Shown: piece by piece, positions 1 through 64,000 of the stretch
Position numbering within the stretch: position 1 is the first letter of the stretch
How the letters are laid out: each line of letters begins with the position of its first letter
Source: Thermocoleostomius sinensis A174
GTDB lineage: Bacteria; Cyanobacteriota; Cyanobacteriia; Elainellales; Elainellaceae
Direction: 5' to 3'
Assembly: GCF_026802175.1 (NCBI RefSeq)
Contig: NZ_CP113797.1
Coordinates: 2,891,026 to 2,955,025 of the forward strand
Length of the DNA stretch: 64,000 bases
The notes under the pieces: model-generated
What the model saw: only the letters and a program-made list of their open reading frames with translations
Told to the model about the DNA's origin: nothing
Database searches by the model: none
Translations under genes and position numbers: made by a program

Positions 1-499
1 AACCCCATTGGCGCAACAACTGCGCTCCATCTTGATTACCAGGAAGCATCAACTGAACAGTATTCATGACAAATTGACGAATCCAACGACGCGGTCGAGA
101 CAATTGGCGATCGAGATTTTCCCAACCAAACAACGCTAGGGGTTTTCGTGCTAACCGACTCCAAATGGAAAATTCAAGGGCACAAAGTGAAAAAACTTCT
201 TCTTCTACCTGAATCAAATCTGGCTGAAAGTCTTGAACAACCTGCCAAATTTTCCAAGGTGCATACACATGCGCTCCCCCTCGCCCTGAAAACAAAACTG
301 GGGCTTGGTAGAGTTTGATATTGGGGTACGGATTTTCAACTTCAAACTGGCGATTCCACTCTAACGATTTCCAATTGCTGGGAACCAACAGACCGACTTC
401 TACTTTTCCAGTATTAGCAATCGCGTTCAGCTTTCCCTGATTGACGCCTACCACATAGGTATGGCTGACAAATAAGACGCGTAAAGTCGATCGTTCCAT
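1..499 (-). CDS. Glycosyltransferase family 4 N-terminal part, cut by window edge
   Basis: The reading frame opens at ATG 499 (read leftwards) and is still open at base 1, so about 166 N-terminal residues are visible and the C-terminal half lies outside the window. The start reads MERSTLRVLFVSHTYVVG, followed by LLVPSNW and, near residue 90, a PDLIQVEEEVFS segment. This is the N-terminal Rossmann domain layout of GT4/GT-B glycosyltransferases (donor-binding half not visible). It lies 22 bp downstream of the GT2 gene at 522-1580 on the same strand, so it is very probably co-transcribed with the polysaccharide cluster. Donor and acceptor cannot be told from this fragment. Confidence 0.75.
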   Translation of the reverse strand, partial: MERSTLRVLFVSHTYVVGVNQGKLNAIANTGKVEVGLLVPSNWKSLEWNRQFEVENPYPNIKLYQAPVLFSGRGGAHVYAPWKIWQVVQDFQPDLIQVEEEVFSLCALEFSIWSRLARKPLALFGWENLDRQLSRPRRWIRQFVMNTVQLMLPGNQDGAQLLRQWG

Positions 500-521
500 G
501 TTGGTTCCGCTCCATAGTTGC

Positions 522-1580
522 TTACGTAGATGTTGCCATGCGCTTCCTGCCCAATCTGCTCCACAACTTCGGTCGTTTCTGTGGCACAAACAGCCAGGTG
601 ATGCCAATTTCAGCAAGAGAGCGTGGTAGAATTCCAACTCCAACGAACCAGAGGCTGTACAGTAACCGCTTTTGCCAGTTGTAGTCGGAATATTGCCACA
701 ATGCCTTAATACCTAAATACATCAGCCGCAGCGGATGATCCGTCTGAACTGGATGATTGATGGGATCAAGCCGGAGAGAAGACAGCCGTGACCAGACGCG
801 ACCAAACGATCGCATATACAAATTGTCTGGCACTTGGTAGCCTAACTTCGTTCCCCATTCCTGAATTAGCTCACACCGCTGCAAGTCGTGGCGAATAAAG
901 CGATGAAATCGACTGCTGGCAATACTGGTCATAGCCCATTGGTTGCTGTCATGCAAACGATACACTCCCAACGGTTCTTCTACTGCGACCACTTCACCAA
1001 ATAAGGGAATCAAAACAGATAAGTAATCATCTGAGGTAGTGGCGTACTCTGCGGCAATCGGCATAACCTTTGACAGCGCTTCCCGACTGAGAGCATTCCC
1101 GCTTGTAGCAACACCGTTATAGCCACCTTGCTCTAGAACTGTTTTCCAAACCTCGCCATGTGCCAATGATTGAGTGATGGGCGGATAGGAAAACCCGCGG
1201 GGTTCACCCTTGGTATCGACTACATTGAGGCGATAATGTACTTTGGAAATTCCAGGTTTCCAAGCCGCCACAATGCGTTCGACTGCTTGAGGATATAAGT
1301 AATCATCAGAGTCTAAAAAAATAATGATTTCGCCTTGGCTTTTGATAAACCCACTATTAAACGCGGCTCCTTGTTTGCCATTGACTTCGTGGAATATGGG
1401 AATGATGCGATCGCCATAGGCGCTAATAATTTGCCGCGAATTATCTGTCGAACAATCATCGACTACAATTACCTCAATAGCTGTATAGGTTTGATTCAAG
1501 GCACTATCAATTGCCTCGGCAATGAAGCGATCGTAGTTATAGTTATTAATAATAATGCTAACTCGTGGCTCAAATGACAT
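522..1580 (-). CDS. Family 2 glycosyltransferase (GT-A)
   Basis: A 352-residue inverting GT-A glycosyltransferase, probably cytoplasmic, adding a sugar to a growing surface polysaccharide. The N-terminus shows the GT2 pattern: VSIIINNYNYDRF, then EVIVVDDCSTDNS (nucleotide-binding Asp) and FLDSDDYLYP (DXD-type metal site) near residue 90. The C-terminal third is not typical GT2 core and has a hydrophobic stretch (LLYSLWFVGVGILP) that may associate with the membrane. ATG 1580 is preceded by a GAAGAGA Shine-Dalgarno-like stretch. It is a close paralogue of the gene at 2842-3888 in its first 100 residues. Neighbours on both sides are glycosyltransferases on the same strand. The sugar transferred is unknown. 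Confidence 0.88.
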   Translation of the reverse strand: MSFEPRVSIIINNYNYDRFIAEAIDSALNQTYTAIEVIVVDDCSTDNSRQIISAYGDRIIPIFHEVNGKQGAAFNSGFIKSQGEIIIFLDSDDYLYPQAVERIVAAWKPGISKVHYRLNVVDTKGEPRGFSYPPITQSLAHGEVWKTVLEQGGYNGVATSGNALSREALSKVMPIAAEYATTSDDYLSVLIPLFGEVVAVEEPLGVYRLHDSNQWAMTSIASSRFHRFIRHDLQRCELIQEWGTKLGYQVPDNLYMRSFGRVWSRLSSLRLDPINHPVQTDHPLRLMYLGIKALWQYSDYNWQKRLLYSLWFVGVGILPRSLAEIGITWLFVPQKRPKLWSRLGRKRMATST

Positions 1581-1621
1581 ATTTGTGTCTCTTCTATCTC
1601 ATTTAGGATGAAAGCAATTGC

Positions 1622-2764
1622 TCACAAATCCATCAGCAATCTCTTGATTGTTTTACCAGCGACAGACCAATTCAAACGAGTGCGATACTCATTAAATGCA
1701 GATAGTGCTAATGCTTGATAGCGATCGTAGTCAGTAAATACAGCAGTAATATATTGACAGTATTCGGAAATATCTGCGGCTGGAGCAAACAATCGACCAT
1801 TAATATCGTTTTTGATGATGGTAGGCACTCCGCCAACGGCTGTCGCAACACAAGGCACTCCCATCGCATTTGCTTCACAAAACACAAGTCCATAACATTC
1901 GGCCCTTGTCGGAAGAATTAAAAAATGAGAGTCTGCTAGTAGGTGCGCAATTTTTTCTTTACCACCCTGAGTGGCTTTACTAATGAAGCCAAGTGGACGA
2001 ACAAAATCAGGATAGGAATCACCCGAGTCCGGCTCACAGCCCACAATTGTTAGCTCTGTTTTAAGCCCTGATGCATTGAGTAATTCTGCAACCTTTAAGG
2101 CAATATCTCCTCCTTTTCGGGCCCAATCAACGCCCAAAAAAATTAGCTTACAGACGTGATTCGATCGAGCCTTAATAATTTCCTGAACTTCGCTCAACGA
2201 TAAGCTATTTTCCAGATTTGCCCCAAACGGAACAACCTTCACCTTGTCTGGATCAGCATTATAGTGCTCAATGGCTGTTTGAGCCGCCCAATCTGATGCA
2301 AAAATCGCAAGGTTACTTTTTTGTAAGGCTAATTGTTCCATGCGATGCCAATCGCGAACAGTTTCTTGGCAAAGCTGGCTATAGTGTGGATAGGAGCGAT
2401 TTAAACCAGCAAAGGTGGCATCTGCATAAAAAACAATCGGTTTTTGAGATTCAAGATAGGCGATCGGATTACTAGTAACGCTAAAGACAATATCCGATCG
2501 AACTTTTGCTAACTTCTGAGAAACTTCTTGAGCATAATCCTTCAGAATGATAGGTTCTGGATCTCGTAAATACCGCTTACCTGATAGTTCATGATAGTGG
2601 CGCTTTATCTTTCGTACAACTTTGTGGCTCCATCGATCTTGAAGCGGCCCAATGTAATCCAGCAAAATAGATTGCTCACTCAGAGAGCGTGCAATGTAGT
2701 ACCCTGTTCCTGACCATTGGTGAACATCTTGAGCATTGTAGGTAGTGACGTAGGCGATTTTCAT
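1622..2764 (-). CDS. Family 4 glycosyltransferase (GT-B)
   Basis: A 380-residue GT-B glycosyltransferase. The start MKIAYVTTYNAQDVHQWSGTGYYIARSL is typical of GT4 acceptor domains. The C-terminal donor domain has LIFLGVDWARKGGDIAL and the signature stretch LPTRAECYGLVFCEANAMGVPCVAT, where the two glutamates of the E-X7-E motif are visible, followed by a GGVPTII loop. The length is normal for the family. It sits 41 bp upstream of the GT2 gene at 522-1580 in the same direction, which fits an operon for assembling an oligosaccharide repeat. It probably uses a nucleotide-sugar donor; which one cannot be told from sequence alone. Confidence 0.88.
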   Translation of the reverse strand: MKIAYVTTYNAQDVHQWSGTGYYIARSLSEQSILLDYIGPLQDRWSHKVVRKIKRHYHELSGKRYLRDPEPIILKDYAQEVSQKLAKVRSDIVFSVTSNPIAYLESQKPIVFYADATFAGLNRSYPHYSQLCQETVRDWHRMEQLALQKSNLAIFASDWAAQTAIEHYNADPDKVKVVPFGANLENSLSLSEVQEIIKARSNHVCKLIFLGVDWARKGGDIALKVAELLNASGLKTELTIVGCEPDSGDSYPDFVRPLGFISKATQGGKEKIAHLLADSHFLILPTRAECYGLVFCEANAMGVPCVATAVGGVPTIIKNDINGRLFAPAADISEYCQYITAVFTDYDRYQALALSAFNEYRTRLNWSVAGKTIKRLLMDL

Positions 2765-2841
2765 AATGTTTACTTGTTGGTAGTTGCAAGAAGTAAGTGC
2801 TTAATCACGACGCTAACGACTCCAGTTTCAACAGCAAATGC

Positions 2842-3888
2842 TCAAGTTTGTTTGAACGTATTGTCCAAACTTTTGAATTGAGAATAGGCTACTAAGCACA
2901 GAGCTTTGATAAACAACTTGACCGTTCTTAAATCAACATGCCAAGTAATTGCACGGGTTGCTAATTTCATTAATTCCGCGCTGTAGCTACGAAGATTTTT
3001 GCAATTGCCACGATAGTAAACTCGCGCATGGGTGGAATTAAAGTAGGAGAAGATCGGTTGTTTACCCTGTTGCTGCAACTTAGTATTCAAAAAATCATCA
3101 ACAGAATGCAGAAATTCACGTTTGACCGGTTTTTTATGCTGATACCACCAGTTATTATTGCCATGCACCCGATACTGTGCGAAGACTTCGTTTGACGAAT
3201 AAATATCTCCTAGCAAAGACGCCGCTTTGACTAAAAAGTCATCAGCACAAGTTTTAATTCCTTGGCAAGGCAAAGGAAAGATTTGGGCAGCAAGAGAACG
3301 GGTGAGCGCGAAACCGCTGGTTGGAGAGGCTAAATAAGGAATGTAGCGATACTTATTGGCGTGCTTCAACACTTCAGCCGCAGTGCTGATTTGCAGCAAT
3401 GCTCCATCCAGTACGGCTTTTCGCTCCTTAGTTGCATCTAAATCCTTCCACTCGCAGGAGCCACGCAATGGATCAACGGCTGGATCAACGTCCAAACGCT
3501 TCCCGGTGTTGCCAATAATTTCTAGTGAATGAAAAATTAGAACATCCGGATTGTACGATCGGATCTGATTGAATAACCCAACCATCTGTTCAACTTTATT
3601 GGGTAGAAAAACATCATCTGCGTCGAGGAAGAACAGTATCTCTCCGTGGCTGCATTCAAACGCAGCATTAAAGGCAGAGGCTTGCCCGCCGTTTTCTTTC
3701 AGAACCGGAATAATTCGATCGCCGTAGCTCAAAATGACATCCCGTGAATTGTCTGTCGAACCATCATCCACTACAATCACCTCAACGTGAGGATAGGTTT
3801 GATTCAACGCACTCTCAATCGCTTGTGTTAGAAATCGATCGTAGTTGTAGTTGTCAATGAGGATGCTGACGAGTGGCAAACTGTCCAT
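2842..3888 (-). CDS. Family 2 glycosyltransferase (GT-A)
   Basis: A GT-A glycosyltransferase of about 348 residues. The frame is open further upstream to 3957, but ATG 3888 is preferred: it has AGGGG seven bases before it, and the protein then begins MDSLPLVSILIDNYNYDRF, as expected for this family. Key motifs are EVIVVDDGSTDNS and FFLDADDVFLP. The first 100 residues are nearly collinear with the protein at 522-1580 (NYNYDRF, ALNQTY, SYGDRIIP), so the two look like duplicates that diverged in the acceptor half. It belongs to the minus-strand polysaccharide cluster, but a 296-bp structured intergenic region separates it from the next upstream gene. Confidence 0.87.
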   Translation of the reverse strand: MDSLPLVSILIDNYNYDRFLTQAIESALNQTYPHVEVIVVDDGSTDNSRDVILSYGDRIIPVLKENGGQASAFNAAFECSHGEILFFLDADDVFLPNKVEQMVGLFNQIRSYNPDVLIFHSLEIIGNTGKRLDVDPAVDPLRGSCEWKDLDATKERKAVLDGALLQISTAAEVLKHANKYRYIPYLASPTSGFALTRSLAAQIFPLPCQGIKTCADDFLVKAASLLGDIYSSNEVFAQYRVHGNNNWWYQHKKPVKREFLHSVDDFLNTKLQQQGKQPIFSYFNSTHARVYYRGNCKNLRSYSAELMKLATRAITWHVDLRTVKLFIKALCLVAYSQFKSLDNTFKQT

Positions 3889-3989
3889 GCTAAAACCCCT
3901 AAATGGGTTAGTAAGTTGCAGATGTGATACCCTGCTACACTTTACTGACTGAGTCAATAGGTATCAGGATAGTCAAGCGAGATTCATAG

Positions 3990-4009
3990 GTAGATCGATA
4001 TCGATCTAC
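3990..4009. repeat. 20-bp perfect palindrome
   Basis: The central 18 bases, TAGATCGATATCGATCTA, read the same on both strands, and one further G-C pair extends the symmetry to 20 bp. It lies about 100 bp upstream of the GT2 start at 3888, within the 296-bp gap between two same-strand glycosyltransferase genes. It could be a dimer-binding operator or chance expansion of the CGATCG-rich background. Function unknown. Confidence 0.5.
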
Positions 4010-4066
4010 TGATTAGCTGTCTATTCAGTTGTAGAAATGAAACTTGACCCTGAGGAACGCACAAAA

Positions 4067-4180
4067 GATGACTGGGAGTAGCCGAGGAATCCATATCTGA
4101 CTTCCCTTAAATCCACTCTGAACGGTCTTTCAAGTAGGACTCACCCTTTGGTGCTTCCCTTTGATGCTCCCAGTCGTCAC
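4067..4180. other. Long-range inverted repeat, possible structured transcript or terminator
   Basis: GATGACTGGGAG near 4068-4079 is complementary, with one G-U pair, to CTCCCAGTCGTC near 4167-4178. The arms enclose about 87 bases that include a small inner hairpin, CACC-CTTT-GGTG at 4142-4153. The element lies just downstream of the GT2 gene ending at 4185 and upstream of the next minus-strand gene. It may form the 3' end of one transcript, a processing site, or an attenuator inside the cluster. No U-tract is present, so a standard terminator is doubtful. Confidence 0.35.
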
Positions 4181-4184
4181 CTGA

Positions 4185-5138
4185 TCAGAACTCAAAACTT
4201 TCTCTCTGTGCGCTTAAAACTTTCTGAGTTGCCATGACTGTTGCTTGCCGAATTGCTTTGTGCAACTGGCGCTGATGGGGATGCATTTTGTGTAAACGGT
4301 AGAACTCTGATATTTTGGCTTTCAACGATCGATCGAGGGGCGTTGGCAATCGATCGCGAAGCGATTCAAGAATAATCCTAGAGTACGTAGCACCTTTGAC
4401 CAAACGCGAGAGATACTCTTTGGTTAGTCGGTTTTTAGGTATGAGGTGCGTGAGTTTGAGCGCTGCAAACAACCCTGTACACAAGCCAAGATCACATGCG
4501 GTATAGGCCATATCAATGTCTTCACAAGCAAGCGGGATGTCTCCTCTACCTGACGATGCTCCTCTCCGACCTAATTTTGACCGCACCGGATGATGTTTAG
4601 CATTCTCAGCATAACGCTCTGCTACAACCTTGCGAATACAAACTCCGGCCCCGTAAGGTGTTGTGTCTAATTGGTTCAATAGATTTGACCACTGATCTCG
4701 TTCCACTTCGCGAAGGGCCAGATACCCCCAGTATGGCTTAGTCCATTCAGGCGGAGGAACCTCAAATTCAGGTAGAATTTGTCCTCCCCAAGCTCCAATA
4801 AAAGGATAGTCTTTGCTGATTTGTAGAGCCACTTCAAGATAGCTTGGATCTAAAACATTATCATCATCAACAAAAACCAGTGTTTCCGCGCTTGCTTCAG
4901 CAATCCCACGCAACCTTGCAGGAGTGAGACCGAGTTCGTCTTCTCGAACTTGACGGGAATGAGGATGCCAGCTTAAGTCAATTTCTGAATCCAGTGGTTT
5001 GTTGCTTGCATTGTCAATCAGCAGCAACTCCCAGCAGTCTTTTGGTAATGTTTGAACACGGAGCGAACTCAAAACTTTCTCAAGATAATCCCGGCGAGGA
5101 TTATGAGTGCAAATAATGACTGATAAATGTTGACTCAT
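4185..5138 (-). CDS. Family 2 glycosyltransferase
   Basis: A GT2-type glycosyltransferase of 317 residues. The frame could open at TTG 5150, but ATG 5138 with GGAG six bases upstream is clearly the better start, giving MSQHLSVIICTHNPRRDYLE. Seen motifs are LLLIDNASN, the glycine-poor LTPARLRGIAEA, and the metal-binding FVDDDNVLDPSYL. The central region (IGAWGGQILPEFEVPPPEW) resembles the hopene/rhamnosyl-type GT2 subgroup often found in exopolysaccharide clusters. The C-terminus is basic. It is less like the other two GT2 proteins here than they are to each other, so it probably makes a different linkage. Confidence 0.85.
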   Translation of the reverse strand: MSQHLSVIICTHNPRRDYLEKVLSSLRVQTLPKDCWELLLIDNASNKPLDSEIDLSWHPHSRQVREDELGLTPARLRGIAEASAETLVFVDDDNVLDPSYLEVALQISKDYPFIGAWGGQILPEFEVPPPEWTKPYWGYLALREVERDQWSNLLNQLDTTPYGAGVCIRKVVAERYAENAKHHPVRSKLGRRGASSGRGDIPLACEDIDMAYTACDLGLCTGLFAALKLTHLIPKNRLTKEYLSRLVKGATYSRIILESLRDRLPTPLDRSLKAKISEFYRLHKMHPHQRQLHKAIRQATVMATQKVLSAQRESFEF

Positions 5139-5201
5139 GGTTCTCTCCAAACTTGAGTTCTATTAATTAGATGCGCTGACTTTTTGCTTGCTTAAGCTAT
5201 T

Positions 5202-5228
5202 TTTGGACTAGTTGTCTTTGGACTAGTT
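5202..5228. repeat. Short direct repeat TTTGGACTAGTT x2
   Basis: TTTGGACTAGTT occurs at 5202-5213 and again at 5217-5228, a 15-base period, in the gap between the pyruvyl transferase gene and the GT2 gene. Each copy contains the ACTAGT palindrome. It could be a tandem regulator site or simple slippage; nothing else is recognised in this gap. Confidence 0.45.
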
Positions 5229-5376
5229 TAGATACAGCTTTGCAAATTTCTCTAGCACTCTTAATGAACACGAGAACAGGTCACACTTTGTCAATCTCCA
5301 GCACTTTTTTCTTGGGAACAAGTTACATATCAATAGACACTTTACACAGATAAAAGTTCCTCGATCGTCTGTTATT

Positions 5377-6657
5377 TTACGTTTTTATGATTTCATAAAG
5401 GCGTTTATAGGCTAAATGACCTAATTCAATTTGTTGTTGTGCAGCGCCTAACAATTGAGGCCTGATCTGTGCAGATAATTGCCATGCTTTTTCCATGCTA
5501 GTAAGCAGTTTTTCACTGATATTTTTATCATTCAAAAGTAGAACCTCACAGCCTACACCAAACTGATCAGCCAAGCCCAAAAACTTATCGATGTAGTATT
5601 GTGACTTGGCGAGACACACAACGGGTATGCCTTGTGAGAGGGCAAATACACCCGCATGATAGCTTCCAGTTACAACCACGCGACACCGCCCTACTTGGGC
5701 AATCACTTTAGATGGAGTGTCAAGCTGTTCGCCACCATCGGACGTGTCATCATAACCCATCAGCAGTTGCCGAATTGACGCACTATCTGTTTCCATAAAC
5801 CCTTGATAGAAACCGTGGGCGATCGGAATTGGAATCAGCGGCACTTGCTCTTGTTTTGCAAACGTGTGCAAGGTTGATTTAATTACATGAAGCAAATGGG
5901 TATTGATTCCTGAATAGGCCGCCATTCTAAGATTAATTCCAAGCCCTTCTCCCAGTTCCGGCTGATGGGCTGAATAGGCTAATTCGATGGCATCATCACC
6001 TGTGACAATCACTTTCTCTTGGGGAACCTGAAAAGATTGGAGAAATGGCATTCCTACTCGTTTTTCTCTCAAGCTAAACAAGTTTACAGACGAGAGCGTC
6101 GATCGAGCCGTCGCCACTAATTGGTGATCTTTAAGGGGGCCAAAGCCTTGTCCGAACATGGCAGTGGGTTTGCCTAGCTTGGTAGCAAGCTTGAGAGTTT
6201 TTAGAGCAAAGTTGGTATGATCCTTAAACTCATCTGTAATGTATCCTCCTCCCGATGCCACCACCAAGTCCGCATTCGCAATCGCCTCTAGAAACGCATC
6301 GACCTCGTTCAGCCTAGCTGGATTTCTACGCAGTTTGAACTTAAGGTAGGAGCGCGATAATGAGGGAAAGTGGCTCCAAAGTTGATTTTCTAGAGCCAGC
6401 CACTTTTCAGCCATCCATGGGTTAGATAGCGATCGGTACACATGATGAACAAGTGGAGAAAAGCGTATATTACGACCGATGGGTGCTAAGGATTGTGCAA
6501 CGGAAATATGCTCATTTAGCATATCCGGAACTGTTGTAAAGGTATAGATCTGTGCACCTGGAAAGAGACGATTTAGCCTTGCAACTAGAACTTGTAGCAT
6601 TGCTAAATCGCCTATGTTTTTTACCTCATAGCCGCCATGCTCTACAAAAATTCTCAT
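5377..6657 (-). CDS. Polysaccharide pyruvyl transferase family protein
   Basis: A 426-residue protein of the PS_pyruv_trans (WcaK/CsaB) family, which transfers pyruvate from phosphoenolpyruvate to a sugar hydroxyl as a ketal, giving the polymer a negative charge. The start MRIFVEHGGYEVKNIGDLAMLQVLV carries the N-terminal GD motif of the GT-B-like fold. ADLVVASGGGYITD and TAMFGQGFGPL follow, then VTGDDAIELAY and, near the C-terminus, VVVTGSYHAGVFALSQGIPVV, which matches the conserved S-x-H-x3-A-x2-G-P pattern. No membrane segment is seen, so it is probably cytoplasmic. It lies between glycosyltransferases and an ABC exporter, which fits modification of the exported glycan. Confidence 0.85.
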   Translation of the reverse strand: MRIFVEHGGYEVKNIGDLAMLQVLVARLNRLFPGAQIYTFTTVPDMLNEHISVAQSLAPIGRNIRFSPLVHHVYRSLSNPWMAEKWLALENQLWSHFPSLSRSYLKFKLRRNPARLNEVDAFLEAIANADLVVASGGGYITDEFKDHTNFALKTLKLATKLGKPTAMFGQGFGPLKDHQLVATARSTLSSVNLFSLREKRVGMPFLQSFQVPQEKVIVTGDDAIELAYSAHQPELGEGLGINLRMAAYSGINTHLLHVIKSTLHTFAKQEQVPLIPIPIAHGFYQGFMETDSASIRQLLMGYDDTSDGGEQLDTPSKVIAQVGRCRVVVTGSYHAGVFALSQGIPVVCLAKSQYYIDKFLGLADQFGVGCEVLLLNDKNISEKLLTSMEKAWQLSAQIRPQLLGAAQQQIELGHLAYKRLYEIIKT

Positions 6658-6789
6658 GGTGAATTGATGGGTTGAAACTACAAAATCACTGCGCTCAAGG
6701 TTGGGCTAGTTCTCATTAGCCAACTGTGTTCTAGCCGAGTAGTTTCAAGCAGAATGCTGGATGTAGATTAACCGAATTATCGCTTCTTA

Positions 6790-8631
6790 TTAGCTTGCTT
6801 CATGCTGCATTTGATGATATTTCCACAGCTTGCCACGTAGGGAAAGAAGTTCTTGATAGGTTCCCTGTTCCACAATTCGTCCTTGCTCCATCACCACAAT
6901 TTGATCGGCTCGCATGATGGTGGAGAGACGGTGTGCAATGGCAATCACGGTACGTCCAACCGATAACTCCTCCAGGGATTTTTGAATCAATCGCTCGGAG
7001 ACGGAATCCAGCGCACTAGTGGCTTCATCGAGGATCAAAATTTCGGGATTTCTCAACAGGGCCCGAGCAATGGCAATGCGCTGTCGTTGTCCACCGGATA
7101 GCCGTACCCCCCGATCGCCTAGGACAGTCTCTAAGCCTTCAGGAAGCTTCTGAATGAACTCTAATGCATTGGCCAATCGAGCCGCTTCTAGCACCTGTGC
7201 TTCGCTGATGTTGTTAAGACCGTAGGCAATATTATTATGAACGGTGGCATTAAAAATGAATGTGTCTTGACTCACGGTTGCCATGCGGTGGCGAACAGAC
7301 GTGATATCAAATTCTCGTAAATCAACACCGTCAAACAAAATGCGACCGCGAGTGGGGTCATAGAAGCGAATAATGAGATCGGCTAATGTGGATTTACCGG
7401 CACCGGATGCCCCGACTAACGCAACGGTTTTTCCTCTGGGAATGGTGAGTGAAACATCTCGCAACACTAGACTATCCGAGTCGTAGCCAAAATCCACTCC
7501 AACAAATTCAATTCCTTTCCGTAGCCCTTGAAACTGAGCTTTACCATTGCGCAAATAGGGTTTGTTGTCGGTGCTTAAGAACGCTTCAATGTTTTGAATT
7601 GAGCCTTGTAATCTGCTTAGTCCTGCGAATCGTCCGCTGACTTCTTGAATGGCGGGTGCGGCTCGAATAATGACGAAGATGAAGGTTAGCAGGGACGCGA
7701 TCGTCAAAGTACCGTTGCTGACAAATACACTGATCCCGATGACTAAAATACCGATCAACACAATGCTGGCGGCCGCCTCAGCGATCGGTCGAACCACCGC
7801 ATAGCGCACGGTTGCAATTTCAGAGGTGGTTGCGACCTTGTCACTGGCTTTGTAGAAGCGCTTTCGCTCGAACTCTTGAGTAGCAAAGGCATGAACGGTA
7901 CGGATGCCGTTGATGAATTCCGCCGCCGTGGCTGTTAAATTTCCTCTCGCTCTGGCTTCGGGAAAACTGGATTCACGCACCCACCTGTTCAGTGTGGAAA
8001 GCCCGACGGCAGTCAGCCCAAACAGGGCGGTAGCTAACAACGTGAGTTGCCAGGAAATGCCAAAAGCAAGTACACCATAGGCAATAATCACCATCGACTT
8101 CACAAAAATATTCGCGAAGGTCGATACGGCTTCTTGCAGTTGACCCACTTCCGAGGTCAAGGTGTTTAAGAGTTCCCCAGCTTTGGTCTGTCCATAGAAG
8201 CGTAAGCTGAGGGCTTGCAACTGCTCGAACACCTGTTTGTATAGGTTGTTGATTAATTTAATGCGCCCAAATTCTGCATAGATGGTGCTGAGATAGCCAA
8301 AGATAACGCGCAGCAGGGTAGACAGCAAAATGAGACCTGAAATGCGATAAAGCCGATCGAGGGGTGCTGCATTGATGCCTAAAAGCCAAACATCGATCCA
8401 TTCAATGCCAGTTTGTAACGGTTCTGAGTTCGGTTCTACAAGGTTTTGCAGAAACGTGAGCAAGAAACTGATACCAAATCCTTCAAAAGCGGCTGTTAAA
8501 AAGGAAAAAATAATTACTAGTACAATTAAGCGCGGAAATTTTTTAATTTCCTGCAACATTAACTTGTTTTCTTGCCAGAAGTTTGTCGCTTTGATGAACT
8601 GACGCAAAAAGGAAGGAAGTTGGTATGCCAT
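6790..8631 (-). CDS. HepA/MsbA-type ABC exporter (fused permease and ATPase)
   Basis: A 613-residue half-transporter. An N-terminal membrane domain (about residues 30-320, six predicted helices) precedes an ATPase domain (about 370-600) with Walker A VGASGAGKS, a SQDTF Q-loop region, the signature [15 protein letters not shown], Walker B ILILDEATSALD and the switch IAHRLST. It works as a homodimer in the inner membrane. The N-terminal sequence and layout resemble HepA of heterocyst-forming cyanobacteria, which is needed for envelope polysaccharide deposition, and the gene sits at the head of a cluster of glycosyltransferases. The likely role is exporting the glycan or its lipid-linked precursor. 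MsbA-like lipid export is the alternative. It is probably the first gene of the minus-strand unit. Confidence 0.85.
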   Translation of the reverse strand: MAYQLPSFLRQFIKATNFWQENKLMLQEIKKFPRLIVLVIIFSFLTAAFEGFGISFLLTFLQNLVEPNSEPLQTGIEWIDVWLLGINAAPLDRLYRISGLILLSTLLRVIFGYLSTIYAEFGRIKLINNLYKQVFEQLQALSLRFYGQTKAGELLNTLTSEVGQLQEAVSTFANIFVKSMVIIAYGVLAFGISWQLTLLATALFGLTAVGLSTLNRWVRESSFPEARARGNLTATAAEFINGIRTVHAFATQEFERKRFYKASDKVATTSEIATVRYAVVRPIAEAAASIVLIGILVIGISVFVSNGTLTIASLLTFIFVIIRAAPAIQEVSGRFAGLSRLQGSIQNIEAFLSTDNKPYLRNGKAQFQGLRKGIEFVGVDFGYDSDSLVLRDVSLTIPRGKTVALVGASGAGKSTLADLIIRFYDPTRGRILFDGVDLREFDITSVRHRMATVSQDTFIFNATVHNNIAYGLNNISEAQVLEAARLANALEFIQKLPEGLETVLGDRGVRLSGGQRQRIAIARALLRNPEILILDEATSALDSVSERLIQKSLEELSVGRTVIAIAHRLSTIMRADQIVVMEQGRIVEQGTYQELLSLRGKLWKYHQMQHEAS

Positions 8632-9368
8632 AGAATTTGTCTGCTGGACGGTTCTGTAAAATGGCTGGCGTCGAAAGTACCAGAAGATGTGCGAAATTGC
8701 TTGAGTGAAACTAGATTAAGAGCGATCGCGAACAGAGAAGCAAAACGGCTTCGTAACTTTATTGCCGTTGATTCAGAGTTGATCCAGAGCTTTCTTCAAT
8801 CAAGACATCTTGGCAATCCACGGTTAAGGTTTGCTTCTGCAACAACGTTTCATCTACTGTGACGTTCACACTCAATCTTCTGTAACATTCGGTTGGATCA
8901 GGAAATTTCACAATTCCTACCTCTTAGTTCATTGAAATTTGATAGATTCTGTTGCGCAATTAACTGTTTTGAGCAAGGCAACATGGTGCCTGAAATTCGC
9001 TATAGGACAGCTAGACAGAGGCTAACTAACTTCAAAATCGATCGGGAGCAGTCCGTACATCCTAAATTACAAAGACTTGATGAACACCGCCTCAGATCAC
9101 AAGTAGAATTTCGGATTTGAGCATACTATAACTTGAACAAAAATCAGTGTTTCTACCGAGGCCATAACCATGACTTCACTCTCAATCCCGTCCATCTTGA
9201 GCTAAATCCGCTTTACCCTAAGATCTAATCCAACGTTGTGCAGGCCTTTTCATCAAGTTCCTAGTGCTGTCACGTGGTTCTTGCCAAGGCGTTGCATCTA
9301 CTGTTGAGTTGTTTTAACGAAGCCTTCACACTCATTTGAGAGATCTTTGAGAGATCCTGCTTTCAATC
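8632..9368. other. Gene-free stretch of about 740 bp
   Basis: This lies between the divergent ABC exporter (minus) and SLC13 permease (plus) genes, so promoters of both should be here. It contains one HIP1 octamer at 8722-8729. Two plus-strand open frames (8572-8862 and 8893-9120) have no recognisable domain, no good ribosome binding site and unlikely composition, and are not called. Either long regulatory DNA or a decayed gene is possible. Confidence 0.5.
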
Positions 9369-11162
9369 ATGACTATTGCTCTTACTCTAGGCGTTGTCGT
9401 TTTGGCCTTGGTTTGCTTTGTTGGCGAATGGTTGCCTGTTGATATCACTGCCATTGGCATTATGCTGCTGTTGATGCTTTTGGGATTAGTCACTCCAGAA
9501 GAAGGCATCTCCGGGTTCAGTAACTCTGCCACGATCACTGTCATGGCAATGTTTATTCTCAGTGCTGGAATTGCCCGCACAGGAGTAATTCAGATAATCA
9601 GCAATTTGTTGATGCAGTGGGGAGGCAAAAATTCAACCCAGCAAATTCTTTCCCTAGGCGCGATCGTGGGGCCTATTAGTGCGTTCATCAACAACACAGC
9701 CGTTGTGGCCGTGTTTATGCCGATCGTCGAAGATTGGTGTCGCAAACAAAGCATTTCGACTTCCAAGCTGATGATTCCGCTGTCCTATGCTGCCATTTTG
9801 GGCGGTGTTGTCACCACTATCGGTACTTCTACCAACGTCTTAGCCAGTGGCATTTCCAATCAGCTTGGCTATGGGGAATTTAGTTTGTTTGAGTTTACAG
9901 CGATCGGATTAATTACTTTTCTGGTAGGAACTGGGTATTTGGCCCTGGCATCCCCGCGTCTGTTGCCCGATCGAAGACCCCCCAACAGCGACAACATGGA
10001 TCAGTCTTATGATTTGAAGGACTACGTTAGCGAGGTGGTGATTACACCCGGATCGAGCTTGATCGGTAAAACGCTCCGTTCTAGCCAGCTTCAGCGTAAA
10101 TTTGACATTGACGTACTAGAACTCATTCAGAACGACATTCACTTTCCACAACCGCTAGCCAACAAAGTGCTTTCGGCAGGGGATGTGTTGTTAGTGCGAG
10201 CGAATCGCGAAGATCTGCTCAAAATCAAGAATGAAAAAGAAATTGATATCCTGCCAGAAATTCTATTCAAAGATCTAGAAGCAAGCCTTAGCTCTGGGGA
10301 AGAAACAGTAGCAGAAGTCTTGGTATTGTCCAACTCCAGTTTGATTGGCTCTACCCTGAAAGACAGCCGCTTCCGACAGCGCTACAACGCAACGGTGTTG
10401 GCTATTCGTCGAGGAGAAGAACTGATTCGTGAACGATTGGGAAAGGTTCCCCTGCGGTTTGGGGATGTGCTGCTGGTGCAAGGCCCCAGAGAAAGTTTTC
10501 TTGGTTTGCAAACCAGCCGTGATGTGTTAGTCATCGAGCAGCTTGATCTCGAAATTCTGCGCCGTGACAAAGCTTGGATTGCCCTTGCAATTCTCTTAGG
10601 AGTGATTGTGGTTGCCGCACTGGATTGGCTTCCTATTCTTGTGACTTCGCTGGTTGGTGTTTTTCTGATGGTGGTGACAGGGTGCTTAAAACCCGGTGAA
10701 CTGTATACCGCTGTGCGGTGGGACATTATTTTCTTGCTGGCTTGTTTGATTCCGCTAGGTTTGGCGATGGACAAATCAGGTGCAACCGAATGGCTAGCCG
10801 ACAGCTTGATTGCAGCGGGTGGTGGGCTATCTGGCTACTGGCTTCTCGTGTTTTTCTATCTGATTACGTCGCTGCTCACAGAAATTCTTTCTAACAATGC
10901 CACTGTGGTGCTACTGCTGCCAGTGGCGGCCCAGGTGGCGGAAAAGCTGAGTCTGAATCCGTTTGCCTTCATGTTTGCCGTTGTGCTGGCGGCATCTAGC
11001 AGTTTTATTACGCCGATCGGCTATCAAACTAACACGATGGTATACGGGCCTGGTGGCTATCGCTTTCTCGATTTTGTGCGCATCGGATTACCGTTAAATA
11101 TGCTGTTGGTGGTCGTCATTCCGCCCCTGATCATGGCAATCTATGGGTTGCAACCTCAGTGA
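9369..11162 (+). CDS. SLC13 (DASS) family permease with two RCK_C domains
   Basis: A 597-residue inner-membrane transporter. It has an N-terminal block of helices (about residues 1-195), a soluble middle with two TrkA-C/RCK_C-like modules (about 210-385: VVITPGSSLIGKTLRSSQ and VLVLSNSSLIGSTLKDSR repeat the same core), and a C-terminal block of helices. Both halves carry the inverted-repeat SLC13 hallmark: FINNTAVVAVFMPIV in the first and EILSNNATVVLLLPVA in the second. Family members import sulfate, dicarboxylates or other anions with Na+. The RCK_C insert is common in bacterial sulfate-type members and may sense a ligand. ATG 9369 is the natural start. The substrate is not determined; sulfate is a reasonable guess. 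Confidence 0.87.
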   Translation: MTIALTLGVVVLALVCFVGEWLPVDITAIGIMLLLMLLGLVTPEEGISGFSNSATITVMAMFILSAGIARTGVIQIISNLLMQWGGKNSTQQILSLGAIVGPISAFINNTAVVAVFMPIVEDWCRKQSISTSKLMIPLSYAAILGGVVTTIGTSTNVLASGISNQLGYGEFSLFEFTAIGLITFLVGTGYLALASPRLLPDRRPPNSDNMDQSYDLKDYVSEVVITPGSSLIGKTLRSSQLQRKFDIDVLELIQNDIHFPQPLANKVLSAGDVLLVRANREDLLKIKNEKEIDILPEILFKDLEASLSSGEETVAEVLVLSNSSLIGSTLKDSRFRQRYNATVLAIRRGEELIRERLGKVPLRFGDVLLVQGPRESFLGLQTSRDVLVIEQLDLEILRRDKAWIALAILLGVIVVAALDWLPILVTSLVGVFLMVVTGCLKPGELYTAVRWDIIFLLACLIPLGLAMDKSGATEWLADSLIAAGGGLSGYWLLVFFYLITSLLTEILSNNATVVLLLPVAAQVAEKLSLNPFAFMFAVVLAASSSFITPIGYQTNTMVYGPGGYRFLDFVRIGLPLNMLLVVVIPPLIMAIYGLQPQ

Positions 11163-11209
11163 AGATATTTCAGTGACCATAAATTGATAGCGCTGAGGTA
11201 AAAGCCGTG

Positions 11210-11249
11210 GGGCGGGTGTCTTATCTGTAATTACAGAAGATACCTGCCC
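11210..11249. terminator. Strong hairpin between convergent genes, probable bidirectional terminator
   Basis: GGGCGGGTGTCTT (11210-11222) pairs with AAGATACCTGCCC (11237-11249) over 13 positions with two G-U pairs, and the centre CTGTAA/TTACAG is itself self-complementary. It sits 48 bp after the SLC13 stop and 74 bp after the nitroreductase stop on the other strand. No long U-tract follows on either strand, so termination efficiency is uncertain. Confidence 0.55.
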
Positions 11250-11322
11250 TATATTCAACAGTATGGCTTGATTGACTCACCGCTCTAAACCTAACAGCCT
11301 ACGTTCAACCAGTATCAGCTTG

Positions 11323-11979
11323 CTAGATATATTGAAGCACGTCTTGCGTTTCGTACCGCACCTTTGGTCTTGCCGCTGCCCGATCGTCCTCGGCGCGGTA
11401 GCCAGCCGGACACAGCACCACTGACGTATAGCCCTGCTCAGCAAATCCTAAAATTTCATCATATTTTGCCGGAATGAATCCTTCCATCGGGCAGGTATCA
11501 ATTCCCAGCATAGCCGCACAGGTCATAAACTGTCCTAATGCAATGTAGGCTTGGCGCTTCGACCATTCGTTCACATCTAGTGGAAAGGGTGGTTCGGACA
11601 GAAACCCCTTGATCATGTTAGAAAGCCCTTCTAGAGCATCGATCGACGTTTGTTGTACTTCGGCCATGCGGGCAATATAGCGATCGACATCGGCTGTATT
11701 CACATCTTTTTTGATCGTAAATACAACCAAGTGGGATGCATCAACGACTTGCGTTTGCCCCCAAGCTGGCTCCACAAGCTGCTGACGCAGGTTCGGATTT
11801 GTCACAACAAAAAACTTCCAGGGTTGAAGTCCAAATGACGACGGAGCTAGCACCAAACTTTGCTCTAGGGTTTGCCAAACATCGTCAGGAATTTTGCGAG
11901 TCGAATCAAATTTCTTGGTGGCATAGCGCCAGTGTAGTTGTTGAAGGACTTCCGTAGGATTTGCGATCGAAGATTGCAT
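11323..11979 (-). CDS. NAD(P)H-dependent nitroreductase family oxidoreductase
   Basis: An FMN-dependent nitroreductase-family enzyme of 218 residues. ATG 11979 is preferred over ATG 11994 because GGAG lies nine bases before it. The FMN/substrate pattern is visible: RYATKKFD near the start (Arg of the R-x-S/A region), APSSFGLQPWKF (typical loop), and a C-terminal GYTSVVLCPAGYRAEDDRAA with the conserved P-x-G-Y-R. The family uses NAD(P)H to reduce nitroaromatics, quinones or related electrophiles and acts as a homodimer in the cytoplasm. It is closest in feel to YfkO/NfsB-like members annotated as NAD(P)H-dependent oxidoreductases. It converges with the SLC13 gene and appears monocistronic. Confidence 0.87.
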   Translation of the reverse strand: MQSSIANPTEVLQQLHWRYATKKFDSTRKIPDDVWQTLEQSLVLAPSSFGLQPWKFFVVTNPNLRQQLVEPAWGQTQVVDASHLVVFTIKKDVNTADVDRYIARMAEVQQTSIDALEGLSNMIKGFLSEPPFPLDVNEWSKRQAYIALGQFMTCAAMLGIDTCPMEGFIPAKYDEILGFAEQGYTSVVLCPAGYRAEDDRAAARPKVRYETQDVLQYI

Positions 11980-12316
11980 AGGTGGTATCTCCATAATTGT
12001 GAACTGCCGGGTATGAGCCTAACATTAAGTAATATAAACAGTCTTGTCTCATCTTGTTTAGCCGAGCACAAGCTGACAAAAGCTGAGTACTAAACTAAGA
12101 TTTGTCTGATAGAACCAACCTGTTTTGCTTGCCAAACGATCGCCAAAACCACTACGGCTCCGGGCGGCGTTGTGTTTGAAAATGAGTACTGGCTGGCCGA
12201 TCATTGCATTGGCGCGTTCGGTGTAGGCTCGATCGTTCTTAAAACGAAGGCGCATCGAGAGAATGTATGGGAATTAACGCCGAAAGAATCACACTCACTA
12301 AGGATATAAAGCACTA
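11980..12316. other. Intergenic stretch between nitroreductase and dtd
   Basis: This 337-bp region separates divergent genes and should hold both promoters. A 65-codon minus-strand frame (12058-12255) starts MRLRFKNDRAYTERAN and contains a plausible-looking GQPVLIFKHNAARSRSG segment. It has no clear ribosome binding site and no recognised family, so it is not called as a gene. Confidence 0.4.
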
Positions 12317-12766
12317 ATGCGAGTAGTTCTTCAACGAGTGTCCTCATCGCAAGTAGTAGTGAATGGGCAGATAATTGGCAAAATTGGGCGCGGTCTAAAT
12401 CTGCTAGTGGGCATTGCCGAGACGGATACCGATGCTGAACTGGAATGGATGGCAAAAAAATGTCTGGAACTGCGGCTATTTCCGGGTGAAGAGGGCGATC
12501 GGTTCGATCGATCCGTGCAAGAGATCCAGGGCGAGCTACTTGTGATCAGTCAGTTCACACTCTATGGCGATTGTCGTAAAGGGCGGCGACCTTCATTTGA
12601 TCGAGCGGCCGCTCCTGATATTGCCCAGAAGTATTACGAGAGATTCGTAGAAAAACTGCGCCAAAGCGGACTCACAGTCAAAACAGGTCAGTTTGGTGCC
12701 ATGATGGAAGTTTCGATCGAGAATCAAGGCCCAGTCACAATCTGGCTGGAGCGAGATGCCATGTAA
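12317..12766 (+). CDS. dtd: D-aminoacyl-tRNA deacylase
   Basis: A 149-residue homodimeric editing enzyme that hydrolyses D-aminoacyl-tRNAs (and glycyl-tRNA-Ala), recycling tRNA in the cytoplasm. The family signatures are both present: SQFTLYGDC (the SQFTL nucleophile-side motif) near residue 78, and [19 protein letters not shown] near the C-terminus, where the usual N-x-GPVT core that supplies the cross-subunit GlyPro site is intact. Length matches the family. AAGGA lies 14 bases before ATG 12317, rather far, but no better start exists. Downstream is a HAD phosphatase on the same strand after a 198-bp gap, so co-transcription is uncertain. Confidence 0.95.
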
Positions 12767-12964
12767 TGACTGGGTAAAGTACACCGCACCTATAAGTTTT
12801 TCAAATTCAACTTAATATTTTATTGTTGACGACTTATAAAAATGCCTGCTAATGTTAAGAAACATTTCGTTTGCCGGTTCTGCTTATCGTTAGCTATGAC
12901 ACACTGCACCGCTTCTCATTGGAAGCGCTCCCTGTTGATCTCTGATTCAGCGAACGCTTCACTT

Positions 12965-13738
12965 ATGGGTAAAACAATCTTTTGCGATTTTGATGGCCCA
13001 ATCGTCGATGTATCCGATCGGTACTACAGCACCTATCAACAGGGGTTGGCCCACGTTCAAGCAGTCTACGCTTCACAAGAACAGTCGCTTCCGCTCCATG
13101 TGCTGACAAAACACCAATTTTGGCAAATGAAACAGGAGCGCACCCCCGACCCTGAGATTGCAATGCGATCGGGGTTGCAAGGCCAGCAAATTGATCTGTT
13201 TTTGCAGCAGGTCAAACAAATGGTGAACCACCCTGAGTTGTTGCAGCAAGACCAGCTTCAACCCGGTGTAAAACAGGCATTGACGCAGCTTTATGTAGAA
13301 GGGGTGCAATTAGTGTTAGTAACACTGCGCTGTCAACAGCAAGTGCGACAATTGTTGCGTCAGTATGGCATCGCCCATCTTTTCAGTCAAATTCATGGAG
13401 CAACGGACGAGCAGGCTGCCTATCTCAACCAAGCAGAACACAAGACTCAATTACTGGCAGCCGCTATGACTGCAACTTCCATTGAACCTCATCCAGAGCC
13501 TTATACACCCGATCGCGCAGGTTCTACCCACGCTTGGATGATTGGCGATACCGAAGCCGATATTTTGGCAGGTCAGGCAGTGGGAATTTCCACGATCGCC
13601 CTTACCTGTGGCATTCGTAGCCAAGCCTATCTACAGCGCTTTGCTCCTTGCCAAATTCATACCGATTTAGCCACGGCCGTCACCTCCTTGCTAAAAACCG
13701 ATCGCCATAATTGTCTTCCCAAGCATGTTGCTGCTTAG
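12965..13738 (+). CDS. HAD-superfamily hydrolase, phosphoglycolate-phosphatase-like
   Basis: About 257 residues from ATG 12965. The frame is open from 12842, but the 41 extra residues are unlike HAD N-termini, while the chosen start gives MGKTIFCDFDGPIVDVSD with HAD motif I (DFDGPIVD, nucleophile and acid Asp) at the expected place. Motif II is LVLVTLR (Thr), and motif IV is WMIGDTEADILAG, with GIS.IALTCG after it as in phosphoglycolate phosphatases. A helical cap lies between motifs I and II. The likely reaction is Mg2+-dependent phosphate-ester hydrolysis; the substrate is unknown. No strong ribosome binding site precedes the chosen start. Confidence 0.82.
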   Translation: MGKTIFCDFDGPIVDVSDRYYSTYQQGLAHVQAVYASQEQSLPLHVLTKHQFWQMKQERTPDPEIAMRSGLQGQQIDLFLQQVKQMVNHPELLQQDQLQPGVKQALTQLYVEGVQLVLVTLRCQQQVRQLLRQYGIAHLFSQIHGATDEQAAYLNQAEHKTQLLAAAMTATSIEPHPEPYTPDRAGSTHAWMIGDTEADILAGQAVGISTIALTCGIRSQAYLQRFAPCQIHTDLATAVTSLLKTDRHNCLPKHVAA

Positions 13739-13793
13739 AGGCAAGATATTTAGATAGTGTAGAGATAATGTAGGTAATGGCTAGTGAGACTTG

Positions 13794-14426
13794 CTAGCGA
13801 GTTATAGGGCGCTTGAGCGTTTGCCCAGCTTTAATAATTTTGCTGGGTGGCTGCGGCTTCTCTAAATCACCAATTTGCTCCCACCAGCGATTGAGAGGGT
13901 AGTAGATAGCTGGGGCCCAAAGACTGCTGAGAATTGCAGAACTGAGAGCAATTTGCTGATGATAGACCCAAATTTCGCCTAAATTGCGGTTCACTTGGGC
14001 CGCATCTGATCCAAAAGTTTGCCAACTAAATTGAATGGCAATGATGGTTTCAGCAACAACCGCCATACCAAATACAATCAGCGCGATCGAAATAAAATCT
14101 TCGCGGATGTACCGCTGCTTCTGAATACGGGCAGTGAGAATCCCGACGATTGCTAAACTCAGCGCATGGGTTGGTGTCGGAGATGTCATGCCGTCTTGGA
14201 TGAAACCTAGAACCAGTCCAGCCAGTGCCCCTTGAAATGCCATACGCTTGACACTCCAAGCCACGACCCAAATCAACAACCAATTGGGGCCGACCGCCAA
14301 AAGCTCCATACCAGGCAATCGAGTGGGCAAGAGCAGTAAGCAAAGCAAAACTGAACCGACTGTCACTGCCCAATTTAAAGCCCGCAGCGCCAGAGGATGC
14401 GATTGTGACCGTTCTGAATTATTCAA
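13794..14426 (-). CDS. mreD: Rod shape-determining protein MreD
   Basis: A 210-residue inner-membrane protein with five or six predicted helices (for example VGSVLLCLLLLPTRLPGMELL and GALAGLVLGFIQDGMTSPTPTHALSLAIVG). The central GLVLGFIQDGM segment is the most conserved part of cyanobacterial MreD. It anchors the elongasome together with MreC, MreB and RodA. The start is TTG 14426, with GGAG nine bases upstream. It is third in a minus-strand mreB-mreC-mreD operon, 65 bp after mreC. Sequence conservation in the family is low, so the assignment rests on position plus topology. Confidence 0.88.
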   Translation of the reverse strand: MNNSERSQSHPLALRALNWAVTVGSVLLCLLLLPTRLPGMELLAVGPNWLLIWVVAWSVKRMAFQGALAGLVLGFIQDGMTSPTPTHALSLAIVGILTARIQKQRYIREDFISIALIVFGMAVVAETIIAIQFSWQTFGSDAAQVNRNLGEIWVYHQQIALSSAILSSLWAPAIYYPLNRWWEQIGDLEKPQPPSKIIKAGQTLKRPITR

Positions 14427-14491
14427 TCCTTCTCACTCCTCAACCCAGATGAATCACCCGTTGAGTAGAGACGTTGCTGACTCGGTGAAAA

Positions 14492-15334
14492 CTACTCAGG
14501 CAAAAACGACTCTCCAGCACGTTGTTTCTGTTCTCCTAATCGATTTAACTCATTCCCTGGATCTGTCTGAAACAGTTCAGACGCCTCCCTAGAAATATCA
14601 AGCTTGGGGTTAGGAGAGACCACGACCCACTCCAAATGGCTGATGGGAGCCGACAACGCCACCACCGCTTCAGGGGCAGGACTTTTGTTTAGGTTGATCG
14701 ACTCTACCACGCCAACGGGCAAACCTGGCGGAAACAATTGGCTGTAGGAAGAGGTAGATACAACATCGCCAGGGCGCACATCAGGAACTTTATCAAAAAA
14801 CTCCATGATGACTCGATTAGCGGCTTGCCCACGAATATAGCCCATGAAGCGCGATCGGCTAATGGTTACCCCAACTTGACTGGTAGGATCGCTAATTAAG
14901 AGGACTCGGCTTGTATTAGGTGTCACCTGGGTTACCCGCCCAATGATGCCACCGTTGCCAGAAACAATGAAACCAACCTCAATCCCGTCACGGCTGCCCC
15001 GCCCCAAAATCACCTGCTGCCACCAGTGGTCGGCACTGCGTCCAATCACCGGAGCGACGATACCAGCACCAGGATTTTCTGTCCGGTAGCCCAACAGTTC
15101 TTGAAGCTGACGATTCTGGCTCTCTAATTCCACTAGCCGTTGTTCCAACTGCTGCACTCGCACGGTTTCCACCTCAGCCGCCGGTTCACCCATAAAGGGT
15201 CGAGCCAAGGACTGATATAGCTCCAACACAGCCGCCCCTTGGGTTTGGCGAATTGCCCAAGCTGCGCCAAGGGCTAAGCCAATTAACCCAATCCGAATCC
15301 CGTATCGATCCCACCAGCGATGCAGTGCGTACAT
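14492..15334 (-). CDS. mreC: Rod shape-determining protein MreC
   Basis: A 280-residue bitopic protein. It has a short cytoplasmic head (MYALHRWWDRYGIR), one membrane helix (IGLIGLALGAAWAI), then a periplasmic coiled coil (about residues 55-85, VRVQQLEQRLVELESQNRQL) and two beta-barrel modules (IVAPVIGRSADHWWQQVILGRGSRDGI and GDVVSTSSYSQLFPPGLPVGVV) that form the MreC filament surface. It links the MreB cytoskeleton to peptidoglycan synthases during cell elongation. It lies 105 bp downstream of mreB and 65 bp upstream of mreD, on the same strand. Confidence 0.93.
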   Translation of the reverse strand: MYALHRWWDRYGIRIGLIGLALGAAWAIRQTQGAAVLELYQSLARPFMGEPAAEVETVRVQQLEQRLVELESQNRQLQELLGYRTENPGAGIVAPVIGRSADHWWQQVILGRGSRDGIEVGFIVSGNGGIIGRVTQVTPNTSRVLLISDPTSQVGVTISRSRFMGYIRGQAANRVIMEFFDKVPDVRPGDVVSTSSYSQLFPPGLPVGVVESINLNKSPAPEAVVALSAPISHLEWVVVSPNPKLDISREASELFQTDPGNELNRLGEQKQRAGESFLPE

Positions 15335-15439
15335 TCAGGTCAACAATTAACTCTAGGTGGCTTTCCAGCAAACAATGGAGCAATGCTCCCGATCGAAAAA
15401 TAACCTTACAGATAAACTCACTGCTGATGAAAGGACGCG

Positions 15440-16833
<1,394 letters not shown>

Positions 16834-17199
16834 ATGAGTCTTAATGTCGTTACATTAGTTGGGCGGGCTGGTCGAGATCCAGAAGTACGCTACTTTGAAT
16901 CTGGAAGTGTGGTTTGCAAACTAACCTTAGCGGTCGATCGCGCCCGCCGCAACAGCGATGAGCCAGACTGGTTTACTCTAGAGATGTGGGGGAAAACAGC
17001 AGAAGTAGCGGCCAACTATGTCAAGAAAGGCAGCTTGATCGGCATTACAGGGGCACTGAAGTTCGATCGCTGGCAAGATCGCAGCACTGGAGCCGAACGT
17101 ACTAGCCCCATAATTCGTGTAGATCAACTGCGATTGTTAGGTTCCAAGCGAGACAATGAAGCGGGAATGGCAAGCTTTGCAGGAGACGACGAGTTTTAA
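16834..17199 (+). CDS. ssb: Single-stranded DNA-binding protein
   Basis: A 121-residue OB-fold protein coating single-stranded DNA in replication, recombination and repair, working as a tetramer. The N-terminus MSLNVVTLVGRAGRDPEVRYFESG is canonical SSB, followed by LTLAVDR and WFTLEMWGKTAEVAANYVKKGSLIGITG. The protein is shorter than the E. coli type because the flexible linker is almost absent. It still ends with an acidic aromatic tip (GDDEF), a reduced version of the DDDIPF tail used for partner docking. GGAG five bases before ATG 16834 is a good ribosome binding site. Short SSBs of this kind are normal in cyanobacteria. Confidence 0.95.
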   Translation: MSLNVVTLVGRAGRDPEVRYFESGSVVCKLTLAVDRARRNSDEPDWFTLEMWGKTAEVAANYVKKGSLIGITGALKFDRWQDRSTGAERTSPIIRVDQLRLLGSKRDNEAGMASFAGDDEF

Positions 17200-17216
17200 T
17201 TCAAGGAATTGTCAGC

Positions 17217-17250
17217 AAAAAAATAGAGCATAGTCTAGCTATGCTCTGAT
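17217..17250 (-). terminator. Rho-independent terminator, mainly for the Psb35-like gene
   Basis: A perfect 9-bp stem, AGAGCATAG (17225-17233) and CTATGCTCT (17239-17247), with a 5-base loop. Read on the minus strand it is followed by A then seven Ts, a textbook terminator 41 bp after the stop of the gene at 17288-17488. On the plus strand the tail is only GATTTCT, so it may also stop ssb transcripts, but less well. Confidence 0.8.
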
Positions 17251-17287
17251 TTCTATCTAAAAGGAACTCGTATTAATAGAATATCAA

Positions 17288-17488
17288 TTACACCTTCGGA
17301 TTTTCAGAATCTACTTCCGGAACAATATCAGGGCGCTCTTTATCTTCCCAACCCGGAGGGCGCTTGGAATTATACCAGGCAATTGAACCGATCGTTGTAG
17401 CTGCAATAAAACCAACAATAAGGACTAGTGTAGCTGATATAGGGAAATGAGGAGCTTGCGAAGCTACTTCTGCTACTAAAGATGTCAT
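17288..17488 (-). CDS. psb35: Psb35-like photosystem II assembly small membrane protein
   Basis: A 66-residue protein with one membrane helix (about residues 18-38, SATLVLIVGFIAATTIGSIAWY) followed by a conserved soluble tail, NSKRPPGWEDKERPDIVPEV. The helix plus the SKRPPGWE-x-RPDI-P tail resembles what I recall of Psb35 (Ssl2148 in Synechocystis), reported to stabilise the CP47 assembly module and high-light-inducible proteins in the thylakoid. I am fairly, not fully, sure of this identity. GAGGGTTCACCT precedes ATG 17488. It lies 52 bp downstream of a DUF1830 gene on the same strand and is followed by a strong terminator. Confidence 0.6.
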   Translation of the reverse strand: MTSLVAEVASQAPHFPISATLVLIVGFIAATTIGSIAWYNSKRPPGWEDKERPDIVPEVDSENPKV

Positions 17489-17540
17489 AGGTGAACCCTC
17501 TTAAATTATGTCGTAATCGAGTTTTAGACTACCAGTCGAG

Positions 17541-17915
17541 TTAGAACAGAGCATCTTCCTTTATGGAGATCTTAGATAATCCCATGAAGCTAGAGGTGTT
17601 GTCTAGGCAATTAGCTTCAGAAATGATCAATCTATTGCCAGTTTCAGGCTGTTGTACGGCTAATTCTTGGCACAGGATGCGATCGGTCACAATCGCTTGC
17701 ATCAGTTCACTTGTGAATACTTCAAGTTGGGCTTCCGGCAACGCATCAAAGAGAATACGCTGATTAGGGAATACTACTTTCTCAAAATAGAAATCGCGAA
17801 CGTTTGTAATTTTAATGATTTGAATATGAGGTGTAGTGTTGTTATAACTACACAGTATTTTGTGTTTGTGGCGTTTGGGAAAGGCGGAAAGGACTTGATG
17901 CGGGGGCTGAAACAT
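17541..17915 (-). CDS. DUF1830 family protein
   Basis: A 124-residue protein containing the cyanobacterium-specific DUF1830 domain (about residues 19-88: ILCSYNNTTPHIQIIKITN, then FYFEKVVFPNQRILFDALPEAQLEVFT and ILCQELAV). No transmembrane helix or signal peptide is seen, so it is probably cytoplasmic. The function of the family is unknown. The 35 residues after the domain (QQPETGNRLIISEANCLDN...) look unstructured. It lies 52 bp upstream of the Psb35-like gene on the same strand and may share its transcript. ATG 17915 has no strong ribosome binding site. Composition is like the rest of the window. Confidence 0.75.
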   Translation of the reverse strand: MFQPPHQVLSAFPKRHKHKILCSYNNTTPHIQIIKITNVRDFYFEKVVFPNQRILFDALPEAQLEVFTSELMQAIVTDRILCQELAVQQPETGNRLIISEANCLDNTSSFMGLSKISIKEDALF

Positions 17916-18505
17916 GATGACGAATCCTCTGGAATAGACAGCAGTCGAGTAATGACAGGAGTAACTAACATTAAGAAAACCTTATCTATTTTCACAGATG
18001 GTTACGTCTGTCGTAGGAGGGATCAAGGTTTTCAGTATCGTCATAGAGGAAAGACGAATTTGTTTTAGTTGGGGAGCAATTTGACCAGAATATTTAAATT
18101 AACTGAGCACCGATCGCAGGACCTCAAAAGTACTTGCTTAGATTACACCTACTGAAGAAACTGCAAATCGTGTATTTTACGGTTGTTGCGATCGATCAAT
18201 TTAATACCAAAGATTAGTGCGATATAACGATAGCTATCTTCTGTCATCTGTACCTTTCCTTACAATTAATTAACGGCATAGGTGATCAAACTAGATAGGT
18301 CTAACTTGCTTTCCAAGCATTAATATTGCTCATCAATTAATGACGAGCCGCCCTTGAGGTTCTAACTAGAGAGTGACGGTACGATCGGCATAAGGTGATC
18401 TTCTGATAGAGGCGAGAGAGGGGACGCAATTTGTAGGGTGGTATAAGCTATCTAAACAATCCAAAATAAGCGTTTGTAAACACAATTTGTAGATACGATA
18501 GAGAT
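17916..18505. other. Gene-free stretch of about 590 bp
   Basis: This lies between divergent DUF1830 (minus) and a membrane protein gene (plus). It is A+T-rich. Open frames crossing it (for example 17667-18068 plus) overlap the DUF1830 gene and look like shadows. An imperfect repeat of ACAATTTGTAG/GCAATTTGTAG occurs near 18428 and 18481, just upstream of the plus-strand gene. No RNA gene was recognised. Confidence 0.45.
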
Positions 18506-19018
18506 ATGAATTACCTGGTGGCTGTTCTAGCCGATCGGATTCGAGCAGAAGCAGCATACTCTGCGTTAGAAGAGAAAGGTCTACCAAATCAACAAATCAG
18601 CATTGTTGGAGCAGGATATCAGAGCGCTGATGAATTTGGCTTGATTGACCCAAATAGCCAAGCTGGTAAACGATCGGGGCAGTTAGCTTATTGGTTGATC
18701 CCGTTTGGATTTGCGGCGGGTTATTTGTTTAATTTGCTAACGGGCATTGAAATTATCGGCTGGCTGGGACCACTGGGAAACCACCTCCTGGGTGGGCTGT
18801 TGGGGGCAGTCTCCGCTATATTGGGGGCGCTATTTGTTGGAGGTGCCGTGGGTTGGACGGTGGGCAGTGGTGATGCTTTGGTCTACCGCAATCGCATAAA
18901 CAGTGGCAAATATTTGATCGTGGTAAAAGGTGACGAATCGATAGTACAAGCAGCCACTCCTATTCTGCGGCAATTTGAGCCTGAGAATCTTCAGGGTTAT
19001 ACCGAATCCACTAAATAA
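18506..19018 (+). CDS. Conserved membrane protein of unknown function
   Basis: A 170-residue protein. An N-terminal soluble module, MNYLVAVLADRIRAEAAYSALEEKGLPNQQISIVG, resembles the alpha/beta fold of general-stress/DUF1269-type proteins. It is followed by two glycine-rich hydrophobic segments (about residues 65-85 and 92-122, with GGLLGAVSAILGALFVGGAVGW resembling a glycine zipper) and a C-terminal module, GKYLIVVKGDESIVQAATPILRQF, which looks like the second half of the same fold. This soluble-TM-TM-soluble layout occurs in stress-related bacterial membrane proteins. The specific role is unknown. ATG 18506 is preceded by GATAGAGAT. It is followed by transaldolase after 139 bp. Confidence 0.7.
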   Translation: MNYLVAVLADRIRAEAAYSALEEKGLPNQQISIVGAGYQSADEFGLIDPNSQAGKRSGQLAYWLIPFGFAAGYLFNLLTGIEIIGWLGPLGNHLLGGLLGAVSAILGALFVGGAVGWTVGSGDALVYRNRINSGKYLIVVKGDESIVQAATPILRQFEPENLQGYTESTK

Positions 19019-19157
19019 ATTGCAGATCAGTGGTATTCAGTAGTGTTCAGATAGCACCTCAACGTTGGTAGGCAAAAGCACTACCGAACAGGCAGCAAAG
19101 AAGTTTACAACGTTTGATAGTTGATCCGAAATAGTTGAAATGAGAGGGACAAAATCA

Positions 19158-20315
19158 ATGGCAACTGATCCACTTCTCAAAATTCGGGAGTCTGGTCAAA
19201 GTATCTGGATGGATAACTTGAATCGTCAGCTAATTCAGTCTGGCAAATTAAAGCAAATGGTCGAGGCTGGTAAAATCACGGGTCTTACGTCAAATCCGGC
19301 CATTTTTCAGAAGGCGATATCTAGCAGCGATCTCTATGATGCAGATATAGAAGCAGGCATTAAAGCTGGACGATCGCCAGTGGAAATTTACGAGTCGCTA
19401 GTTTTCGATGATATTCGCAAAGCCTGTGATATTTTTCAACCCGTTTATGAAGCAACGGATGGGCTAGATGGCTACGTTAGTATTGAAGTGTCGCCAAACT
19501 TGGCACGAGATACGCAAGGCACGATCGATGAAGCTCGCCGCTTTTATCAAGCAATCGATCGACCGAATGTCATGATTAAAATTCCAGGTACACCGGAAGG
19601 TTTTCCTGCGGTTGAACAGGTAATTGCTGATGGCATCAACGTCAACATTACATTGCTATTCTCGGTAGAAAGCTATGAAAAGACCGCTGAAGCTTATATG
19701 CGAGGATTGGAGCGGCGGGTAGACCAGAATCAGTCCATCCACAAATTGGCCTCTGTGGCTAGTTTCTTCTTGAGCCGCATTGACACGAATGTGGACGATC
19801 GTATTCAAGAGCGGCTGAGGCAGGTGGGTACCGATACCCTTAATAATGAAGCGCGTTTGCGGCAAGTTTTGGGTAAAGTCGCCATTGCTAATGCCAAAAT
19901 TGCTTACCAAACTTTCAAGAAGATCACTGCGAGCGAGCGTTGGCAACGGTTAGCTAAGCAGGGTGCAAATGTGCAGCGGCTACTGTGGGCTAGTACTAGC
20001 ACTAAGAATCCCGACTATAACGATGTGATGTACGTCAATGAATTGGTGGGGCGCAATACAGTAAACACGTTGCCTCCAAATACGATCGATGCCTGTGAAG
20101 ATCACTGTGAAATTATGGCCGATCGCATTGAGTCGAACATCTCAGAAGCCTATCAGTTGATTGAAAGCTTGAACGACCCAGATATTGCTATTGATCTCGA
20201 TGAAGTTATGGATGAGGTCATGCAAGAAGGAATTGACAAGTTTGTACAACCCTTTGAGTCGCTGATGCAATCAATTCAAGACAAGGTTGATCAAATGACT
20301 GTGGCAAAGTCATAA
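19158..20315 (+). CDS. tal: Transaldolase
   Basis: A 385-residue transaldolase of the longer (Tal type, about 370-390 aa) subgroup common in cyanobacteria. It transfers dihydroxyacetone units between sedoheptulose-7-phosphate and glyceraldehyde-3-phosphate in the pentose phosphate pathway. Visible motifs are GLTSNPAIFQKAI (substrate loop), YVSIEVSP, and RPNVMIKIPGTPEG, whose lysine (about residue 140) is the Schiff-base residue; LLFSVESYEK and LLWASTSTKNPDY follow. ATG 19158 is chosen over ATG 19140 because GAGAGGG lies about nine bases before it. It seems to be a single gene; the next plus-strand gene starts 567 bp later. Confidence 0.93.
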   Translation: MATDPLLKIRESGQSIWMDNLNRQLIQSGKLKQMVEAGKITGLTSNPAIFQKAISSSDLYDADIEAGIKAGRSPVEIYESLVFDDIRKACDIFQPVYEATDGLDGYVSIEVSPNLARDTQGTIDEARRFYQAIDRPNVMIKIPGTPEGFPAVEQVIADGINVNITLLFSVESYEKTAEAYMRGLERRVDQNQSIHKLASVASFFLSRIDTNVDDRIQERLRQVGTDTLNNEARLRQVLGKVAIANAKIAYQTFKKITASERWQRLAKQGANVQRLLWASTSTKNPDYNDVMYVNELVGRNTVNTLPPNTIDACEDHCEIMADRIESNISEAYQLIESLNDPDIAIDLDEVMDEVMQEGIDKFVQPFESLMQSIQDKVDQMTVAKS

Positions 20316-20882
20316 CGCCTTTGGCAATAGAGTGGAGTTGCGGATGTTGACTCTAATTAAACATTGAACAATCTGCAAAGCGTGTTTCTGCATGTCAGGA
20401 ATGCGCTTTTCTGTAAATAAATTTAAGTAGCAATTCTTAACATAAATCTGTAATATTGCGATCAAGCGTTTCTTCGAATCAGCTGTAATCGTATCGCTGA
20501 TCACGCTTCAGCACAATTTTTACTTCCAATGCTAAAGAAATAAAAATTGCTAGCAAAAGCTCTTTAAAAATGCCCTAAAAGCCAGATGAAAACGAGCTTT
20601 GCGGTCACTGCATCTGTCTGAAAATGATCCTTATAACTATGTTAAGAAGCAGTCCGTTCCCAATTTCAACGGCTTAACCTGATAGTGATGGCGTTCGATC
20701 GTATCTTGAGTTGCTAGTTGAATCAAATAACACTCGATCAAAAAACGAAGTCCAAAGCATCAAAGTCCAAAGTATCAAGCACGTTTGACTCGGGTTGTGG
20801 GGCTGATTCGATTTCTGCTGGCACCGTTGAACCGAATCATCTTCCGTACCCAATCCTATGATAGGTCGCTTAACCTAGAGAT
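20316..20882. other. Upstream region of the cytochrome oxidase operon, no gene seen
   Basis: 567 bp without a supportable gene. It includes a 15-bp imperfect tandem repeat (AAGTCCAAAGCATCA, AAGTCCAAAGTATCA at about 20748-20777), roughly 110 bp before ctaC. The region should hold the ctaCDE promoter; an unusually long leader is possible. ctaA/ctaB (heme A synthesis), often near ctaC, are absent here. Confidence 0.45.
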
Positions 20883-21905
20883 ATGAAGCAAATTCCTATT
20901 TCCTTGCTAACCCTTGTCGCAGGTGTTGTCATTACCCTAATTAGCATTTGGGTTGGTCAAAATCATGGTCTCCTGCCGGAGCAAGCCTCAGAGCAAGCTC
21001 CCCTGGTTGACAACCTGTTCAACACCATGATGATCATCGCTACTGCGCTATTTTTGGTTGTTGAAGGCGCGCTGGTGGCGTTTATGATCATGTTCCGCAA
21101 ACGCGAAGGAGACGAAACGGACGGAGAACCGATCGAAGGAAACCTGCCCCTAGAGGCATTTTGGACAGCGATCCCAGCCATTATTGTGATTGGACTTGGC
21201 GTTTACAGCGTGGCGGTTTTCCAAGAAATGGGTGGATTAAACCCAGGGGATCATGCCGTCATGGCTCACGGTTCCCCCTCAACGCTGGTGGCACAAATGC
21301 CAGAAGGGGAGCCGATCGCTGGCGATGTAATGCCACTGATGGCAGAGTCCGAAGGCACATCTTCCGATGAGGTTCGTCCTTACTATGGTTTCGGTAGCCC
21401 TGATCAAGATCAAATCAAACCAGCAGATTTGGTCGTTAATGTCACTGGAATGCAGTACGCCTGGCTATTCAACTATCCGGGAGACAACATTACCACTGGA
21501 GAGCTACATGTACCCGTTGGTCGAGACGTGCAGTTGAATCTATCCGCTCAAGATGTGATTCACTCGTTTTGGGTTCCCCAGTTCCGCTTGAAGCAAGATG
21601 CGATTCCTGGTCTTAAAACCGAATTGCGATTTGTCGCTACTAAACCTGGAACCTATCCAGTCGTCTGCACGGAACTGTGTGGAGCTTATCACGGTGGCAT
21701 GCGATCGCAGGTTGTTGTGCATCCTCAAGAAGAGTTTGATCAGTGGCTTGATGAAAATCGCGTAGTGGCGGAGCAACCCGTTGATTCAACAGTCGCTACG
21801 AATCCAGCTGACATGAGTGCCATCGAGTTTCTTGCACCTGTGTCTCAAGCCATGGGAATTCCTACCGATGCTCTGACTCATCTCCATGTCGCGCACGACT
21901 CTTAA
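20883..21905 (+). CDS. ctaC: Cytochrome c oxidase subunit II
   Basis: A 340-residue subunit II of an aa3-type oxidase. It has two N-terminal membrane helices (about residues 7-24 and 47-72, then a second hairpin helix at PLEAFWTAIPAIIVIGLGVYSVAVF) and a cupredoxin domain carrying CuA. The CuA ligands are visible: His in DVIHSFWVPQ, then CTELCGAYHGGM with both cysteines, the His and the Met. YAWLFNYPG is the aromatic patch for electron entry from cytochrome c or plastocyanin. About 55 extra residues (MAHGSPSTLVAQMPEGE...) separate the helices from the cupredoxin fold, and the C-terminus is extended. It heads the ctaC-ctaD-ctaE operon, a respiratory terminal oxidase. Confidence 0.95.
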   Translation: MKQIPISLLTLVAGVVITLISIWVGQNHGLLPEQASEQAPLVDNLFNTMMIIATALFLVVEGALVAFMIMFRKREGDETDGEPIEGNLPLEAFWTAIPAIIVIGLGVYSVAVFQEMGGLNPGDHAVMAHGSPSTLVAQMPEGEPIAGDVMPLMAESEGTSSDEVRPYYGFGSPDQDQIKPADLVVNVTGMQYAWLFNYPGDNITTGELHVPVGRDVQLNLSAQDVIHSFWVPQFRLKQDAIPGLKTELRFVATKPGTYPVVCTELCGAYHGGMRSQVVVHPQEEFDQWLDENRVVAEQPVDSTVATNPADMSAIEFLAPVSQAMGIPTDALTHLHVAHDS

Positions 21906-22015
21906 ATCTCTGACACCTGGGAGCTTGATTGAAAAGCTCCAACCAATTTGCCCCATCTACGCTTGATTCATTCACATTTGACTCATTCTACATAACGACG
22001 ATTCCTGCAACCGCT

Positions 22016-23701
22016 ATGACCCAAGCAGAAGTACCCGTCGGTAGCCAAGTCTATACCGAACACCACACCACACATAAAGCGTGGAAGTGGTATGACTATT
22101 TCACCTTCAATATTGACCACAAGGTGATCGGAATTCAATACTTGGTGACGACCTTCATTTTTTACTTAATTGGAGGGCTGATGGCTGTTGCCATGCGCAC
22201 GGAGTTAGCCACGCCCGATCCAGACTTCCTTGATCCCAATCTCTACAATGCCTTTCTCACCAACCACGGAACCATCATGATCTTCATGTGGATTGTTCCG
22301 GCATCGATTGGCGGCTTTGGTAACTACTTAGTACCGCTGATGATTGGTGCGCGAGATATGGCGTTTCCGAAACTGAATGCTCTGGCTTTTTGGATGGTGC
22401 CTCCCGCTGGGTTGCTGTTGATGGGCAGCTTCTTTTTCGGGGGGGCGCAAGCAGGCTGGACTTCTTATCCACCGCTGAGCGAAATCACTGCTAACACTGC
22501 CCAATCCATGTGGATTCTGTCGCTGGTACTAGCTGGAACGTCCTCCATTTTGGGTTCAGTGAACTTTGTCGTCACTCTGGTCAAAATGCGCGTTCCCAGC
22601 CAAAAATGGGATCAACTGCCACTGTTTTGCTGGGCAATTTTTGCCACGTCGATTCTGGCGCTGGTTTCTACCCCTGTCCTGGCAGTAGGACTAGGGCTGT
22701 TACTGTTCGACATCAACTTTGGCACGGCTTTCTTTAAACCCGAAGCCGGTGGACAGGTGGTGATGTATCAGCACTTGTTCTGGTTCTATTCCCACCCAGC
22801 CGTGTATCTGATGATTCTGCCGATATTCGGCATTATGTCGGAAGTGATTCCCGTTCACGCCCGTAAGCCCATCTTTGGTTACAAGGCGATCGCCTACTCC
22901 AGTTTGGCGATTTGCTTAGTGGGATTGTTCGTCTGGGTGCACCACATGTTTACCAGTGGTACACCACCCTGGATGCGCTTATTTTTCACCATCTCCACGT
23001 TGATTGTGGCTGTTCCCACAGGGGTGAAAATTTTCAGTTGGGTGGCTACCCTGTGGGGCGGTAAGATTCGCTATACCAGTGCCATGCTGTTTGCAATCGG
23101 TCTGCTGATTATGTTCGTGTTAGGTGGTTTAAGCGGTGTGACTCTGGGAACAGCCCCGGTAGACATTCACGTACACGACACCTATTATGTGGTGGCACAC
23201 TTCCACTACGTTCTTTTTGGTGGCTCGGTGTTTGGTATCTATGCCGGTATCTATCACTGGTTTCCCAAAATGACCGGACGGATGATGAATGAAACGTTAG
23301 GACGCATTCACTTTGCATTGACGCTGATTGGTGCAAATCTAACTTTCCTGCCTATGCACGAATTGGGTCTGAAAGGAATGCCGCGTCGGGTTGCAATGTA
23401 TGATCCGCAGTTTGCTCACATTAATGTCATCTGCACGATCGGTGCATTCATTCTGGCGTTCTCCACAGTCCCATTTATCATCAACGCCATTTGGAGTTGG
23501 AGATACGGTAAAAAAGCGGGCGGCAATCCTTGGAATGCATTGACCCTAGAGTGGACAACTGATTCTCCGCCCATTATCGAGAACTGGGAAGTATTGCCTG
23601 TTGTCACTCATGGTCCCTATGACTATGGCATGAATGGCCACAGTGCCAACGGCAATGGCTATGGTGAAGCTATTCCGCCAGAACCGTCTGCAACTCGATA
23701 A
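22016..23701 (+). CDS. ctaD: Cytochrome c oxidase subunit I
   Basis: A 561-residue catalytic subunit with 12 membrane helices. ATG 22016 is chosen because MTQAEVPVGSQ matches the expected N-terminus; the upstream extension to TTG 21929 is unlikely. Ligands seen are FLTNHGTIMIFMW (heme a His), YSHPAVYLMILP (CuB His cross-linked to Tyr), VWVHHMFTSG (CuB His pair), VAHFHYVLFGG (heme a3 and a His) and VPTGVKIFSW (K-channel Lys). The usual GHPEVY glutamate of A1-type enzymes is missing; YSHPAV is the A2-type heme-copper oxidase pattern. It pumps protons while reducing O2. It is 110 bp after ctaC and 141 bp before ctaE. Confidence 0.96.
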   Translation: MTQAEVPVGSQVYTEHHTTHKAWKWYDYFTFNIDHKVIGIQYLVTTFIFYLIGGLMAVAMRTELATPDPDFLDPNLYNAFLTNHGTIMIFMWIVPASIGGFGNYLVPLMIGARDMAFPKLNALAFWMVPPAGLLLMGSFFFGGAQAGWTSYPPLSEITANTAQSMWILSLVLAGTSSILGSVNFVVTLVKMRVPSQKWDQLPLFCWAIFATSILALVSTPVLAVGLGLLLFDINFGTAFFKPEAGGQVVMYQHLFWFYSHPAVYLMILPIFGIMSEVIPVHARKPIFGYKAIAYSSLAICLVGLFVWVHHMFTSGTPPWMRLFFTISTLIVAVPTGVKIFSWVATLWGGKIRYTSAMLFAIGLLIMFVLGGLSGVTLGTAPVDIHVHDTYYVVAHFHYVLFGGSVFGIYAGIYHWFPKMTGRMMNETLGRIHFALTLIGANLTFLPMHELGLKGMPRRVAMYDPQFAHINVICTIGAFILAFSTVPFIINAIWSWRYGKKAGGNPWNALTLEWTTDSPPIIENWEVLPVVTHGPYDYGMNGHSANGNGYGEAIPPEPSATR

Positions 23702-23842
23702 ACCCAGATGGTGGTCGGTAATGGGTATCGGAAACGGCGTACTCGCAAACCGCTATTTCAATTACCGATTACCGATCACCTCATTCCCTATGATTTGTGC
23801 ATAACTCATTTACTGTTTCATTTCGACGAGCGCTTTAAGCTT

Positions 23843-24472
23843 ATGCAAGGTTCCACCATTGATCCCACGAAAGCGGAACTGAATTCTCACGCTCCGGCGG
23901 CTCCGATCGAGCATCACGAGGAGCATCCTGATCTACGAGTGTGGGGATTAGTCACCTTCTTGATTTCAGAATCCCTAATGTTTGGGGGATTGTTTGCCAC
24001 CTATTTGTTGCTGCGCGGTGCGGCGACAAGCTGGCCGCCTGAAGGCACCGAAGTCGAGCTACTGTTACCGACTATCAACACGATTATTCTGGTTTCTAGT
24101 AGCTTTGTGATTCACTATGGCGATGTCGCTATTAAGAAAGATAATGTAGCGGGAATGCGCAAGTGGTATATTATCACCGCCATTATGGGAGCCATCTTCC
24201 TAGCAGGTCAGGCGTATGAATATGCCACGCTGGGCTATGGCTTAAAAACCAATATTTTTGCCAACTGCTTCTATGTGATGACGGGCTTCCACGGGCTGCA
24301 CGTATTTGTGGGACTGCTGCTCATTCTGGGGGTGCTGTGGCGATCGCGCCGTCCAGGGCATTATTCGTCTCACAAACACACAGGGATTGAAATGGCAGAA
24401 ATCTATTGGCACTTTGTCGATATCATCTGGATTGTGTTGTTTGCCTTGCTCTATATCTTGACGCAATTCTAA
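23843..24472 (+). CDS. ctaE: Cytochrome c oxidase subunit III
   Basis: A 209-residue subunit III with five predicted helices, as in the short bacterial form. ATG 23843 (MQGSTIDPTKAEL) is chosen; the frame continues upstream to 23708, but those 45 residues are not family-like. Typical segments are LRVWGLVTFLISESLMFGGLFATYLLLR (with the conserved Glu of helix III-equivalents), GYGLKTNIFANCFYVMTGFHGLHVFVG (the F-x-x-TGFHGxHV signature) and HWHFVDIIW-like YWHFVDIIWIVLF at the C-terminus. It stabilises subunit I and proton uptake. It is the last gene of ctaCDE and is followed by a weak hairpin. Confidence 0.95.
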   Translation: MQGSTIDPTKAELNSHAPAAPIEHHEEHPDLRVWGLVTFLISESLMFGGLFATYLLLRGAATSWPPEGTEVELLLPTINTIILVSSSFVIHYGDVAIKKDNVAGMRKWYIITAIMGAIFLAGQAYEYATLGYGLKTNIFANCFYVMTGFHGLHVFVGLLLILGVLWRSRRPGHYSSHKHTGIEMAEIYWHFVDIIWIVLFALLYILTQF

Positions 24473-24506
24473 AGTCCAGTGTTCATTTCAATCAAAGACG
24501 CAGAGG

Positions 24507-24538
24507 AGGGCATTGTCGCGGCAGTGCCCTATTGTTTT
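24507..24538 (+). terminator. Possible terminator after ctaE
   Basis: AGGGCA (24507-24512) pairs with TGCCCT (24525-24530) around a 12-base loop and is followed by ATTGTTTT. It lies 35 bp downstream of the ctaE stop, with hemF converging from the other side. The stem is short, so this is only a moderate candidate. Confidence 0.4.
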
Positions 24539-24684
24539 GCTATGTGTTTCATCTACCTGCTTCTCTTTTTAAAGTTTTAAAGAGAATGGGTGAGCCATGC
24601 CCACCCAATGGTTTGACGTTTTAACTAATTTTTCTCTGATTCGTTCCAGGCAGATATTTACTTACCGCTTACTCTTATCTGACC

Positions 24685-25722
24685 TCAATCCTCGGTCTTC
24701 CAGTTCAACCAATCTTGGGGCTTAAGAAACGTTTCATACAATTGCGCCTCGCGAGAGCCTGCTTCTGGTTGATAGTTATATTCCCAGCGCACCATTGGCG
24801 GCAGTGACATCAGAATGGATTCAATTCGGCCATTGGTTTGCAGCCCAAAGATTGTACCTCGATCGTACACCAGGTTAAATTCTACATAACGACCCCGGCG
24901 ATACAATTGAAACTGACGCTCTCGATCGCCCCACTCGGTGTGGCGACGACGTTCGGCGATGGGAACATAGGCAGGCAAAAACGCATTGCCACAATCTTGA
25001 ATGAAGGCAAATATTTCTTCCCAACTGCGAGCTTCTAGCTCCCCGACGGTGTTGCTGTGAGTAGCGGCAGGGCCATCTGGATCAGGGCCTCGATAAAGCT
25101 TGCCAAATCCATCTTGGTAGTCAAAGAAGATCCCGCCCACACCTCGCGTTTCCTTGCGGTGCTTCAAGTAAAAGTACTCATCACACCACTGCTTAAAGTT
25201 TGGGTAGTACTCAGGATGATGTCGATCGCAGGCAGCTTTGAGCGTTTGATGAAAATGCACCACATCTTCCAGGAAAGGATAGTAGGGAGTGAGGTCAATG
25301 CCTCCACCAAACCACCACACAGGACCCGCCTCAAAGTAGCGATAGTTGAGGTGAACGGTTGGAATGTAGGGATTACGTGGATGCAACACCATCGATGTGC
25401 CAGTTGCATAAAATCCATGTCCAGCCGCTTCTGGGCGCTGCACCAAAATTGAAGGTGGTAAGTCTTTTCCCCAAATCTCAGAAAAGTTGACGCCGCCTTG
25501 CTCAAATACGCCGCCACCCTTCATCACGCGAGAACGACCACCGCCCCCCTCATCGCGCACCCAGCTATCTTCCTGAAAGGTTCCTTCGCCGTCGAGGGCT
25601 TCTAGCCCTTGACAAATGTGATCCTGTAACGTTCTTAAAAACTCGCTAACCCGCTCTCGCGAATCAGCCGGAGGCAACGATCGAGTAGGCGAGTTTTTTT
25701 TATCAGGAAAGGATTTCACCAT
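24685..25722 (-). CDS. hemF: Oxygen-dependent coproporphyrinogen III oxidase
   Basis: A 345-residue aerobic coproporphyrinogen oxidase that converts two propionates to vinyls, forming protoporphyrinogen IX for heme and chlorophyll. The conserved blocks are present: [38 protein letters not shown] (substrate-binding His/Arg), [38 protein letters not shown], and the C-terminal [33 protein letters not shown]. It acts as a soluble homodimer. It faces ctaE convergently, so it is probably transcribed alone. ATG 25722 has no strong ribosome binding site, but the N-terminal sequence length is normal. Confidence 0.97.
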
Positions 25723-25957
25723 AACTTCAAAAGATGCGGCTAATTATCGACAAACAACTCGTGAGAGTTGAAACAACCATATAGAGACGAACGTGAAACT
25801 CAAAGGCAAACAGTCAATCAATTCCATCTACTTCCAACTTAGCAGGGCTTACCCAAACTCAGTCAAACGCCTAGAATCTCCGGAATCGATCGTTATTGTT
25901 TAACCTCAATCTAGGCTATACCGAATTTGTCCCCTCAGATGAATCGATAAATGAATG

Positions 25958-25986
25958 TAACGAAGCTTCACAAATAAGCTTCGTTA
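25958..25986. promoter_or_regulatory. Perfect 11-bp inverted repeat
   Basis: TAACGAAGCTT (25958-25968) and AAGCTTCGTTA (25976-25986) are exact complements around a 7-base loop. No U-tract follows on either strand, so it is not a standard terminator. It lies about 240 bp upstream of hemF, between two divergent genes. It may be an operator for a dimeric regulator or a stem-loop in a leader RNA. Confidence 0.45.
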
Positions 25987-25992
25987 GATTGT

Positions 25993-26028
25993 TGCAAATC
26001 TTAAGACTACTGCAAATCTTAAGACTAC
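25993..26028. repeat. 18-bp tandem repeat, two copies
   Basis: TGCAAATCTTAAGACTAC is repeated exactly at 25993-26010 and 26011-26028. Each copy contains the palindrome CTTAAG. It begins seven bases after the perfect inverted repeat. Confidence 0.6.
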
Positions 26029-26130
26029 GGCTTTCATCATCAGGACAACGTGATCACTGCGAATGGGTTGAAAGAAGAAGAAGCAAACCCTAACAGCCTT
26101 CCTGCAATTCATTGATATTCGATATTTGAG

Positions 26131-26158
26131 TTCTACTAAGTTCTACTAAGTTCTACTC
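26131..26158. repeat. 10-bp tandem repeat TTCTACTAAG
   Basis: TTCTACTAAG occurs twice exactly (26131-26150) with a third partial copy, TTCTACTC. The period is 10 bases, about one helical turn. Probably replication slippage. Confidence 0.5.
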
Positions 26159-26336
26159 AAAGTACGGAACTAGAGATACCTGCTTGACCAATTGAACCGA
26201 TCGTCTAGATTACAATAGATAAGCTAAAGAAATCCATCGATAGGGCAGCCATCCTGGGGTTAATACTGAGATGAATAACACCATGTCGTCTGCCAAGCGG
26301 ATTTTGGTAACGTTTAGATGCGGGAGATGACCTAAA

Positions 26337-26906
26337 ATGTCAAGCTTCTGGTGCAAATTGATTCATAGACCCTTCAATGGCTTGCCGCCGCTAGCTGGAA
26401 CTTATCATGTTCTCAGTTCCGCTTCGGTGGATGATCTTTGGCGAAAAGTGGTTGATTTAGCAGATGTTTCTTGGCATCCGCTGTTGGTTCGTACCAATGT
26501 TCCCTACGGATTAATTCCTAAACCCGGTTTAATTTATCAAGCAGTCAGTCGGCTTTTCCCAATCTCCATCCGGATTTTTGTCGAACGAGTCCAGCCCAAC
26601 GAACTGTTAAGCGTGCGAATTTATGCCTTGCCAGGACTGGAAGAACGAGTCACCTATCGGATGGAATCCACGTTGTGCGGCACGCGAGTGTCTTATTCGG
26701 CTACCTTACGGGGGTGGCTGTCGCCGTTGGTGTGGTCGGTCATTCGTCCTTATGCAGCCCGGGTTGCCAGTGAGTTGGCACAAGCAGCCGAGCGCGATCT
26801 CCAACAAACAGAGTCCCCGTCACCAGGTACCTCTAAACCCAATTTAGACTTGCTGTTGGTTTTCTTGTCCCTTGGCATGGGTTGGGGATTAGGAGTTCGA
26901 GGGTAG
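26337..26906 (+). CDS. SRPBCC-superfamily (polyketide cyclase-like) protein
   Basis: A 189-residue protein whose residues 20-150 fit the helix-grip SRPBCC fold: GTYHVLSSASVDDLWRKVVDLADVSWHPLLVRTN at the start, a strand-rich middle (VERVQPNELLSVRIYALPGLEERVTYRMESTLCGTRVSYSATLRGW) and a long C-terminal helix (YAARVASELAQAAERDLQ). Such proteins bind hydrophobic ligands in a central cavity. The last 30 residues include a hydrophobic run (LDLLLVFLSLGMGWGLG) that may be a membrane anchor or out-of-domain read-through into a repeat. GGGAG precedes ATG 26337 by ten bases. No operon partner is evident; mrp follows after 195 bp. Ligand unknown. Confidence 0.6.
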   Translation: MSSFWCKLIHRPFNGLPPLAGTYHVLSSASVDDLWRKVVDLADVSWHPLLVRTNVPYGLIPKPGLIYQAVSRLFPISIRIFVERVQPNELLSVRIYALPGLEERVTYRMESTLCGTRVSYSATLRGWLSPLVWSVIRPYAARVASELAQAAERDLQQTESPSPGTSKPNLDLLLVFLSLGMGWGLGVRG

Positions 26907-27101
26907 GAGTTGGGATAGCAGTGGGAAAAAGCAGAAAAGTAGGCTTTTAACCCTTTGATCGAGCGTCTTCATCCAACGCTTTGCCCTTCGGCTCAGTCGG
27001 GTCTGCTCTACAATAGGCCGTAAGCTAGGAACTTATGCTTAGATGATCTTAGTGCCTAGGAGTGTCTAGACGATCTGAGGATGACGAGGGTGGAGAACAC
27101 A

Positions 27102-28172
27102 ATGCCTACAATGCTTGATACAAGTACCGTACTAGAGGTGCTGCGGCCGGTGCAAGATCCTGAACTTCGCAAAAGCTTAGTTGACTTGAATATGATTCGG
27201 AATGTTCAGGTGGATCACGGTAAGGTTAGCTTCACGTTGGTTTTAACCACTCCTGCCTGCCCTTTGCGCCAATTTATCGTGGAAGATTGTGAACGGGCCG
27301 TCAAAACTTTACCAGGTGTAGATACCGTTGTTGTAGATGTTACGGCTGAAACTCCGCAACAGAAAGCCTTGCCCGATCGCGCTGGCATTGCTGGTGTTAA
27401 AAATATCTTGGCAGTTTCCAGTGGTAAAGGTGGAGTCGGTAAAAGCACCGTGGCGGTGAATGTGGCGGTGGCGCTGGCTCAGTTAGGGGCAAAGGTAGGG
27501 GTGATTGATGCTGATATCTATGGCCCCAACACGCCAATGATGCTAGGTTTGGGCAATGCCAAGGTAACGGTACAGCAAACGGCCAATGGTGAAATCCTAG
27601 AACCTGCCTTTAATTACGGTGTGAAGCTAGTTTCGATGGGCTTTTTGATCGACTTTGATCAACCCGTGATTTGGCGCGGCCCTATGTTGAATGGCATTAT
27701 CCGTCAATTTCTTTACCAAGTTCAGTGGGGCGACCTAGATTACTTAATCGTAGACATGCCACCTGGAACTGGTGATGCCCAGTTGACCCTGGCACAGGCA
27801 GTCCCGATGGCAGGTGCGGTTATTGTCACAACCCCGCAATCGGTTGCGTTACAAGATGCTCGACGCGGGTTGCGCATGTTTCAACAACTGCAAGTTCCAG
27901 TTTTGGGTATTGTTGAAAATATGAGCTACTTTGTACCACCCGATCTGCCCGATCGCCAGTACGATATTTTTGGCTCTGGGGGCGGTGAAAAAACCTCTCA
28001 AGAACTTGGACTGCCCCTCTTGGGCTGTGTTCCTCTGGAAATGCCCGTTCGAGAAGGTGGCGACCGAGGAATTCCCATTGTTATTGACTCTCCAGCGTCT
28101 ATATCAGCACAAGCATTAATGGCGATCGCTCAACAGATTGCCGCTAGGGTCTCCGTTGCAGCCCTGTCCTAA
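27102..28172 (+). CDS. mrp: Mrp/NBP35-type Fe-S cluster carrier ATPase
   Basis: A 356-residue P-loop ATPase that binds and delivers [4Fe-4S] clusters to apoproteins in the cytoplasm. It has an N-terminal MIP18/DUF59 domain (about residues 5-85: VLEVLRPVQDPELRKSLVDLNMIRNV) and a ParA/MinD-like domain with deviant Walker A SSGKGGVGKSTVAVN, IDADIYGPNTPMMLG, and the Mrp signature YLIVDMPPGTGDAQLTLAQ. The C-x-x-C of the NBP35 type is absent in the last third, as in several cyanobacterial Mrps. ATG 27102 with GGAG six bases upstream is the preferred start over ATG 27081. It is 57 bp upstream of rodA on the same strand, a likely two-gene unit. Confidence 0.9.
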   Translation: MPTMLDTSTVLEVLRPVQDPELRKSLVDLNMIRNVQVDHGKVSFTLVLTTPACPLRQFIVEDCERAVKTLPGVDTVVVDVTAETPQQKALPDRAGIAGVKNILAVSSGKGGVGKSTVAVNVAVALAQLGAKVGVIDADIYGPNTPMMLGLGNAKVTVQQTANGEILEPAFNYGVKLVSMGFLIDFDQPVIWRGPMLNGIIRQFLYQVQWGDLDYLIVDMPPGTGDAQLTLAQAVPMAGAVIVTTPQSVALQDARRGLRMFQQLQVPVLGIVENMSYFVPPDLPDRQYDIFGSGGGEKTSQELGLPLLGCVPLEMPVREGGDRGIPIVIDSPASISAQALMAIAQQIAARVSVAALS

Positions 28173-28229
28173 TTCCCAAACTCTCGCTCGAAAAGGCTCA
28201 CGAACCTCTAACCCCCACCCCCGTTCCTT

Positions 28230-29486
28230 ATGCTCCAACGATCCTTTAGTCGCCTCAATTGGAAAGCATTGTTGCAACCGTGGCAGGAGTTTGATTGGCT
28301 CTTGTTTGCCCTTGTTGTCGGACTCACCGTTTTTGGTGGCGTCGCCATTCGCAGCGTAGAGTTGCACCACGATACTGGTACCTGGTGGCAACATTGGATT
28401 ACGGGCGGCGTTGGTATGGGTTTGACCTTGATGATTGCCCGATGGCGGTACGAAAATTTGATTCAGTGGCGCTGGATTATCTATGCCCTGACCAATGTGG
28501 GGCTACTAATTGTTATTTTCTTGGGAACAACGGCCAACGGGGCCCAGAGTTGGGTAGCTGTGGGTGAGTTCTATGTTCAACCGTCTGAATTTGCCAAAGT
28601 AGGTGTCATTGTCACCTTGGCAGCAGTGATGCAAGAACGAGGTGCCTCAACAATCGCCATGGTGCTCAAAATTTTGCTGATTACCGCTCTGCCTTGGGGA
28701 TTAATCATGCTGCAACCAGACTTAGGAACATCGCTGGTCTTCGGTGCAATTACGTTAGGCATGTTGTACTGGGGCAATGCAAACCCGGGTTGGCTGATCC
28801 TTTTAATGTCACCGATCGCTTCTGCCTTTTTGTTTGGGCTATTTCTACCCGGCTGGTTGGTATGGGTGGTGCTGATGGTCATGATTGCTTGGCGCACCTT
28901 GCCGTGGGCTTGGACTGGAGCATTTGGCGTGGCGGTTGTGAATTTGATTGCCGGGGGACTTGGAAAATTTGTTTGGGAACAGTTGCTGCAACCGTACCAA
29001 CGCGATCGCCTGGCATTGTTTCTCAACCCCGATCAAGATCCGTTAGGCGGTGGCTATCACTTGATTCAATCTCGCATTGCCATTGGAGCCGGGCAGTTGT
29101 TCGGGCGTGGGCTAAATCAGGGCACCCAAACGCAGTTAAGCTTTATTCCAGAACAACACACCGATTTTATTTTTTCAGCGATCGGGGAAGAATTGGGCTT
29201 TGTTGGCTGCGCGCTCGTTTTGTTGATTTTTTGGCTGATTTGTTTGCGGCTAGTGCTGATTGCTCAAAATGCTAAAGATAATTTTGGATCGCTGCTGGCG
29301 ATCGGGGTATTATCGATGATTGTATTTCAGGTTTTGATCAACATTGGCATGACTATTGGACTGGCACCAGTCACTGGCATTCCATTGCCTTGGCTGAGTT
29401 ATGGTCGAGCCGCACTGTTAACCAACTTCATTGCGATCGGGCTAGTAGAATCGGTTAACAATCATCGCCATCGCTTGAAGTTCTGA
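28230..29486 (+). CDS. rodA: Rod shape-determining SEDS glycosyltransferase RodA
   Basis: A 418-residue polytopic protein of the SEDS family that polymerises lipid II into glycan strands during elongation, working with PBP2 and MreBCD. Ten or so helices are evident. SEDS markers include NGAQSWVAVGEFYVQPSEFAKV, LQPDLGTSLVF, GGYHLIQSRIAIGAGQLFGRGLNQGTQTQLSFIPEQHTDFIF (with the catalytic-loop Asp) and IGEELGFVG. The usual C-terminal SYGGSS is SYGRAALLTNF here. Residues 1-30 are cytoplasmic. It is 57 bp after mrp. A small-gene cluster converges from the other strand only 4 bp after the stop. Confidence 0.93.
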   Translation: MLQRSFSRLNWKALLQPWQEFDWLLFALVVGLTVFGGVAIRSVELHHDTGTWWQHWITGGVGMGLTLMIARWRYENLIQWRWIIYALTNVGLLIVIFLGTTANGAQSWVAVGEFYVQPSEFAKVGVIVTLAAVMQERGASTIAMVLKILLITALPWGLIMLQPDLGTSLVFGAITLGMLYWGNANPGWLILLMSPIASAFLFGLFLPGWLVWVVLMVMIAWRTLPWAWTGAFGVAVVNLIAGGLGKFVWEQLLQPYQRDRLALFLNPDQDPLGGGYHLIQSRIAIGAGQLFGRGLNQGTQTQLSFIPEQHTDFIFSAIGEELGFVGCALVLLIFWLICLRLVLIAQNAKDNFGSLLAIGVLSMIVFQVLINIGMTIGLAPVTGIPLPWLSYGRAALLTNFIAIGLVESVNNHRHRLKF

Positions 29487-29490
29487 AGCG

Positions 29491-29790
29491 CTATTCAAGA
29501 CTGCTATAGCCCGACTCGGTGACAATTTCATAGCGCACTAGCTCGGTTACATCAAATTCTACATAGGTTGGAATCACCAAAGCCTGTGGTGACAGGGCAG
29601 GCACAAGAAAAAGTTGACCGTCTGCATCATACAGAAAGAGGCTAACTTTTTCGTCATCCCCAAACTCTGCCACAATGCCGAACTCAAATCCTCGCCAACT
29701 ACTCGATTTTCGCGCTGCCCAATCTTGGGAGCGGTAAGGGTGTTTTAACCGCACAATATCCCCTAGGCTCAGCCTATAGTTTTTAGCCAT
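29491..29790 (-). CDS. Conserved small protein of unknown function
   Basis: About 99 residues from ATG 29790 (MAKNYRLSLGDIVRLKHPYRSQDWAARK). A longer form from ATG 29835 would add 15 residues encoded by a small repeat (GTAATTTCG twice) and is less likely. The sequence has a beta-rich look: LGDIVRLKHPY, FGIVAEFGDDEKVSLFLYD, GQLFLVP, YVEFDVTELVRYEIV. It has no cysteines, signal or membrane segment. The start resembles small SH3-like/KOW-type barrels but no family is recognised. It converges on rodA (4-bp gap) and lies just downstream of another small unknown gene on the same strand. Confidence 0.6.
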   Translation of the reverse strand: MAKNYRLSLGDIVRLKHPYRSQDWAARKSSSWRGFEFGIVAEFGDDEKVSLFLYDADGQLFLVPALSPQALVIPTYVEFDVTELVRYEIVTESGYSSLE

Positions 29791-29856
29791 TGCTTCGATC
29801 TCGCTTAATTTGTAATTTCGTGTAATTTCGCGCATCTCATCGTGTCTATTGTTCCT

Positions 29857-30252
29857 CTATTGCTCATCCTTTCGTCGTATTGCTTCATACCACCACTCCC
29901 GCTCCGTTGGCGATAGCTTTACATGGTACAACGTCACGACAAACTGCCGTCCTGAGTATTCTTGCCCAATCACTTCAACACTATAAGAGGGGCTGTTTTT
30001 AGTGGCCATGTCAGGAATAAAGCGTTTGCCAATGCGCCGCCAACTCGGTTCCTTACCGCGCCATTCCAGGCGACAGCACGGCCAAGGTAATTCTTCGCGA
30101 TCGAACAGGCGACAACAGGGCCCAAGGACTCGATAGGTGAAATGTCCACCAGGACTGTAAAACGTGTAGCCGTAGGGGTAGGGATGAACTGGTGACAAGA
30201 TGGATGAAAACGAAGAAATGAAAAGAGAGGAAGGAACCACAACAATCGCCAC
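29857..30252 (-). CDS. Conserved small protein of unknown function, two Cys-Cys pairs
   Basis: A frame of 131 codons opening at GTG 30252. The first 20 residues (MAIVVVPSSLFISSFSSILS) are hydrophobic and could be a signal or an artefact of an over-long start; the family-like part seems to begin near YGYTFYSPGGHFTYRVLGPCC. Two adjacent-cysteine pairs, GPCCRLFDREELPWPCCRLEW, 15 residues apart, suggest metal or cluster binding. The tail SVEVIGQEYSGRQFVVTLYHVKLSPTEREWWYEAIRRKDEQ looks well folded. I do not recognise the family. It precedes the gene at 29491-29790 on the same strand by 66 bp. Confidence 0.5.
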   Translation of the reverse strand: MAIVVVPSSLFISSFSSILSPVHPYPYGYTFYSPGGHFTYRVLGPCCRLFDREELPWPCCRLEWRGKEPSWRRIGKRFIPDMATKNSPSYSVEVIGQEYSGRQFVVTLYHVKLSPTEREWWYEAIRRKDEQ

Positions 30253-30467
30253 TCAGAAGATTAAAACAATCTCTAAAAATAGTAGCCAAAAAAACCAGAA
30301 CGATCGCCACCAGCACCGGAGCGATCGTCGTCGAGCATATTTCAAAGTGACAATAACTGTAAAATAGATAACCGTAAAACTGAGTCCTCTAGTCTGGTCA
30401 TCTAGCTATCCTAGCTACAGCACAACCTGAAGATGACCCAAGCCAATAGTCCTACGACTAACTCAGC

Positions 30468-30770
30468 TTACCAACTGGATTTCACTACACCGGGCAACAA
30501 CCCCTCGTGCGCCATTTCCCGAAGAACGTGACGAGATAACCCAAAGTCGCGGTAATAGCCTCTGGGGCGACCAGTCTTCCAGCAGCGATTGCGCAATCGA
30601 GTCGGAGCGCTATTGCGGGGCAACTGCTGAATTTTGCGGTGAATTTCAATTTTTTCTTGCTGAGTTTCAGCCGCAGCAAACTGCTCTAGTAGATCCTGTC
30701 GTTTCTGAGCGTATTTTTCTACTAGCTTTTCGCGCTTCTTCTCACGCTCAATCATGCTCTTTTTTGCCAT
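30468..30770 (-). CDS. rpsN: 30S ribosomal protein S14
   Basis: A 100-residue S14 in the small ribosomal subunit head. ATG 30770 gives [20 protein letters not shown], the standard N-terminus; the 7-residue upstream extension is not family-like. The C-terminal block [41 protein letters not shown] is highly conserved. This is the zinc-independent (C-minus) type: the two C-x-x-C zinc pairs of short S14 are absent, with only one Cys left. As in other cyanobacteria, it lies outside the main ribosomal operon. Confidence 0.97.
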
Positions 30771-30842
30771 GAAAAAATTTGGAACCCTCATTAAGTAGCA
30801 TTTTCCATTATATCGAATTCTTTAGCAGCGTGAATAGCTTGA

Positions 30843-31727
30843 CTAGAACCTCAGATCGGCAGGCTGACGGTTTAACGAGAGCCGCAGCAGCGACAGGGTC
30901 AGAATCAGTAAGAACATCACTAGCCCGATCGTACAGGCATAGCTGATTTCGAGATCTTGAAAAGCGCTTTCATAGATGTAATAGACCAGCGTCTTGGAGC
31001 TATTGCGCGGCCCCCCCTGAGTCATGATATAGACTTCCTCGAAGACTTTGGTGGCTGAAATAGCAGAAATTACAGCTACCAGAAACAAGTAGGGGCGCAT
31101 CAAAGGAACCGTAATATCCCAATGTTTGCGCCAACCATCAGAACCATCGATCGCCCCTGCCTCATACAAATCGGCGGGAATCGATTGTAACCCCGCTAGA
31201 TAAATCACCATGTAGTATCCTAATCCTTTCCAAATGGTGACAGCCATAACGCTGAACAAAGCAAAATTGGGGCTAGTCAGCCAAGGAATGCCATCTTGGG
31301 TTAGGCGCAAGGCCCGCAGCAGTTGGTTGAACAATCCGGTTTCGGCATACAACCAGCGCCAGGCAATCCCTGCCACCACCATGGAAATCACCACGGGTGT
31401 GTAATAGGCGGCACGGAACCAGCGAATACCTGGCAAGGTTTGATTCACCAAAATAGCAAGGCCCAGCGGTGCTATCACTAGAATTGGAACTACACCAATC
31501 AAATAAATTAGTGTATTGGTTAGGGTTTTCCAGAACACCCGATCGCTCAACAGTCGTCGAAAATTTTCTAACCCAATCCACAACGGCGGTTGTGTAATAT
31601 CGTACTCGTAGCGAGTGAAGCTCAGATAAAACGCTTGCAGCGCCGGATAAAAAACAGTTAGCCCCAAAATTAGCAGGGCTGGCAGTAGGAACAGATAAGG
31701 GGTGAGGCGTTGGCGATACACGGGCAA
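30843..31727 (-). CDS. Sugar ABC transporter permease (MalF/UgpA type)
   Basis: A 294-residue inner-membrane permease with six predicted helices. The EAA loop that docks to the ATPase is clear near residue 190: YEAGAIDGSDGWRKHWDITVPLMRP. Other family marks are LFLLPALLILGLTVFYPALQAFYLSFTRY at the N-terminus and FEEVYIMTQGGPRNSSKTLVYYIYESAF. It belongs to CUT1-type carbohydrate importers, which normally also need a second permease, a binding protein and an ATPase; none is beside it. The start is TTG 31727 or GTG 31721; no ribosome binding site settles it. The substrate may be a di- or oligosaccharide or glucosylglycerol-like solute. Confidence 0.88.
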   Translation of the reverse strand: MPVYRQRLTPYLFLLPALLILGLTVFYPALQAFYLSFTRYEYDITQPPLWIGLENFRRLLSDRVFWKTLTNTLIYLIGVVPILVIAPLGLAILVNQTLPGIRWFRAAYYTPVVISMVVAGIAWRWLYAETGLFNQLLRALRLTQDGIPWLTSPNFALFSVMAVTIWKGLGYYMVIYLAGLQSIPADLYEAGAIDGSDGWRKHWDITVPLMRPYLFLVAVISAISATKVFEEVYIMTQGGPRNSSKTLVYYIYESAFQDLEISYACTIGLVMFLLILTLSLLRLSLNRQPADLRF

Positions 31728-31913
31728 GAGGTTGGAGATAGGAAGTTAGGGTAAAGTCTAAAGCATAACGATAAAAAGTGTCCCCTAAACGAGACCAAAC
31801 TCCGCGTCTGTCCAGAAGCTTGTGTCAATTGTATTAACTGTGCCTAGAAGTGAACTTCAGAAAAACCCTTCTGGCTTATTTTTCATTCTTCATCTATGGC
31901 TGCAAGCTTGCGG

Positions 31914-32477
31914 CTAAACACCCACGGGTGTAAATAGGGCTTCTTCGATGCGTTCGAGTGCTTTTTCAATATCATCATTGACCACTTGAATATCAAACTC
32001 ATGGGCCGCCGGAATTTCAGATTTCGCGCGTTCTAAACGACGGGCGATCGACTCTTCAGAATCATGTCCGCGACTGCGCAGGCGATATTCCAGTTCCAGC
32101 AGAGAAGGTGGCAAAATGAAAATTTGAAAGGCTTCTGGAAAGTTTTGGCGAATTTGTCTTGCGCCTTCCAGTTCAATTTCCAGTACCACCCAGCGCCCTT
32201 GGCGAATATTTTCCTCTACAGGACGGCGAGGTGTCCCATAGCAATTTCCGGCAAACTCTGCCCATTCTAGTAACTCGTTATTGAGTACCATCCGGTCAAA
32301 TTCCGCACGACTAACGAAATAGTAGTGTTGTCCGTTAGTTTCACTCGGTCGAGGCGGGCGCGTCGTCACAGATACGGAAAAATAGAGTTCTGGATGCCGT
32401 TGTAACAGCGATCGCAGCAGTGTTCCTTTGCCCACGCCGCTTGGTCCAGTTAATACAATCAGTTTACCTATTGCCAT
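31914..32477 (-). CDS. gmk: Guanylate kinase
   Basis: A 187-residue enzyme phosphorylating GMP to GDP with ATP. The P-loop [10 protein letters not shown] is at residues 10-19. The GMP-binding set [25 protein letters not shown] with R and Y contacts, [15 protein letters not shown], and [16 protein letters not shown] follow, as does the lid region [19 protein letters not shown]. Length is standard. It lies downstream of remA on the same strand (282-bp gap), an arrangement also known in Firmicutes. ATG 32477 follows CGAGATCC. Confidence 0.96.
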
Positions 32478-32759
32478 GGTTGGATCTCGAAATTCAATAG
32501 ATTGGGGTACTCAACTAGATACGTTTTTAGATACTCATCAATTAGACACGCGACTCGATGATTGACTAGGAAACCTGATTGATCTGTATCTCGATCGCCG
32601 ACACGATAAGAAATTGTGATTCAGTATACCTTGTTGAGTTGCCATCAAACCGCTTAGGACAGTGAGTTTTGCATTTCCAGGACTTGAACTTAAGGTCTAA
32701 GGTGTGAATCGTCCTGTTTCAGTTCAATTCACCCTCAAAACCTTTTTAAACCCCAAGCA

Positions 32760-33026
32760 CTAACTATCTCCGTGGTCTCCTTTATGAATCACAAAGCGAT
32801 TTGCTACCGTTTCAGGCTGAATTGCTGACAGCACAACATGTCCTGAATCTGTAATAATGACCGCTCTTGTTCTGCGCCCATAGGTGGCATCGATTAGCTG
32901 ACCGCGATCGCGAGCATCGCTAATAATTCGCTTAATCGGTGCGGATTCCGGGCTAACGATGGCAATGACTCGGTTGGCAGAAACGATGTTGCCAAAGCCG
33001 ATATTCACCAGCTTAATGTCCATCAT
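32760..33026 (-). CDS. remA: RemA-like (DUF370) DNA-binding protein
   Basis: An 88-residue protein of the RemA/DUF370 family. The start [32 protein letters not shown] is diagnostic. In Bacillus, RemA forms rings that bind repeated DNA sites and activates matrix and osmoprotection genes; the cyanobacterial target is not known. The middle [34 protein letters not shown] is also conserved. Start could be ATG 33026 or the next codon, ATG 33023. It precedes gmk on the same strand and diverges from rqcH; the same three families are neighbours in Bacillus. Confidence 0.9.
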
Positions 33027-33353
33027 GTAATTTAAATCACCCAGCCAGAGGATACTAACAGCTTATTTCCAATGGTATCGGCAAAAATTTTGACCAACAA
33101 GATAAAAAAAGAGTGGATGAAGAAAGAAACACGGTAAGACCTGCCGTTGAGATAGGCAGTGAGAACAAGCCAGAAGTGGAACAAGGAGTGGGATAAAGTA
33201 GAAATATGAAGAAAAACTAAAACTTTGAGTTTAGATAATTAATGTCAAACTGCTGCTGATTAGGTTAGCTAAAAAGGGATAGCCAACCTAGCTTCCGCCT
33301 CCCAATCCCTAACTCCTCTTTACCCCTCAACCCCTAATTCCACCTCTTCTGCC
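33027..33353. other. Divergent promoter region remA/rqcH
   Basis: 327 bp between divergent remA and rqcH. The right end (33296-33345) is a pyrimidine-rich run of TCCCAATCCCTAACTCC-like blocks, resembling degraded interspersed repeats elsewhere in the window. No gene is seen. Confidence 0.4.
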
Positions 33354-35087
33354 GTGCAACCTGTAGACTTCACCACTTTCACTGCCACCTGCGCAGAACT
33401 ACAAGCAGATTGGCTGCCCGCCCGCCTAGAGCAGGTCTATCGATGCGATCGGTATACGGTTGCCTTGGCTTTGCGCACCTTGAAGCAGCGCGGTTGGTTA
33501 ACATTGTCTTGGCATCCTAATGCTGCTCGGCTATGTATAGGAGAGGCTCCACCCCGAACGCCCGACACCTTTACCTTCAGTCAGCAGTTGCGGCATCAGA
33601 TGAGCGGGTTGGCCTTAGTAGCGATCGAAACAATTGCCCCCTGGGAGCGCGTAGCCGATTTGCAGTTTGCCCAACGTCCTGGTGATCCTATTCTCTGGCA
33701 TTTGTATGTCGAGATTATGGGCAAATACAGTAATGTGATCCTCACCAATTCGTCCAACCTAATTGTGACAGCCGCGCATCAAGTCAACAGTCAGCAATCG
33801 AGTGTTCGCACGATTCAAACCTCACAACTTTACGAAGTGCCACCCGCTTTGACCGACCCCATACCCAGTCTGGAGGAACCGAAACAGCGCTGGCAGGAAC
33901 GGGTAAGCTTGGTTCCCGGGCCATTGTTACGCAATTTGCTGAAGAACTATCGGGGCTTGAGTTCGGCGTTGCTGCGATCGATGCTTCAGGCAGCCGAGTT
34001 AACCCCAGAGCAATCCACTGAGACTTTGCAAGAATCTGATTGGCAACGCCTGTTCGATCGGTGGCAACAGTGGCTACAGGCGCTTGAGCAGAAGCAGTTT
34101 CAACCCGGCTGGCTAGCAGAGGGCGGCTATACGGTGATGGGCTGGGGAGCTACCAACCCCGAGAAAAGCGTACAAGTGCTGCTGCATCGCTACTACACTG
34201 ATCAACTGAATCAACAGGAATTTGGGCAACTGCGCCACCAACTCAGCCAAAAACTGAGCAGTTTGCTGAAGAAGTTGCACAGCAAAGCCCAAGATTTTCG
34301 AACGCGCTTGACTCAATCGGAGGATGCCGATCGCTATCGGGAACAAGCCGATTTGTTAATGGCTTACCTGCGAGCATGGCAACCCGGGATGACACAAATG
34401 GTGCTACCAGATTTCACCACCAATGAGCCTGTCATCATCGCTTTAAATCCAGAGAAAAATGCCGTGCAAAACGCCCAAGCCCTCTACAAACGCCACCAAA
34501 AATTGAAGCGATCGCGGGCTGCCTTGGAACCCTTGCTAGCTGAAGTGCAAACTGAAATTGATTATCTAGAACAGGTAGAGGTGGCGATCGAGCAATTGAA
34601 CGAATATAAGCAGCCGGATGATTTGACTTCGCTGATGGAAATTCGCGATGAATTAATTCATCAAGGTTACATCAACGATCCCGATCAGCGCTATCGCCAT
34701 GCAGCATCTTCCCAAACAACTAATTTCTTGCGCTATCAAACTCCAAGTGGCTTCGATGTGTTAATTGGTCGCAACAATCGCCAGAATGATCAACTCACGT
34801 TTCGCGTGGCGGGTGACTATGATCTCTGGTTTCATACGCAGGAAATTCCCGGTAGCCATGTGTTGCTGCGGCTTGATGCAGGAGCCATCCCCGATGAAAC
34901 CGATCTGCAATTTACGGCGGATTTGGCAGCTTACTATAGTCGTGCTCGTCAAAGCGAACAAGTGCCAGTGATTTACACGGAACCGAAGCAGGTGTTTAAG
35001 CCCAAGGGGGCAAAGCCAGGCATTGCAATCTATAAACACGAGCGCGTGATTTGGGGACAGCCGCAGCGGATTACGGGTGGGGAGTAG
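33354..35087 (+). CDS. rqcH: RqcH/NFACT ribosome-quality-control factor
   Basis: A 577-residue NFACT protein (Rqc2/RqcH, formerly fibronectin-binding FbpA-like). It binds stalled 50S-peptidyl-tRNA and directs alanine tailing of the nascent chain. It has the NFACT-N domain (MQPVDFTTFTATCAELQADWLPARLEQVYR, then YVEIMGKYSNVILTN), a helix-hairpin-helix and long coiled coil (about residues 290-430), and the C-terminal NFACT-R domain with FDVLIGRNNRQNDQLTFRVAGDYDLWFHTQEIPGSHVLLR. The Asp-Arg motif of NFACT-N appears as ER (IAPWERVAD). The start is GTG 33354, with no strong ribosome binding site. It is divergent from remA and convergent with arsH. Confidence 0.92.
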   Translation: MQPVDFTTFTATCAELQADWLPARLEQVYRCDRYTVALALRTLKQRGWLTLSWHPNAARLCIGEAPPRTPDTFTFSQQLRHQMSGLALVAIETIAPWERVADLQFAQRPGDPILWHLYVEIMGKYSNVILTNSSNLIVTAAHQVNSQQSSVRTIQTSQLYEVPPALTDPIPSLEEPKQRWQERVSLVPGPLLRNLLKNYRGLSSALLRSMLQAAELTPEQSTETLQESDWQRLFDRWQQWLQALEQKQFQPGWLAEGGYTVMGWGATNPEKSVQVLLHRYYTDQLNQQEFGQLRHQLSQKLSSLLKKLHSKAQDFRTRLTQSEDADRYREQADLLMAYLRAWQPGMTQMVLPDFTTNEPVIIALNPEKNAVQNAQALYKRHQKLKRSRAALEPLLAEVQTEIDYLEQVEVAIEQLNEYKQPDDLTSLMEIRDELIHQGYINDPDQRYRHAASSQTTNFLRYQTPSGFDVLIGRNNRQNDQLTFRVAGDYDLWFHTQEIPGSHVLLRLDAGAIPDETDLQFTADLAAYYSRARQSEQVPVIYTEPKQVFKPKGAKPGIAIYKHERVIWGQPQRITGGE

Positions 35088-35139
35088 GAAGTGGGGAGTC
35101 GGGAAGAGGTACGTTTCACGGACTTTTATTTCCAAAGGT

Positions 35140-35805
35140 CTATATCTTTTGTAGTTGGACTCCATTAATCGTTTCGCTGATTTTCTGAAGTGATTCTTCG
35201 ATTCCTTTCTGTTTTCGTTCACTGTAGCGATCAGTAAGATAATCGGTGTGTTCTCGTAGCAGCAATGTAAATTTGTAAAGTTCTTCCATTACATCAATCA
35301 CACGATCGCGATAGGGCGAGTCTTTCATTGTTCCATCTTCGTTGAATTCTTGGTAAGCTTTGGCAACTGAGGATTGGTTAGGAATGGTGAACATCCGCAT
35401 CCATCGTCCAAGTAATCGCATGGTATTAACTGCATTAAACGATTGTGATCCGCCACTAACTTGCATGACGGCTAACGTTCTGCCCTGTGTGGGCCGAACG
35501 GCTCCTAAACTGAGGGGAATCCAATCAATTTGGTTTTTCAAGATGCCTGTAATTTGACCGTGCATTTCCGGGCTTGACCACACTTGTCCTTCCGACCAAA
35601 GGCTTAATTCGCGCAATTCCTGTACTTTGGGGTGGGCATCTGGGACACTACCGTAAACGGGCAATTCACGTGGGTCAAAGAACTTCACCTCGGCTCCAAA
35701 TTCCTCAATAATGCGGGCAGCTTCTTCAGCTAACAAACGACTATAGGAACGCTCGCGCAGGGAGCCATACAAAAACAGAATTCTGGGTCTGTGTTCAAGG
35801 GGCAT
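35140..35805 (-). CDS. arsH: Arsenic-resistance NADPH-dependent FMN reductase ArsH
   Basis: A 221-residue flavoprotein of the ArsH family, which oxidises trivalent organoarsenicals and reduces quinones or metals with NADPH. The flavodoxin-like FMN loop is [42 protein letters not shown] and [31 protein letters not shown] follow, all hallmark ArsH sequences. It probably forms a tetramer in the cytoplasm. GAGG nine bases before ATG 35805 supports the start. It is 59 bp downstream of arsR, so the two form an arsenic-responsive operon. No efflux pump (ArsB/Acr3) or arsenate reductase is nearby. Confidence 0.93.
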
Positions 35806-35864
35806 CGCGTTTAACCTCGTTTAGAAATAATAGGCATGAATCAATTGGCAAAGATCCCGAATGA

Positions 35865-36194
35865 TCATTGGGTGCAATCCTCAGATGTTCGATCGCACCA
35901 GACGGAAGGATCGGCTTTGCAGCAATCTTCTGTTAAAAACGCTAGCAATGCCCCAGTTCCTGCCCAATTGATGGAATAGAAGATCTGCCGCTGTACTCGC
36001 CAAGAACGCACCAAATTCGCTCGCTCAAGCTGAGCTAAATGGCGAGATAAGGTTGAAGGATTCGCAGCTAGGAGCGCCGCAATTTCTCCGGCAGGTAAAC
36101 CAGAGGGTCCCGATCGTACCAGCAAACGATAGGCGGCAAGGCGGGTTTCTTGAGCCAGGGCTAGTAGCGCTTCGATCGCAGTTTTAGATTCCAT
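35865..36194 (-). CDS. arsR: ArsR-family metalloid-responsive repressor
   Basis: A 109-residue winged-helix repressor. The DNA-binding core is LALAQETRLAAYRLLVRSGPSGLPAGEIAALLAANPSTLSRHLAQLERANLVRSWRVQRQIFYSIN. Unlike the E. coli protein it lacks a C-x-C-x-x-C in the recognition helix region. Instead, cysteines sit at the C-terminus (DCCKADPSVWC and DCTQ), as in ArsRs that bind As(III) at a C-terminal site. As(III) binding would release it from its operator, turning on itself and arsH. It is first in the arsR-arsH operon and directly downstream of a TTGC/GCAA-symmetric site. Confidence 0.88.
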   Translation of the reverse strand: MESKTAIEALLALAQETRLAAYRLLVRSGPSGLPAGEIAALLAANPSTLSRHLAQLERANLVRSWRVQRQIFYSINWAGTGALLAFLTEDCCKADPSVWCDRTSEDCTQ

Positions 36195-36212
36195 TCTTTT
36201 AATTTAACATAG

Positions 36213-36238
36213 TTGCGCAATTATGCAAGTTTGCAATT
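36213..36238. promoter_or_regulatory. Possible ArsR operator
   Basis: TTGCGCAA (36213-36220) is a perfect palindrome, followed by TTATGCAA and, after two bases, TTGCAATT. These TTGC/GCAA half sites lie 19-44 bp upstream of the arsR start, where an autoregulated ArsR operator is expected. Assignment is by position and symmetry only. Confidence 0.4.
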
Positions 36239-36308
36239 GAAAAGTTGGCAGCAGGGCTACAGCTCTGCTGTGTTTTGCCAACGCCAGGCACAATGACCGG
36301 CAGTGTCA

Positions 36309-37736
36309 CTAATTTAGGGGGGCGATCGGCTCTGGTGCTAGAGGCTCTGGTGCTAAGGGTTCCGGTTCGGCAAAATCCAAGGAAGAGGGATCTGGTGTGC
36401 TAAAGACAGGTTCTTCAAAGGGTTGTGGCTCAGGGTCCAATGGTTCTACTGGTTCCGCAGGTAGATCAAGGGGCAAATCAGCAGGCCGTTCTTCAGGCGC
36501 ATCAAAGGATTCCGGTATTGTGGTTGGTTCGGGTTCTGGAGGGACGGGTTCAGTGGGAGATGTCAGTGCATCAAGTGGGTCGCTTCTTTGGTCAATCGGC
36601 CCAGGTTCTACAGCATCAGGGGAGGAGAGGGGTGTAGGTGTAGAGGAGTCTGCGGGAATTGGCGTCGAGTCTGGCGAGTCTGGCGTGGTAGTGGGTTCCG
36701 TAGCCGTCTGTGGCACTTCTGGTGCTTCTTCAGCGGTTTCAGTGGGTGCAGCAGGCAATTCCACCTCGGTGCGCTCGCCCCGCCGCCGCACTTCCCGGTT
36801 ATAAGACGAGCCTTCGATCGTCATGTCTACTTCGATAGGAATAGCAGTGCCAGCACCCGCCCCATCAAACTCGTATTGTTGGCGAACTTGCTCCAATACT
36901 GCCTGATCCAAGTCTGAATTACCGCTAGACTCAATCAGCGTCACACCAATCACCCGCCCTTGCTCATCAGTTTCAGCCACTACCCGCACCCGCCCTTCTG
37001 CTCCTTCGGCCAAGGCGCTTTCAGGATAGTCAATTTTGGGACAACTGCGGCAACTCGCCGACCCGCCGCCTGCTCCCGCATCATTGTCACCACCAGGGGG
37101 ATTAGGGCCTGTTGCCGTCGCATCCGCATCAGTGCCGTTGCCCGGACGCGGGGCGGGTGTTGATTCGGTTCCAACGGGTCGATCGCGATTGGTGGCTGCC
37201 TCGCTGGTTCGCTGGCGATTTCGTCGCAGTTCTTGCAAAATGTCTTGCATCGATCGGCGCGGTTCGGTATCGGGTGCGCTTTCAGGTTCAGGACGAGTAA
37301 AGGCAGCGGGTGGGTCAGGTTGGGATTCCGGTTCAGGCTCCGGGCGCGGATCGGGCACTACCGAATCCAGCAAAGTTTCCGGTTCTTCGACAGGGGTTTC
37401 GGCAACGGGTTCAATTGGCTCGGGGGGGGCAATGGGTTCCTCGAGCAGGGTGGTTGTATCAGGAGGGGGCGCGGCAGCAGGAGCAGCACTTTCTTCAGGT
37501 AATTCAGCTAACTCGGTGGTTTCTACCATTTCCTCTGCGGGAGAGTCGCTCGGTTCACTAACAACAATCAGAATCTCTTCCGGAGTGGTTCGCTCCACCA
37601 TTTCAGGACGGTTGACTTTCAACAATAGGGCAACACCATGCAGCCCCAGCGAACCAACCAAACTATAAGTGAGGAATCGCTTCAGCGCTTTGGCTTCTTG
37701 CGCTCGCTGTTGTGCCGCCGTTTGAGAAAAAGTCAT
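36309..37736 (-). CDS. tonB: TonB-family energy transducer with an unusual C-terminal tail
   Basis: A 475-residue protein. A cytoplasmic head is followed by one membrane helix (about 21-40, FLTYSLVGSLGLHGVALLL), a Pro/Glu-rich periplasmic spacer (45-160), a basic segment (RRSMQDILQELRRNRQR), a Gly/Asp linker with C-x-x-C (CRSCPK, about 229-234) and the TonB domain (about 234-310: YPESALAEGAEGRVRVVAETDEQG...LDQAVLEQVRQQYEF). Normally the TonB domain ends the protein; here about 145 more Pro/Glu/Thr-rich residues follow, ending in EPLAPEP repeats. It would couple ExbB-ExbD proton flow to outer-membrane receptors. It diverges from exbB-exbD across 323 bp. The high-GC repeats create several long antisense frames, which are shadows. 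Confidence 0.85.
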   Translation of the reverse strand: MTFSQTAAQQRAQEAKALKRFLTYSLVGSLGLHGVALLLKVNRPEMVERTTPEEILIVVSEPSDSPAEEMVETTELAELPEESAAPAAAPPPDTTTLLEEPIAPPEPIEPVAETPVEEPETLLDSVVPDPRPEPEPESQPDPPAAFTRPEPESAPDTEPRRSMQDILQELRRNRQRTSEAATNRDRPVGTESTPAPRPGNGTDADATATGPNPPGGDNDAGAGGGSASCRSCPKIDYPESALAEGAEGRVRVVAETDEQGRVIGVTLIESSGNSDLDQAVLEQVRQQYEFDGAGAGTAIPIEVDMTIEGSSYNREVRRRGERTEVELPAAPTETAEEAPEVPQTATEPTTTPDSPDSTPIPADSSTPTPLSSPDAVEPGPIDQRSDPLDALTSPTEPVPPEPEPTTIPESFDAPEERPADLPLDLPAEPVEPLDPEPQPFEEPVFSTPDPSSLDFAEPEPLAPEPLAPEPIAPLN

Positions 37737-38059
37737 GAGATAAAGAGAATGGGCTTAATTCTTGAGAAAGATTTTAACTTGAATTTGGAAGGCTTCGTTG
37801 GTGGTCTATCGATTAGTCTGTTGGCAATGTTCCACAAGCCCTGAGTCTATCACGGCTGTAAAAGTGTTTAAACAAGGCAATTTTCAGAGCCGTTGCGATC
37901 GCAACTTGCAGCAAATCCTTACCGGCCAGATTTCTTGACAAAACTTAATAATCGAATTTACCTGGCAAATATTGACAGTAGGTTCGGATAGCTTTACGCT
38001 CACTTGAGAAGGATTCGCAACAGTTACACGGTTTACAGTTTTTCGATCGGTTTATCTGT
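37737..38059. other. Divergent promoter region tonB/exbB
   Basis: 323 bp between divergent tonB and exbB. It contains GTTGCGATCGCAAC (37892-37905), a 14-bp palindrome built on a HIP1 octamer, and two TTGACA hexamers (37935, 37972), either of which could be a -35 element for exbB; no good -10 is paired with them. No clear Fur box was found by eye. Confidence 0.4.
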
Positions 38060-38716
38060 ATGTTCATATTTGATTTGCTGGTAGCAGGCGGAGTGGTCAT
38101 GATTCCGCTGCTGGGGTTTTCAATTTTGGCGATCGCGCTGATTTTGGAGCGGTTACTCTTCTGGTATCGGGTGAATCGTCGCCAAAAGCGCCTAGTGCGC
38201 GATGCCCTAGCGGCGTATCAAAACTCTCCTGAAATGGCACTTGCCAAGTTGAAACAGGGGGCAGATTTACCGATCGCCCGTATTTTCTTAGAAGCCGTAG
38301 AAATGGATCGGGTATCGCCCAATGCATTTCGATTAGCCTTAGAGAGCGCCACTCAGGCAGAATTGCCCACCCTGCGCCGCTTCAACACTGTGTTCGACAT
38401 CATCATCAGCGCTGCTCCGTTGCTGGGATTGCTGGGTACAATTTTGGGGTTGATTCGTTCCTTCGGGTCGCTGCAACTGGGCGATGTGGGCAGCGAAAGC
38501 GCGATCGCTGTCACGGGTGGCATCAGTGAAGCCTTGATTTCAACCGCAGCAGGACTGACGGTGGCCATCTTTACCCTGATTTTTGCCAACATCTTTCGCG
38601 GCTTTTATCGACGGCAGCTAGCTCAAATTCAAGAGTATGGCGGGCAGTTGGAGTTGTTGCACCTGTGCCGCTATGAAGGACATCCTGATACGCTGCCCAT
38701 TGCGGTGGGAGACTAA
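38060..38716 (+). CDS. exbB: Biopolymer transport protein ExbB
   Basis: A 218-residue inner-membrane proton channel subunit of the MotA/TolQ/ExbB family. It has three helices: MIPLLGFSILAIALILERLLFWY (about residues 13-35), FDIIISAAPLLGLLGTILGLIRSF (about 112-135) and ALISTAAGLTVAIFTLIFANIF (about 155-176). The A-P-L-L-G-L-L-G-T motif with the pore Thr is intact. It forms a pentamer around an ExbD dimer and energises TonB. It is first in the run exbB-exbD-fecCD-fecCD-fecE, only 3 bp from exbD. Confidence 0.93.
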   Translation: MFIFDLLVAGGVVMIPLLGFSILAIALILERLLFWYRVNRRQKRLVRDALAAYQNSPEMALAKLKQGADLPIARIFLEAVEMDRVSPNAFRLALESATQAELPTLRRFNTVFDIIISAAPLLGLLGTILGLIRSFGSLQLGDVGSESAIAVTGGISEALISTAAGLTVAIFTLIFANIFRGFYRRQLAQIQEYGGQLELLHLCRYEGHPDTLPIAVGD

Positions 38717-38719
38717 ATT

Positions 38720-39124
38720 ATGCGAATCATCGATAATGAACCCGATGTGCCCGCCCAAATTAATATTGTGCCGATGATTGATGTGATTTTTGCAATTCTC
38801 ACATTTTTCATTATGGCCACCCTGTTCTTGACTCGATCGGAAGGTTTACCTGTTAATTTGCCCAAAGCGCAAACGGCCCAATCTCAGCAGCAGACCCGTA
38901 TTACGGTGACGATCGACGATGAAGGACAAGTATCGTTGAATCGACAACCTATTGAAGTTTCTCAATTAGCGAATCAAGTTAAAGTACTGATGGAGAATGA
39001 ATCCAGCGCGCTGGTGATTATCAATGCCGATACCAAAGTTGAACATGGCCAGGTGATCGCAGTTATGGATCAATTGCGTACGGTTGAAGGAGCAACCCTG
39101 GGAATCGCTACCCAGCGGCCATAA
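38720..39124 (+). CDS. exbD: Biopolymer transport protein ExbD
   Basis: A 134-residue bitopic protein with a cytoplasmic head (MRIIDNEPDVPAQINIVP), one membrane helix that begins MIDVIFAILTFFIMATLF and contains the essential proton-carrying Asp, and a periplasmic domain (ITVTIDDEGQVSLNRQPI...VKVEHGQVIAVMDQLRTVEG-like). All features of ExbD are present. It is 3 bp downstream of exbB and 9 bp upstream of the first FecCD permease, so all are very likely on one transcript. Confidence 0.93.
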   Translation: MRIIDNEPDVPAQINIVPMIDVIFAILTFFIMATLFLTRSEGLPVNLPKAQTAQSQQQTRITVTIDDEGQVSLNRQPIEVSQLANQVKVLMENESSALVIINADTKVEHGQVIAVMDQLRTVEGATLGIATQRP

Positions 39125-39133
39125 TTTCAGCCT

Positions 39134-40165
39134 ATGACTTTGTTTCTGCATCAAGCTAAGACCACATTTCGGCGATCGCACGCTCTCCGATTGAGCGGTC
39201 TGGTGATAGGGCTATGTCTGCTGTTGATCTGCTTAGTTCTCAGCATTACACTTGGAGCCGCCGATTTATCCTTGCCCACCATTTGGCAAGCATTAGTTGC
39301 ATTTGATGGTTCCACTGACCATCTAATCATTACCACTGTGCGCTTACCTCGATCGCTGATTGCGATGACGGTAGGAGGCGCATTAGCCGTGGCCGGAGCC
39401 ATTACTCAAGGGCTAACCCGTAACCCATTGGCGGCTCCCGATATTATTGGCATCAATACTGGAGCCGCGCTGGCAGTGGTAGCGGTGACGTTTTGGTGGG
39501 GCAGTGCTTCTACCAATACCTATGTTTGGGCTGCATTTTTGGGTGGCACGATCGCCGCTGTGGTGGTGTATTGGCTCGGCTCAGTCGGGCGTGGCGGGTT
39601 AACACCCCTGAAACTGATTTTGGCTGGGGCCGCTCTGTCCTATCTACTGTCTTCAATCACGACGGGAATTTTGATCCTCAGCCAACGCACACTGGATGAA
39701 ATTCGCTTCTGGTTGGCGGGTTCCGTCGCCGGGCGTGATATTGATACTTTGCTGATGGTGCTGCCCTATATTTTGCTGGGATTGGCGATCGCCCTGGGGC
39801 TAAGCCGACAAATTACCGCTTTGACCTTGGGCGAAGAAGTGGCCAAAGGCTTGGGTATTCGCACGGTCTGGGTGGAAGCGTTGGCAACAGTTGTAGTGAT
39901 TTTGCTGGCGGGCAGTTCGGTGGCCTTGGCCGGACCGATCGGCTTCATTGGCTTGATCATTCCACATGTGTCCCGCTTCTTTGTTGGCGTTGATTATCGC
40001 TGGTTACTGCCCTATGCGGCGATCGGTGGAGCCATTTTGTTATTGTTAGCAGATGTGGGTGCACGAATTGTTGTGAGACCGCAAGAGTTACCCGTTGGCA
40101 TTATGACGGCTTTAATTGGCGCACCGTTTTTCATTTATTTGGCTAGACGCAAGGTGAAAGGATGA
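39134..40165 (+). CDS. FecCD-family iron-complex ABC permease (first)
   Basis: A 343-residue BtuC/FecCD-type permease with about ten helices. Family blocks seen are RLPRSLIAMTVGGALAVAGAITQGLTRNPLAAPDIIGINTGAALAV, LAGAALSYLLSSITTGI, FWLAGSVAGRD and GPIGFIGLIIPHVSRFFVGVDYRWLLPYAAIGGAILLLLADVGAR. It carries a ferric siderophore (or possibly cobalamin or heme) across the inner membrane, pairing with the second permease as a heterodimer. It is 9 bp after exbD, which ties it to the TonB system. ATG 39134 is the obvious start. Confidence 0.93.
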   Translation: MTLFLHQAKTTFRRSHALRLSGLVIGLCLLLICLVLSITLGAADLSLPTIWQALVAFDGSTDHLIITTVRLPRSLIAMTVGGALAVAGAITQGLTRNPLAAPDIIGINTGAALAVVAVTFWWGSASTNTYVWAAFLGGTIAAVVVYWLGSVGRGGLTPLKLILAGAALSYLLSSITTGILILSQRTLDEIRFWLAGSVAGRDIDTLLMVLPYILLGLAIALGLSRQITALTLGEEVAKGLGIRTVWVEALATVVVILLAGSSVALAGPIGFIGLIIPHVSRFFVGVDYRWLLPYAAIGGAILLLLADVGARIVVRPQELPVGIMTALIGAPFFIYLARRKVKG

Positions 40166-40263
40166 AGGACACATTCAATCTGTTCCGCTCTTAACCCCCA
40201 ACCTTGGATTTTCTCTCTCGACATTCAGTGATTAATTAACTAATCAATTCAATTATCGCACTC

Positions 40264-41310
40264 ATGACAAGGCAGTGGTTGATTCTTCGTTCACAGCAGG
40301 TTCCGTTTTCAATGCGGCTCGATCGCCGTGTGCCGTTTTTTCTATTGGGTCTGCTGGTCATTGCCGTTGTAATTTTTATTGTGAGTGTTGGGTACGGCGA
40401 ATATCCCGTGGCTCCGATCGATGTGATCAAAACATTACTGCGATTCGATACAGGCAATGCAGATCATGCCTTCATTATCTACGTGCTGCGGTTGCCACGG
40501 GCAATCGTCGCTTTTTTAGTAGGAACGGGCTTGGCAGTGTCTGGAGCTATCCTGCAAGGGCTTTCGCGTAATCCCCTCGCCGCGCCAGAAATTGTAGGCG
40601 TCAATGCGGGAGCTAGCCTAGTTGCTGTCGCCATGATTGTCGTATTGCCCTCGCTGCCTTTGGTACTGTTGCCCATGGCTGCCTTTGCTGGAGCACTGAT
40701 TGCGGCGCTGTTGATTTATGTGTTGGCGTGGAATCAGGGAGCAACTCCGATCCGTTTGATTTTGGTAGGAATTGGAGTCAGTGCCATTGCTGGCGCATTT
40801 ACCAGTTTGATGATTACCTTTGGCAACATCTACGATGTCAGTCAGGCATTAGTATGGTTGACTGGCAGCGTGTATGGGCGCACGTGGGAGCATATTCAAG
40901 CTCTAATCCCCTGGCTTCTAGTATTTTTGCCGCTGACGGTTTTGCTGGCCCGCGACTTAAACACCCTGGCGTTAGGAGATGAGGTTGCCCGTGGGTTGGG
41001 CAGTCGGGTGGAGTGGCAACGCGGGTTGTTGTTAATCACTAGTGTAGCGCTGGCTGGGTCCTCGGTGGCGACGGCGGGCACGATCGGCTTTGTAGGCTTA
41101 ATGGCTCCCCACTTGTCACGGCAGTTGGTCGGGGCCTCCCATGAGGGATTAATTCCGGTGACGGCGGTGACAGGAGGCGTCATGGTGCTATTGTCCGATT
41201 TCGTGGGTCGATCGTTGTTTGCACCGATCGAACTTCCCTGTGGCGTTATCACCGCTGCAATTGGGGCCCCCTATTTTCTCTATTTGCTCTATCGGAATCA
41301 AACAGCCTGA
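40264..41310 (+). CDS. FecCD-family iron-complex ABC permease (second)
   Basis: A 348-residue permease homologous to its upstream neighbour: [71 protein letters not shown] and [34 protein letters not shown]. Two different FecCD permeases side by side suggest a FecC/FecD-like heterodimer. ATG 40264 is used; ATG 40312 ([13 protein letters not shown]) is a plausible shorter start. It lies 98 bp after the first permease and ends 10 bp before the ATPase gene. Confidence 0.92.
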
Positions 41311-41320
41311 AGAAAAAAGG

Positions 41321-42172
41321 ATGGAACCTACTAGCAACGATATTGATCATCAAATTGACCGCGAATATGCGCTCACGACTCGTCATTTGTCCCTGGCATA
41401 CGATGGCACATTGATTGTCGAGCACCTGGATTTGGCGATTCCAGCCGGTCAGATCACCACCTTGGTCGGTCCCAATGGGTGTGGCAAATCAACGTTGCTG
41501 AAAGGATTAGCGCGACTGCTGAAACCGATCGCTGGCACCGTGTATTTGCACAGCGCGTCTATCTTCAAGCTATCCACTAAAGAAGTGGCTCAACAGTTGG
41601 GCATTTTGCCCCAAAGCCCCACCGCACCAGAAGGCTTGACCGTGCGAGAACTGGTTGCTCAAGGTCGTTATCCCCATCAAAGCTGGCTGCAACAGTGGTC
41701 TACCGAAGATGATCGCCTCCTAGAACAGGCATTAACGATTACATCACTCTTGGAGCTAGCCGATCGCCCCCTCGATACCCTTTCCGGTGGACAACGACAG
41801 CGGGCATGGATTGCCATGACCCTGGCCCAAAACACACCTATTTTGTTATTAGATGAACCCACTACCTTCCTAGATTTGTCCCACCAACTCGAAATCCTCG
41901 ATCTGCTCTATGACCTGAATCAGCACGAAAACCGAACGATCGTCATGGTGCTGCATGACCTCAATCAAGCCTGTCGCTATGCCGATCATTTGATTGCGGT
42001 AAAAGCGGGTAGTGTTTACGCTCAAGGTCATCCCAGCCAAGTCATGACCGAAGCAATGGTGCGTGCTGTTTTTGGTATTGATAGCCGTATTCTGCAAGAT
42101 CCTGTTACTCAGACGCCCATGTGTGTGCCGATTGGCCGTAAAGCCAGACAGAGCCAGCTTAAGCGCACCTAA
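41321..42172 (+). CDS. FecE-type iron-complex ABC ATPase
   Basis: A 283-residue ATPase. ATG 41321 is chosen, as it lies 10 bp after the upstream permease stop with AAAAAAGG directly before it; the frame reaches back to 41219 inside that permease. Motifs are Walker [15 protein letters not shown]-loop [28 protein letters not shown] (typical FepC/FecE/BtuD), signature [13 protein letters not shown], Walker [13 protein letters not shown] and switch [16 protein letters not shown]. It drives the FecCD pair. No periplasmic binding protein gene follows, so that component must be encoded elsewhere. Confidence 0.94.
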
Positions 42173-42491
42173 ACGGTCCTCGCCCCCACCGGACCCATTC
42201 CCTTAATTTTGTTAAGAAATGTCTCTGTTCGCACAGTTAACCCCATCCTCTTTATGTAACGAACGGAAATCTAGATTACCTTAGAAGAAGATTCATTCCA
42301 GTTCTCGCTCTGCTGGTTTTGAGGGAGAGGTGGAATTTGGGCGTGCATCTATGATTGATATCGATTGACAGCGATCGATTGATAGCTAATGTTGCTGAAG
42401 CGGCTAAGGCTAAGGCAATTGTCGCTACGGACAGGGTCACGAATTGCGCCATTCCTGATTGCTCTCTAAAACTTGGATACTGAAACATAAA
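42173..42491. other. Intergenic stretch after the iron-transport run
   Basis: 319 bp. A minus-strand frame (42276-42488) would encode a 70-residue peptide with a hydrophobic N-terminal run (FVTLSVATIALALAASATLAI), starting back-to-back with the plus-strand gene at 42492; GGAG lies about ten bases before it. Support is too weak to call it. No terminator was identified after fecE. Confidence 0.35.
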
Positions 42492-42680
42492 ATGCTCACT
42501 CCATCTGAGGTTAGCCAGTGTCTCAATCTGGCAAGGGCACTTGATTTGATCACATCTAGTCGTACAATTGGTGGCGTCATGTATGTCTACAACGCGGCTG
42601 GGCAAGCAAAAGCTTGGGAGAATTTTGTAGCAGAATATCCCTTGGAGCGGCTACAAGCTATGGTCAAAAACCAGCGCTGA
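42492..42680 (+). CDS. Small conserved protein of unknown function
   Basis: A 62-residue protein from ATG 42492: MLTPSEVSQCLNLARALDLITSSRTIGG, then VMYVYNAAGQAKAWENFVAEYPLERLQAMVKNQR. It is probably all-helical and cytoplasmic, with no cysteine pair or membrane segment. The open frame begins earlier (42459), but that start is not supported. It lies 73 bp upstream of scpA on the same strand and may be transcribed with it. I do not recognise the family; codon use and the natural amino-acid composition favour a real gene. Confidence 0.5.
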   Translation: MLTPSEVSQCLNLARALDLITSSRTIGGVMYVYNAAGQAKAWENFVAEYPLERLQAMVKNQR

Positions 42681-42753
42681 ATTGGTGAAGATTGCTGTCC
42701 TTCCATGGTGGAAGTGAGCTAGTATCGGATCGTCCTTTGTTAACCAGATACTC

Positions 42754-43647
42754 ATGGCGATTTCCCTAGCACAGAATGCGATCGCCCTGCTGATTGATTT
42801 GGCAGAGCGAGGGGAAATTGATCCGTGGGATGTCAAGGTGATTGAAGTCATCGATCGGTTTCTCAGCAAGCTGCAACCGGGTAGCGGTGGTTCCACTGGG
42901 CAAGTTGGACGGGCCCAATATGAATCGGACTTGTCTGAATCGGGACAAGCGTTTTTGTATGCTTCAATGTTGTTGTTGCTCAAAGCAGACAGTTTGGCCC
43001 GCCAAGAAGCCGATCGCGATGCCCCTGACGATGAAGCCGTAGAATACCTAGACGAGTCTGCCTGGAACACGCCATTGCCGCCTAACTTAGAGCGCACCCT
43101 TCGCCGACGGGCTGTTTCGCCTCCGGCCCAAAACCGACGAGTGACGCTGCAAGAACTGATTAATCAGTTGAATTTAATGGCCGCAGCCATCGCCGATCCC
43201 CGGCCACGACGGGTGTCTGCTCGTCGGCCCAAACCACAATCTCGATCGCAAGCCATTCGGGCCATTGCACAACTGGCTCACCAAGAAAACCTGTCGGAAA
43301 TTGCGGCCATCTTAGAGCAGTTTCTCACAGATTATTGGCAAGATAATGATAGCGGTACAGGTAATTCAGATACGAATTGGCTCAACTTTGAAGAATTGCT
43401 GTCCATTTGGGCAACCGCGCAAACTCAAGCACCCACGAAATCGGTCAAACCTCCCTCTCCTCCTGAACCCACCGTTCACGATCGGGTGGGGGTGTTTTGG
43501 GCGTTGCTGTTTCTCTCTGCCCAATCCAAAGTCGAATTAGCTCAAGAAGAGTTCTACCAAGATTTGAAAGTCCGCAAGTTGGTTTTAGACAATCCGGCGG
43601 AAACGGCTTTTGATAGCAACTTACCAGCTATTGCTCCACCCGACTAG
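42754..43647 (+). CDS. scpA: Segregation and condensation protein A
   Basis: A 297-residue kleisin that bridges the SMC dimer, with ScpB, for chromosome compaction. The N-terminal SMC-neck-binding part is AIALLIDLAERGEIDPWDVKVIEVIDRFL, matching the conserved E-I-D-P-W/Y-D motif, followed by YASMLLLLKADSLAR. The C-terminal winged helix (HDRVGVFWALLFLSAQSKVELAQEEFYQDLKVRK) would bind the SMC cap. A Pro-rich linker separates the two. Cyanobacterial ScpA proteins often have this longer linker. It is convergent with the SH3 gene at 43682-44524. Confidence 0.9.
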   Translation: MAISLAQNAIALLIDLAERGEIDPWDVKVIEVIDRFLSKLQPGSGGSTGQVGRAQYESDLSESGQAFLYASMLLLLKADSLARQEADRDAPDDEAVEYLDESAWNTPLPPNLERTLRRRAVSPPAQNRRVTLQELINQLNLMAAAIADPRPRRVSARRPKPQSRSQAIRAIAQLAHQENLSEIAAILEQFLTDYWQDNDSGTGNSDTNWLNFEELLSIWATAQTQAPTKSVKPPSPPEPTVHDRVGVFWALLFLSAQSKVELAQEEFYQDLKVRKLVLDNPAETAFDSNLPAIAPPD

Positions 43648-43681
43648 AGCCGCACGTCAGGCAATAGAGCGAAGAAATTAA

Positions 43682-44524
43682 TTAATCTCCGCCTGGAATG
43701 TGCAAAATTTGCCATTGACCATTCACTTTCCCAAATAGAACGCGATAGCCCAGTGGTGAGTAGGCATAGCGATTCGACACATAGCCCGATCGATTGTTGG
43801 GCAAAATCACCGGAGTCCAGCCGCTGAGCAAATCGAGCGATTGATCTTCAGGTGGCAGTTCTTCCCAAGCCATGCGATCAAATTCCACCAGTTCATTGGA
43901 AAGGATGCCAATCACATCGCTGTTGGTGCTGGGTTGCGCCCGTACATTTACATTCTCACCAACCACAATCACTTGGCTCAGTTCATAATCAACGCCTTGT
44001 GCCGTCGCAGGAGCCGGATACTGTTCAACAAACAACTGGTTGAGGTTATGGCAAACCCACCCCTCAAACTCAGCATCACCATTGGAATAGGCTTCTTGAG
44101 CGGTAAGTGGATCACAGCCTGGAAACAGGGCTTTTTCCAGAATTGACCACAGCAAGGCATTAGGGTTGTGTAAATCTAGTTCCTCGATCGTCAGCGGTGC
44201 GCCAAACCCCAAGCTTACTCCAGAAGCAGGAATCAGCGCGGCTGCAAAATCTGCGTCACGGGACTGAACCGCTTGGCGTAGTTTTTGCCGAAACTGATCA
44301 AACTCGCTACCGGAGACCACTTCATCTCTCAGGACGATCGAACGGTGTGGAAAATCACGCAGATGGGCTGTATCTGTAGCATCACTCAATTGATCTGGCT
44401 CAGTGGCTTGCAATTCTTGAGACAATTGCGCCACTTCTGTCGATTGCATCTTTACAGCTAATCCGCCGCCTATTGCCATTGCTGTCATCACCACGAGCGC
44501 GCTTACCCAATGCTGTATCTTCAT
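43682..44524 (-). CDS. Exported SH3b-domain protein of unknown function
   Basis: A 280-residue protein from ATG 44524. The N-terminus MKIQHWVSALVVMTAMAIGGGLAV is a signal peptide or membrane anchor. Residues 55-190 form an uncharacterised domain with a central CDPLTAQEAYSNGDAEFEGWVCHNL. Residues 195-265 form a bacterial SH3 (SH3b) domain: SQVIVVGENVNVRAQPSTNSDVIGILSNELVEFDR, then WTPVILPNNRSGYVSNRYAYSPLGYRVLF. SH3b domains typically bind peptidoglycan or peptide ligands in the periplasm. The two cysteines could form a disulfide. It is convergent with scpA and divergent from ygfZ. Confidence 0.7.
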   Translation of the reverse strand: MKIQHWVSALVVMTAMAIGGGLAVKMQSTEVAQLSQELQATEPDQLSDATDTAHLRDFPHRSIVLRDEVVSGSEFDQFRQKLRQAVQSRDADFAAALIPASGVSLGFGAPLTIEELDLHNPNALLWSILEKALFPGCDPLTAQEAYSNGDAEFEGWVCHNLNQLFVEQYPAPATAQGVDYELSQVIVVGENVNVRAQPSTNSDVIGILSNELVEFDRMAWEELPPEDQSLDLLSGWTPVILPNNRSGYVSNRYAYSPLGYRVLFGKVNGQWQILHIPGGD

Positions 44525-44681
44525 GAACCAAACCAGTCTGTCTACAATCCGCAACAACCTTGACGACGAAATTCAGTTCAACTTGCTCCATCGCAGCCAA
44601 GGGTTAAATTTGCTCAAGCCACAAGGAAACGATCGCAACTCGATAAGATGAGGATCGGGCAATGTACAGAGACACACCACT

Positions 44682-45737
44682 ATGAATCAAGCTTTACGAG
44701 ATGTACAAGCAACGGCTGGAGCTACTTTCACAACCGTGGCAGAGATAGAAGTCCCCAACAGTTTTGGCAATGATGTAGAAGCACTCAACGCCCTGCAAAC
44801 GGGTGTTGTCCTGCACGATCGCTCGCACTGGGGACGGATTCAAGTTGCAGGAGACGATCGCATTCGCTTTCTCCATAATCAAACGACGAACAATTTTCAA
44901 CCCTTACAACCAGGGCAGGGGTGTGACACAGTGTTCGTCACCTCTACCGCCCGCACAATCGATTTAGTCAGCGCTTATGTGCTAGCGGATTCAGTGTGGC
45001 TACTTACCTCTCCCGGCTACAACCAACCACTGATCCAGTGGATGGATCGCTTTATTTTCTTTGCCGATCAGGTCGAATTGCGCGATCTCACAGATACCAC
45101 CGTTGCCTTTAGCCTCATCGGAGTTGGCAGCGATGCTCTGTTGCAAACGTTAGGAGCGGGGGCAATCGTTGGGCAACCTTCTAACTACCACCTTGTCACC
45201 AATTTGGGTGGCATCGAAACGCGAGTCGCCGTAGGATGTGGGCTAGCCATTTCGGGTTACACGCTGTTTGTGGCGGCCGATCAATCAGCGGCACTGTGGC
45301 AATGTCTAACCGAAGCAGCAGCCGTGCCGATGGGTGAACAGGTCTGGCAACGATTGCGCCTTGAGCAAGGGCGACCCGCACCCGGACAAGAACTCACCGA
45401 TGATTACAATCCCCTGGAAGCTGGGCTGTGGTACACCATCTCGCTGAGCAAGGGCTGCTACATTGGGCAAGAAACGATCGCCCGTTTGCATACCTACAAG
45501 GGCGTCAAGCAACAGCTTTGGGGCGTTAAGCTCAGCCAACCCGTCGCCCCGGAAACCCCCGTTTTAACCAATGGCGAGAAAATTGGCATCCTGACCAGTT
45601 GTACCCAAGCCAATGATCATGCGATCGGACTCGCCTACATTCGCACCAAAGCGGTTCAACCCGGTTTAAAGGTACAAGTTGACGAAACCGAGGGAGAACT
45701 GATAGCTGTGCCGTTTCTATCTCATGAGTATCCTTAA
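44682..45737 (+). CDS. ygfZ: YgfZ/GcvT-domain folate-binding Fe-S maintenance protein
   Basis: A 351-residue protein of the YgfZ (COG0354) family, which uses tetrahydrofolate to help assemble or repair certain Fe-S proteins. The N-terminal GcvT-like region has VVLHDRSHWGRIQVAGDDRIRFLHNQTTNNF; the family signature K-G-C-Y-x-G-Q-E is present as SKGCYIGQETIARLHTYKG near residue 260. It is longer than the E. coli protein but typical for cyanobacteria. A hairpin (TAGTGATC at 45741-45748 with GATCGCTA at 45758-45765) sits between its stop and the convergent thioesterase gene and may aid termination. Confidence 0.9.
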   Translation: MNQALRDVQATAGATFTTVAEIEVPNSFGNDVEALNALQTGVVLHDRSHWGRIQVAGDDRIRFLHNQTTNNFQPLQPGQGCDTVFVTSTARTIDLVSAYVLADSVWLLTSPGYNQPLIQWMDRFIFFADQVELRDLTDTTVAFSLIGVGSDALLQTLGAGAIVGQPSNYHLVTNLGGIETRVAVGCGLAISGYTLFVAADQSAALWQCLTEAAAVPMGEQVWQRLRLEQGRPAPGQELTDDYNPLEAGLWYTISLSKGCYIGQETIARLHTYKGVKQQLWGVKLSQPVAPETPVLTNGEKIGILTSCTQANDHAIGLAYIRTKAVQPGLKVQVDETEGELIAVPFLSHEYP

Positions 45738-45773
45738 CCTTAGTGATCGGTAATGGTGATCGCTACGGGGTGC

Positions 45774-46250
45774 TCAAGTCAAGGTTGTCAGCTTTGCTAG
45801 TATATCTTTCACCGTTGCAGGCAATTGACGCATAATTTTTCCTTTCTCTCGATCGAGCGCTACTAACGTGACATGGGCCGTCACAAACAGGTCTTGTCCA
45901 TCCGGCGACTGGATCTGATACTCCCATTTAATGCGCACGCCATCTATGCCAATCATGCGGGTTTTCACAATCGCAGTCATACCAAATCGCAGCGATCGGT
46001 GATAGCGAATATTTAGTTCAACAACAGGTAACTCGCATCCCAACGCCACCAAATCAGCATAGTCCACGCCAAACAAGCGCAAACATTCGATTCGAGCTTC
46101 TTCCATCCAGGCAATATAAGCCCCGTGCCAAACAATTCCAGCACAGTCGGTATGGTGAGGATGCACCCGCACTGGATACTCAAACCAATTGTCGATCGGT
46201 TGGTCGGAACGTGTTTGAAGCGTGTTAGTTGGTTCTAGGGATGGCTGCAT
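45774..46250 (-). CDS. Acyl-CoA thioesterase, hotdog fold (4HBT/YbgC-like)
   Basis: A 158-residue thioesterase. The 4-hydroxybenzoyl-CoA-thioesterase-type active-site segment is YPVRVHPHHTDCAGIVWHGAYIAWMEEARIECLRLFG (residues 25-61), with catalytic Asp in HHTDCAGIVWHG. The rest, VELNIRYHRSLRFGMTAIVKTRMIG, fits the central helix and sheet. Candidate substrates include 1,4-dihydroxy-2-naphthoyl-CoA (phylloquinone pathway) or short acyl-CoAs; sequence alone does not decide. It is divergent from the repeat-containing gap before pyrE. Confidence 0.87.
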   Translation of the reverse strand: MQPSLEPTNTLQTRSDQPIDNWFEYPVRVHPHHTDCAGIVWHGAYIAWMEEARIECLRLFGVDYADLVALGCELPVVELNIRYHRSLRFGMTAIVKTRMIGIDGVRIKWEYQIQSPDGQDLFVTAHVTLVALDREKGKIMRQLPATVKDILAKLTTLT

Positions 46251-46460
46251 ACGTAGTTCTTAAACACACCGATTTACCTGCTCTATCTGTGCAATTATTA
46301 CATGCTTCTCTGGTCAGAACGATTGGGGACGGCTGGGTGTACTGACGATTTAGTAATTTAATTTAGTGATTCATTAGTCTGTTCACCTGCTAGGCACTGT
46401 TATTGACCCAGCAATATTTGATCTTGATTTGAGATCTTGATTTGATCTTGCCTTCCGCCC

Positions 46461-46551
46461 CCCTCATCCCCCAGCCCCTTCTCCTTTTCTGGGAGCAGGA
46501 GAGCCGGATCGGAAGTTCCTCACCCTTTGGGAGAAGGATTGAGGGTGAGGG
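46461..46551. repeat. Interspersed CCCTCATCCCC-type repeat, copy 1
   Basis: About 90 bp that begins CCCTCATCCCCCAGCCCC and ends GATTGAGGGTGAGGG, so its ends are near-complementary and it can fold on itself; GGGAG/CTCC blocks lie inside. Repeats of this look are scattered through many cyanobacterial chromosomes. It lies between the thioesterase and pyrE genes. Related copies are at 46598-46704 and 62355-62431. Confidence 0.7.
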
Positions 46552-46597
46552 CCGATGTCGTAACAACAGTTGCCGGGCTAATAAATTAAATCGTTCC

Positions 46598-46704
46598 CCC
46601 TCATCCCCCAACTCCTGCTCTCACAGAGGGCGAAGGAAAGCTGAAACGATTGAATGGTTTGCAAACTTCCGCTTCCACTCTAGGCAAGGAATGTAGGGTG
46701 AGGG
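46598..46704. repeat. Interspersed CCCTCATCCCC-type repeat, copy 2
   Basis: Starts CCCTCATCCCCCAACTCC and ends TAGGGTGAGGG, the same boundaries as copy 1, with a more diverged interior. Two copies lie in the same orientation 46 bp apart in a 490-bp gap, ending 36 bp before the pyrE stop. Confidence 0.65.
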
Positions 46705-46739
46705 CAGAAACCTTTGGTCGGTCAATCTGCCAGCACTCC

Positions 46740-47366
46740 TCAGTACAACTCTGCCAATCGTGCCTGAATCTCACTAATGGAAAACACGGCTTCAAACTCG
46801 ATGCCTTGGTTGGCGTAAAGTTCTGCTCCACCTTGATGTCGATCGACCAACGCTAGAATGCGATTCACTTGATAACCCGCTTGTCGCAATCGATCGACCG
46901 CCTTGAGAGCCGATTGCCCCGTTGTCACCACATCTTCTAGTACGACTACCTCACTGTTAGGTGCAAGTACTGGCCCTTCAATATAGGCCTGCGTGCCATG
47001 ACCTTTGGCTTCTTTGCGCACAATCAATGGCGTAATCGATCGACCTTCATACGCGGCTGTGACACTAGTTGCCGTTACCATTGGGTCAGCCCCCAAGGTC
47101 AGCCCCGCCACAGCGATCGTTTCGACCGGTAATTGCGAAACCAAGATCCGTCCAACGGCCACACCACCCTGGGGGTGCAGCGTCACCTGCTTGCCATTGA
47201 TGTAGTACGCACTATGTTGTCCGGAAGATAAAGTAAACTCTCCTTCCTGATAGGCCACGTCACAAAATAAATCCAGAAGATATTGGCGTAGAGCAGCACG
47301 ATCGGCTTGCACTACGAAGGTTGTTGCTTCAAACACAGATAAACGTCGAAACGGTTGATTAGGCAT
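46740..47366 (-). CDS. pyrE: Orotate phosphoribosyltransferase
   Basis: A 208-residue enzyme making OMP from orotate and PRPP in pyrimidine synthesis. ATG 47366 (MPNQPFRRLSVFEATT) is chosen; the upstream 32 residues in the open frame are not family-like. Motifs are GEFTLSSGQHSAYYINGKQVTLHP, VAGLTLGADPMVTATSVT (phosphate and orotate region), IVRKEAKGHGTQAYIEG (flexible loop) and the PRPP signature VVVLEDVVTTGQSALKAVDRLR. It forms a dimer in the cytoplasm. The next plus-strand gene is divergent. Confidence 0.95.
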   Translation of the reverse strand: MPNQPFRRLSVFEATTFVVQADRAALRQYLLDLFCDVAYQEGEFTLSSGQHSAYYINGKQVTLHPQGGVAVGRILVSQLPVETIAVAGLTLGADPMVTATSVTAAYEGRSITPLIVRKEAKGHGTQAYIEGPVLAPNSEVVVLEDVVTTGQSALKAVDRLRQAGYQVNRILALVDRHQGGAELYANQGIEFEAVFSISEIQARLAELY

Positions 47367-47763
47367 AGACAAACAAGCTGAAGGTACGTTGAGGCTAATC
47401 AGTCTAACAGACAACCAACCTGCGTCTGACTTATTAACAGCAATTTTGGCTCTGTTGAACAATTTAGTTAACCGTTCACCCCATTCTTATTAACTGAAAC
47501 TTGTTCTGCTCACCTCTAAATAACTACTAGCTAAAGCAGACCTTGACGCTCGCTTTTCGTCTACTTACGCCCCAGTCTGATCCTTACAAAAAGAAAATTA
47601 TCTGTTGCGAGATTAATGTTTTTTGTGTCAAGCTGGATCGTAGACTTTATGATGAACTAGAGACTAAATAGAAATGGTTAAAGGGGAACTCTAGGGATGA
47701 AAGAGTAAATTCTATGGCTTTCGTTTCTTCAAATCAGGTTCGTGAGGATTCAGGAGAACAGCA
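47367..47763. other. Divergent promoter region pyrE / secreted protein
   Basis: 397 bp with no gene. A possible TATGAT -10 at 47648-47653 with a weak TTGTGT upstream at 47623 could serve the plus-strand gene. AGGAG at 47752-47756 is its ribosome binding site. No other signals seen. Confidence 0.35.
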
Positions 47764-48285
47764 ATGAGAATTGTACGTGGAGACGTACCAAAACCAAACG
47801 TAAGAAGAGTGAGGATTGCTGCCTTGACACTATTATTTGTTGGGTCTTTTTCTGTCAAAGGAATGGCTCAATCCACTGTTCGTGTGACACAGTCCGATGG
47901 AGATCTGGTTGAATTGCCAACTGTGTTAGATCAGTTTGAAGATGTTTACTTCACCCGCGATCGCAACTTTTACCAAAACCAGCGGTTTCCGCGGATGCTA
48001 GCCCCATTTTTTGGTGTTGTTGAACGAGATATTGCCAGAGATGGTCGCCGAATTAATCACCTTTACCGCGAGGTCTTGGAACAGCAAATCAACAGCACCG
48101 ATCTAATTCGAGTGGCAGATTTGCCCAGCCCTTTTACCGGATCATTGGCTACGACACCGCTTTACCTAGAAGAGCCGATTCCTCCTGCTCCCATTCCTCG
48201 CTTTGCTCCCCCCCCTGTTCCTGTGCCGCCTATTCCCAGAAGCGCCCCGACAACTCCAGAACGTCCGGTTCCGGCTCTGTGGTAA
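47764..48285 (+). CDS. Secreted protein with proline-rich tail, unknown function
   Basis: A 173-residue protein. The N-terminus (basic MRIVRGDVPKPNVRRVR, hydrophobic IAALTLLFVGSFSV, then KGMAQS) is a Sec signal with a plausible cleavage after A-Q or M-A. The mature part has LVELPTVLDQFEDVYFTRDRNFYQNQRFPRMLAPFFGVVERDIARDGRRINHLYREVLEQQ, probably helical, and a 40-residue Pro-rich end (PIPPAPIPRFAPPPVPVPPIPR). Such tails are common in cell-wall or outer-membrane associated proteins. GGAG six bases before ATG 47764 is a strong ribosome binding site. I do not recognise the family. It converges with the DUF3067 gene. Confidence 0.65.
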   Translation: MRIVRGDVPKPNVRRVRIAALTLLFVGSFSVKGMAQSTVRVTQSDGDLVELPTVLDQFEDVYFTRDRNFYQNQRFPRMLAPFFGVVERDIARDGRRINHLYREVLEQQINSTDLIRVADLPSPFTGSLATTPLYLEEPIPPAPIPRFAPPPVPVPPIPRSAPTTPERPVPALW

Positions 48286-48295
48286 TGCTATAGGT

Positions 48296-48610
48296 TCAAA
48301 ATTCCAACAGCCACTCGGATGCTCGTTCTCCTAAGTCGATCGGAATGCTGACCGCTTTCCCCAATCGAGGTCGATCGCGCGTTTGCTCAATAAAAGCCTG
48401 TACCTGGGCAGTTCCTCCCCAAGCATTGATGTAGGTTGCAATCGTCTCCAAATGGGCTAAATATTCTGCCTCGGATAGGGGAAATGAGGCTTGCTCCAGG
48501 TACTTCCACATCACTTGCACAAATACCTTGCCTTGAACTTGTCGCAGTTGAACGTCGTAGGAGCGTCCCCACTTTGTTAACAATAGCTGGTGCAATTCTT
48601 CTCCAGTCAT
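48296..48610 (-). CDS. DUF3067 family protein
   Basis: A 104-residue protein from ATG 48610: MTGEELHQLLLTKWGRSYDVQLRQVQGKVFVQVMWKYLEQASFPLSEAEYLAHLETIATYINAWG. This is the conserved pattern of DUF3067, found in cyanobacteria and plastid-bearing plants; the function is unknown. The C-terminus (RDRPRLGKAVSIPIDLGERASEWLLEF) is also typical. No signal or membrane segment. The open frame extends to 48646, but the extra 12 residues are unlikely. It converges with the secreted-protein gene (10-bp gap). Confidence 0.8.
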   Translation of the reverse strand: MTGEELHQLLLTKWGRSYDVQLRQVQGKVFVQVMWKYLEQASFPLSEAEYLAHLETIATYINAWGGTAQVQAFIEQTRDRPRLGKAVSIPIDLGERASEWLLEF

Positions 48611-48817
48611 AGTTTTTCGTAGTCGAAACGCTTGTCCTTTATGCAAGTCTCCCTCTAAAACGGTAGCTTACGCTGGCAATTTTCAGAAGCAGACTCAAGA
48701 CATCTAACTTTACAAAGCTCAATCAGCTAGACCAAAACTAGACTAAATACTGAACAGGTTAATGCATTGTTGATAACAAAGTTAATTAATGTAATGAATG
48801 GGTAATATGAGGTTTTC

Positions 48818-49183
48818 ATGGAAATTCGGCAGCAGCTAGATCGTCAACGTGTGAAGCATATCGTCAGCAGCTATCACCTTGATGGTGAGGAGGTGCATCA
48901 ATTCGATCGCTATTTAGAAGAGCTATTTGGTTGTTATCCATGCCCTCTCATTGAGTTGGCCTTAGTTGAAACCCTCATCGATCACTGGCTGTCGGTGCCG
49001 TTAGTACGGGGCGTGGCGTTTCTGACCGCAGCCCACAATAAGTTGAAACAATGGGACATTCAACCGATCGTCAGCACTATTACACCAGAGCAATTTCAGC
49101 AAATTTCTGGACTTGATCCCACCCCTGTTTTTGGCTCTACCGAACTACCCCCCACTTGCCCAATTGTGCGTCCTTCTCATTAG
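48818..49183 (+). CDS. Conserved protein of unknown function
   Basis: A 121-residue protein, probably mainly helical and cytoplasmic: MEIRQQLDRQRVKHIVSSYHLDGEEVHQFDRYLEELFGCYPCPLIELALVETLIDHWLSVPLVRG, then FLTAAHNKLKQWDIQPIVSTITPEQFQQISGLDP. One C-x-x-C (CYPC) is present. The composition looks like a real gene, and similar proteins occur in other cyanobacteria as far as I recall, but I assign no family or function. It is convergent with comF. Confidence 0.6.
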   Translation: MEIRQQLDRQRVKHIVSSYHLDGEEVHQFDRYLEELFGCYPCPLIELALVETLIDHWLSVPLVRGVAFLTAAHNKLKQWDIQPIVSTITPEQFQQISGLDPTPVFGSTELPPTCPIVRPSH

Positions 49184-49256
49184 CACTTGATCTGGAGATG
49201 GTTGCAACGCATTTCAAACTGATAATGATTCGGAATTTTGTGATCGATGTTTCCAC

Positions 49257-49922
49257 TTAAGCTTTCTGAGATTTTGCTACGGCAACCAGTCCATCTACAA
49301 TCACTTGGTGTTGTCGCAAGGCAGCGGCAGCAGCTCTAGCTGTGGCCCCGGTCGTGTAAATATCATCAATCAGCAGAACAGTAGGAGGGCGACGATCGCG
49401 CCAACGGGGGTTAAGGGCGAAGGCATTGATTAAGTTTTGCTCTCGTTCGGCGGATGATAAACCAAACTGAGCCTCGGTTTGACGCAGCCGAATTAGACCA
49501 TGGGACTGAAGTGGCAAGCCAGTATATTGACAAAACGATCGAGCAATCAACTCCGCCTGATTAAACCCCCGCTGCTTTTGTTTGGTAGCGTGCATGGGAA
49601 TGGGAACCACAGTGAGGGAACGCCCAGTCGCATGAGGGGACGCTAGCCATGCTTGCCCCAACCATTGCCCTAATGGACGTGCTAACTTGGATTGATTATC
49701 GTATTTCAAGGCTCGAAGCGATTGTCGTAGCGCCCCACCATAGAATCCCCAAGCAAAGACTGGTAACTCTCCCTGCCGTTCTTGGCGATCGTGGCATTGG
49801 CAAGCCTTTAATTTTTTTTGGCAATCTTGGCAAAGCAGGGATAAGCTAGAACGCTGACACAAGGGACATTGAGATTGAAATAATAAATCCAGCCATGTTG
49901 TGAATGGGTTCCAGGCTCCCAT
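49257..49922 (-). CDS. comF: ComF-family phosphoribosyltransferase-like protein
   Basis: A 221-residue protein from ATG 49922, with GGAG nine bases upstream; the longer frame to 49976 is disfavoured. An N-terminal zinc-finger part has two C-x-x-C pairs (QCPLCQRSS and LCQDCQKK) plus CQC. The C-terminal PRTase-like part has VPIPMHATKQKQRGFNQAELIARSF and the PRPP-type loop VLLIDDIYTTGATARAAAAAL. ComF takes part in DNA uptake during natural transformation, moving single-stranded DNA across the inner membrane. It is monocistronic here, convergent with the preceding unknown gene. Confidence 0.9.
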   Translation of the reverse strand: MGAWNPFTTWLDLLFQSQCPLCQRSSLSLLCQDCQKKLKACQCHDRQERQGELPVFAWGFYGGALRQSLRALKYDNQSKLARPLGQWLGQAWLASPHATGRSLTVVPIPMHATKQKQRGFNQAELIARSFCQYTGLPLQSHGLIRLRQTEAQFGLSSAEREQNLINAFALNPRWRDRRPPTVLLIDDIYTTGATARAAAAALRQHQVIVDGLVAVAKSQKA

Positions 49923-50136
49923 AGCTTCGCTCTCCTTGCGCCTGCATCCGCCAATTGACAGTAGACATTTACCCAACTGGCATGGATAGAATAATTAGGT
50001 GTAACAAATCTATAGTTCCACTTTTGCTGGTGGGGCTTAACATGTTTAGTATCTTTAAGGTCGTCTTGCGTTTATCGCTAACTGTAAACTTCTCTTAATC
50101 CACATCAAACAAGGAATTATCGAACACTAATTGCCC

Positions 50137-50667
50137 ATGCCTCCTGTAACTAAACAGAATCGCGACTTACCAACCATTAACGAACGCATTCGATTTCCAA
50201 AAATCAGGGTGATTGACACGGATGGCGGTCAGCTTGGCATTATGACCCCTCGCGATGCTCTTAGGCTTGCCGAGGAAAAAGAGTTGGATTTAGTTCTGGT
50301 GAGTGACAAAGCAGATCCGCCAGTTTGTCGCATCATGGACTATGGTAAGTTCAAGTTTGAGCAGGAGAAGAAAGCGCGGGAGGCTCGCAAAAAGCAGCAT
50401 ACTTCTGATGTGAAAGAAGTAAAAATGCGCTACAAGATTGAAGATCATGACTACCAAGTTCGTGTGAATCAAGCCAAGAAGTTTCTCAATGCCGGAGATA
50501 AAGTGAAGGCAACCATTACCTTCCGAGGGCGAGAAATTCAGCATCGCGACTTGGCAGAAAGCCTACTCTTGCAAATGGCCACCGATTTGCAGGAATTTGC
50601 CGAAGTGCAACAAGCACCTAAGCAAGAAGGGCGAAACATGATGATGTTATTGGCTCCGAAGCGGTAG
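50137..50667 (+). CDS. infC: Translation initiation factor IF-3
   Basis: A 176-residue IF-3 that binds the 30S subunit and proofreads the start codon. ATG 50137 ([30 protein letters not shown]) aligns with other cyanobacterial IF-3s; a TTG two codons upstream (50131) is an alternative. The N-domain ends near residue 75, followed by a Lys-rich linker helix ([34 protein letters not shown]) and the C-domain ([24 protein letters not shown]...[13 protein letters not shown]). AAGGAA is about 20 bases before the ATG, an unusually long spacing. A good terminator follows. Confidence 0.95.
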
Positions 50668-50722
50668 GAATGATTCTAGAACGACTCTAGAGCTTTTTCT
50701 AGAACCAAGTAGAACAGCAGGT

Positions 50723-50752
50723 AGGGTGGGCAATGCCCACCTTCTTTTTTTT
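50723..50752 (+). terminator. Rho-independent terminator after infC
   Basis: GGTGGGC (50725-50731), AAT loop, GCCCACC (50735-50741), extended by one A-U and one G-U pair, then CTTTTTTTT. It lies 58 bp after the infC stop. Textbook form. Confidence 0.85.
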
Positions 50753-51114
50753 AATGTGTATCTCTCAGTCGTCTTACGATCGCCTCTACAACTAGCTCTT
50801 CTCTAGACACCGATGCAAGTGTTTCAAATGATAGCTTCGGCGCAAGCGCGGTATCAGCGGCAGGCAATGCAATGCCAGAATTTGTAGTTGAATTTGTAGT
50901 TGTTTCATAACGGTTAGCAACCCAACAAATACAAGGGGCAAAGCCACTATGGCAAGCATTGTGTGAGGTACTCAACCCGTTGCCCGTAAAAGTTTTGTAT
51001 ATTTTGATGCAAAATTTAGGCGAGTAACAAAATAGTAGCGATCGATGGCTTTTACAATGCTCAGGGCATGTTTAGAGGGTAGGCAGTCAACCGCACGACA
51101 GACCCTCGTTTGCT
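50753..51114. other. Intergenic stretch upstream of the MFS-HEAT gene
   Basis: 362 bp. A minus-strand frame of 74 codons (50751-50975, TTG start) reads through low-complexity Thr/Asn/Ser sequence and is not supported. No promoter was confidently identified. Confidence 0.4.
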
Positions 51115-54100
51115 ATGAGATTAATTCAGGAGTCATCTGCTCATTCATTAACCCAAACCCAGGTCAACGAGCGCCTGATTCCACCCTGGGTCGTTCAGGG
51201 ACTGCGATGGTTCAACTTACGCCCCGAAGAAGGCAAACGCACCTTTCTCATGTTTGCTTTTTACACACTCAGTTCTGTTGGCATTCTGTGGCTGGAAGTG
51301 AGTATTGCCGCTCTTTTTCTGAATGAGTATGGGGCTGAGTGGCTTCCTTGGGTTTATATTGCCAGTGCGGCAATTGGCACCGGATTGGGCATTGGGTACG
51401 CTTGGCTGCAAAAGGTGTTACCCCTGCACCGCGTTCTAGTTTGCACCGCAGGGTTGATGGCGCTGCCCTTGTTGCTGTTTCGCTTGGGGTTGCATCCAGC
51501 CCTGATGGGAAGCTACACCGTTTTTCTAATGCGGCTTTGGCTAGAGGCGATTTATGTCATCAGTGAATTGAATACATCGATCGCCGCCAATCAGTTATTC
51601 ACCATTCGCGAAATTAAGCGCACTTATCCCTTAATTAGTAGCGGGATTTTAGTCGCGGATGTGCTGAGCGGGTTATCGCTGCCGCTCTTACGCGGATTAG
51701 TGGGTTTATCTAATGTTATTTTGCTAGCTTCGTTGATGCTGTTTCTGGGCGCGGGGGTGTTGCTCTATCTCACAAAAGCCTATCGCCCATTTTTTCCAGA
51801 TTCCCGCTATCGCTCTTCCAATCGGGAACAGCGCTTCACCCGCCACCGATTGCGCAAACCGCAACGACAGTATGTGATGTTCGTCTTTGCATTTTTTGTG
51901 CTGGTGCAAGTGCTGGCGCTTCTGCTGGATTTTCAATACCTTGGTCAACTGCAACAGAGCATGAGTTTGGAAACGATCGCCGACTTCCTAGCCTTATTCA
52001 GCGCAATTTTGGGTAGCTTTGAACTAGTTATGCAGTGGTTCATTTCTGGGCGCTTAATTGAACGGTTAGGGATATTTACAGGAATCGCGGTGTCCCCGGT
52101 TCTCCTGCTTGGACTCGGTTTGTTGACTTTCGGCGGCGTCATCAGTTTGCTGGTCGGTGTGATTCTGCTGAAATTTGTTGATGAACTGCTGCGCTATACC
52201 CTAGTGGCCAGCACCGGGCCACTTTTGTTTCAACCCATCCCCGAAGCCAACCGCAACCGAATACAATCTGTCGTGCGTGGCATTGCTGAACCTGTGTCAA
52301 CCGGGGCGATCGGTGTAGGGTTGGTGCTCACCCTGGGATTTTTGCAGCTATCCCATCCAATCGCACAAACTCTAAGCAAGGCAGCAGGCTTTGTGTTCCT
52401 AGCCTATACGGTTCTGTTTTCGCTGCTGTGGCTATTGACGGTGATACATTTAAGAGCCAAATATCTGGTGGTGCTCGTGTCTAGCAGCGATCGGGGGCAA
52501 CTCAGTCGTTTCAACGTTGATTTGCCTACCCTCAAACGCAATTTGATAGAAGCATTGCAACGAGCAACTACGGATGAAGAGCGCTCGTCTTGTATTAAGT
52601 TGCTCACCGATGTTGACCCAACTCAAGCAAATGCTGTTTTGGCGCCCCTACTGTCCAGCTTCTCACCAGCATTGCAACGGCAGAGTTTGGTAGCCATGCT
52701 TCACTTTCCCAACCCTGTTTATTTGAGCCATGTACAAGCGTTGGTCACTCAGCCAACACCACAGCCTATATCACCCGAGGTACTAGCGCTGGCGCTGCGC
52801 TATAGGTGGTTGAGCGATCAGGCAGACGTGGCACAATCAGAGGTGGCACAACTGAAGCCCTACCTTCGTGCCGATGTGGAACCCGTGGTGCGGAGTACAG
52901 CGGCGGCTCTGATGCTACGGCACGGTAATTCGGTTCAGAAAGCTGAAGCCACAACGGTGTTACGACGCATGTTGACCAGCAAGCAAGAACAGAACCGGAT
53001 CATGGGCTGCCAAGCTCTGGGAGATGCGGTCTATCTACAGTCTCTACGGCTGTACATTAAACCAATGCTGCAAGATCCGTCCTTGCCTGTGCGCTGTGCC
53101 ATGCTGGAAGCGATCGCTGCTACGCACTTGGAAGAATATTATCCTGCCCTGTTGCGAGGGTTGTCCTACCCATCTACCCGGGAAGCTGCCCAACGATCGC
53201 TGGTTCGATTGGGAGATGAGGTACTTCCACGCCTAGTAGCGTTTGCCGAACATCCTCACACACCCTCTGGGGTTCGTATCTATGCCTGGAACACGGTTGG
53301 GCAGATAGCCACTCCCAAGGCGATCGATTACTTAATCGATCGGCTGACGTCCACTAACGGCACAACGCAGCGAACGGTGCTACGGGTGTTGCTGCGCATT
53401 CCACACGAAGCTGGCGTTGAGGCAGTCTTGACGCAACTAGGACGGCGTGGCATTGAGCATTTAATTCTTCAGCAAATTCAGTGGTTGGCGCACGTCTATG
53501 CAGGGTTAGTTGATTTGCAACCTCTGCAACTTCAACAATTTGCAATGGTAGAAGCCGAATTGCTTTGGCGAGCCTTGCGTGATGCAGAAACCGATGCGGT
53601 TGAGCAAATTTTCTTGCTTATGCGCTTTCTGTATGATGCCAACCAAATTCAGGCGGCGGCGTTTAACCTTCAATCCAAAACGCGAGACAGTATGGCGCGA
53701 GGGCTAGAGATTTTAGACAATACTATCGATCTATCCAGTAAGACAATCATTCTTACTATTTTCGATCGGTTATCTGATCATGAGAAGCTGCAACACCTTG
53801 CCCCTCTAATCAACTATCGATCGCTGAAGCCCAGTCAACGACTACATCATTTGCTAGAATTACGCCATTTTTTATCAGATTGGACGCTAGCATGTTGTTT
53901 TCATTTGGCCCGTCAGACAGGTTGGACATTGACATCTGAACAAATTTTGTTTGGGTTGTGCGCTGCTAGTGGCTTTGTTCGGGAAGCCGCATTAGCTTAT
54001 TTGCAAGTGGTGTTCCCAACCCGGCTACGATCCGTGTTGCCGCTGTTCAAAACCGATCCCGATCGCCTTGTGGCGCTGCAAGTCCGGCAGATGATGGCAG

Positions 54101-54126
54101 AATTGAGAAACCCCGTTCATCAATAG
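51115..54126 (+). CDS. MFS-like membrane protein fused to HEAT repeats
   Basis: A 1003-residue protein. Residues about 40-445 are membrane-embedded, with roughly 12 helices in an MFS or ATP/ADP-translocase-like arrangement (FLMFAFYTLSSVGILWLEVSIAALFL, then two six-helix halves separated by the basic loop YRSSNREQRFTRHRLRKPQRQY near 240). Residues about 470-1000 are soluble and built of HEAT-type helical repeats (LLSSFSPALQRQSLVAMLHFP; MLQDPSLPVRCAMLEAIAATHL; GVRIYAWNTVGQIATPKAIDYLIDRL). It is followed after 42 bp by a cyclic-nucleotide-binding protein, which in related bacterial proteins may be fused on. ATG 51115 is used. The transported substrate, if any, is unknown; a nucleotide or signalling role is speculative. 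Confidence 0.75.
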   Translation: MRLIQESSAHSLTQTQVNERLIPPWVVQGLRWFNLRPEEGKRTFLMFAFYTLSSVGILWLEVSIAALFLNEYGAEWLPWVYIASAAIGTGLGIGYAWLQKVLPLHRVLVCTAGLMALPLLLFRLGLHPALMGSYTVFLMRLWLEAIYVISELNTSIAANQLFTIREIKRTYPLISSGILVADVLSGLSLPLLRGLVGLSNVILLASLMLFLGAGVLLYLTKAYRPFFPDSRYRSSNREQRFTRHRLRKPQRQYVMFVFAFFVLVQVLALLLDFQYLGQLQQSMSLETIADFLALFSAILGSFELVMQWFISGRLIERLGIFTGIAVSPVLLLGLGLLTFGGVISLLVGVILLKFVDELLRYTLVASTGPLLFQPIPEANRNRIQSVVRGIAEPVSTGAIGVGLVLTLGFLQLSHPIAQTLSKAAGFVFLAYTVLFSLLWLLTVIHLRAKYLVVLVSSSDRGQLSRFNVDLPTLKRNLIEALQRATTDEERSSCIKLLTDVDPTQANAVLAPLLSSFSPALQRQSLVAMLHFPNPVYLSHVQALVTQPTPQPISPEVLALALRYRWLSDQADVAQSEVAQLKPYLRADVEPVVRSTAAALMLRHGNSVQKAEATTVLRRMLTSKQEQNRIMGCQALGDAVYLQSLRLYIKPMLQDPSLPVRCAMLEAIAATHLEEYYPALLRGLSYPSTREAAQRSLVRLGDEVLPRLVAFAEHPHTPSGVRIYAWNTVGQIATPKAIDYLIDRLTSTNGTTQRTVLRVLLRIPHEAGVEAVLTQLGRRGIEHLILQQIQWLAHVYAGLVDLQPLQLQQFAMVEAELLWRALRDAETDAVEQIFLLMRFLYDANQIQAAAFNLQSKTRDSMARGLEILDNTIDLSSKTIILTIFDRLSDHEKLQHLAPLINYRSLKPSQRLHHLLELRHFLSDWTLACCFHLARQTGWTLTSEQILFGLCAASGFVREAALAYLQVVFPTRLRSVLPLFKTDPDRLVALQVRQMMAELRNPVHQ

Positions 54127-54168
54127 TTCAGTCTTTTTTAGTTGCAAGTGTTCTAATCACCTTGTCCC

Positions 54169-54603
54169 ATGCTCACCGTCGATCGCCTGCTGTTTGTTCG
54201 GAACGTACCTATTTTTCAAGAACTGCGTGATGATTTTCTCGTGCGACTGGCTGCCATTATGGAAGAATTGCATTTTCCAGCGAAACACACAATCTTTACT
54301 CAAGGCGAAGAAGGTCGATCGCTTTATATTCTCGTTTCGGGACGGGTGCGGGTCTTGAGTGGCACTCGAGAACTGGCACAACTGGCTCAAGGAACTTGCT
54401 TCGGTGAAATGGCAGTTCTAGACGCCGAACCTCGTTCTGCTTCTGTTATCACCCTGGCACCGTGTCAATGCTTAATGCTGACCCAACAGCAATTGTACGA
54501 GGCGATCGAAGAAACCCCTGGCGTGGCGGTGAATGTGATTCGGTTGCTGTCCCGCCGGATTCGGGAACTGAATCAACGCCTCGATCGGTTGCAGGAGGGG
54601 TAG
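54169..54603 (+). CDS. Cyclic-nucleotide-binding domain protein without effector domain
   Basis: A 144-residue protein consisting of just a cNMP-binding (CAP_ED) domain. Start MLTVDRLLFVRNVPIFQELRDDFLVRLAAIMEE; the beta-barrel includes HTIFTQGEEGRSLYILVSGRVRVLSG, and the phosphate-binding cassette is FGEMAVLDAEPRSASVI with the key Glu and Arg present, so ligand binding is plausible. A C-terminal helix (VAVNVIRLLSRRIRELNQRLDRLQEG) could mediate dimers or contact a partner. There is no DNA-binding helix-turn-helix. It lies 42 bp after the MFS-HEAT gene on the same strand and is probably its regulatory partner. Confidence 0.85.
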   Translation: MLTVDRLLFVRNVPIFQELRDDFLVRLAAIMEELHFPAKHTIFTQGEEGRSLYILVSGRVRVLSGTRELAQLAQGTCFGEMAVLDAEPRSASVITLAPCQCLMLTQQQLYEAIEETPGVAVNVIRLLSRRIRELNQRLDRLQEG

Positions 54604-54650
54604 GGATGGGGAGGCGGAGGTCGAGCTTCATGGAGGCACTGCTGCGGTCA

Positions 54651-55394
54651 TTACTGGATCAAGGAATAGTACATGCAGGGGATTGGGTGCCCTTCGATCG
54701 CTATTGCAGCGGTATAGTCTACTACCGGGCTGAACTGCATCATGCTCCAATTAGGGGTGGGATGTCCATTGTGTGCAAAGGCAACAATCGAATCGGATAA
54801 GTTGGTAATTTCAACACGCTTGAGTCCGGTGAGTCCTTCACCTGTCGCTTTCAAGTAGGCTTCTTTGCATGTCCATAGTTGAAAAAATAGGGCTTGTCGG
54901 CGTTCTATGGGGCATTGATTTAACAATGCTACTTCGTTTGGCAGAAAAAACCGTTGAGCTAACTGCTCCATCTCTTGGAGCGGACGATTGTATTCGACAT
55001 CAATTCCAACTAAGCGATTGCATGTAATGGCATAGAGCGCTATCTGGTGAGAGTGCGACACGTTAAAGCTGAGGGGCGTTGCAGCTTGAAGGGAACTTAA
55101 ACTGGGTTTGCCGCGTGCACTATAGGAAAACTCTAGCTGATCGGCCGCAAGGGGCAAGTAACACGATAGAATTAATCGCAAAATTCCCCGCCCTGCTACA
55201 AATCGTTGGCGATCGCGAGGGAAGCGAAATCGATTGGCTCTTGTCTGCTCATCGGGCGACAACAGCAACGCAAACTGCTCTAGCTGCTGGGTGGAACAAT
55301 CGAGCTTGGCCCGCCAAATATGCACAGCAGGATTTACAAAAGTTATGGCTGGTAACTGCTCGAAACATCGCTCTTGCCAACAACTCAACACCAT
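54651..55394 (-). CDS. 4'-phosphopantetheinyl transferase (Sfp/HetI type)
   Basis: A 247-residue Sfp-type enzyme that adds the phosphopantetheine arm from CoA to acyl or peptidyl carrier proteins. The three family motifs are present: PLSFNVSHSHQIALYAI (motif P1), LVGIDVEYNRPLQEMEQLAQRFF (Mg2+-binding Asp and Glu) and FFQLWTCKEAYLKATGEGL (W-x-x-K-E-A-x-x-K). It is about the size of HetI of Nostoc. No polyketide or NRPS gene is nearby, so it likely serves ACP and distant clusters. It converges with the cNMP-binding gene and diverges from the surface-protein gene beyond. Confidence 0.92.
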   Translation of the reverse strand: MVLSCWQERCFEQLPAITFVNPAVHIWRAKLDCSTQQLEQFALLLSPDEQTRANRFRFPRDRQRFVAGRGILRLILSCYLPLAADQLEFSYSARGKPSLSSLQAATPLSFNVSHSHQIALYAITCNRLVGIDVEYNRPLQEMEQLAQRFFLPNEVALLNQCPIERRQALFFQLWTCKEAYLKATGEGLTGLKRVEITNLSDSIVAFAHNGHPTPNWSMMQFSPVVDYTAAIAIEGHPIPCMYYSLIQ

Positions 55395-56174
55395 AACAAC
55401 CCGCCGTGTATTCAGTTACTTCAATATTGGCATTGATAATGAGCCGTTTCACGCAGCCAGCCGAGATATCCTCAGGCAATAGGGGTTGGGGAATGAGGGC
55501 GAGACTTGCAAACGTGACACGGTCCCTGCTCTTGTTAACGTTACTAACGTGCTTACGAGGGTTCTTTATTGTTAATCGGAAATGGTCAATCGGATTAGCC
55601 ATTAACCATAGTTCTAGCAAGGAACGATCGTTTTCTTTTTAAGTACGGTACTTATGTCTTCGCGGCGATCGAATCCCTAGCAAAATGCTTAAGTGTTTGT
55701 CCGATTCCATATAGTTATAACCCTAACAATTCACAAAAATCTCTAACAATTTGTTACTTCCTTAAAGCTTTTAAGTTTTAGTTGAATTTCTTTAGAACAA
55801 ATGTCTTCCGCTATACGTAGAGTTTTAGTGACCAATAATTCAAATTTCTTTCTACCTGTAGCGTACTGGTTAAACAGGAACACTTTATCTATTAGGAAAA
55901 CGACTGTATATAGTACATAAATACTATTTTCTTGAAAATTTAATTATGCTAATTATTAATGTAGAGAGGAAAATCCACTTTGAATCTCTTCATTTGAATT
56001 TGATGGGATTCTAAGGAAGTTATCACACCCTTGAATTTACTGCCGTGCCAAGCGTTGCTTGGCATGGTTCACTCCTAGGGAATTGTGAAAACTTGAGGCT
56101 GTAGTCATCAATAATATGAGATTACGCCCATTGAGATAAGCTAATCTAACCCGATTTTGGAGGGCAATGAATCC
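55395..56174. other. Long A+T-rich leader region upstream of a surface protein
   Basis: 780 bp with no supportable gene. The left part (about 55400-55560) contains a degraded GGGGTTGGGG repeat fragment. From 55640 onward the DNA is strongly A+T-rich. A hairpin at 56043-56067 lies 108 bp upstream of the surface-protein ATG. GGAGGG at 56159-56164 is that gene's ribosome binding site, ten bases before the ATG. Confidence 0.5.
56043..56067 (+). promoter_or_regulatory. Hairpin in the presumed leader of the surface-protein gene
   Basis: CCGTGCCAAGC, GTT loop, GCTTGGCATGG: eleven pairs including one G-U, a very stable stem. No U-tract follows. It could be an RNA stability or translational control element, or an operator. 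Confidence 0.45.
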
Positions 56175-56795
56175 ATGGAAACACTCGCGTTTCTCCATCT
56201 CGCTGAAGAAAACGAAAATTCTCAAGTTCGGGAATTGACGTTAGATACAAACAAGTTTGCTGGCAAGGCGGCGATCGGTGCATTGGGAATTGCGGCCGCG
56301 GCGGTGGGTGCTTTTGGTATCGCAGACAGTGCTTCAGCTTATGGCTATGGCGGTTGCTATAGCTATGACTGTGGCTATAACTACTACTCGTATGATCCTT
56401 GCTATGACTACGGGTGTGACAAGTACTACTCGTATGATCCTTGCTATGACTACGGGTGTGACAAGTACTACTCGTATGATCCTTGCTACTACGATTCCTG
56501 CGGTAGCAGCCACTACTACTCGTATGATCCTTGCTATGACTACGGGTGTGACAAGTACTACTCGTATGATCCTTGCTACTACGATTCCTGCGGTAGCTAC
56601 TATTCTCCAAAAATTCACTTGTCAGTGAAAGAAATTCAGATCGCTCTGAAGAATGCAGGGTGCCATGTTTACGTAGATGGTGTGTTTGGCCCGATGACAG
56701 CCCATGCTGTTAAATCATTCCAAGCTGCCCATGGTCTGCATGTAGATGGCGTTGTGGGACCGCAAACCACAGCAGCGCTACTTCAGTATCTTTAG
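56175..56795 (+). CDS. Tyr/Asp/Cys-repeat protein with peptidoglycan-binding domain
   Basis: A 206-residue protein. ATG 56175, with GGAGGG ten bases upstream, is preferred over TTG 56157. The N-terminus METLAFLHLAEENENSQVRELTLDTNKF is followed by an Ala/Gly-rich hydrophobic run (AAIGALGIAAAAVGAFGIADSASA), probably an export signal or anchor. Residues about 60-143 are repeats: YYSYDPCYDYGCDK three times and YYSYDPCYYDSCGS twice. The C-terminal 60 residues are a PG_binding_1 domain (LSVKEIQIALKNAGCHVYVDGVFGPMTAHAVKSFQAAHGLHVDGVVGPQTTAALLQYL). The likely place is the cell wall or surface; the Tyr/Cys repeats could cross-link or bind metal. Role unknown. Confidence 0.8.
   Translation: METLAFLHLAEENENSQVRELTLDTNKFAGKAAIGALGIAAAAVGAFGIADSASAYGYGGCYSYDCGYNYYSYDPCYDYGCDKYYSYDPCYDYGCDKYYSYDPCYYDSCGSSHYYSYDPCYDYGCDKYYSYDPCYYDSCGSYYSPKIHLSVKEIQIALKNAGCHVYVDGVFGPMTAHAVKSFQAAHGLHVDGVVGPQTTAALLQYL
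56424..56603. repeat. 90-bp tandem duplication inside the repeat protein gene
   Basis: 56424-56513 is repeated at 56514-56597 with the first 84 bases identical at the DNA level. Each 90-bp unit is itself a pair of 42/48-bp units that begin TACTACTCGTATGATCC; five such starts occur at 56382, 56424, 56466, 56514 and 56556. Silent-site identity implies recent expansion or gene conversion. The whole repeat keeps the reading frame. Confidence 0.85.
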
Positions 56796-57090
56796 AGCAG
56801 TACCTAGCTAGTTGAACCATTAAATTTGTTCAGACTTAGCTAAGCACCGCTAGGTTGATCTTCATCTCACAGAACGTTGCTGAATCCTAATAGCCGATCG
56901 TCTGCCAAAACGATCTAGCGCCGATGTTGTGGCAAAACCACCAACCTCCTTGCTAACAGGCTGTTGAACCGGCAACGTTTTTCTATGAGCCATTTTAGTT
57001 GCACCGCCCACAGTCTAGATCTATCTAAGGAAAAAGTGACTTATTTCTTCAGTAACGTTTAAAGAACCTTGTGCACAAGTAGAGAAAAGT

Positions 57091-58227
57091 TTATGCGGGA
57101 TGGTAGTAGAATGCTACGCCCAGTAAAATATAGGTCGCTAGTAGCAACGTTCCATCAAGCCAATTGCTGCGTCCACCAAAACTAACTAAATTGGTGACTA
57201 AAACAGCGATCGCCATCGCTGCCACTTCAAACGGATTGAAATTCAGGTCGATCGGTTGACCAATGATGTGTCCTACGAATAACAGCACTGGGGCCACAAA
57301 CAACGCCACCAGCAAACTATCGCCCGTTACTACCGACACAACCAAGTCCATTTTGTCTTTGAGGGCTAGTCGGACAATGGTGACATAGCCTGCTACATCG
57401 CTGATCAGTGGCACCAAAATCACGCCTGTAAATAAGGAAGTTAGCCCCAGGCGTTTGGTTTCAGGTTCTACTACCCCAACAAATAATTCCGATTCAATGG
57501 CAACGGCGATCGCGGAGCTAAGCAAGACCACCAGCCACATTATTAAACTCGATCGAACCTTGGATGTTTGCTCTGCTTTGGCGGGTTGGTCTTCGTCAGT
57601 GTCCAGCAGGCCCATGTCATAAAGATAGCTGTGAGTTTTTAGGGAGAATAGCAGTGTTAAGCCGTAGACCACAATTAGCACCGTGGCTGTAGCAATAGAA
57701 AGATTGTGGATAGCGGTTCTGTCTACTACTCTAGAGGTAGAAATAACTAAGGTGGGCAGGGCGATCGCAATCACCGCTAATGTAATGGTGGCTCCATTCA
57801 CGCGGATTAAAATCGGTTGAAATTCTTGTTCCTTATAGCGCAACCCTCCTGTTAGCATTCCCAGCCCCAACAGCAGTAATAGACTACTGAGAATACTGCC
57901 CGTGATGCTGGCTTTCACGATTTCAACTAACCCTGCATTCAGCGCCACCAACGCAATAATGAGTGCTGTTGCATTAGCAAAAACCGCATTAACAATTCCG
58001 CCGATGGCGGGCCCCGTCACAAGAGCTACCTTCTCTGTTGCAGTTCCTAACAATATAGAGAGCGGCACAATGGCCAGAACGGAAGTGAAAAACACGATCG
58101 ATTGACCCCAATGCAACAAACTGGCGGCGATCGAGATGGGTACAAAGATCAGCAGCAGTAGGGGCAGAACTTGTCCAACCGAAAGTTTGCGTTTAACTAA
58201 TAGGGAGAACTGGCGATCGGATTTCAT
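57091..58227 (-). CDS. CAX-family (Ca2+/H+ antiporter) homologue lacking both signature glutamates
   Basis: A 378-residue protein with about eleven helices, clearly related to bacterial CAX Ca2+/H+ antiporters: LLGTATEKVALVTGPAIGGIVNAVFANATALIIALVALNAGLVEIVKAS in the first half, and LFTGVILVPLISDVAGYVTIVRLALKDKMDL plus LNFNPFEVAAMAIAVLVTN...SNWLDGTLLLATYILLGVAFYYHP in the second. The c-1 motif that should read GNATE is ANATA (residues 84-88), and the c-2 motif GNAAEH is SDVAGY (276-281), so both conserved ion-binding acids are gone. GSS-x-Q is GDSLL. The frame is otherwise intact, so this is not an obvious pseudogene. It may carry another ion or act as a sensor. It converges with nothing close; larE is 98 bp upstream on the same strand. 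Confidence 0.85.
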   Translation of the reverse strand: MKSDRQFSLLVKRKLSVGQVLPLLLLIFVPISIAASLLHWGQSIVFFTSVLAIVPLSILLGTATEKVALVTGPAIGGIVNAVFANATALIIALVALNAGLVEIVKASITGSILSSLLLLLGLGMLTGGLRYKEQEFQPILIRVNGATITLAVIAIALPTLVISTSRVVDRTAIHNLSIATATVLIVVYGLTLLFSLKTHSYLYDMGLLDTDEDQPAKAEQTSKVRSSLIMWLVVLLSSAIAVAIESELFVGVVEPETKRLGLTSLFTGVILVPLISDVAGYVTIVRLALKDKMDLVVSVVTGDSLLVALFVAPVLLFVGHIIGQPIDLNFNPFEVAAMAIAVLVTNLVSFGGRSNWLDGTLLLATYILLGVAFYYHPA

Positions 58228-58325
58228 GAATGCAAAGAAGATGAGTGTGTTTTCAGCGTAGACCCAACCGCCAATCCTGGCATCCGTCTGATGTTAGGAC
58301 AATAGATGAACTGGCATGAGACCGA

Positions 58326-59141
58326 TCAAGATTCAACCAAGTGCAAGACTTGATTTAATTTGCCGCTGCGGAATCCTTCTAAATCTAGCGTTACATAAAC
58401 AAACCCATAGGACTGAAACGCCGCGACTAACGCAGGCAAATCTGTGGTTTGCACAAATTCCTGGATTTGTTCTGGTGGTAATTCAATTCGCGCAACATCG
58501 CCAGCCGATCGAACACGCAGAGTTGTAAGCCCCAACTGCCGCAAATAGCGTTCGGCGCGTCCAACTCGCTGCAACTTGGCAATCGTGATTGCTTCGCCAT
58601 AGGGAAACCGCGAACTGAGGCAGGGCTGTGCAGGCTTGTTCCACCACGGCAACTCAAGCCATTTTGACAATTCTCGCACCTCGGCTTTGGTGATACCAAT
58701 TTCGGCCAGGGGCGATCGGGCCCCGCGTTCTTTGGCAGCTTGAATGCCGGGGCGATAGTCACGCAAATCGTCAGCATTGACGCCATCAACTACATAGGGA
58801 TAGCCGCGTTCTATAGCAAGGGGTTTCAAGGTATCGTGGAGTTCGCTTTTGCAGAAATAGCAACGGTTGACCGGATTCGCTGCATAGTTGGGGTTTTCAA
58901 TCTCATGCGTTTGCACCACTTCGTGGGCAATGCCGATAAACGCTGCCTGCATCCGGGCTTCTTCCAAATCTTCGGGAAGCAGCGATGGAGACTCTGCGGT
59001 GACGGCCAAGGCTCGATCGCCCAACACATCATAAGCAACCTTCGCAACCAGCGCACTATCAACACCACCAGAGTACGCCACCAGTGCTCTGTCAGCTTCG
59101 GCCAATAGGGCTTTTAATTTTTCAAGTTTTTCTATCAACAT
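58326..59141 (-). CDS. larE: LarE-family ATP-dependent sulfur transferase, three-cysteine type
   Basis: A 271-residue PP-loop protein. ATG 59141 (MLIEKLEKLKALLAEADRALVAYSGGVDSALVAK) is chosen; the upstream 18 residues are not family-like. The PP-loop SGGVDS is at residues 24-29. DDLRDYRPGIQAAKERGARSPLAEIGITKAEVR and NKPAQPCLSSRFPYGEAIT are hallmark LarE blocks. LarE adds sulfur to the nickel-pincer nucleotide cofactor of lactate racemase-type enzymes. Besides Cys174 there is C94-x-x-C97 (NRCYFCKSE); together these three cysteines match LarEs thought to bind a [4Fe-4S] cluster rather than sacrifice a cysteine. larB and larC are not here. It lies 98 bp upstream of the CAX-like gene. Confidence 0.9.
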   Translation of the reverse strand: MLIEKLEKLKALLAEADRALVAYSGGVDSALVAKVAYDVLGDRALAVTAESPSLLPEDLEEARMQAAFIGIAHEVVQTHEIENPNYAANPVNRCYFCKSELHDTLKPLAIERGYPYVVDGVNADDLRDYRPGIQAAKERGARSPLAEIGITKAEVRELSKWLELPWWNKPAQPCLSSRFPYGEAITIAKLQRVGRAERYLRQLGLTTLRVRSAGDVARIELPPEQIQEFVQTTDLPALVAAFQSYGFVYVTLDLEGFRSGKLNQVLHLVES

Positions 59142-59273
59142 TGTTGAGTAACACGACCCATACCAAGATAAAAACAGCTTGCAGCATTGCTTCAAGTTCC
59201 TCTAGACTAGCAATTTTAAGCCGGAGTTTAAGGAATCGAAGCCTGGTAACTCCTGCAAGCGAGGAATCAAATC

Positions 59274-59846
59274 ATGATCTATAGCGCTAGGGTTGGAACA
59301 CAAACGGTTTATGTAGAAAATCGTGGCACGCAAACCTTCATTACCTTCAGCAATCAGTCTCCGGGGCAGCAGCAATCTCAGTCAAATAGCTTCACAACGG
59401 GCGAGTGGACGGCTACTCCAACGCTGGTTCGATCGGCAACCGGAGGAGCAATTCTTCAGATTCAGTCGAGCCAAGGGCAGTGGTTCATTCAGCTTCAAGC
59501 AAACGGAATTCAGCACTTAACATCCCCCCCCACTCTAGAAACGGCTGAAGTTATTCCCATGCAACAGCAAGACACATCACCCGTTGCTCCAGAGATGCAG
59601 CCAATGCAGCCAATGCAGCCAATGCAACCAATGCAACCAATGAAAATGGGAGATATGGAAATGCAAATGAATCCGATGCAGATGCGGATGGGCAACATGG
59701 AAATGCGCATGGGAGAACCATCGTCAGTATCAAACACCGCCGCTTCAACTCACACTTCAACTAAACAGTTTTGTACCCAGTGCGGTCATGCGGTTGCACT
59801 CACCGATAAGTTTTGTGCCCATTGTGGTCATGCACAACAAGGATGA
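59274..59846 (+). CDS. Zinc-ribbon protein with a methionine-rich repeat
   Basis: A 190-residue protein. Residues 1-85 are beta-rich (MIYSARVGTQTVYVENRGTQTFITFSNQS, WTATPTLVRSATGGAILQIQSSQGQWFIQLQANGIQ). Residues about 108-150 are a striking Met-rich stretch: five MQP units, then KMGDMEMQMNPMQMRMGNMEMRMG. The C-terminus is a zinc ribbon, FCTQCGHAV...FCAHCGHAQ (two C-x-x-C-G-H). No signal peptide, so it is probably cytoplasmic. Met-rich segments can bind Cu(I) or mediate protein contacts. GAGG nine bases before ATG 59274 supports the start. It is divergent from larE. The family is known in cyanobacteria only as zinc-ribbon proteins. Confidence 0.75.
   Translation: MIYSARVGTQTVYVENRGTQTFITFSNQSPGQQQSQSNSFTTGEWTATPTLVRSATGGAILQIQSSQGQWFIQLQANGIQHLTSPPTLETAEVIPMQQQDTSPVAPEMQPMQPMQPMQPMQPMKMGDMEMQMNPMQMRMGNMEMRMGEPSSVSNTAASTHTSTKQFCTQCGHAVALTDKFCAHCGHAQQG
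59595..59639 (+). repeat. 9-bp tandem repeat coding for Met-Gln-Pro, five units
   Basis: ATGCAGCCA three times then ATGCAACCA twice, with a sixth diverged unit starting ATGAAAATG. It codes MQPMQPMQPMQPMQP in frame, so unit-number changes would not shift the frame. Likely a source of length variation. Confidence 0.8.
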
Positions 59847-59965
59847 AGTCAAGGATGAAGTCACTGAAACACTAGAAAGCCGATCGATTCCTTTAAGATG
59901 GAAGAGAGTTAAGATCTGTTAACTTTACATTTAGTTTACATTTAGAGAAACCGCACCATCGAATC

Positions 59966-60865
59966 GTGACGACTCAGCTTCCTCAATTATCTTCCCCCTT
60001 AGAATTTCATACTTGGAATTGGCACGGGCATAACATTTGTTATACCGCTATTGGCACAGGGCAGCCCCTTGTGTTGATTCATGGCTTTGGGGCGTCCATT
60101 CGCCACTGGCGGCGCAACATTCCCGTTCTAGCCGAGGCCGGACATCGGGTGTTTGCGATCGATTTGCTGGGGTTCGGCAAGTCCGATAAGCCTGTCCTGT
60201 CCTATTCGCTAGAGTTGTGGGAAGACCTACTGCAAGACTTTTGGACAAATCAGATTCAACAGCCCGCGATTTTTATCGGCAATTCGATCGGCGCGTTGCT
60301 TAGCTTAATGATGCTGGCTCATCATCCAACCATGAGCGCAGGTGGGGTGCTATTAAATGCAGCAGGTGGGTTAAACCATCGCCCTGAAGAACTAAACCTA
60401 CCGCTGCGGCTAGTGATGGGTGGCTTCACTAAACTAGTGAGTTCACCGCTGATTGGGCCAGTTTTGTTTAACTTAATTCGCCAGAAACCGAGATTGCGCC
60501 GCACCCTTCAGCAGGTCTATCACGATCACACTGCTGTGACGGATGAGTTGATTGATCTGATCTATGAGCCGTCGTGCGATGTAGGGGCACAGCAAGTATT
60601 TGCCTCTATTTTGACCGCACCGCCTGGACCCAAGCCAGAAGATCTGTTGCCCAATGTATCGCAACCGCTGCTGGTGCTTTGGGGTGAAGCCGATCCCTGG
60701 ACTCCGATCAGCGGCTCTAGACTCTATCAAGCGTTGGCAACAGAAGCGCCCGATCGGGCTAAGTTTGTCTCTATTCCCAATACAGGTCATTGTCCCCATG
60801 ATGAGCGCCCAGAAATTGTCAACGCCGAAATTCTCAACTGGCTGACTGATCTCAACGCTAGGTGA
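59966..60865 (+). CDS. Alpha/beta hydrolase, pheophytinase/dephytylase-like
   Basis: A 299-residue alpha/beta hydrolase. The oxyanion loop is LVLIHGFGASIRHWRRNIPVLAEAGHRVFAIDLLGFGKSDKP; the nucleophile elbow is FIGNSIGA (Ser near residue 108); the acid is in LLVLWGEADPWTPI; and the base is the His in IPNTGHCPHDERPEIVNAEILNWL. The HGFGAS-x-x-x-WRRN segment resembles the group that includes plant pheophytinase and related chlorophyll-side enzymes, so an ester of a photosynthetic pigment is possible, but lipid or other esters cannot be excluded. The start is GTG 59966. It overlaps the next open frame by a few bases, but that gene's real start is at 60922. Confidence 0.85.
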   Translation: MTTQLPQLSSPLEFHTWNWHGHNICYTAIGTGQPLVLIHGFGASIRHWRRNIPVLAEAGHRVFAIDLLGFGKSDKPVLSYSLELWEDLLQDFWTNQIQQPAIFIGNSIGALLSLMMLAHHPTMSAGGVLLNAAGGLNHRPEELNLPLRLVMGGFTKLVSSPLIGPVLFNLIRQKPRLRRTLQQVYHDHTAVTDELIDLIYEPSCDVGAQQVFASILTAPPGPKPEDLLPNVSQPLLVLWGEADPWTPISGSRLYQALATEAPDRAKFVSIPNTGHCPHDERPEIVNAEILNWLTDLNAR

Positions 60866-60921
60866 TTGCTCACTATTCGATCGATTCGCACAGGTTTATC
60901 AGGTTTCTATCATTCAAGTCT

Positions 60922-61419
60922 ATGTCATCCAATCCTTACAAGCTGCTGTTTGTTTGTCTAGGCAATATTTGCCGATCGCCTTCGGCTGAAAACATCATGA
61001 ATCACCTGATTCAACAGCGGGGGCTGCAAGCGGAGATTGTCTGCGATTCTGCCGGAACCTCTAGCTATCACCTTGGTAGCCCACCCGATCGACGAATGAC
61101 AACAGCGGCAGCACGGCGGGGCATTGCTTTGGTGGGTTGGGCCCGGCAGATTGAGCAATCGGACTTTGAACAGTTCGATTTGATTCTAGCTATGGACAAA
61201 GAAAACTATCGCGATATTCTAGCTCTTGATCGCAGCGGACGTTATGGTGATAAAGTGCGGCTGATGTGCGACTTTTGCCGTCAGCATCGCGATCGAGAAG
61301 TGCCTGATCCCTACTATGGCGGGGCAGATGGGTTCAATTATGTAATTGATTTGTTGCTAGATGCCTGCGAAGGCTTACTAGATTACATTGTGGCGGCTCA
61401 ATCAATTGAGAACCGCTGA
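60922..61419 (+). CDS. Low-molecular-weight protein tyrosine phosphatase
   Basis: A 165-residue LMW-PTP. ATG 60922 gives MSSNPYKLLFVCLGNICRSPSAENIMNHL, with the P-loop CLGNICRSPS near the N-terminus as required; the upstream frame extension to 60862 is unlikely. The catalytic Asp lies in REVPDPYYGGADGFNYVIDLL, the expected D-P-Y motif. IEQSDFEQFDLILAMDKENYRDILAL is also typical. In bacteria such enzymes often dephosphorylate tyrosine kinases that control exopolysaccharide export. It is 56 bp after the alpha/beta hydrolase on the same strand. Confidence 0.92.
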   Translation: MSSNPYKLLFVCLGNICRSPSAENIMNHLIQQRGLQAEIVCDSAGTSSYHLGSPPDRRMTTAAARRGIALVGWARQIEQSDFEQFDLILAMDKENYRDILALDRSGRYGDKVRLMCDFCRQHRDREVPDPYYGGADGFNYVIDLLLDACEGLLDYIVAAQSIENR

Positions 61420-61455
61420 AGTGTAGGACGATACGCTTCAATGCTACATTCGAGT

Positions 61456-62169
61456 TTAATCTCGCCACAGTGAAATTCCACCCAAAAGCCCTGCTACATT
61501 CGGCACAATTTGCACATTGGACGGCAATTCCACCTCTAACTTTTTGGCGTTGCCGCCGCCCAAATACAGACGATCGTAGTTGAACAACTGCGACAGCGAA
61601 TCGATTGCTTTCAACAGACGGCGACTCCAGCGCTTTTTACCAATGCGATCGAGTGTGGCCCGACCCAACTGTTGTTCATAGGTTTCATTCTTGCGGAACG
61701 CATGGTGGGCCAATTCCAAATTAGGAACCAGTCGGCCGTTGACAAACAGGGCTGAACCGAAGCCTGTACCTAACGTCACCACCAGTTCAACACCGTGTCC
61801 GTTGACGACGCCCAATCCTTGAATATCCGCATCATTAGCCGCTCGGACGGGCTTACCAAATCGCTCCGCCAATGCTGCTGCTAAGTTAAAGCCAATCCAG
61901 CTGGGGTCTAAATTGGCCGCCGTTTCAACCACTCCAAACCGCACCACTCCTGGAAACCCAACAGATATGCGATCGAACGTTTTATCAGCAATCAACTGAT
62001 CCAGCGTCAACAGAATGGCTTCCGGCGTTGCAGGCGTTGGGGTATCGAGCCGATCGCGCTCAGAGAGGGGATTGCCCTGTTGATCTAACACCATGACCTT
62101 GACCCCGCTACCGCCAATGTCTACCGCCAGCGTTTGCAGTTGATTGACCTGAGTTTCTGCCGCCATCAT
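61456..62169 (-). CDS. ROK-family kinase, polyphosphate-glucokinase-like
   Basis: A 237-residue sugar kinase of the ROK/PPGK group. ATG 62169 (MMAAETQVNQLQTLAVDIGGSGVKVMVLD) is chosen, with GGAGGG about eleven bases upstream; the open frame runs to 62439 through repeat DNA. The phosphate motif is DIGGSGVKV; VGFPGVVRFGVVETAANLDPSWIGF, AANDADIQGLGV (catalytic Asp) and VVTLGTGFGSALFVNGRLVPNLELAHH follow. The zinc-binding cysteines of classical ROK proteins are absent, as in polyphosphate glucokinases. It probably phosphorylates glucose using polyphosphate or ATP. It converges with the tyrosine phosphatase gene (36-bp gap). Confidence 0.83.
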   Translation of the reverse strand: MMAAETQVNQLQTLAVDIGGSGVKVMVLDQQGNPLSERDRLDTPTPATPEAILLTLDQLIADKTFDRISVGFPGVVRFGVVETAANLDPSWIGFNLAAALAERFGKPVRAANDADIQGLGVVNGHGVELVVTLGTGFGSALFVNGRLVPNLELAHHAFRKNETYEQQLGRATLDRIGKKRWSRRLLKAIDSLSQLFNYDRLYLGGGNAKKLEVELPSNVQIVPNVAGLLGGISLWRD

Positions 62170-62614
62170 TCGATCACACACCCTCCATAGAAACAACCTA
62201 TTTCTTGCGCGTGATTGCGCGCGCTTGGAGGATTTAGTATAGATCATCCCAGACGAGGACATCAATGAGGGCAGTATCAAGAGGACAGTATCAAGACACC
62301 TCGTTTGGCGTTGCGTGAACAGAAGTATGATTCTCGTGCTGAAGCTTCTTGCAGCCCTCACCCTAGCTCTCTCCTCTGGGAGAGGGAACACAAGTCTGGC
62401 TCCCTGCTCCCTAGGGAGCAGGGTTGGGGATGCGGACAATTCGTATCGGCGTTCAGCAACGCTCTCGTTTCAAATGAACGCGATCGATACTTTAGGAATG
62501 AGAAGCTTTCAGAATGAGGAAAACGATATGTCGATCGGTCGGAGGTAAGCAGAAAGTGGGAATGGGGGGCAGTGTTGACGAAAACTGTCCGAAGGATTGT
62601 TAACCGAAGGATTG
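62170..62614. other. Intergenic region with an interspersed repeat copy
   Basis: 445 bp between two minus-strand genes. It contains a third copy of the CCCTCA-type repeat (62355-62431), and a GCGCGTGATTGCGCGCGC patch near 62207. AGGATTGTTAACCG/AGGATTGTTAAGG is a short direct repeat near 62592-62620, at the very end of proS. No gene is seen. Confidence 0.5.
62355..62431. repeat. Interspersed CCCTCA-type repeat, copy 3
   Basis: CCCTCACCCTAGCTCTCTCC, then CTGGGAGAGGG, then CTGGCTCCCTGCTCCCTAG-GGAGCAGGGTTGGGG. The last part is a perfect hairpin (CCCTGCTCCCTAGGGAGCAGGG). Same family as the two copies near 46500. Confidence 0.65.
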
Positions 62615-64000
62615 TTAAGGATTACCTACCCACCGTCTCAGAGTAGAGACGACCTCGTCGATCGCCATTTCTTGTGAGGCATGATCACGACGGGTGACAA
62701 CTTCCACTTTGCCCTGCTTCAGCGATCGTCCGGTAACAATGCGGTAGGGAATGCCAATCAAATCAGCATCTTTGAATTTGACTCCGGCTCGTTCATCGCG
62801 ATCGTCTAGCAGGGTTTCAACTCCGGCGGCATTCAGGTCGGTGTAAAGCTGTTCTGCGACCTGCACTTGTTCAGTGTCGGTGACGTTGGGAATGACGACG
62901 ATGGCGTGAAACGGAGCAATGGCGACGGGCCAGATGATGCCGTCTTTGTCGTAGGATTGCTCGACTGCGGCTTGCGCTAAGCGCGATACACCAATGCCAT
63001 AACAGCCCATCACCAACGGGGCTTCTTCTCCTTGCTCGGTGGTGTAGGTGGCTCCCATTGCCGTAGAGTATTTCGTGCCTAGTTGAAAAATGTGCCCGAT
63101 TTCAATCCCCCTGGCACTTTGCAGAATTTGATTGGAGTCGTGAACCGCCCGATCGCCCGGCCTAGCTTTGCGCACATCCAACACGACTTTAGGTAATTCA
63201 AATTGCTTACCCCAGTTGGCTCCTACCACGTGGTAGCCCGATTCGTTGGAGCCTGTGACAAAATGTTTCAGGTCGATCGCTGTTTTATCCACCAAGCGGA
63301 GAAATTTTGCCGCCAAATTTTTCGTCGATTTAATATAGTCATCGCTGAGATCAGGAGCAATATAGCCCAAGGGCAATGGTTTTGCTGCCCACTCCTTTTG
63401 TGCCACTTCATCGGGGACGGTCAACCCAATGACTGCTTTGCCACCGTATTGGCTGCCCAACTTGACTAACTCATTTTGTAATTTGACTTCGTTTACTTCT
63501 TGATCACCTCGAATGCTGACAATCACCAACACGTTCATACCGTTGTCATAGGTGACTTGATACAGCACATTTTTAAGAATTTGCGTCGGCGAACATTTGA
63601 GAAAAGCAGCTAACGTTTCGATCGTCGGTGTATTAGGCGTATCCAACTTTTCATACCGCTTGAACGGCGATGGTTCGGCATCGGCTGGTAATGAAATTGC
63701 TTTTTCTACATTGGCGGCGTACTTACCATCATCGGTATACAGCACCTCATCTTCGCCTGCCTCTGCGAGCACCATAAATTCCTGAGAACCAGAACCACCG
63801 ATCGCTCCAGAATCGGCATCTACGGCACGAAACGCTAACCCTGTGCGCTGCATAATCCGGTGGTAGGCATCGTGCATTTTCTGATAAGACACCTTCATTC
63901 CGGCTTCGTCGGCATCAAAAGAATAGGCATCTTTCATGATGAACTCTCGTCCTCGCATTAAGCCAAACCGAGGACGAATTTCATCGCGAAACTTCGTTTG
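62615..64000 (-). CDS. proS: Prolyl-tRNA synthetase, 5' end outside the window
   Basis: The frame is open from the right edge (reading [20 protein letters not shown]) to the stop at 62615, giving about 461 C-terminal residues; the N-terminus with class II motif 1 lies outside. Seen are motif 2 ([25 protein letters not shown]), the YbaK-type editing insertion (about 125-280 residues in from the visible start: [24 protein letters not shown]...[11 protein letters not shown], removing mischarged Ala), the catalytic [12 protein letters not shown] motif 3, and the anticodon domain ([27 protein letters not shown]). This is the bacterial-type ProRS. It charges tRNA-Pro in the cytoplasm. Confidence 0.96.

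Follow-up and report, generated by a model that had tools for sequence, protein, structure and literature searches.

A cyanobacterial CAX-fold protein whose ion site looks to have been redesigned rather than lost

In CAX exchangers, the glutamate pair of the alpha-repeats is regarded as indispensable for exchange. The CAX protein YfkE is a trimer. Substitution E255Q in YfkE abolishes both Ca2+ binding and transport; E72Q also abolishes transport, and the mutant protein still binds Ca2+, threefold more tightly (PMC10227063). Each glutamate is thus essential for transport by YfkE, and a canonical CAX that had lost both would therefore be dead. YfkE also co-transports phosphate. Residues N252 and S278 are modelled contacts of this phosphate, and N252, H256 and Q281 are residues that matter for it (PMC10227063). 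In NCX_Mj, S210 is a ligand of the Sext site and S236 a ligand of the Sint site (PMC5133943); on our own reading of the motif alignment, these serines correspond to YfkE N252 and S278. The mitochondrial H+/Ca2+ transporter NCLX has a two-aspartate pocket (D153 and D471) in the same CaCA fold. Here, S468 contributes to holding the hydration shell of Ca2+, and changing this residue to lysine is critical for transport (PMC12571890).

We analysed a window of 64,000 nucleotides from the genome of Thermocoleostomius sinensis A174 (NZ_CP113797.1, positions 2,891,026 to 2,955,025). Positions 57091 to 58227 of the window, on the minus strand, contain an ORF with an ATG start that encodes a CAX-fold protein of 378 amino acids. 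All features of this gene given below are on the same strand. The original prediction described the protein as collinear with bacterial CAX antiporters, and this was borne out. Thus, the NCBIfam profile TIGR00378 (‘cax’) matched residues 25–374 to model positions 1–349 of 349, with a score of 365.9 bits against a cut-off of 211.15. Among solved structures, the sequence matched VCX1, YfkE and Arabidopsis CAX1. An AlphaFold2 model made from the single sequence was poor (pLDDT 45.6) and we used an alignment-based model instead (pLDDT 83.5, pTM 0.83). In this model, the helices are interrupted where the TM2 and TM7 signatures lie. It superposes on YfkE with a Z score of 43.2 (rmsd 1.5 Å over 317 residues), on VCX1 with a Z score of 44.6 (3.1 Å over 352 residues) and on NCX_Mj, which has the same superfamily fold, with a Z score of 19.6 (4.4 Å). 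The likeness to YfkE, VCX1 and Arabidopsis CAX1 includes full-length homology, a fold of 10–11 transmembrane helices, the alpha-repeats, the M2 and M7 kinks and the conserved C-terminal block.

The pocket is different. Residues were mapped by HMMER alignment of the protein to YfkE and VCX1. In TM2, the alpha1 motif, canonically GNATE, reads ANATA (residues 84–88, positions 57964 to 57978, codons GCT AAT GCA ACA GCA). Here, N85 retains YfkE N69 and A88 replaces E72. In TM7, the alpha2 motif, canonically GNAAEH, reads SDVAGY (residues 276–281, positions 57385 to 57402, codons AGC GAT GTA GCA GGC TAT). Hence, N252 is replaced by D277 (positions 57397 to 57399), E255 by G280 and H256 by Y281. The TM3 motif, canonically GSIIGN or GSIISN, is GSILSS (positions 57883 to 57900) and has S115 in place of N99. 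Finally, the TM8 motif, canonically GSSLQ, is GDSLL (positions 57310 to 57324); D303 (codon 57319–57321) replaces S278 and L306 replaces Q281. Both signature glutamates are absent, so two acids have gone from the pocket, and two acids are new. The changes at TM8 and TM3 had been overlooked in the original prediction. Its statement that ANATA and SDVAGY are real codons was confirmed when the DNA was re-read; the frame is intact at both motifs and the alpha2 change is common to a clade of relatives. A sequencing or frame error was ruled out, since the motif is common to independent genomes.

The gained aspartates are at the positions of the NCX_Mj ligands S210 and S236. However, NCX_Mj keeps E54, E213 and D240, whereas our protein has no acid at any of the three. 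The two-aspartate pocket of NCLX is a further likeness. NCLX has S468 at the position of D277, but its aspartates are at the canonical glutamate positions, one per repeat. Conversely, our protein carries both of its acids in the second repeat, and neither is at a canonical glutamate position. We know of no measured CaCA transporter with acids at these positions. The protein is a CAX-family member by profile and fold, and is not a canonical CAX by its defining residues. We grouped proteins having aspartate at the N252 and S278 positions, and having lost E255, as class C (relocated carboxylate). The present protein has this combination. Going by these residues, we refer to it as a CAX-related protein of class C and refrain from assigning it Ca2+/H+ exchange.

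We gathered relatives from the contigs of 84,980 genomes, from 60 relatives and from a phylum-wide set of 386 genomes, and read each pocket. Class was always assigned from the residues because classes B and C cannot be told apart by profile score. Class A is canonical (GNATE, GSIIGN, GNAAEH, GSSLQ). Class B has GNATE, GTIISN, GGAAEY and GSSLL. A fourth group, C0, has GNATE, GSILGD, GDIAGY or GDVSGY, and GSSLL. The class C pocket is xNATx, GSIL followed by any residue and then D, A or S, SDVAGY and its variants, and GDSLL. Class B, which is widespread in cyanobacteria and frequently forms a tandem pair with a canonical CAX, keeps both glutamates and has lost N252, H256 and Q281. It is the subfamily closest to our protein. 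The class B protein encoded next to a canonical CAX in the same genome (L002) is 63% identical to the query and shares with it the tyrosine at the H256 position and the leucine at the Q281 position. The difference is that L002 retains the glutamates and has G at N252 and S at S278, where our protein has D at both.

We left the motif columns out when building the tree. Class C, represented by 33 sampled sequences, was monophyletic (support 100/98). Together, C and C0 formed a single clade (100/98), and C, C0 and B grouped apart from class A (100/99). The C plus C0 clade arises within or adjoining class B. The order of change on the tree is from A to B, then to C0 and then to C, and the surviving alpha2 motifs form the series GNAAEH, GGAAEY, GDIAGY and SDVAGY.

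A search for orthologues had been proposed, and cyanobacterial relatives do share the query motifs. Of the 36 genomes in the family to which the window belongs, half have C (14 genomes, including the L186 variant described below) or C0 (4 genomes). In the set of 386 genomes, C or C0 occurs in at least 12, some of which are also counted in the family. All reliable matches were cyanobacterial. Two cyanobacterial CAX genes (L035 and L097) were found in metagenome-assembled genomes labelled Gracilibacteria and Tatlockia; these are probably mis-binned contigs. The ANATA motif itself was traced only to other genera, the sample containing no sister strain of the same genus. A search of plasmids for copies recovered only distant rhizobial and other CAX sequences, at less than 60% identity. 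In several genomes of the window's family we also saw a recurrent class A variant with GNAAE at alpha1 and GNAAEN at alpha2, mostly with GASMQ (L156, L165, L168, L183 and L187; H256 to N and S278 to A). We weighed whether C0 covaries with this unusual GNAAEN copy of class A and set the idea aside, since GNAAEN is also present in two genomes (G012 and G021) in which we found no C0.

Within the clade, the second repeat is fixed and the first is not. The aspartate at position 277 is invariant in all 37 C and C0 sequences (33/33 and 4/4, respectively) and the aspartate at 303 in all 33 class C sequences. Glycine occupies the former E255 position in 37/37. A later-found outlier (L186) has SDVATA, with T at the E255 position, and keeps both aspartates. 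Conversely, at the E72 position 12 of the 33 class C sequences have E, 9 have T, 8 have A and 4 have V. At least five changes at this position are needed on the tree, and our protein is among those that have lost the glutamate. Residues at the N99 position are D (17 sequences), A (15) and S (one). All four combinations of kept or lost E72 with kept or lost D99 are found in class C. The query and six other sampled clade members have an acid at neither the TM2 nor the TM3 position. Hence, the first-repeat acids are apparently dispensable in class C and the second-repeat pair is not. In these alignments, the alpha2 glutamate is missing throughout the clade; the alpha1 glutamate has been lost repeatedly, and its loss does not characterize the family. 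The original claim that both acidic motifs are lost is therefore correct for the query, and extends clade-wide only to alpha2. The accompanying idea, of a pocket stripped of its ion-binding acids, does not hold; it missed D277 and D303, which are fixed in that same pocket. Seven columns are fixed in class C and unlike both A and B. Four of these (276, 277, 280 and 303) are in the pocket, an enrichment with a rough hypergeometric P of 4e-5 that is indicative, the pocket set and thresholds having been chosen by us.

Loss of the pocket glutamates, in a genome with redundant CAX copies, might be taken to mean that a spare copy is losing its function after duplication. We consider this highly improbable, and simple decay was rejected on the following measurements. 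With one codon model, ω was 0.065 for class C, 0.059 for class B and 0.072 for class A; these values describe clades rather than the query branch alone, and synonymous sites are saturated. Median ω for close pairs was 0.056, 0.066 and 0.057 for C, B and A, respectively. Between the query and a close relative (L004), differences at codon positions 1, 2 and 3 were 0.29, 0.14 and 0.59, and so were concentrated at third positions. Of 105 near-invariant columns, the query breaks only 5, mostly by conservative changes, which is normal for a clade where other class C members break 0–9. The reading frame is intact and the new residues are fixed across the clade. Purifying selection on class C is as strong as in true CAX proteins, in agreement with the earlier view that the fold is kept by selection. 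Orthologues with both motifs intact, alongside a relaxed query, would have been expected of decay; no clade member keeps GNAAEH, and the measurements above show no relaxation of the query. Taken together, class C looks like a natural redesign of a transporter ion site rather than a decayed gene.

A rebuilt ion site is the most likely explanation because class C is kept by selection and because two new acids are fixed at adjacent ligand positions. We regard as evenly poised the proposal that class C is a working secondary cation transporter with an ion site rebuilt around D277 and D303. Somewhat more tentatively, the site may have moved; the glutamate clamp would have been dismantled stepwise and an aspartate pair in the second repeat used instead, giving a new specificity or coupling. 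By alignment, this pair appears to sit where relatives hold phosphate or Na+. The order of steps comes from the tree, and their functional meaning is our interpretation. Class B has replaced N252, H256 and Q281 and kept the glutamates, so the first step may have been a loss of phosphate handling. The E255-type glutamate of TM7 would then have given way to D277, one helical turn earlier, and to D303 on TM8. Together, D277 and D303 would make up a new cation site inside the second alpha-repeat, in place of phosphate, and would be protonated and deprotonated instead of the glutamates. The TM2 glutamate would become optional. The expected activity would be cation/H+ exchange with altered cation preference, stoichiometry or phosphate dependence, operating beside ordinary CAX copies. 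By default, the substrate would be guessed to be Ca2+ or some other divalent metal.

Besides the loss of transport in the YfkE mutants and the want of a measured CaCA precedent known to us, two observations count against a transporter. First, with an acid at neither TM2 nor TM3, the query and the six similar clade members lack the pseudo-symmetric two-acid clamp of CaCA proteins. Second, a CAX that retains the two glutamates is also present in nearly all class C genomes, and loss of transport would therefore be tolerable. The query genome has a tandem pair of class A and class B genes, 2.7 Mb from the query gene. Among about 25 genomes with C or C0 that we examined, all but two had another copy bearing both glutamates (judged from identity alone in G003), and the two exceptions are incomplete assemblies (88% and 69% complete). 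In one genome (G027) the other copy, L164 of class B, is split into frames of 291 and 88 amino acids, by a frameshift or an assembly error.

Such company would suit a non-transporting partner. Class C proteins would join oligomers with class A or B exchangers and tune their activity, much like a pseudo-enzyme subunit. The absence from the query of both canonical glutamates, each essential for transport by YfkE, points the same way. Oligomers have precedent, since NCLX was resolved as a trimer (PMC12571890). In Arabidopsis, a transport-deficient CAX1 module signals. Even so, we think a partner role rather unlikely. No conserved gene neighbourhood of class C, and no linkage to class A or B genes, was found in the 16 loci examined. 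A partner should be near-universal, yet many genomes with A or B have no C. Furthermore, two strictly invariant new acids in the pocket would go unexplained if the protein were purely a scaffold.

Those acids could also serve a binding-only sensor, or transceptor, in which binding of a cation or proton in the pocket is reported without transport. The E72Q form of YfkE, which binds Ca2+ and does not transport it, makes a binding-only state possible (PMC10227063), and the class C pocket retains acids. However, a profile search for an extra signalling domain in the 378 amino acids found none, and there is no conserved regulatory neighbour. We consider a sensor improbable. The original prediction had offered a new specificity, a regulatory subunit or a sensor. 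Because the new aspartates are fixed, a rebuilt ion site is favoured from this set, and a sensor or scaffold free of ions is disfavoured.

No riboswitch or other RNA was found near the query gene. Published work on a family with these motifs would have made it a known one; no description of the class C motifs was found in the open-licence papers searched, which is weak evidence of novelty. In class C, one glutamate has been dropped entirely and the other repeatedly, and two new acids have been fixed. This amounts to a natural experiment on how an antiporter site and its coupling may be rebuilt. If the ion site has indeed moved, each step is still represented by a living intermediate in cyanobacteria. 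There is also a warning for annotation; curated models call class C genes calcium/proton exchangers, though the catalytic residues are absent.

A separate loss of the alpha2 glutamate, independent and more divergent, was seen in L143 (positions 2073–3263, genome G042). This gene is the middle member of a three-gene CAX array and has SNLPE, GNVGAL and NAASQ; the two flanking copies keep the alpha2 glutamate. Elsewhere in the window, positions 51115 to 54603 of the plus strand encode a protein of 1003 amino acids whose N-terminal part is hydrophobic and resembles a transporter, and which also has HEAT repeats. A protein of 144 amino acids with a cyclic-nucleotide-binding domain is encoded 3′ of this gene. 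Positions 56157 to 56795, also on the plus strand, encode a protein of 212 amino acids that has tandem repeats rich in Tyr, Asp and Cys (YYSYDPCYDYGCDK) and a C-terminal peptidoglycan-binding domain.
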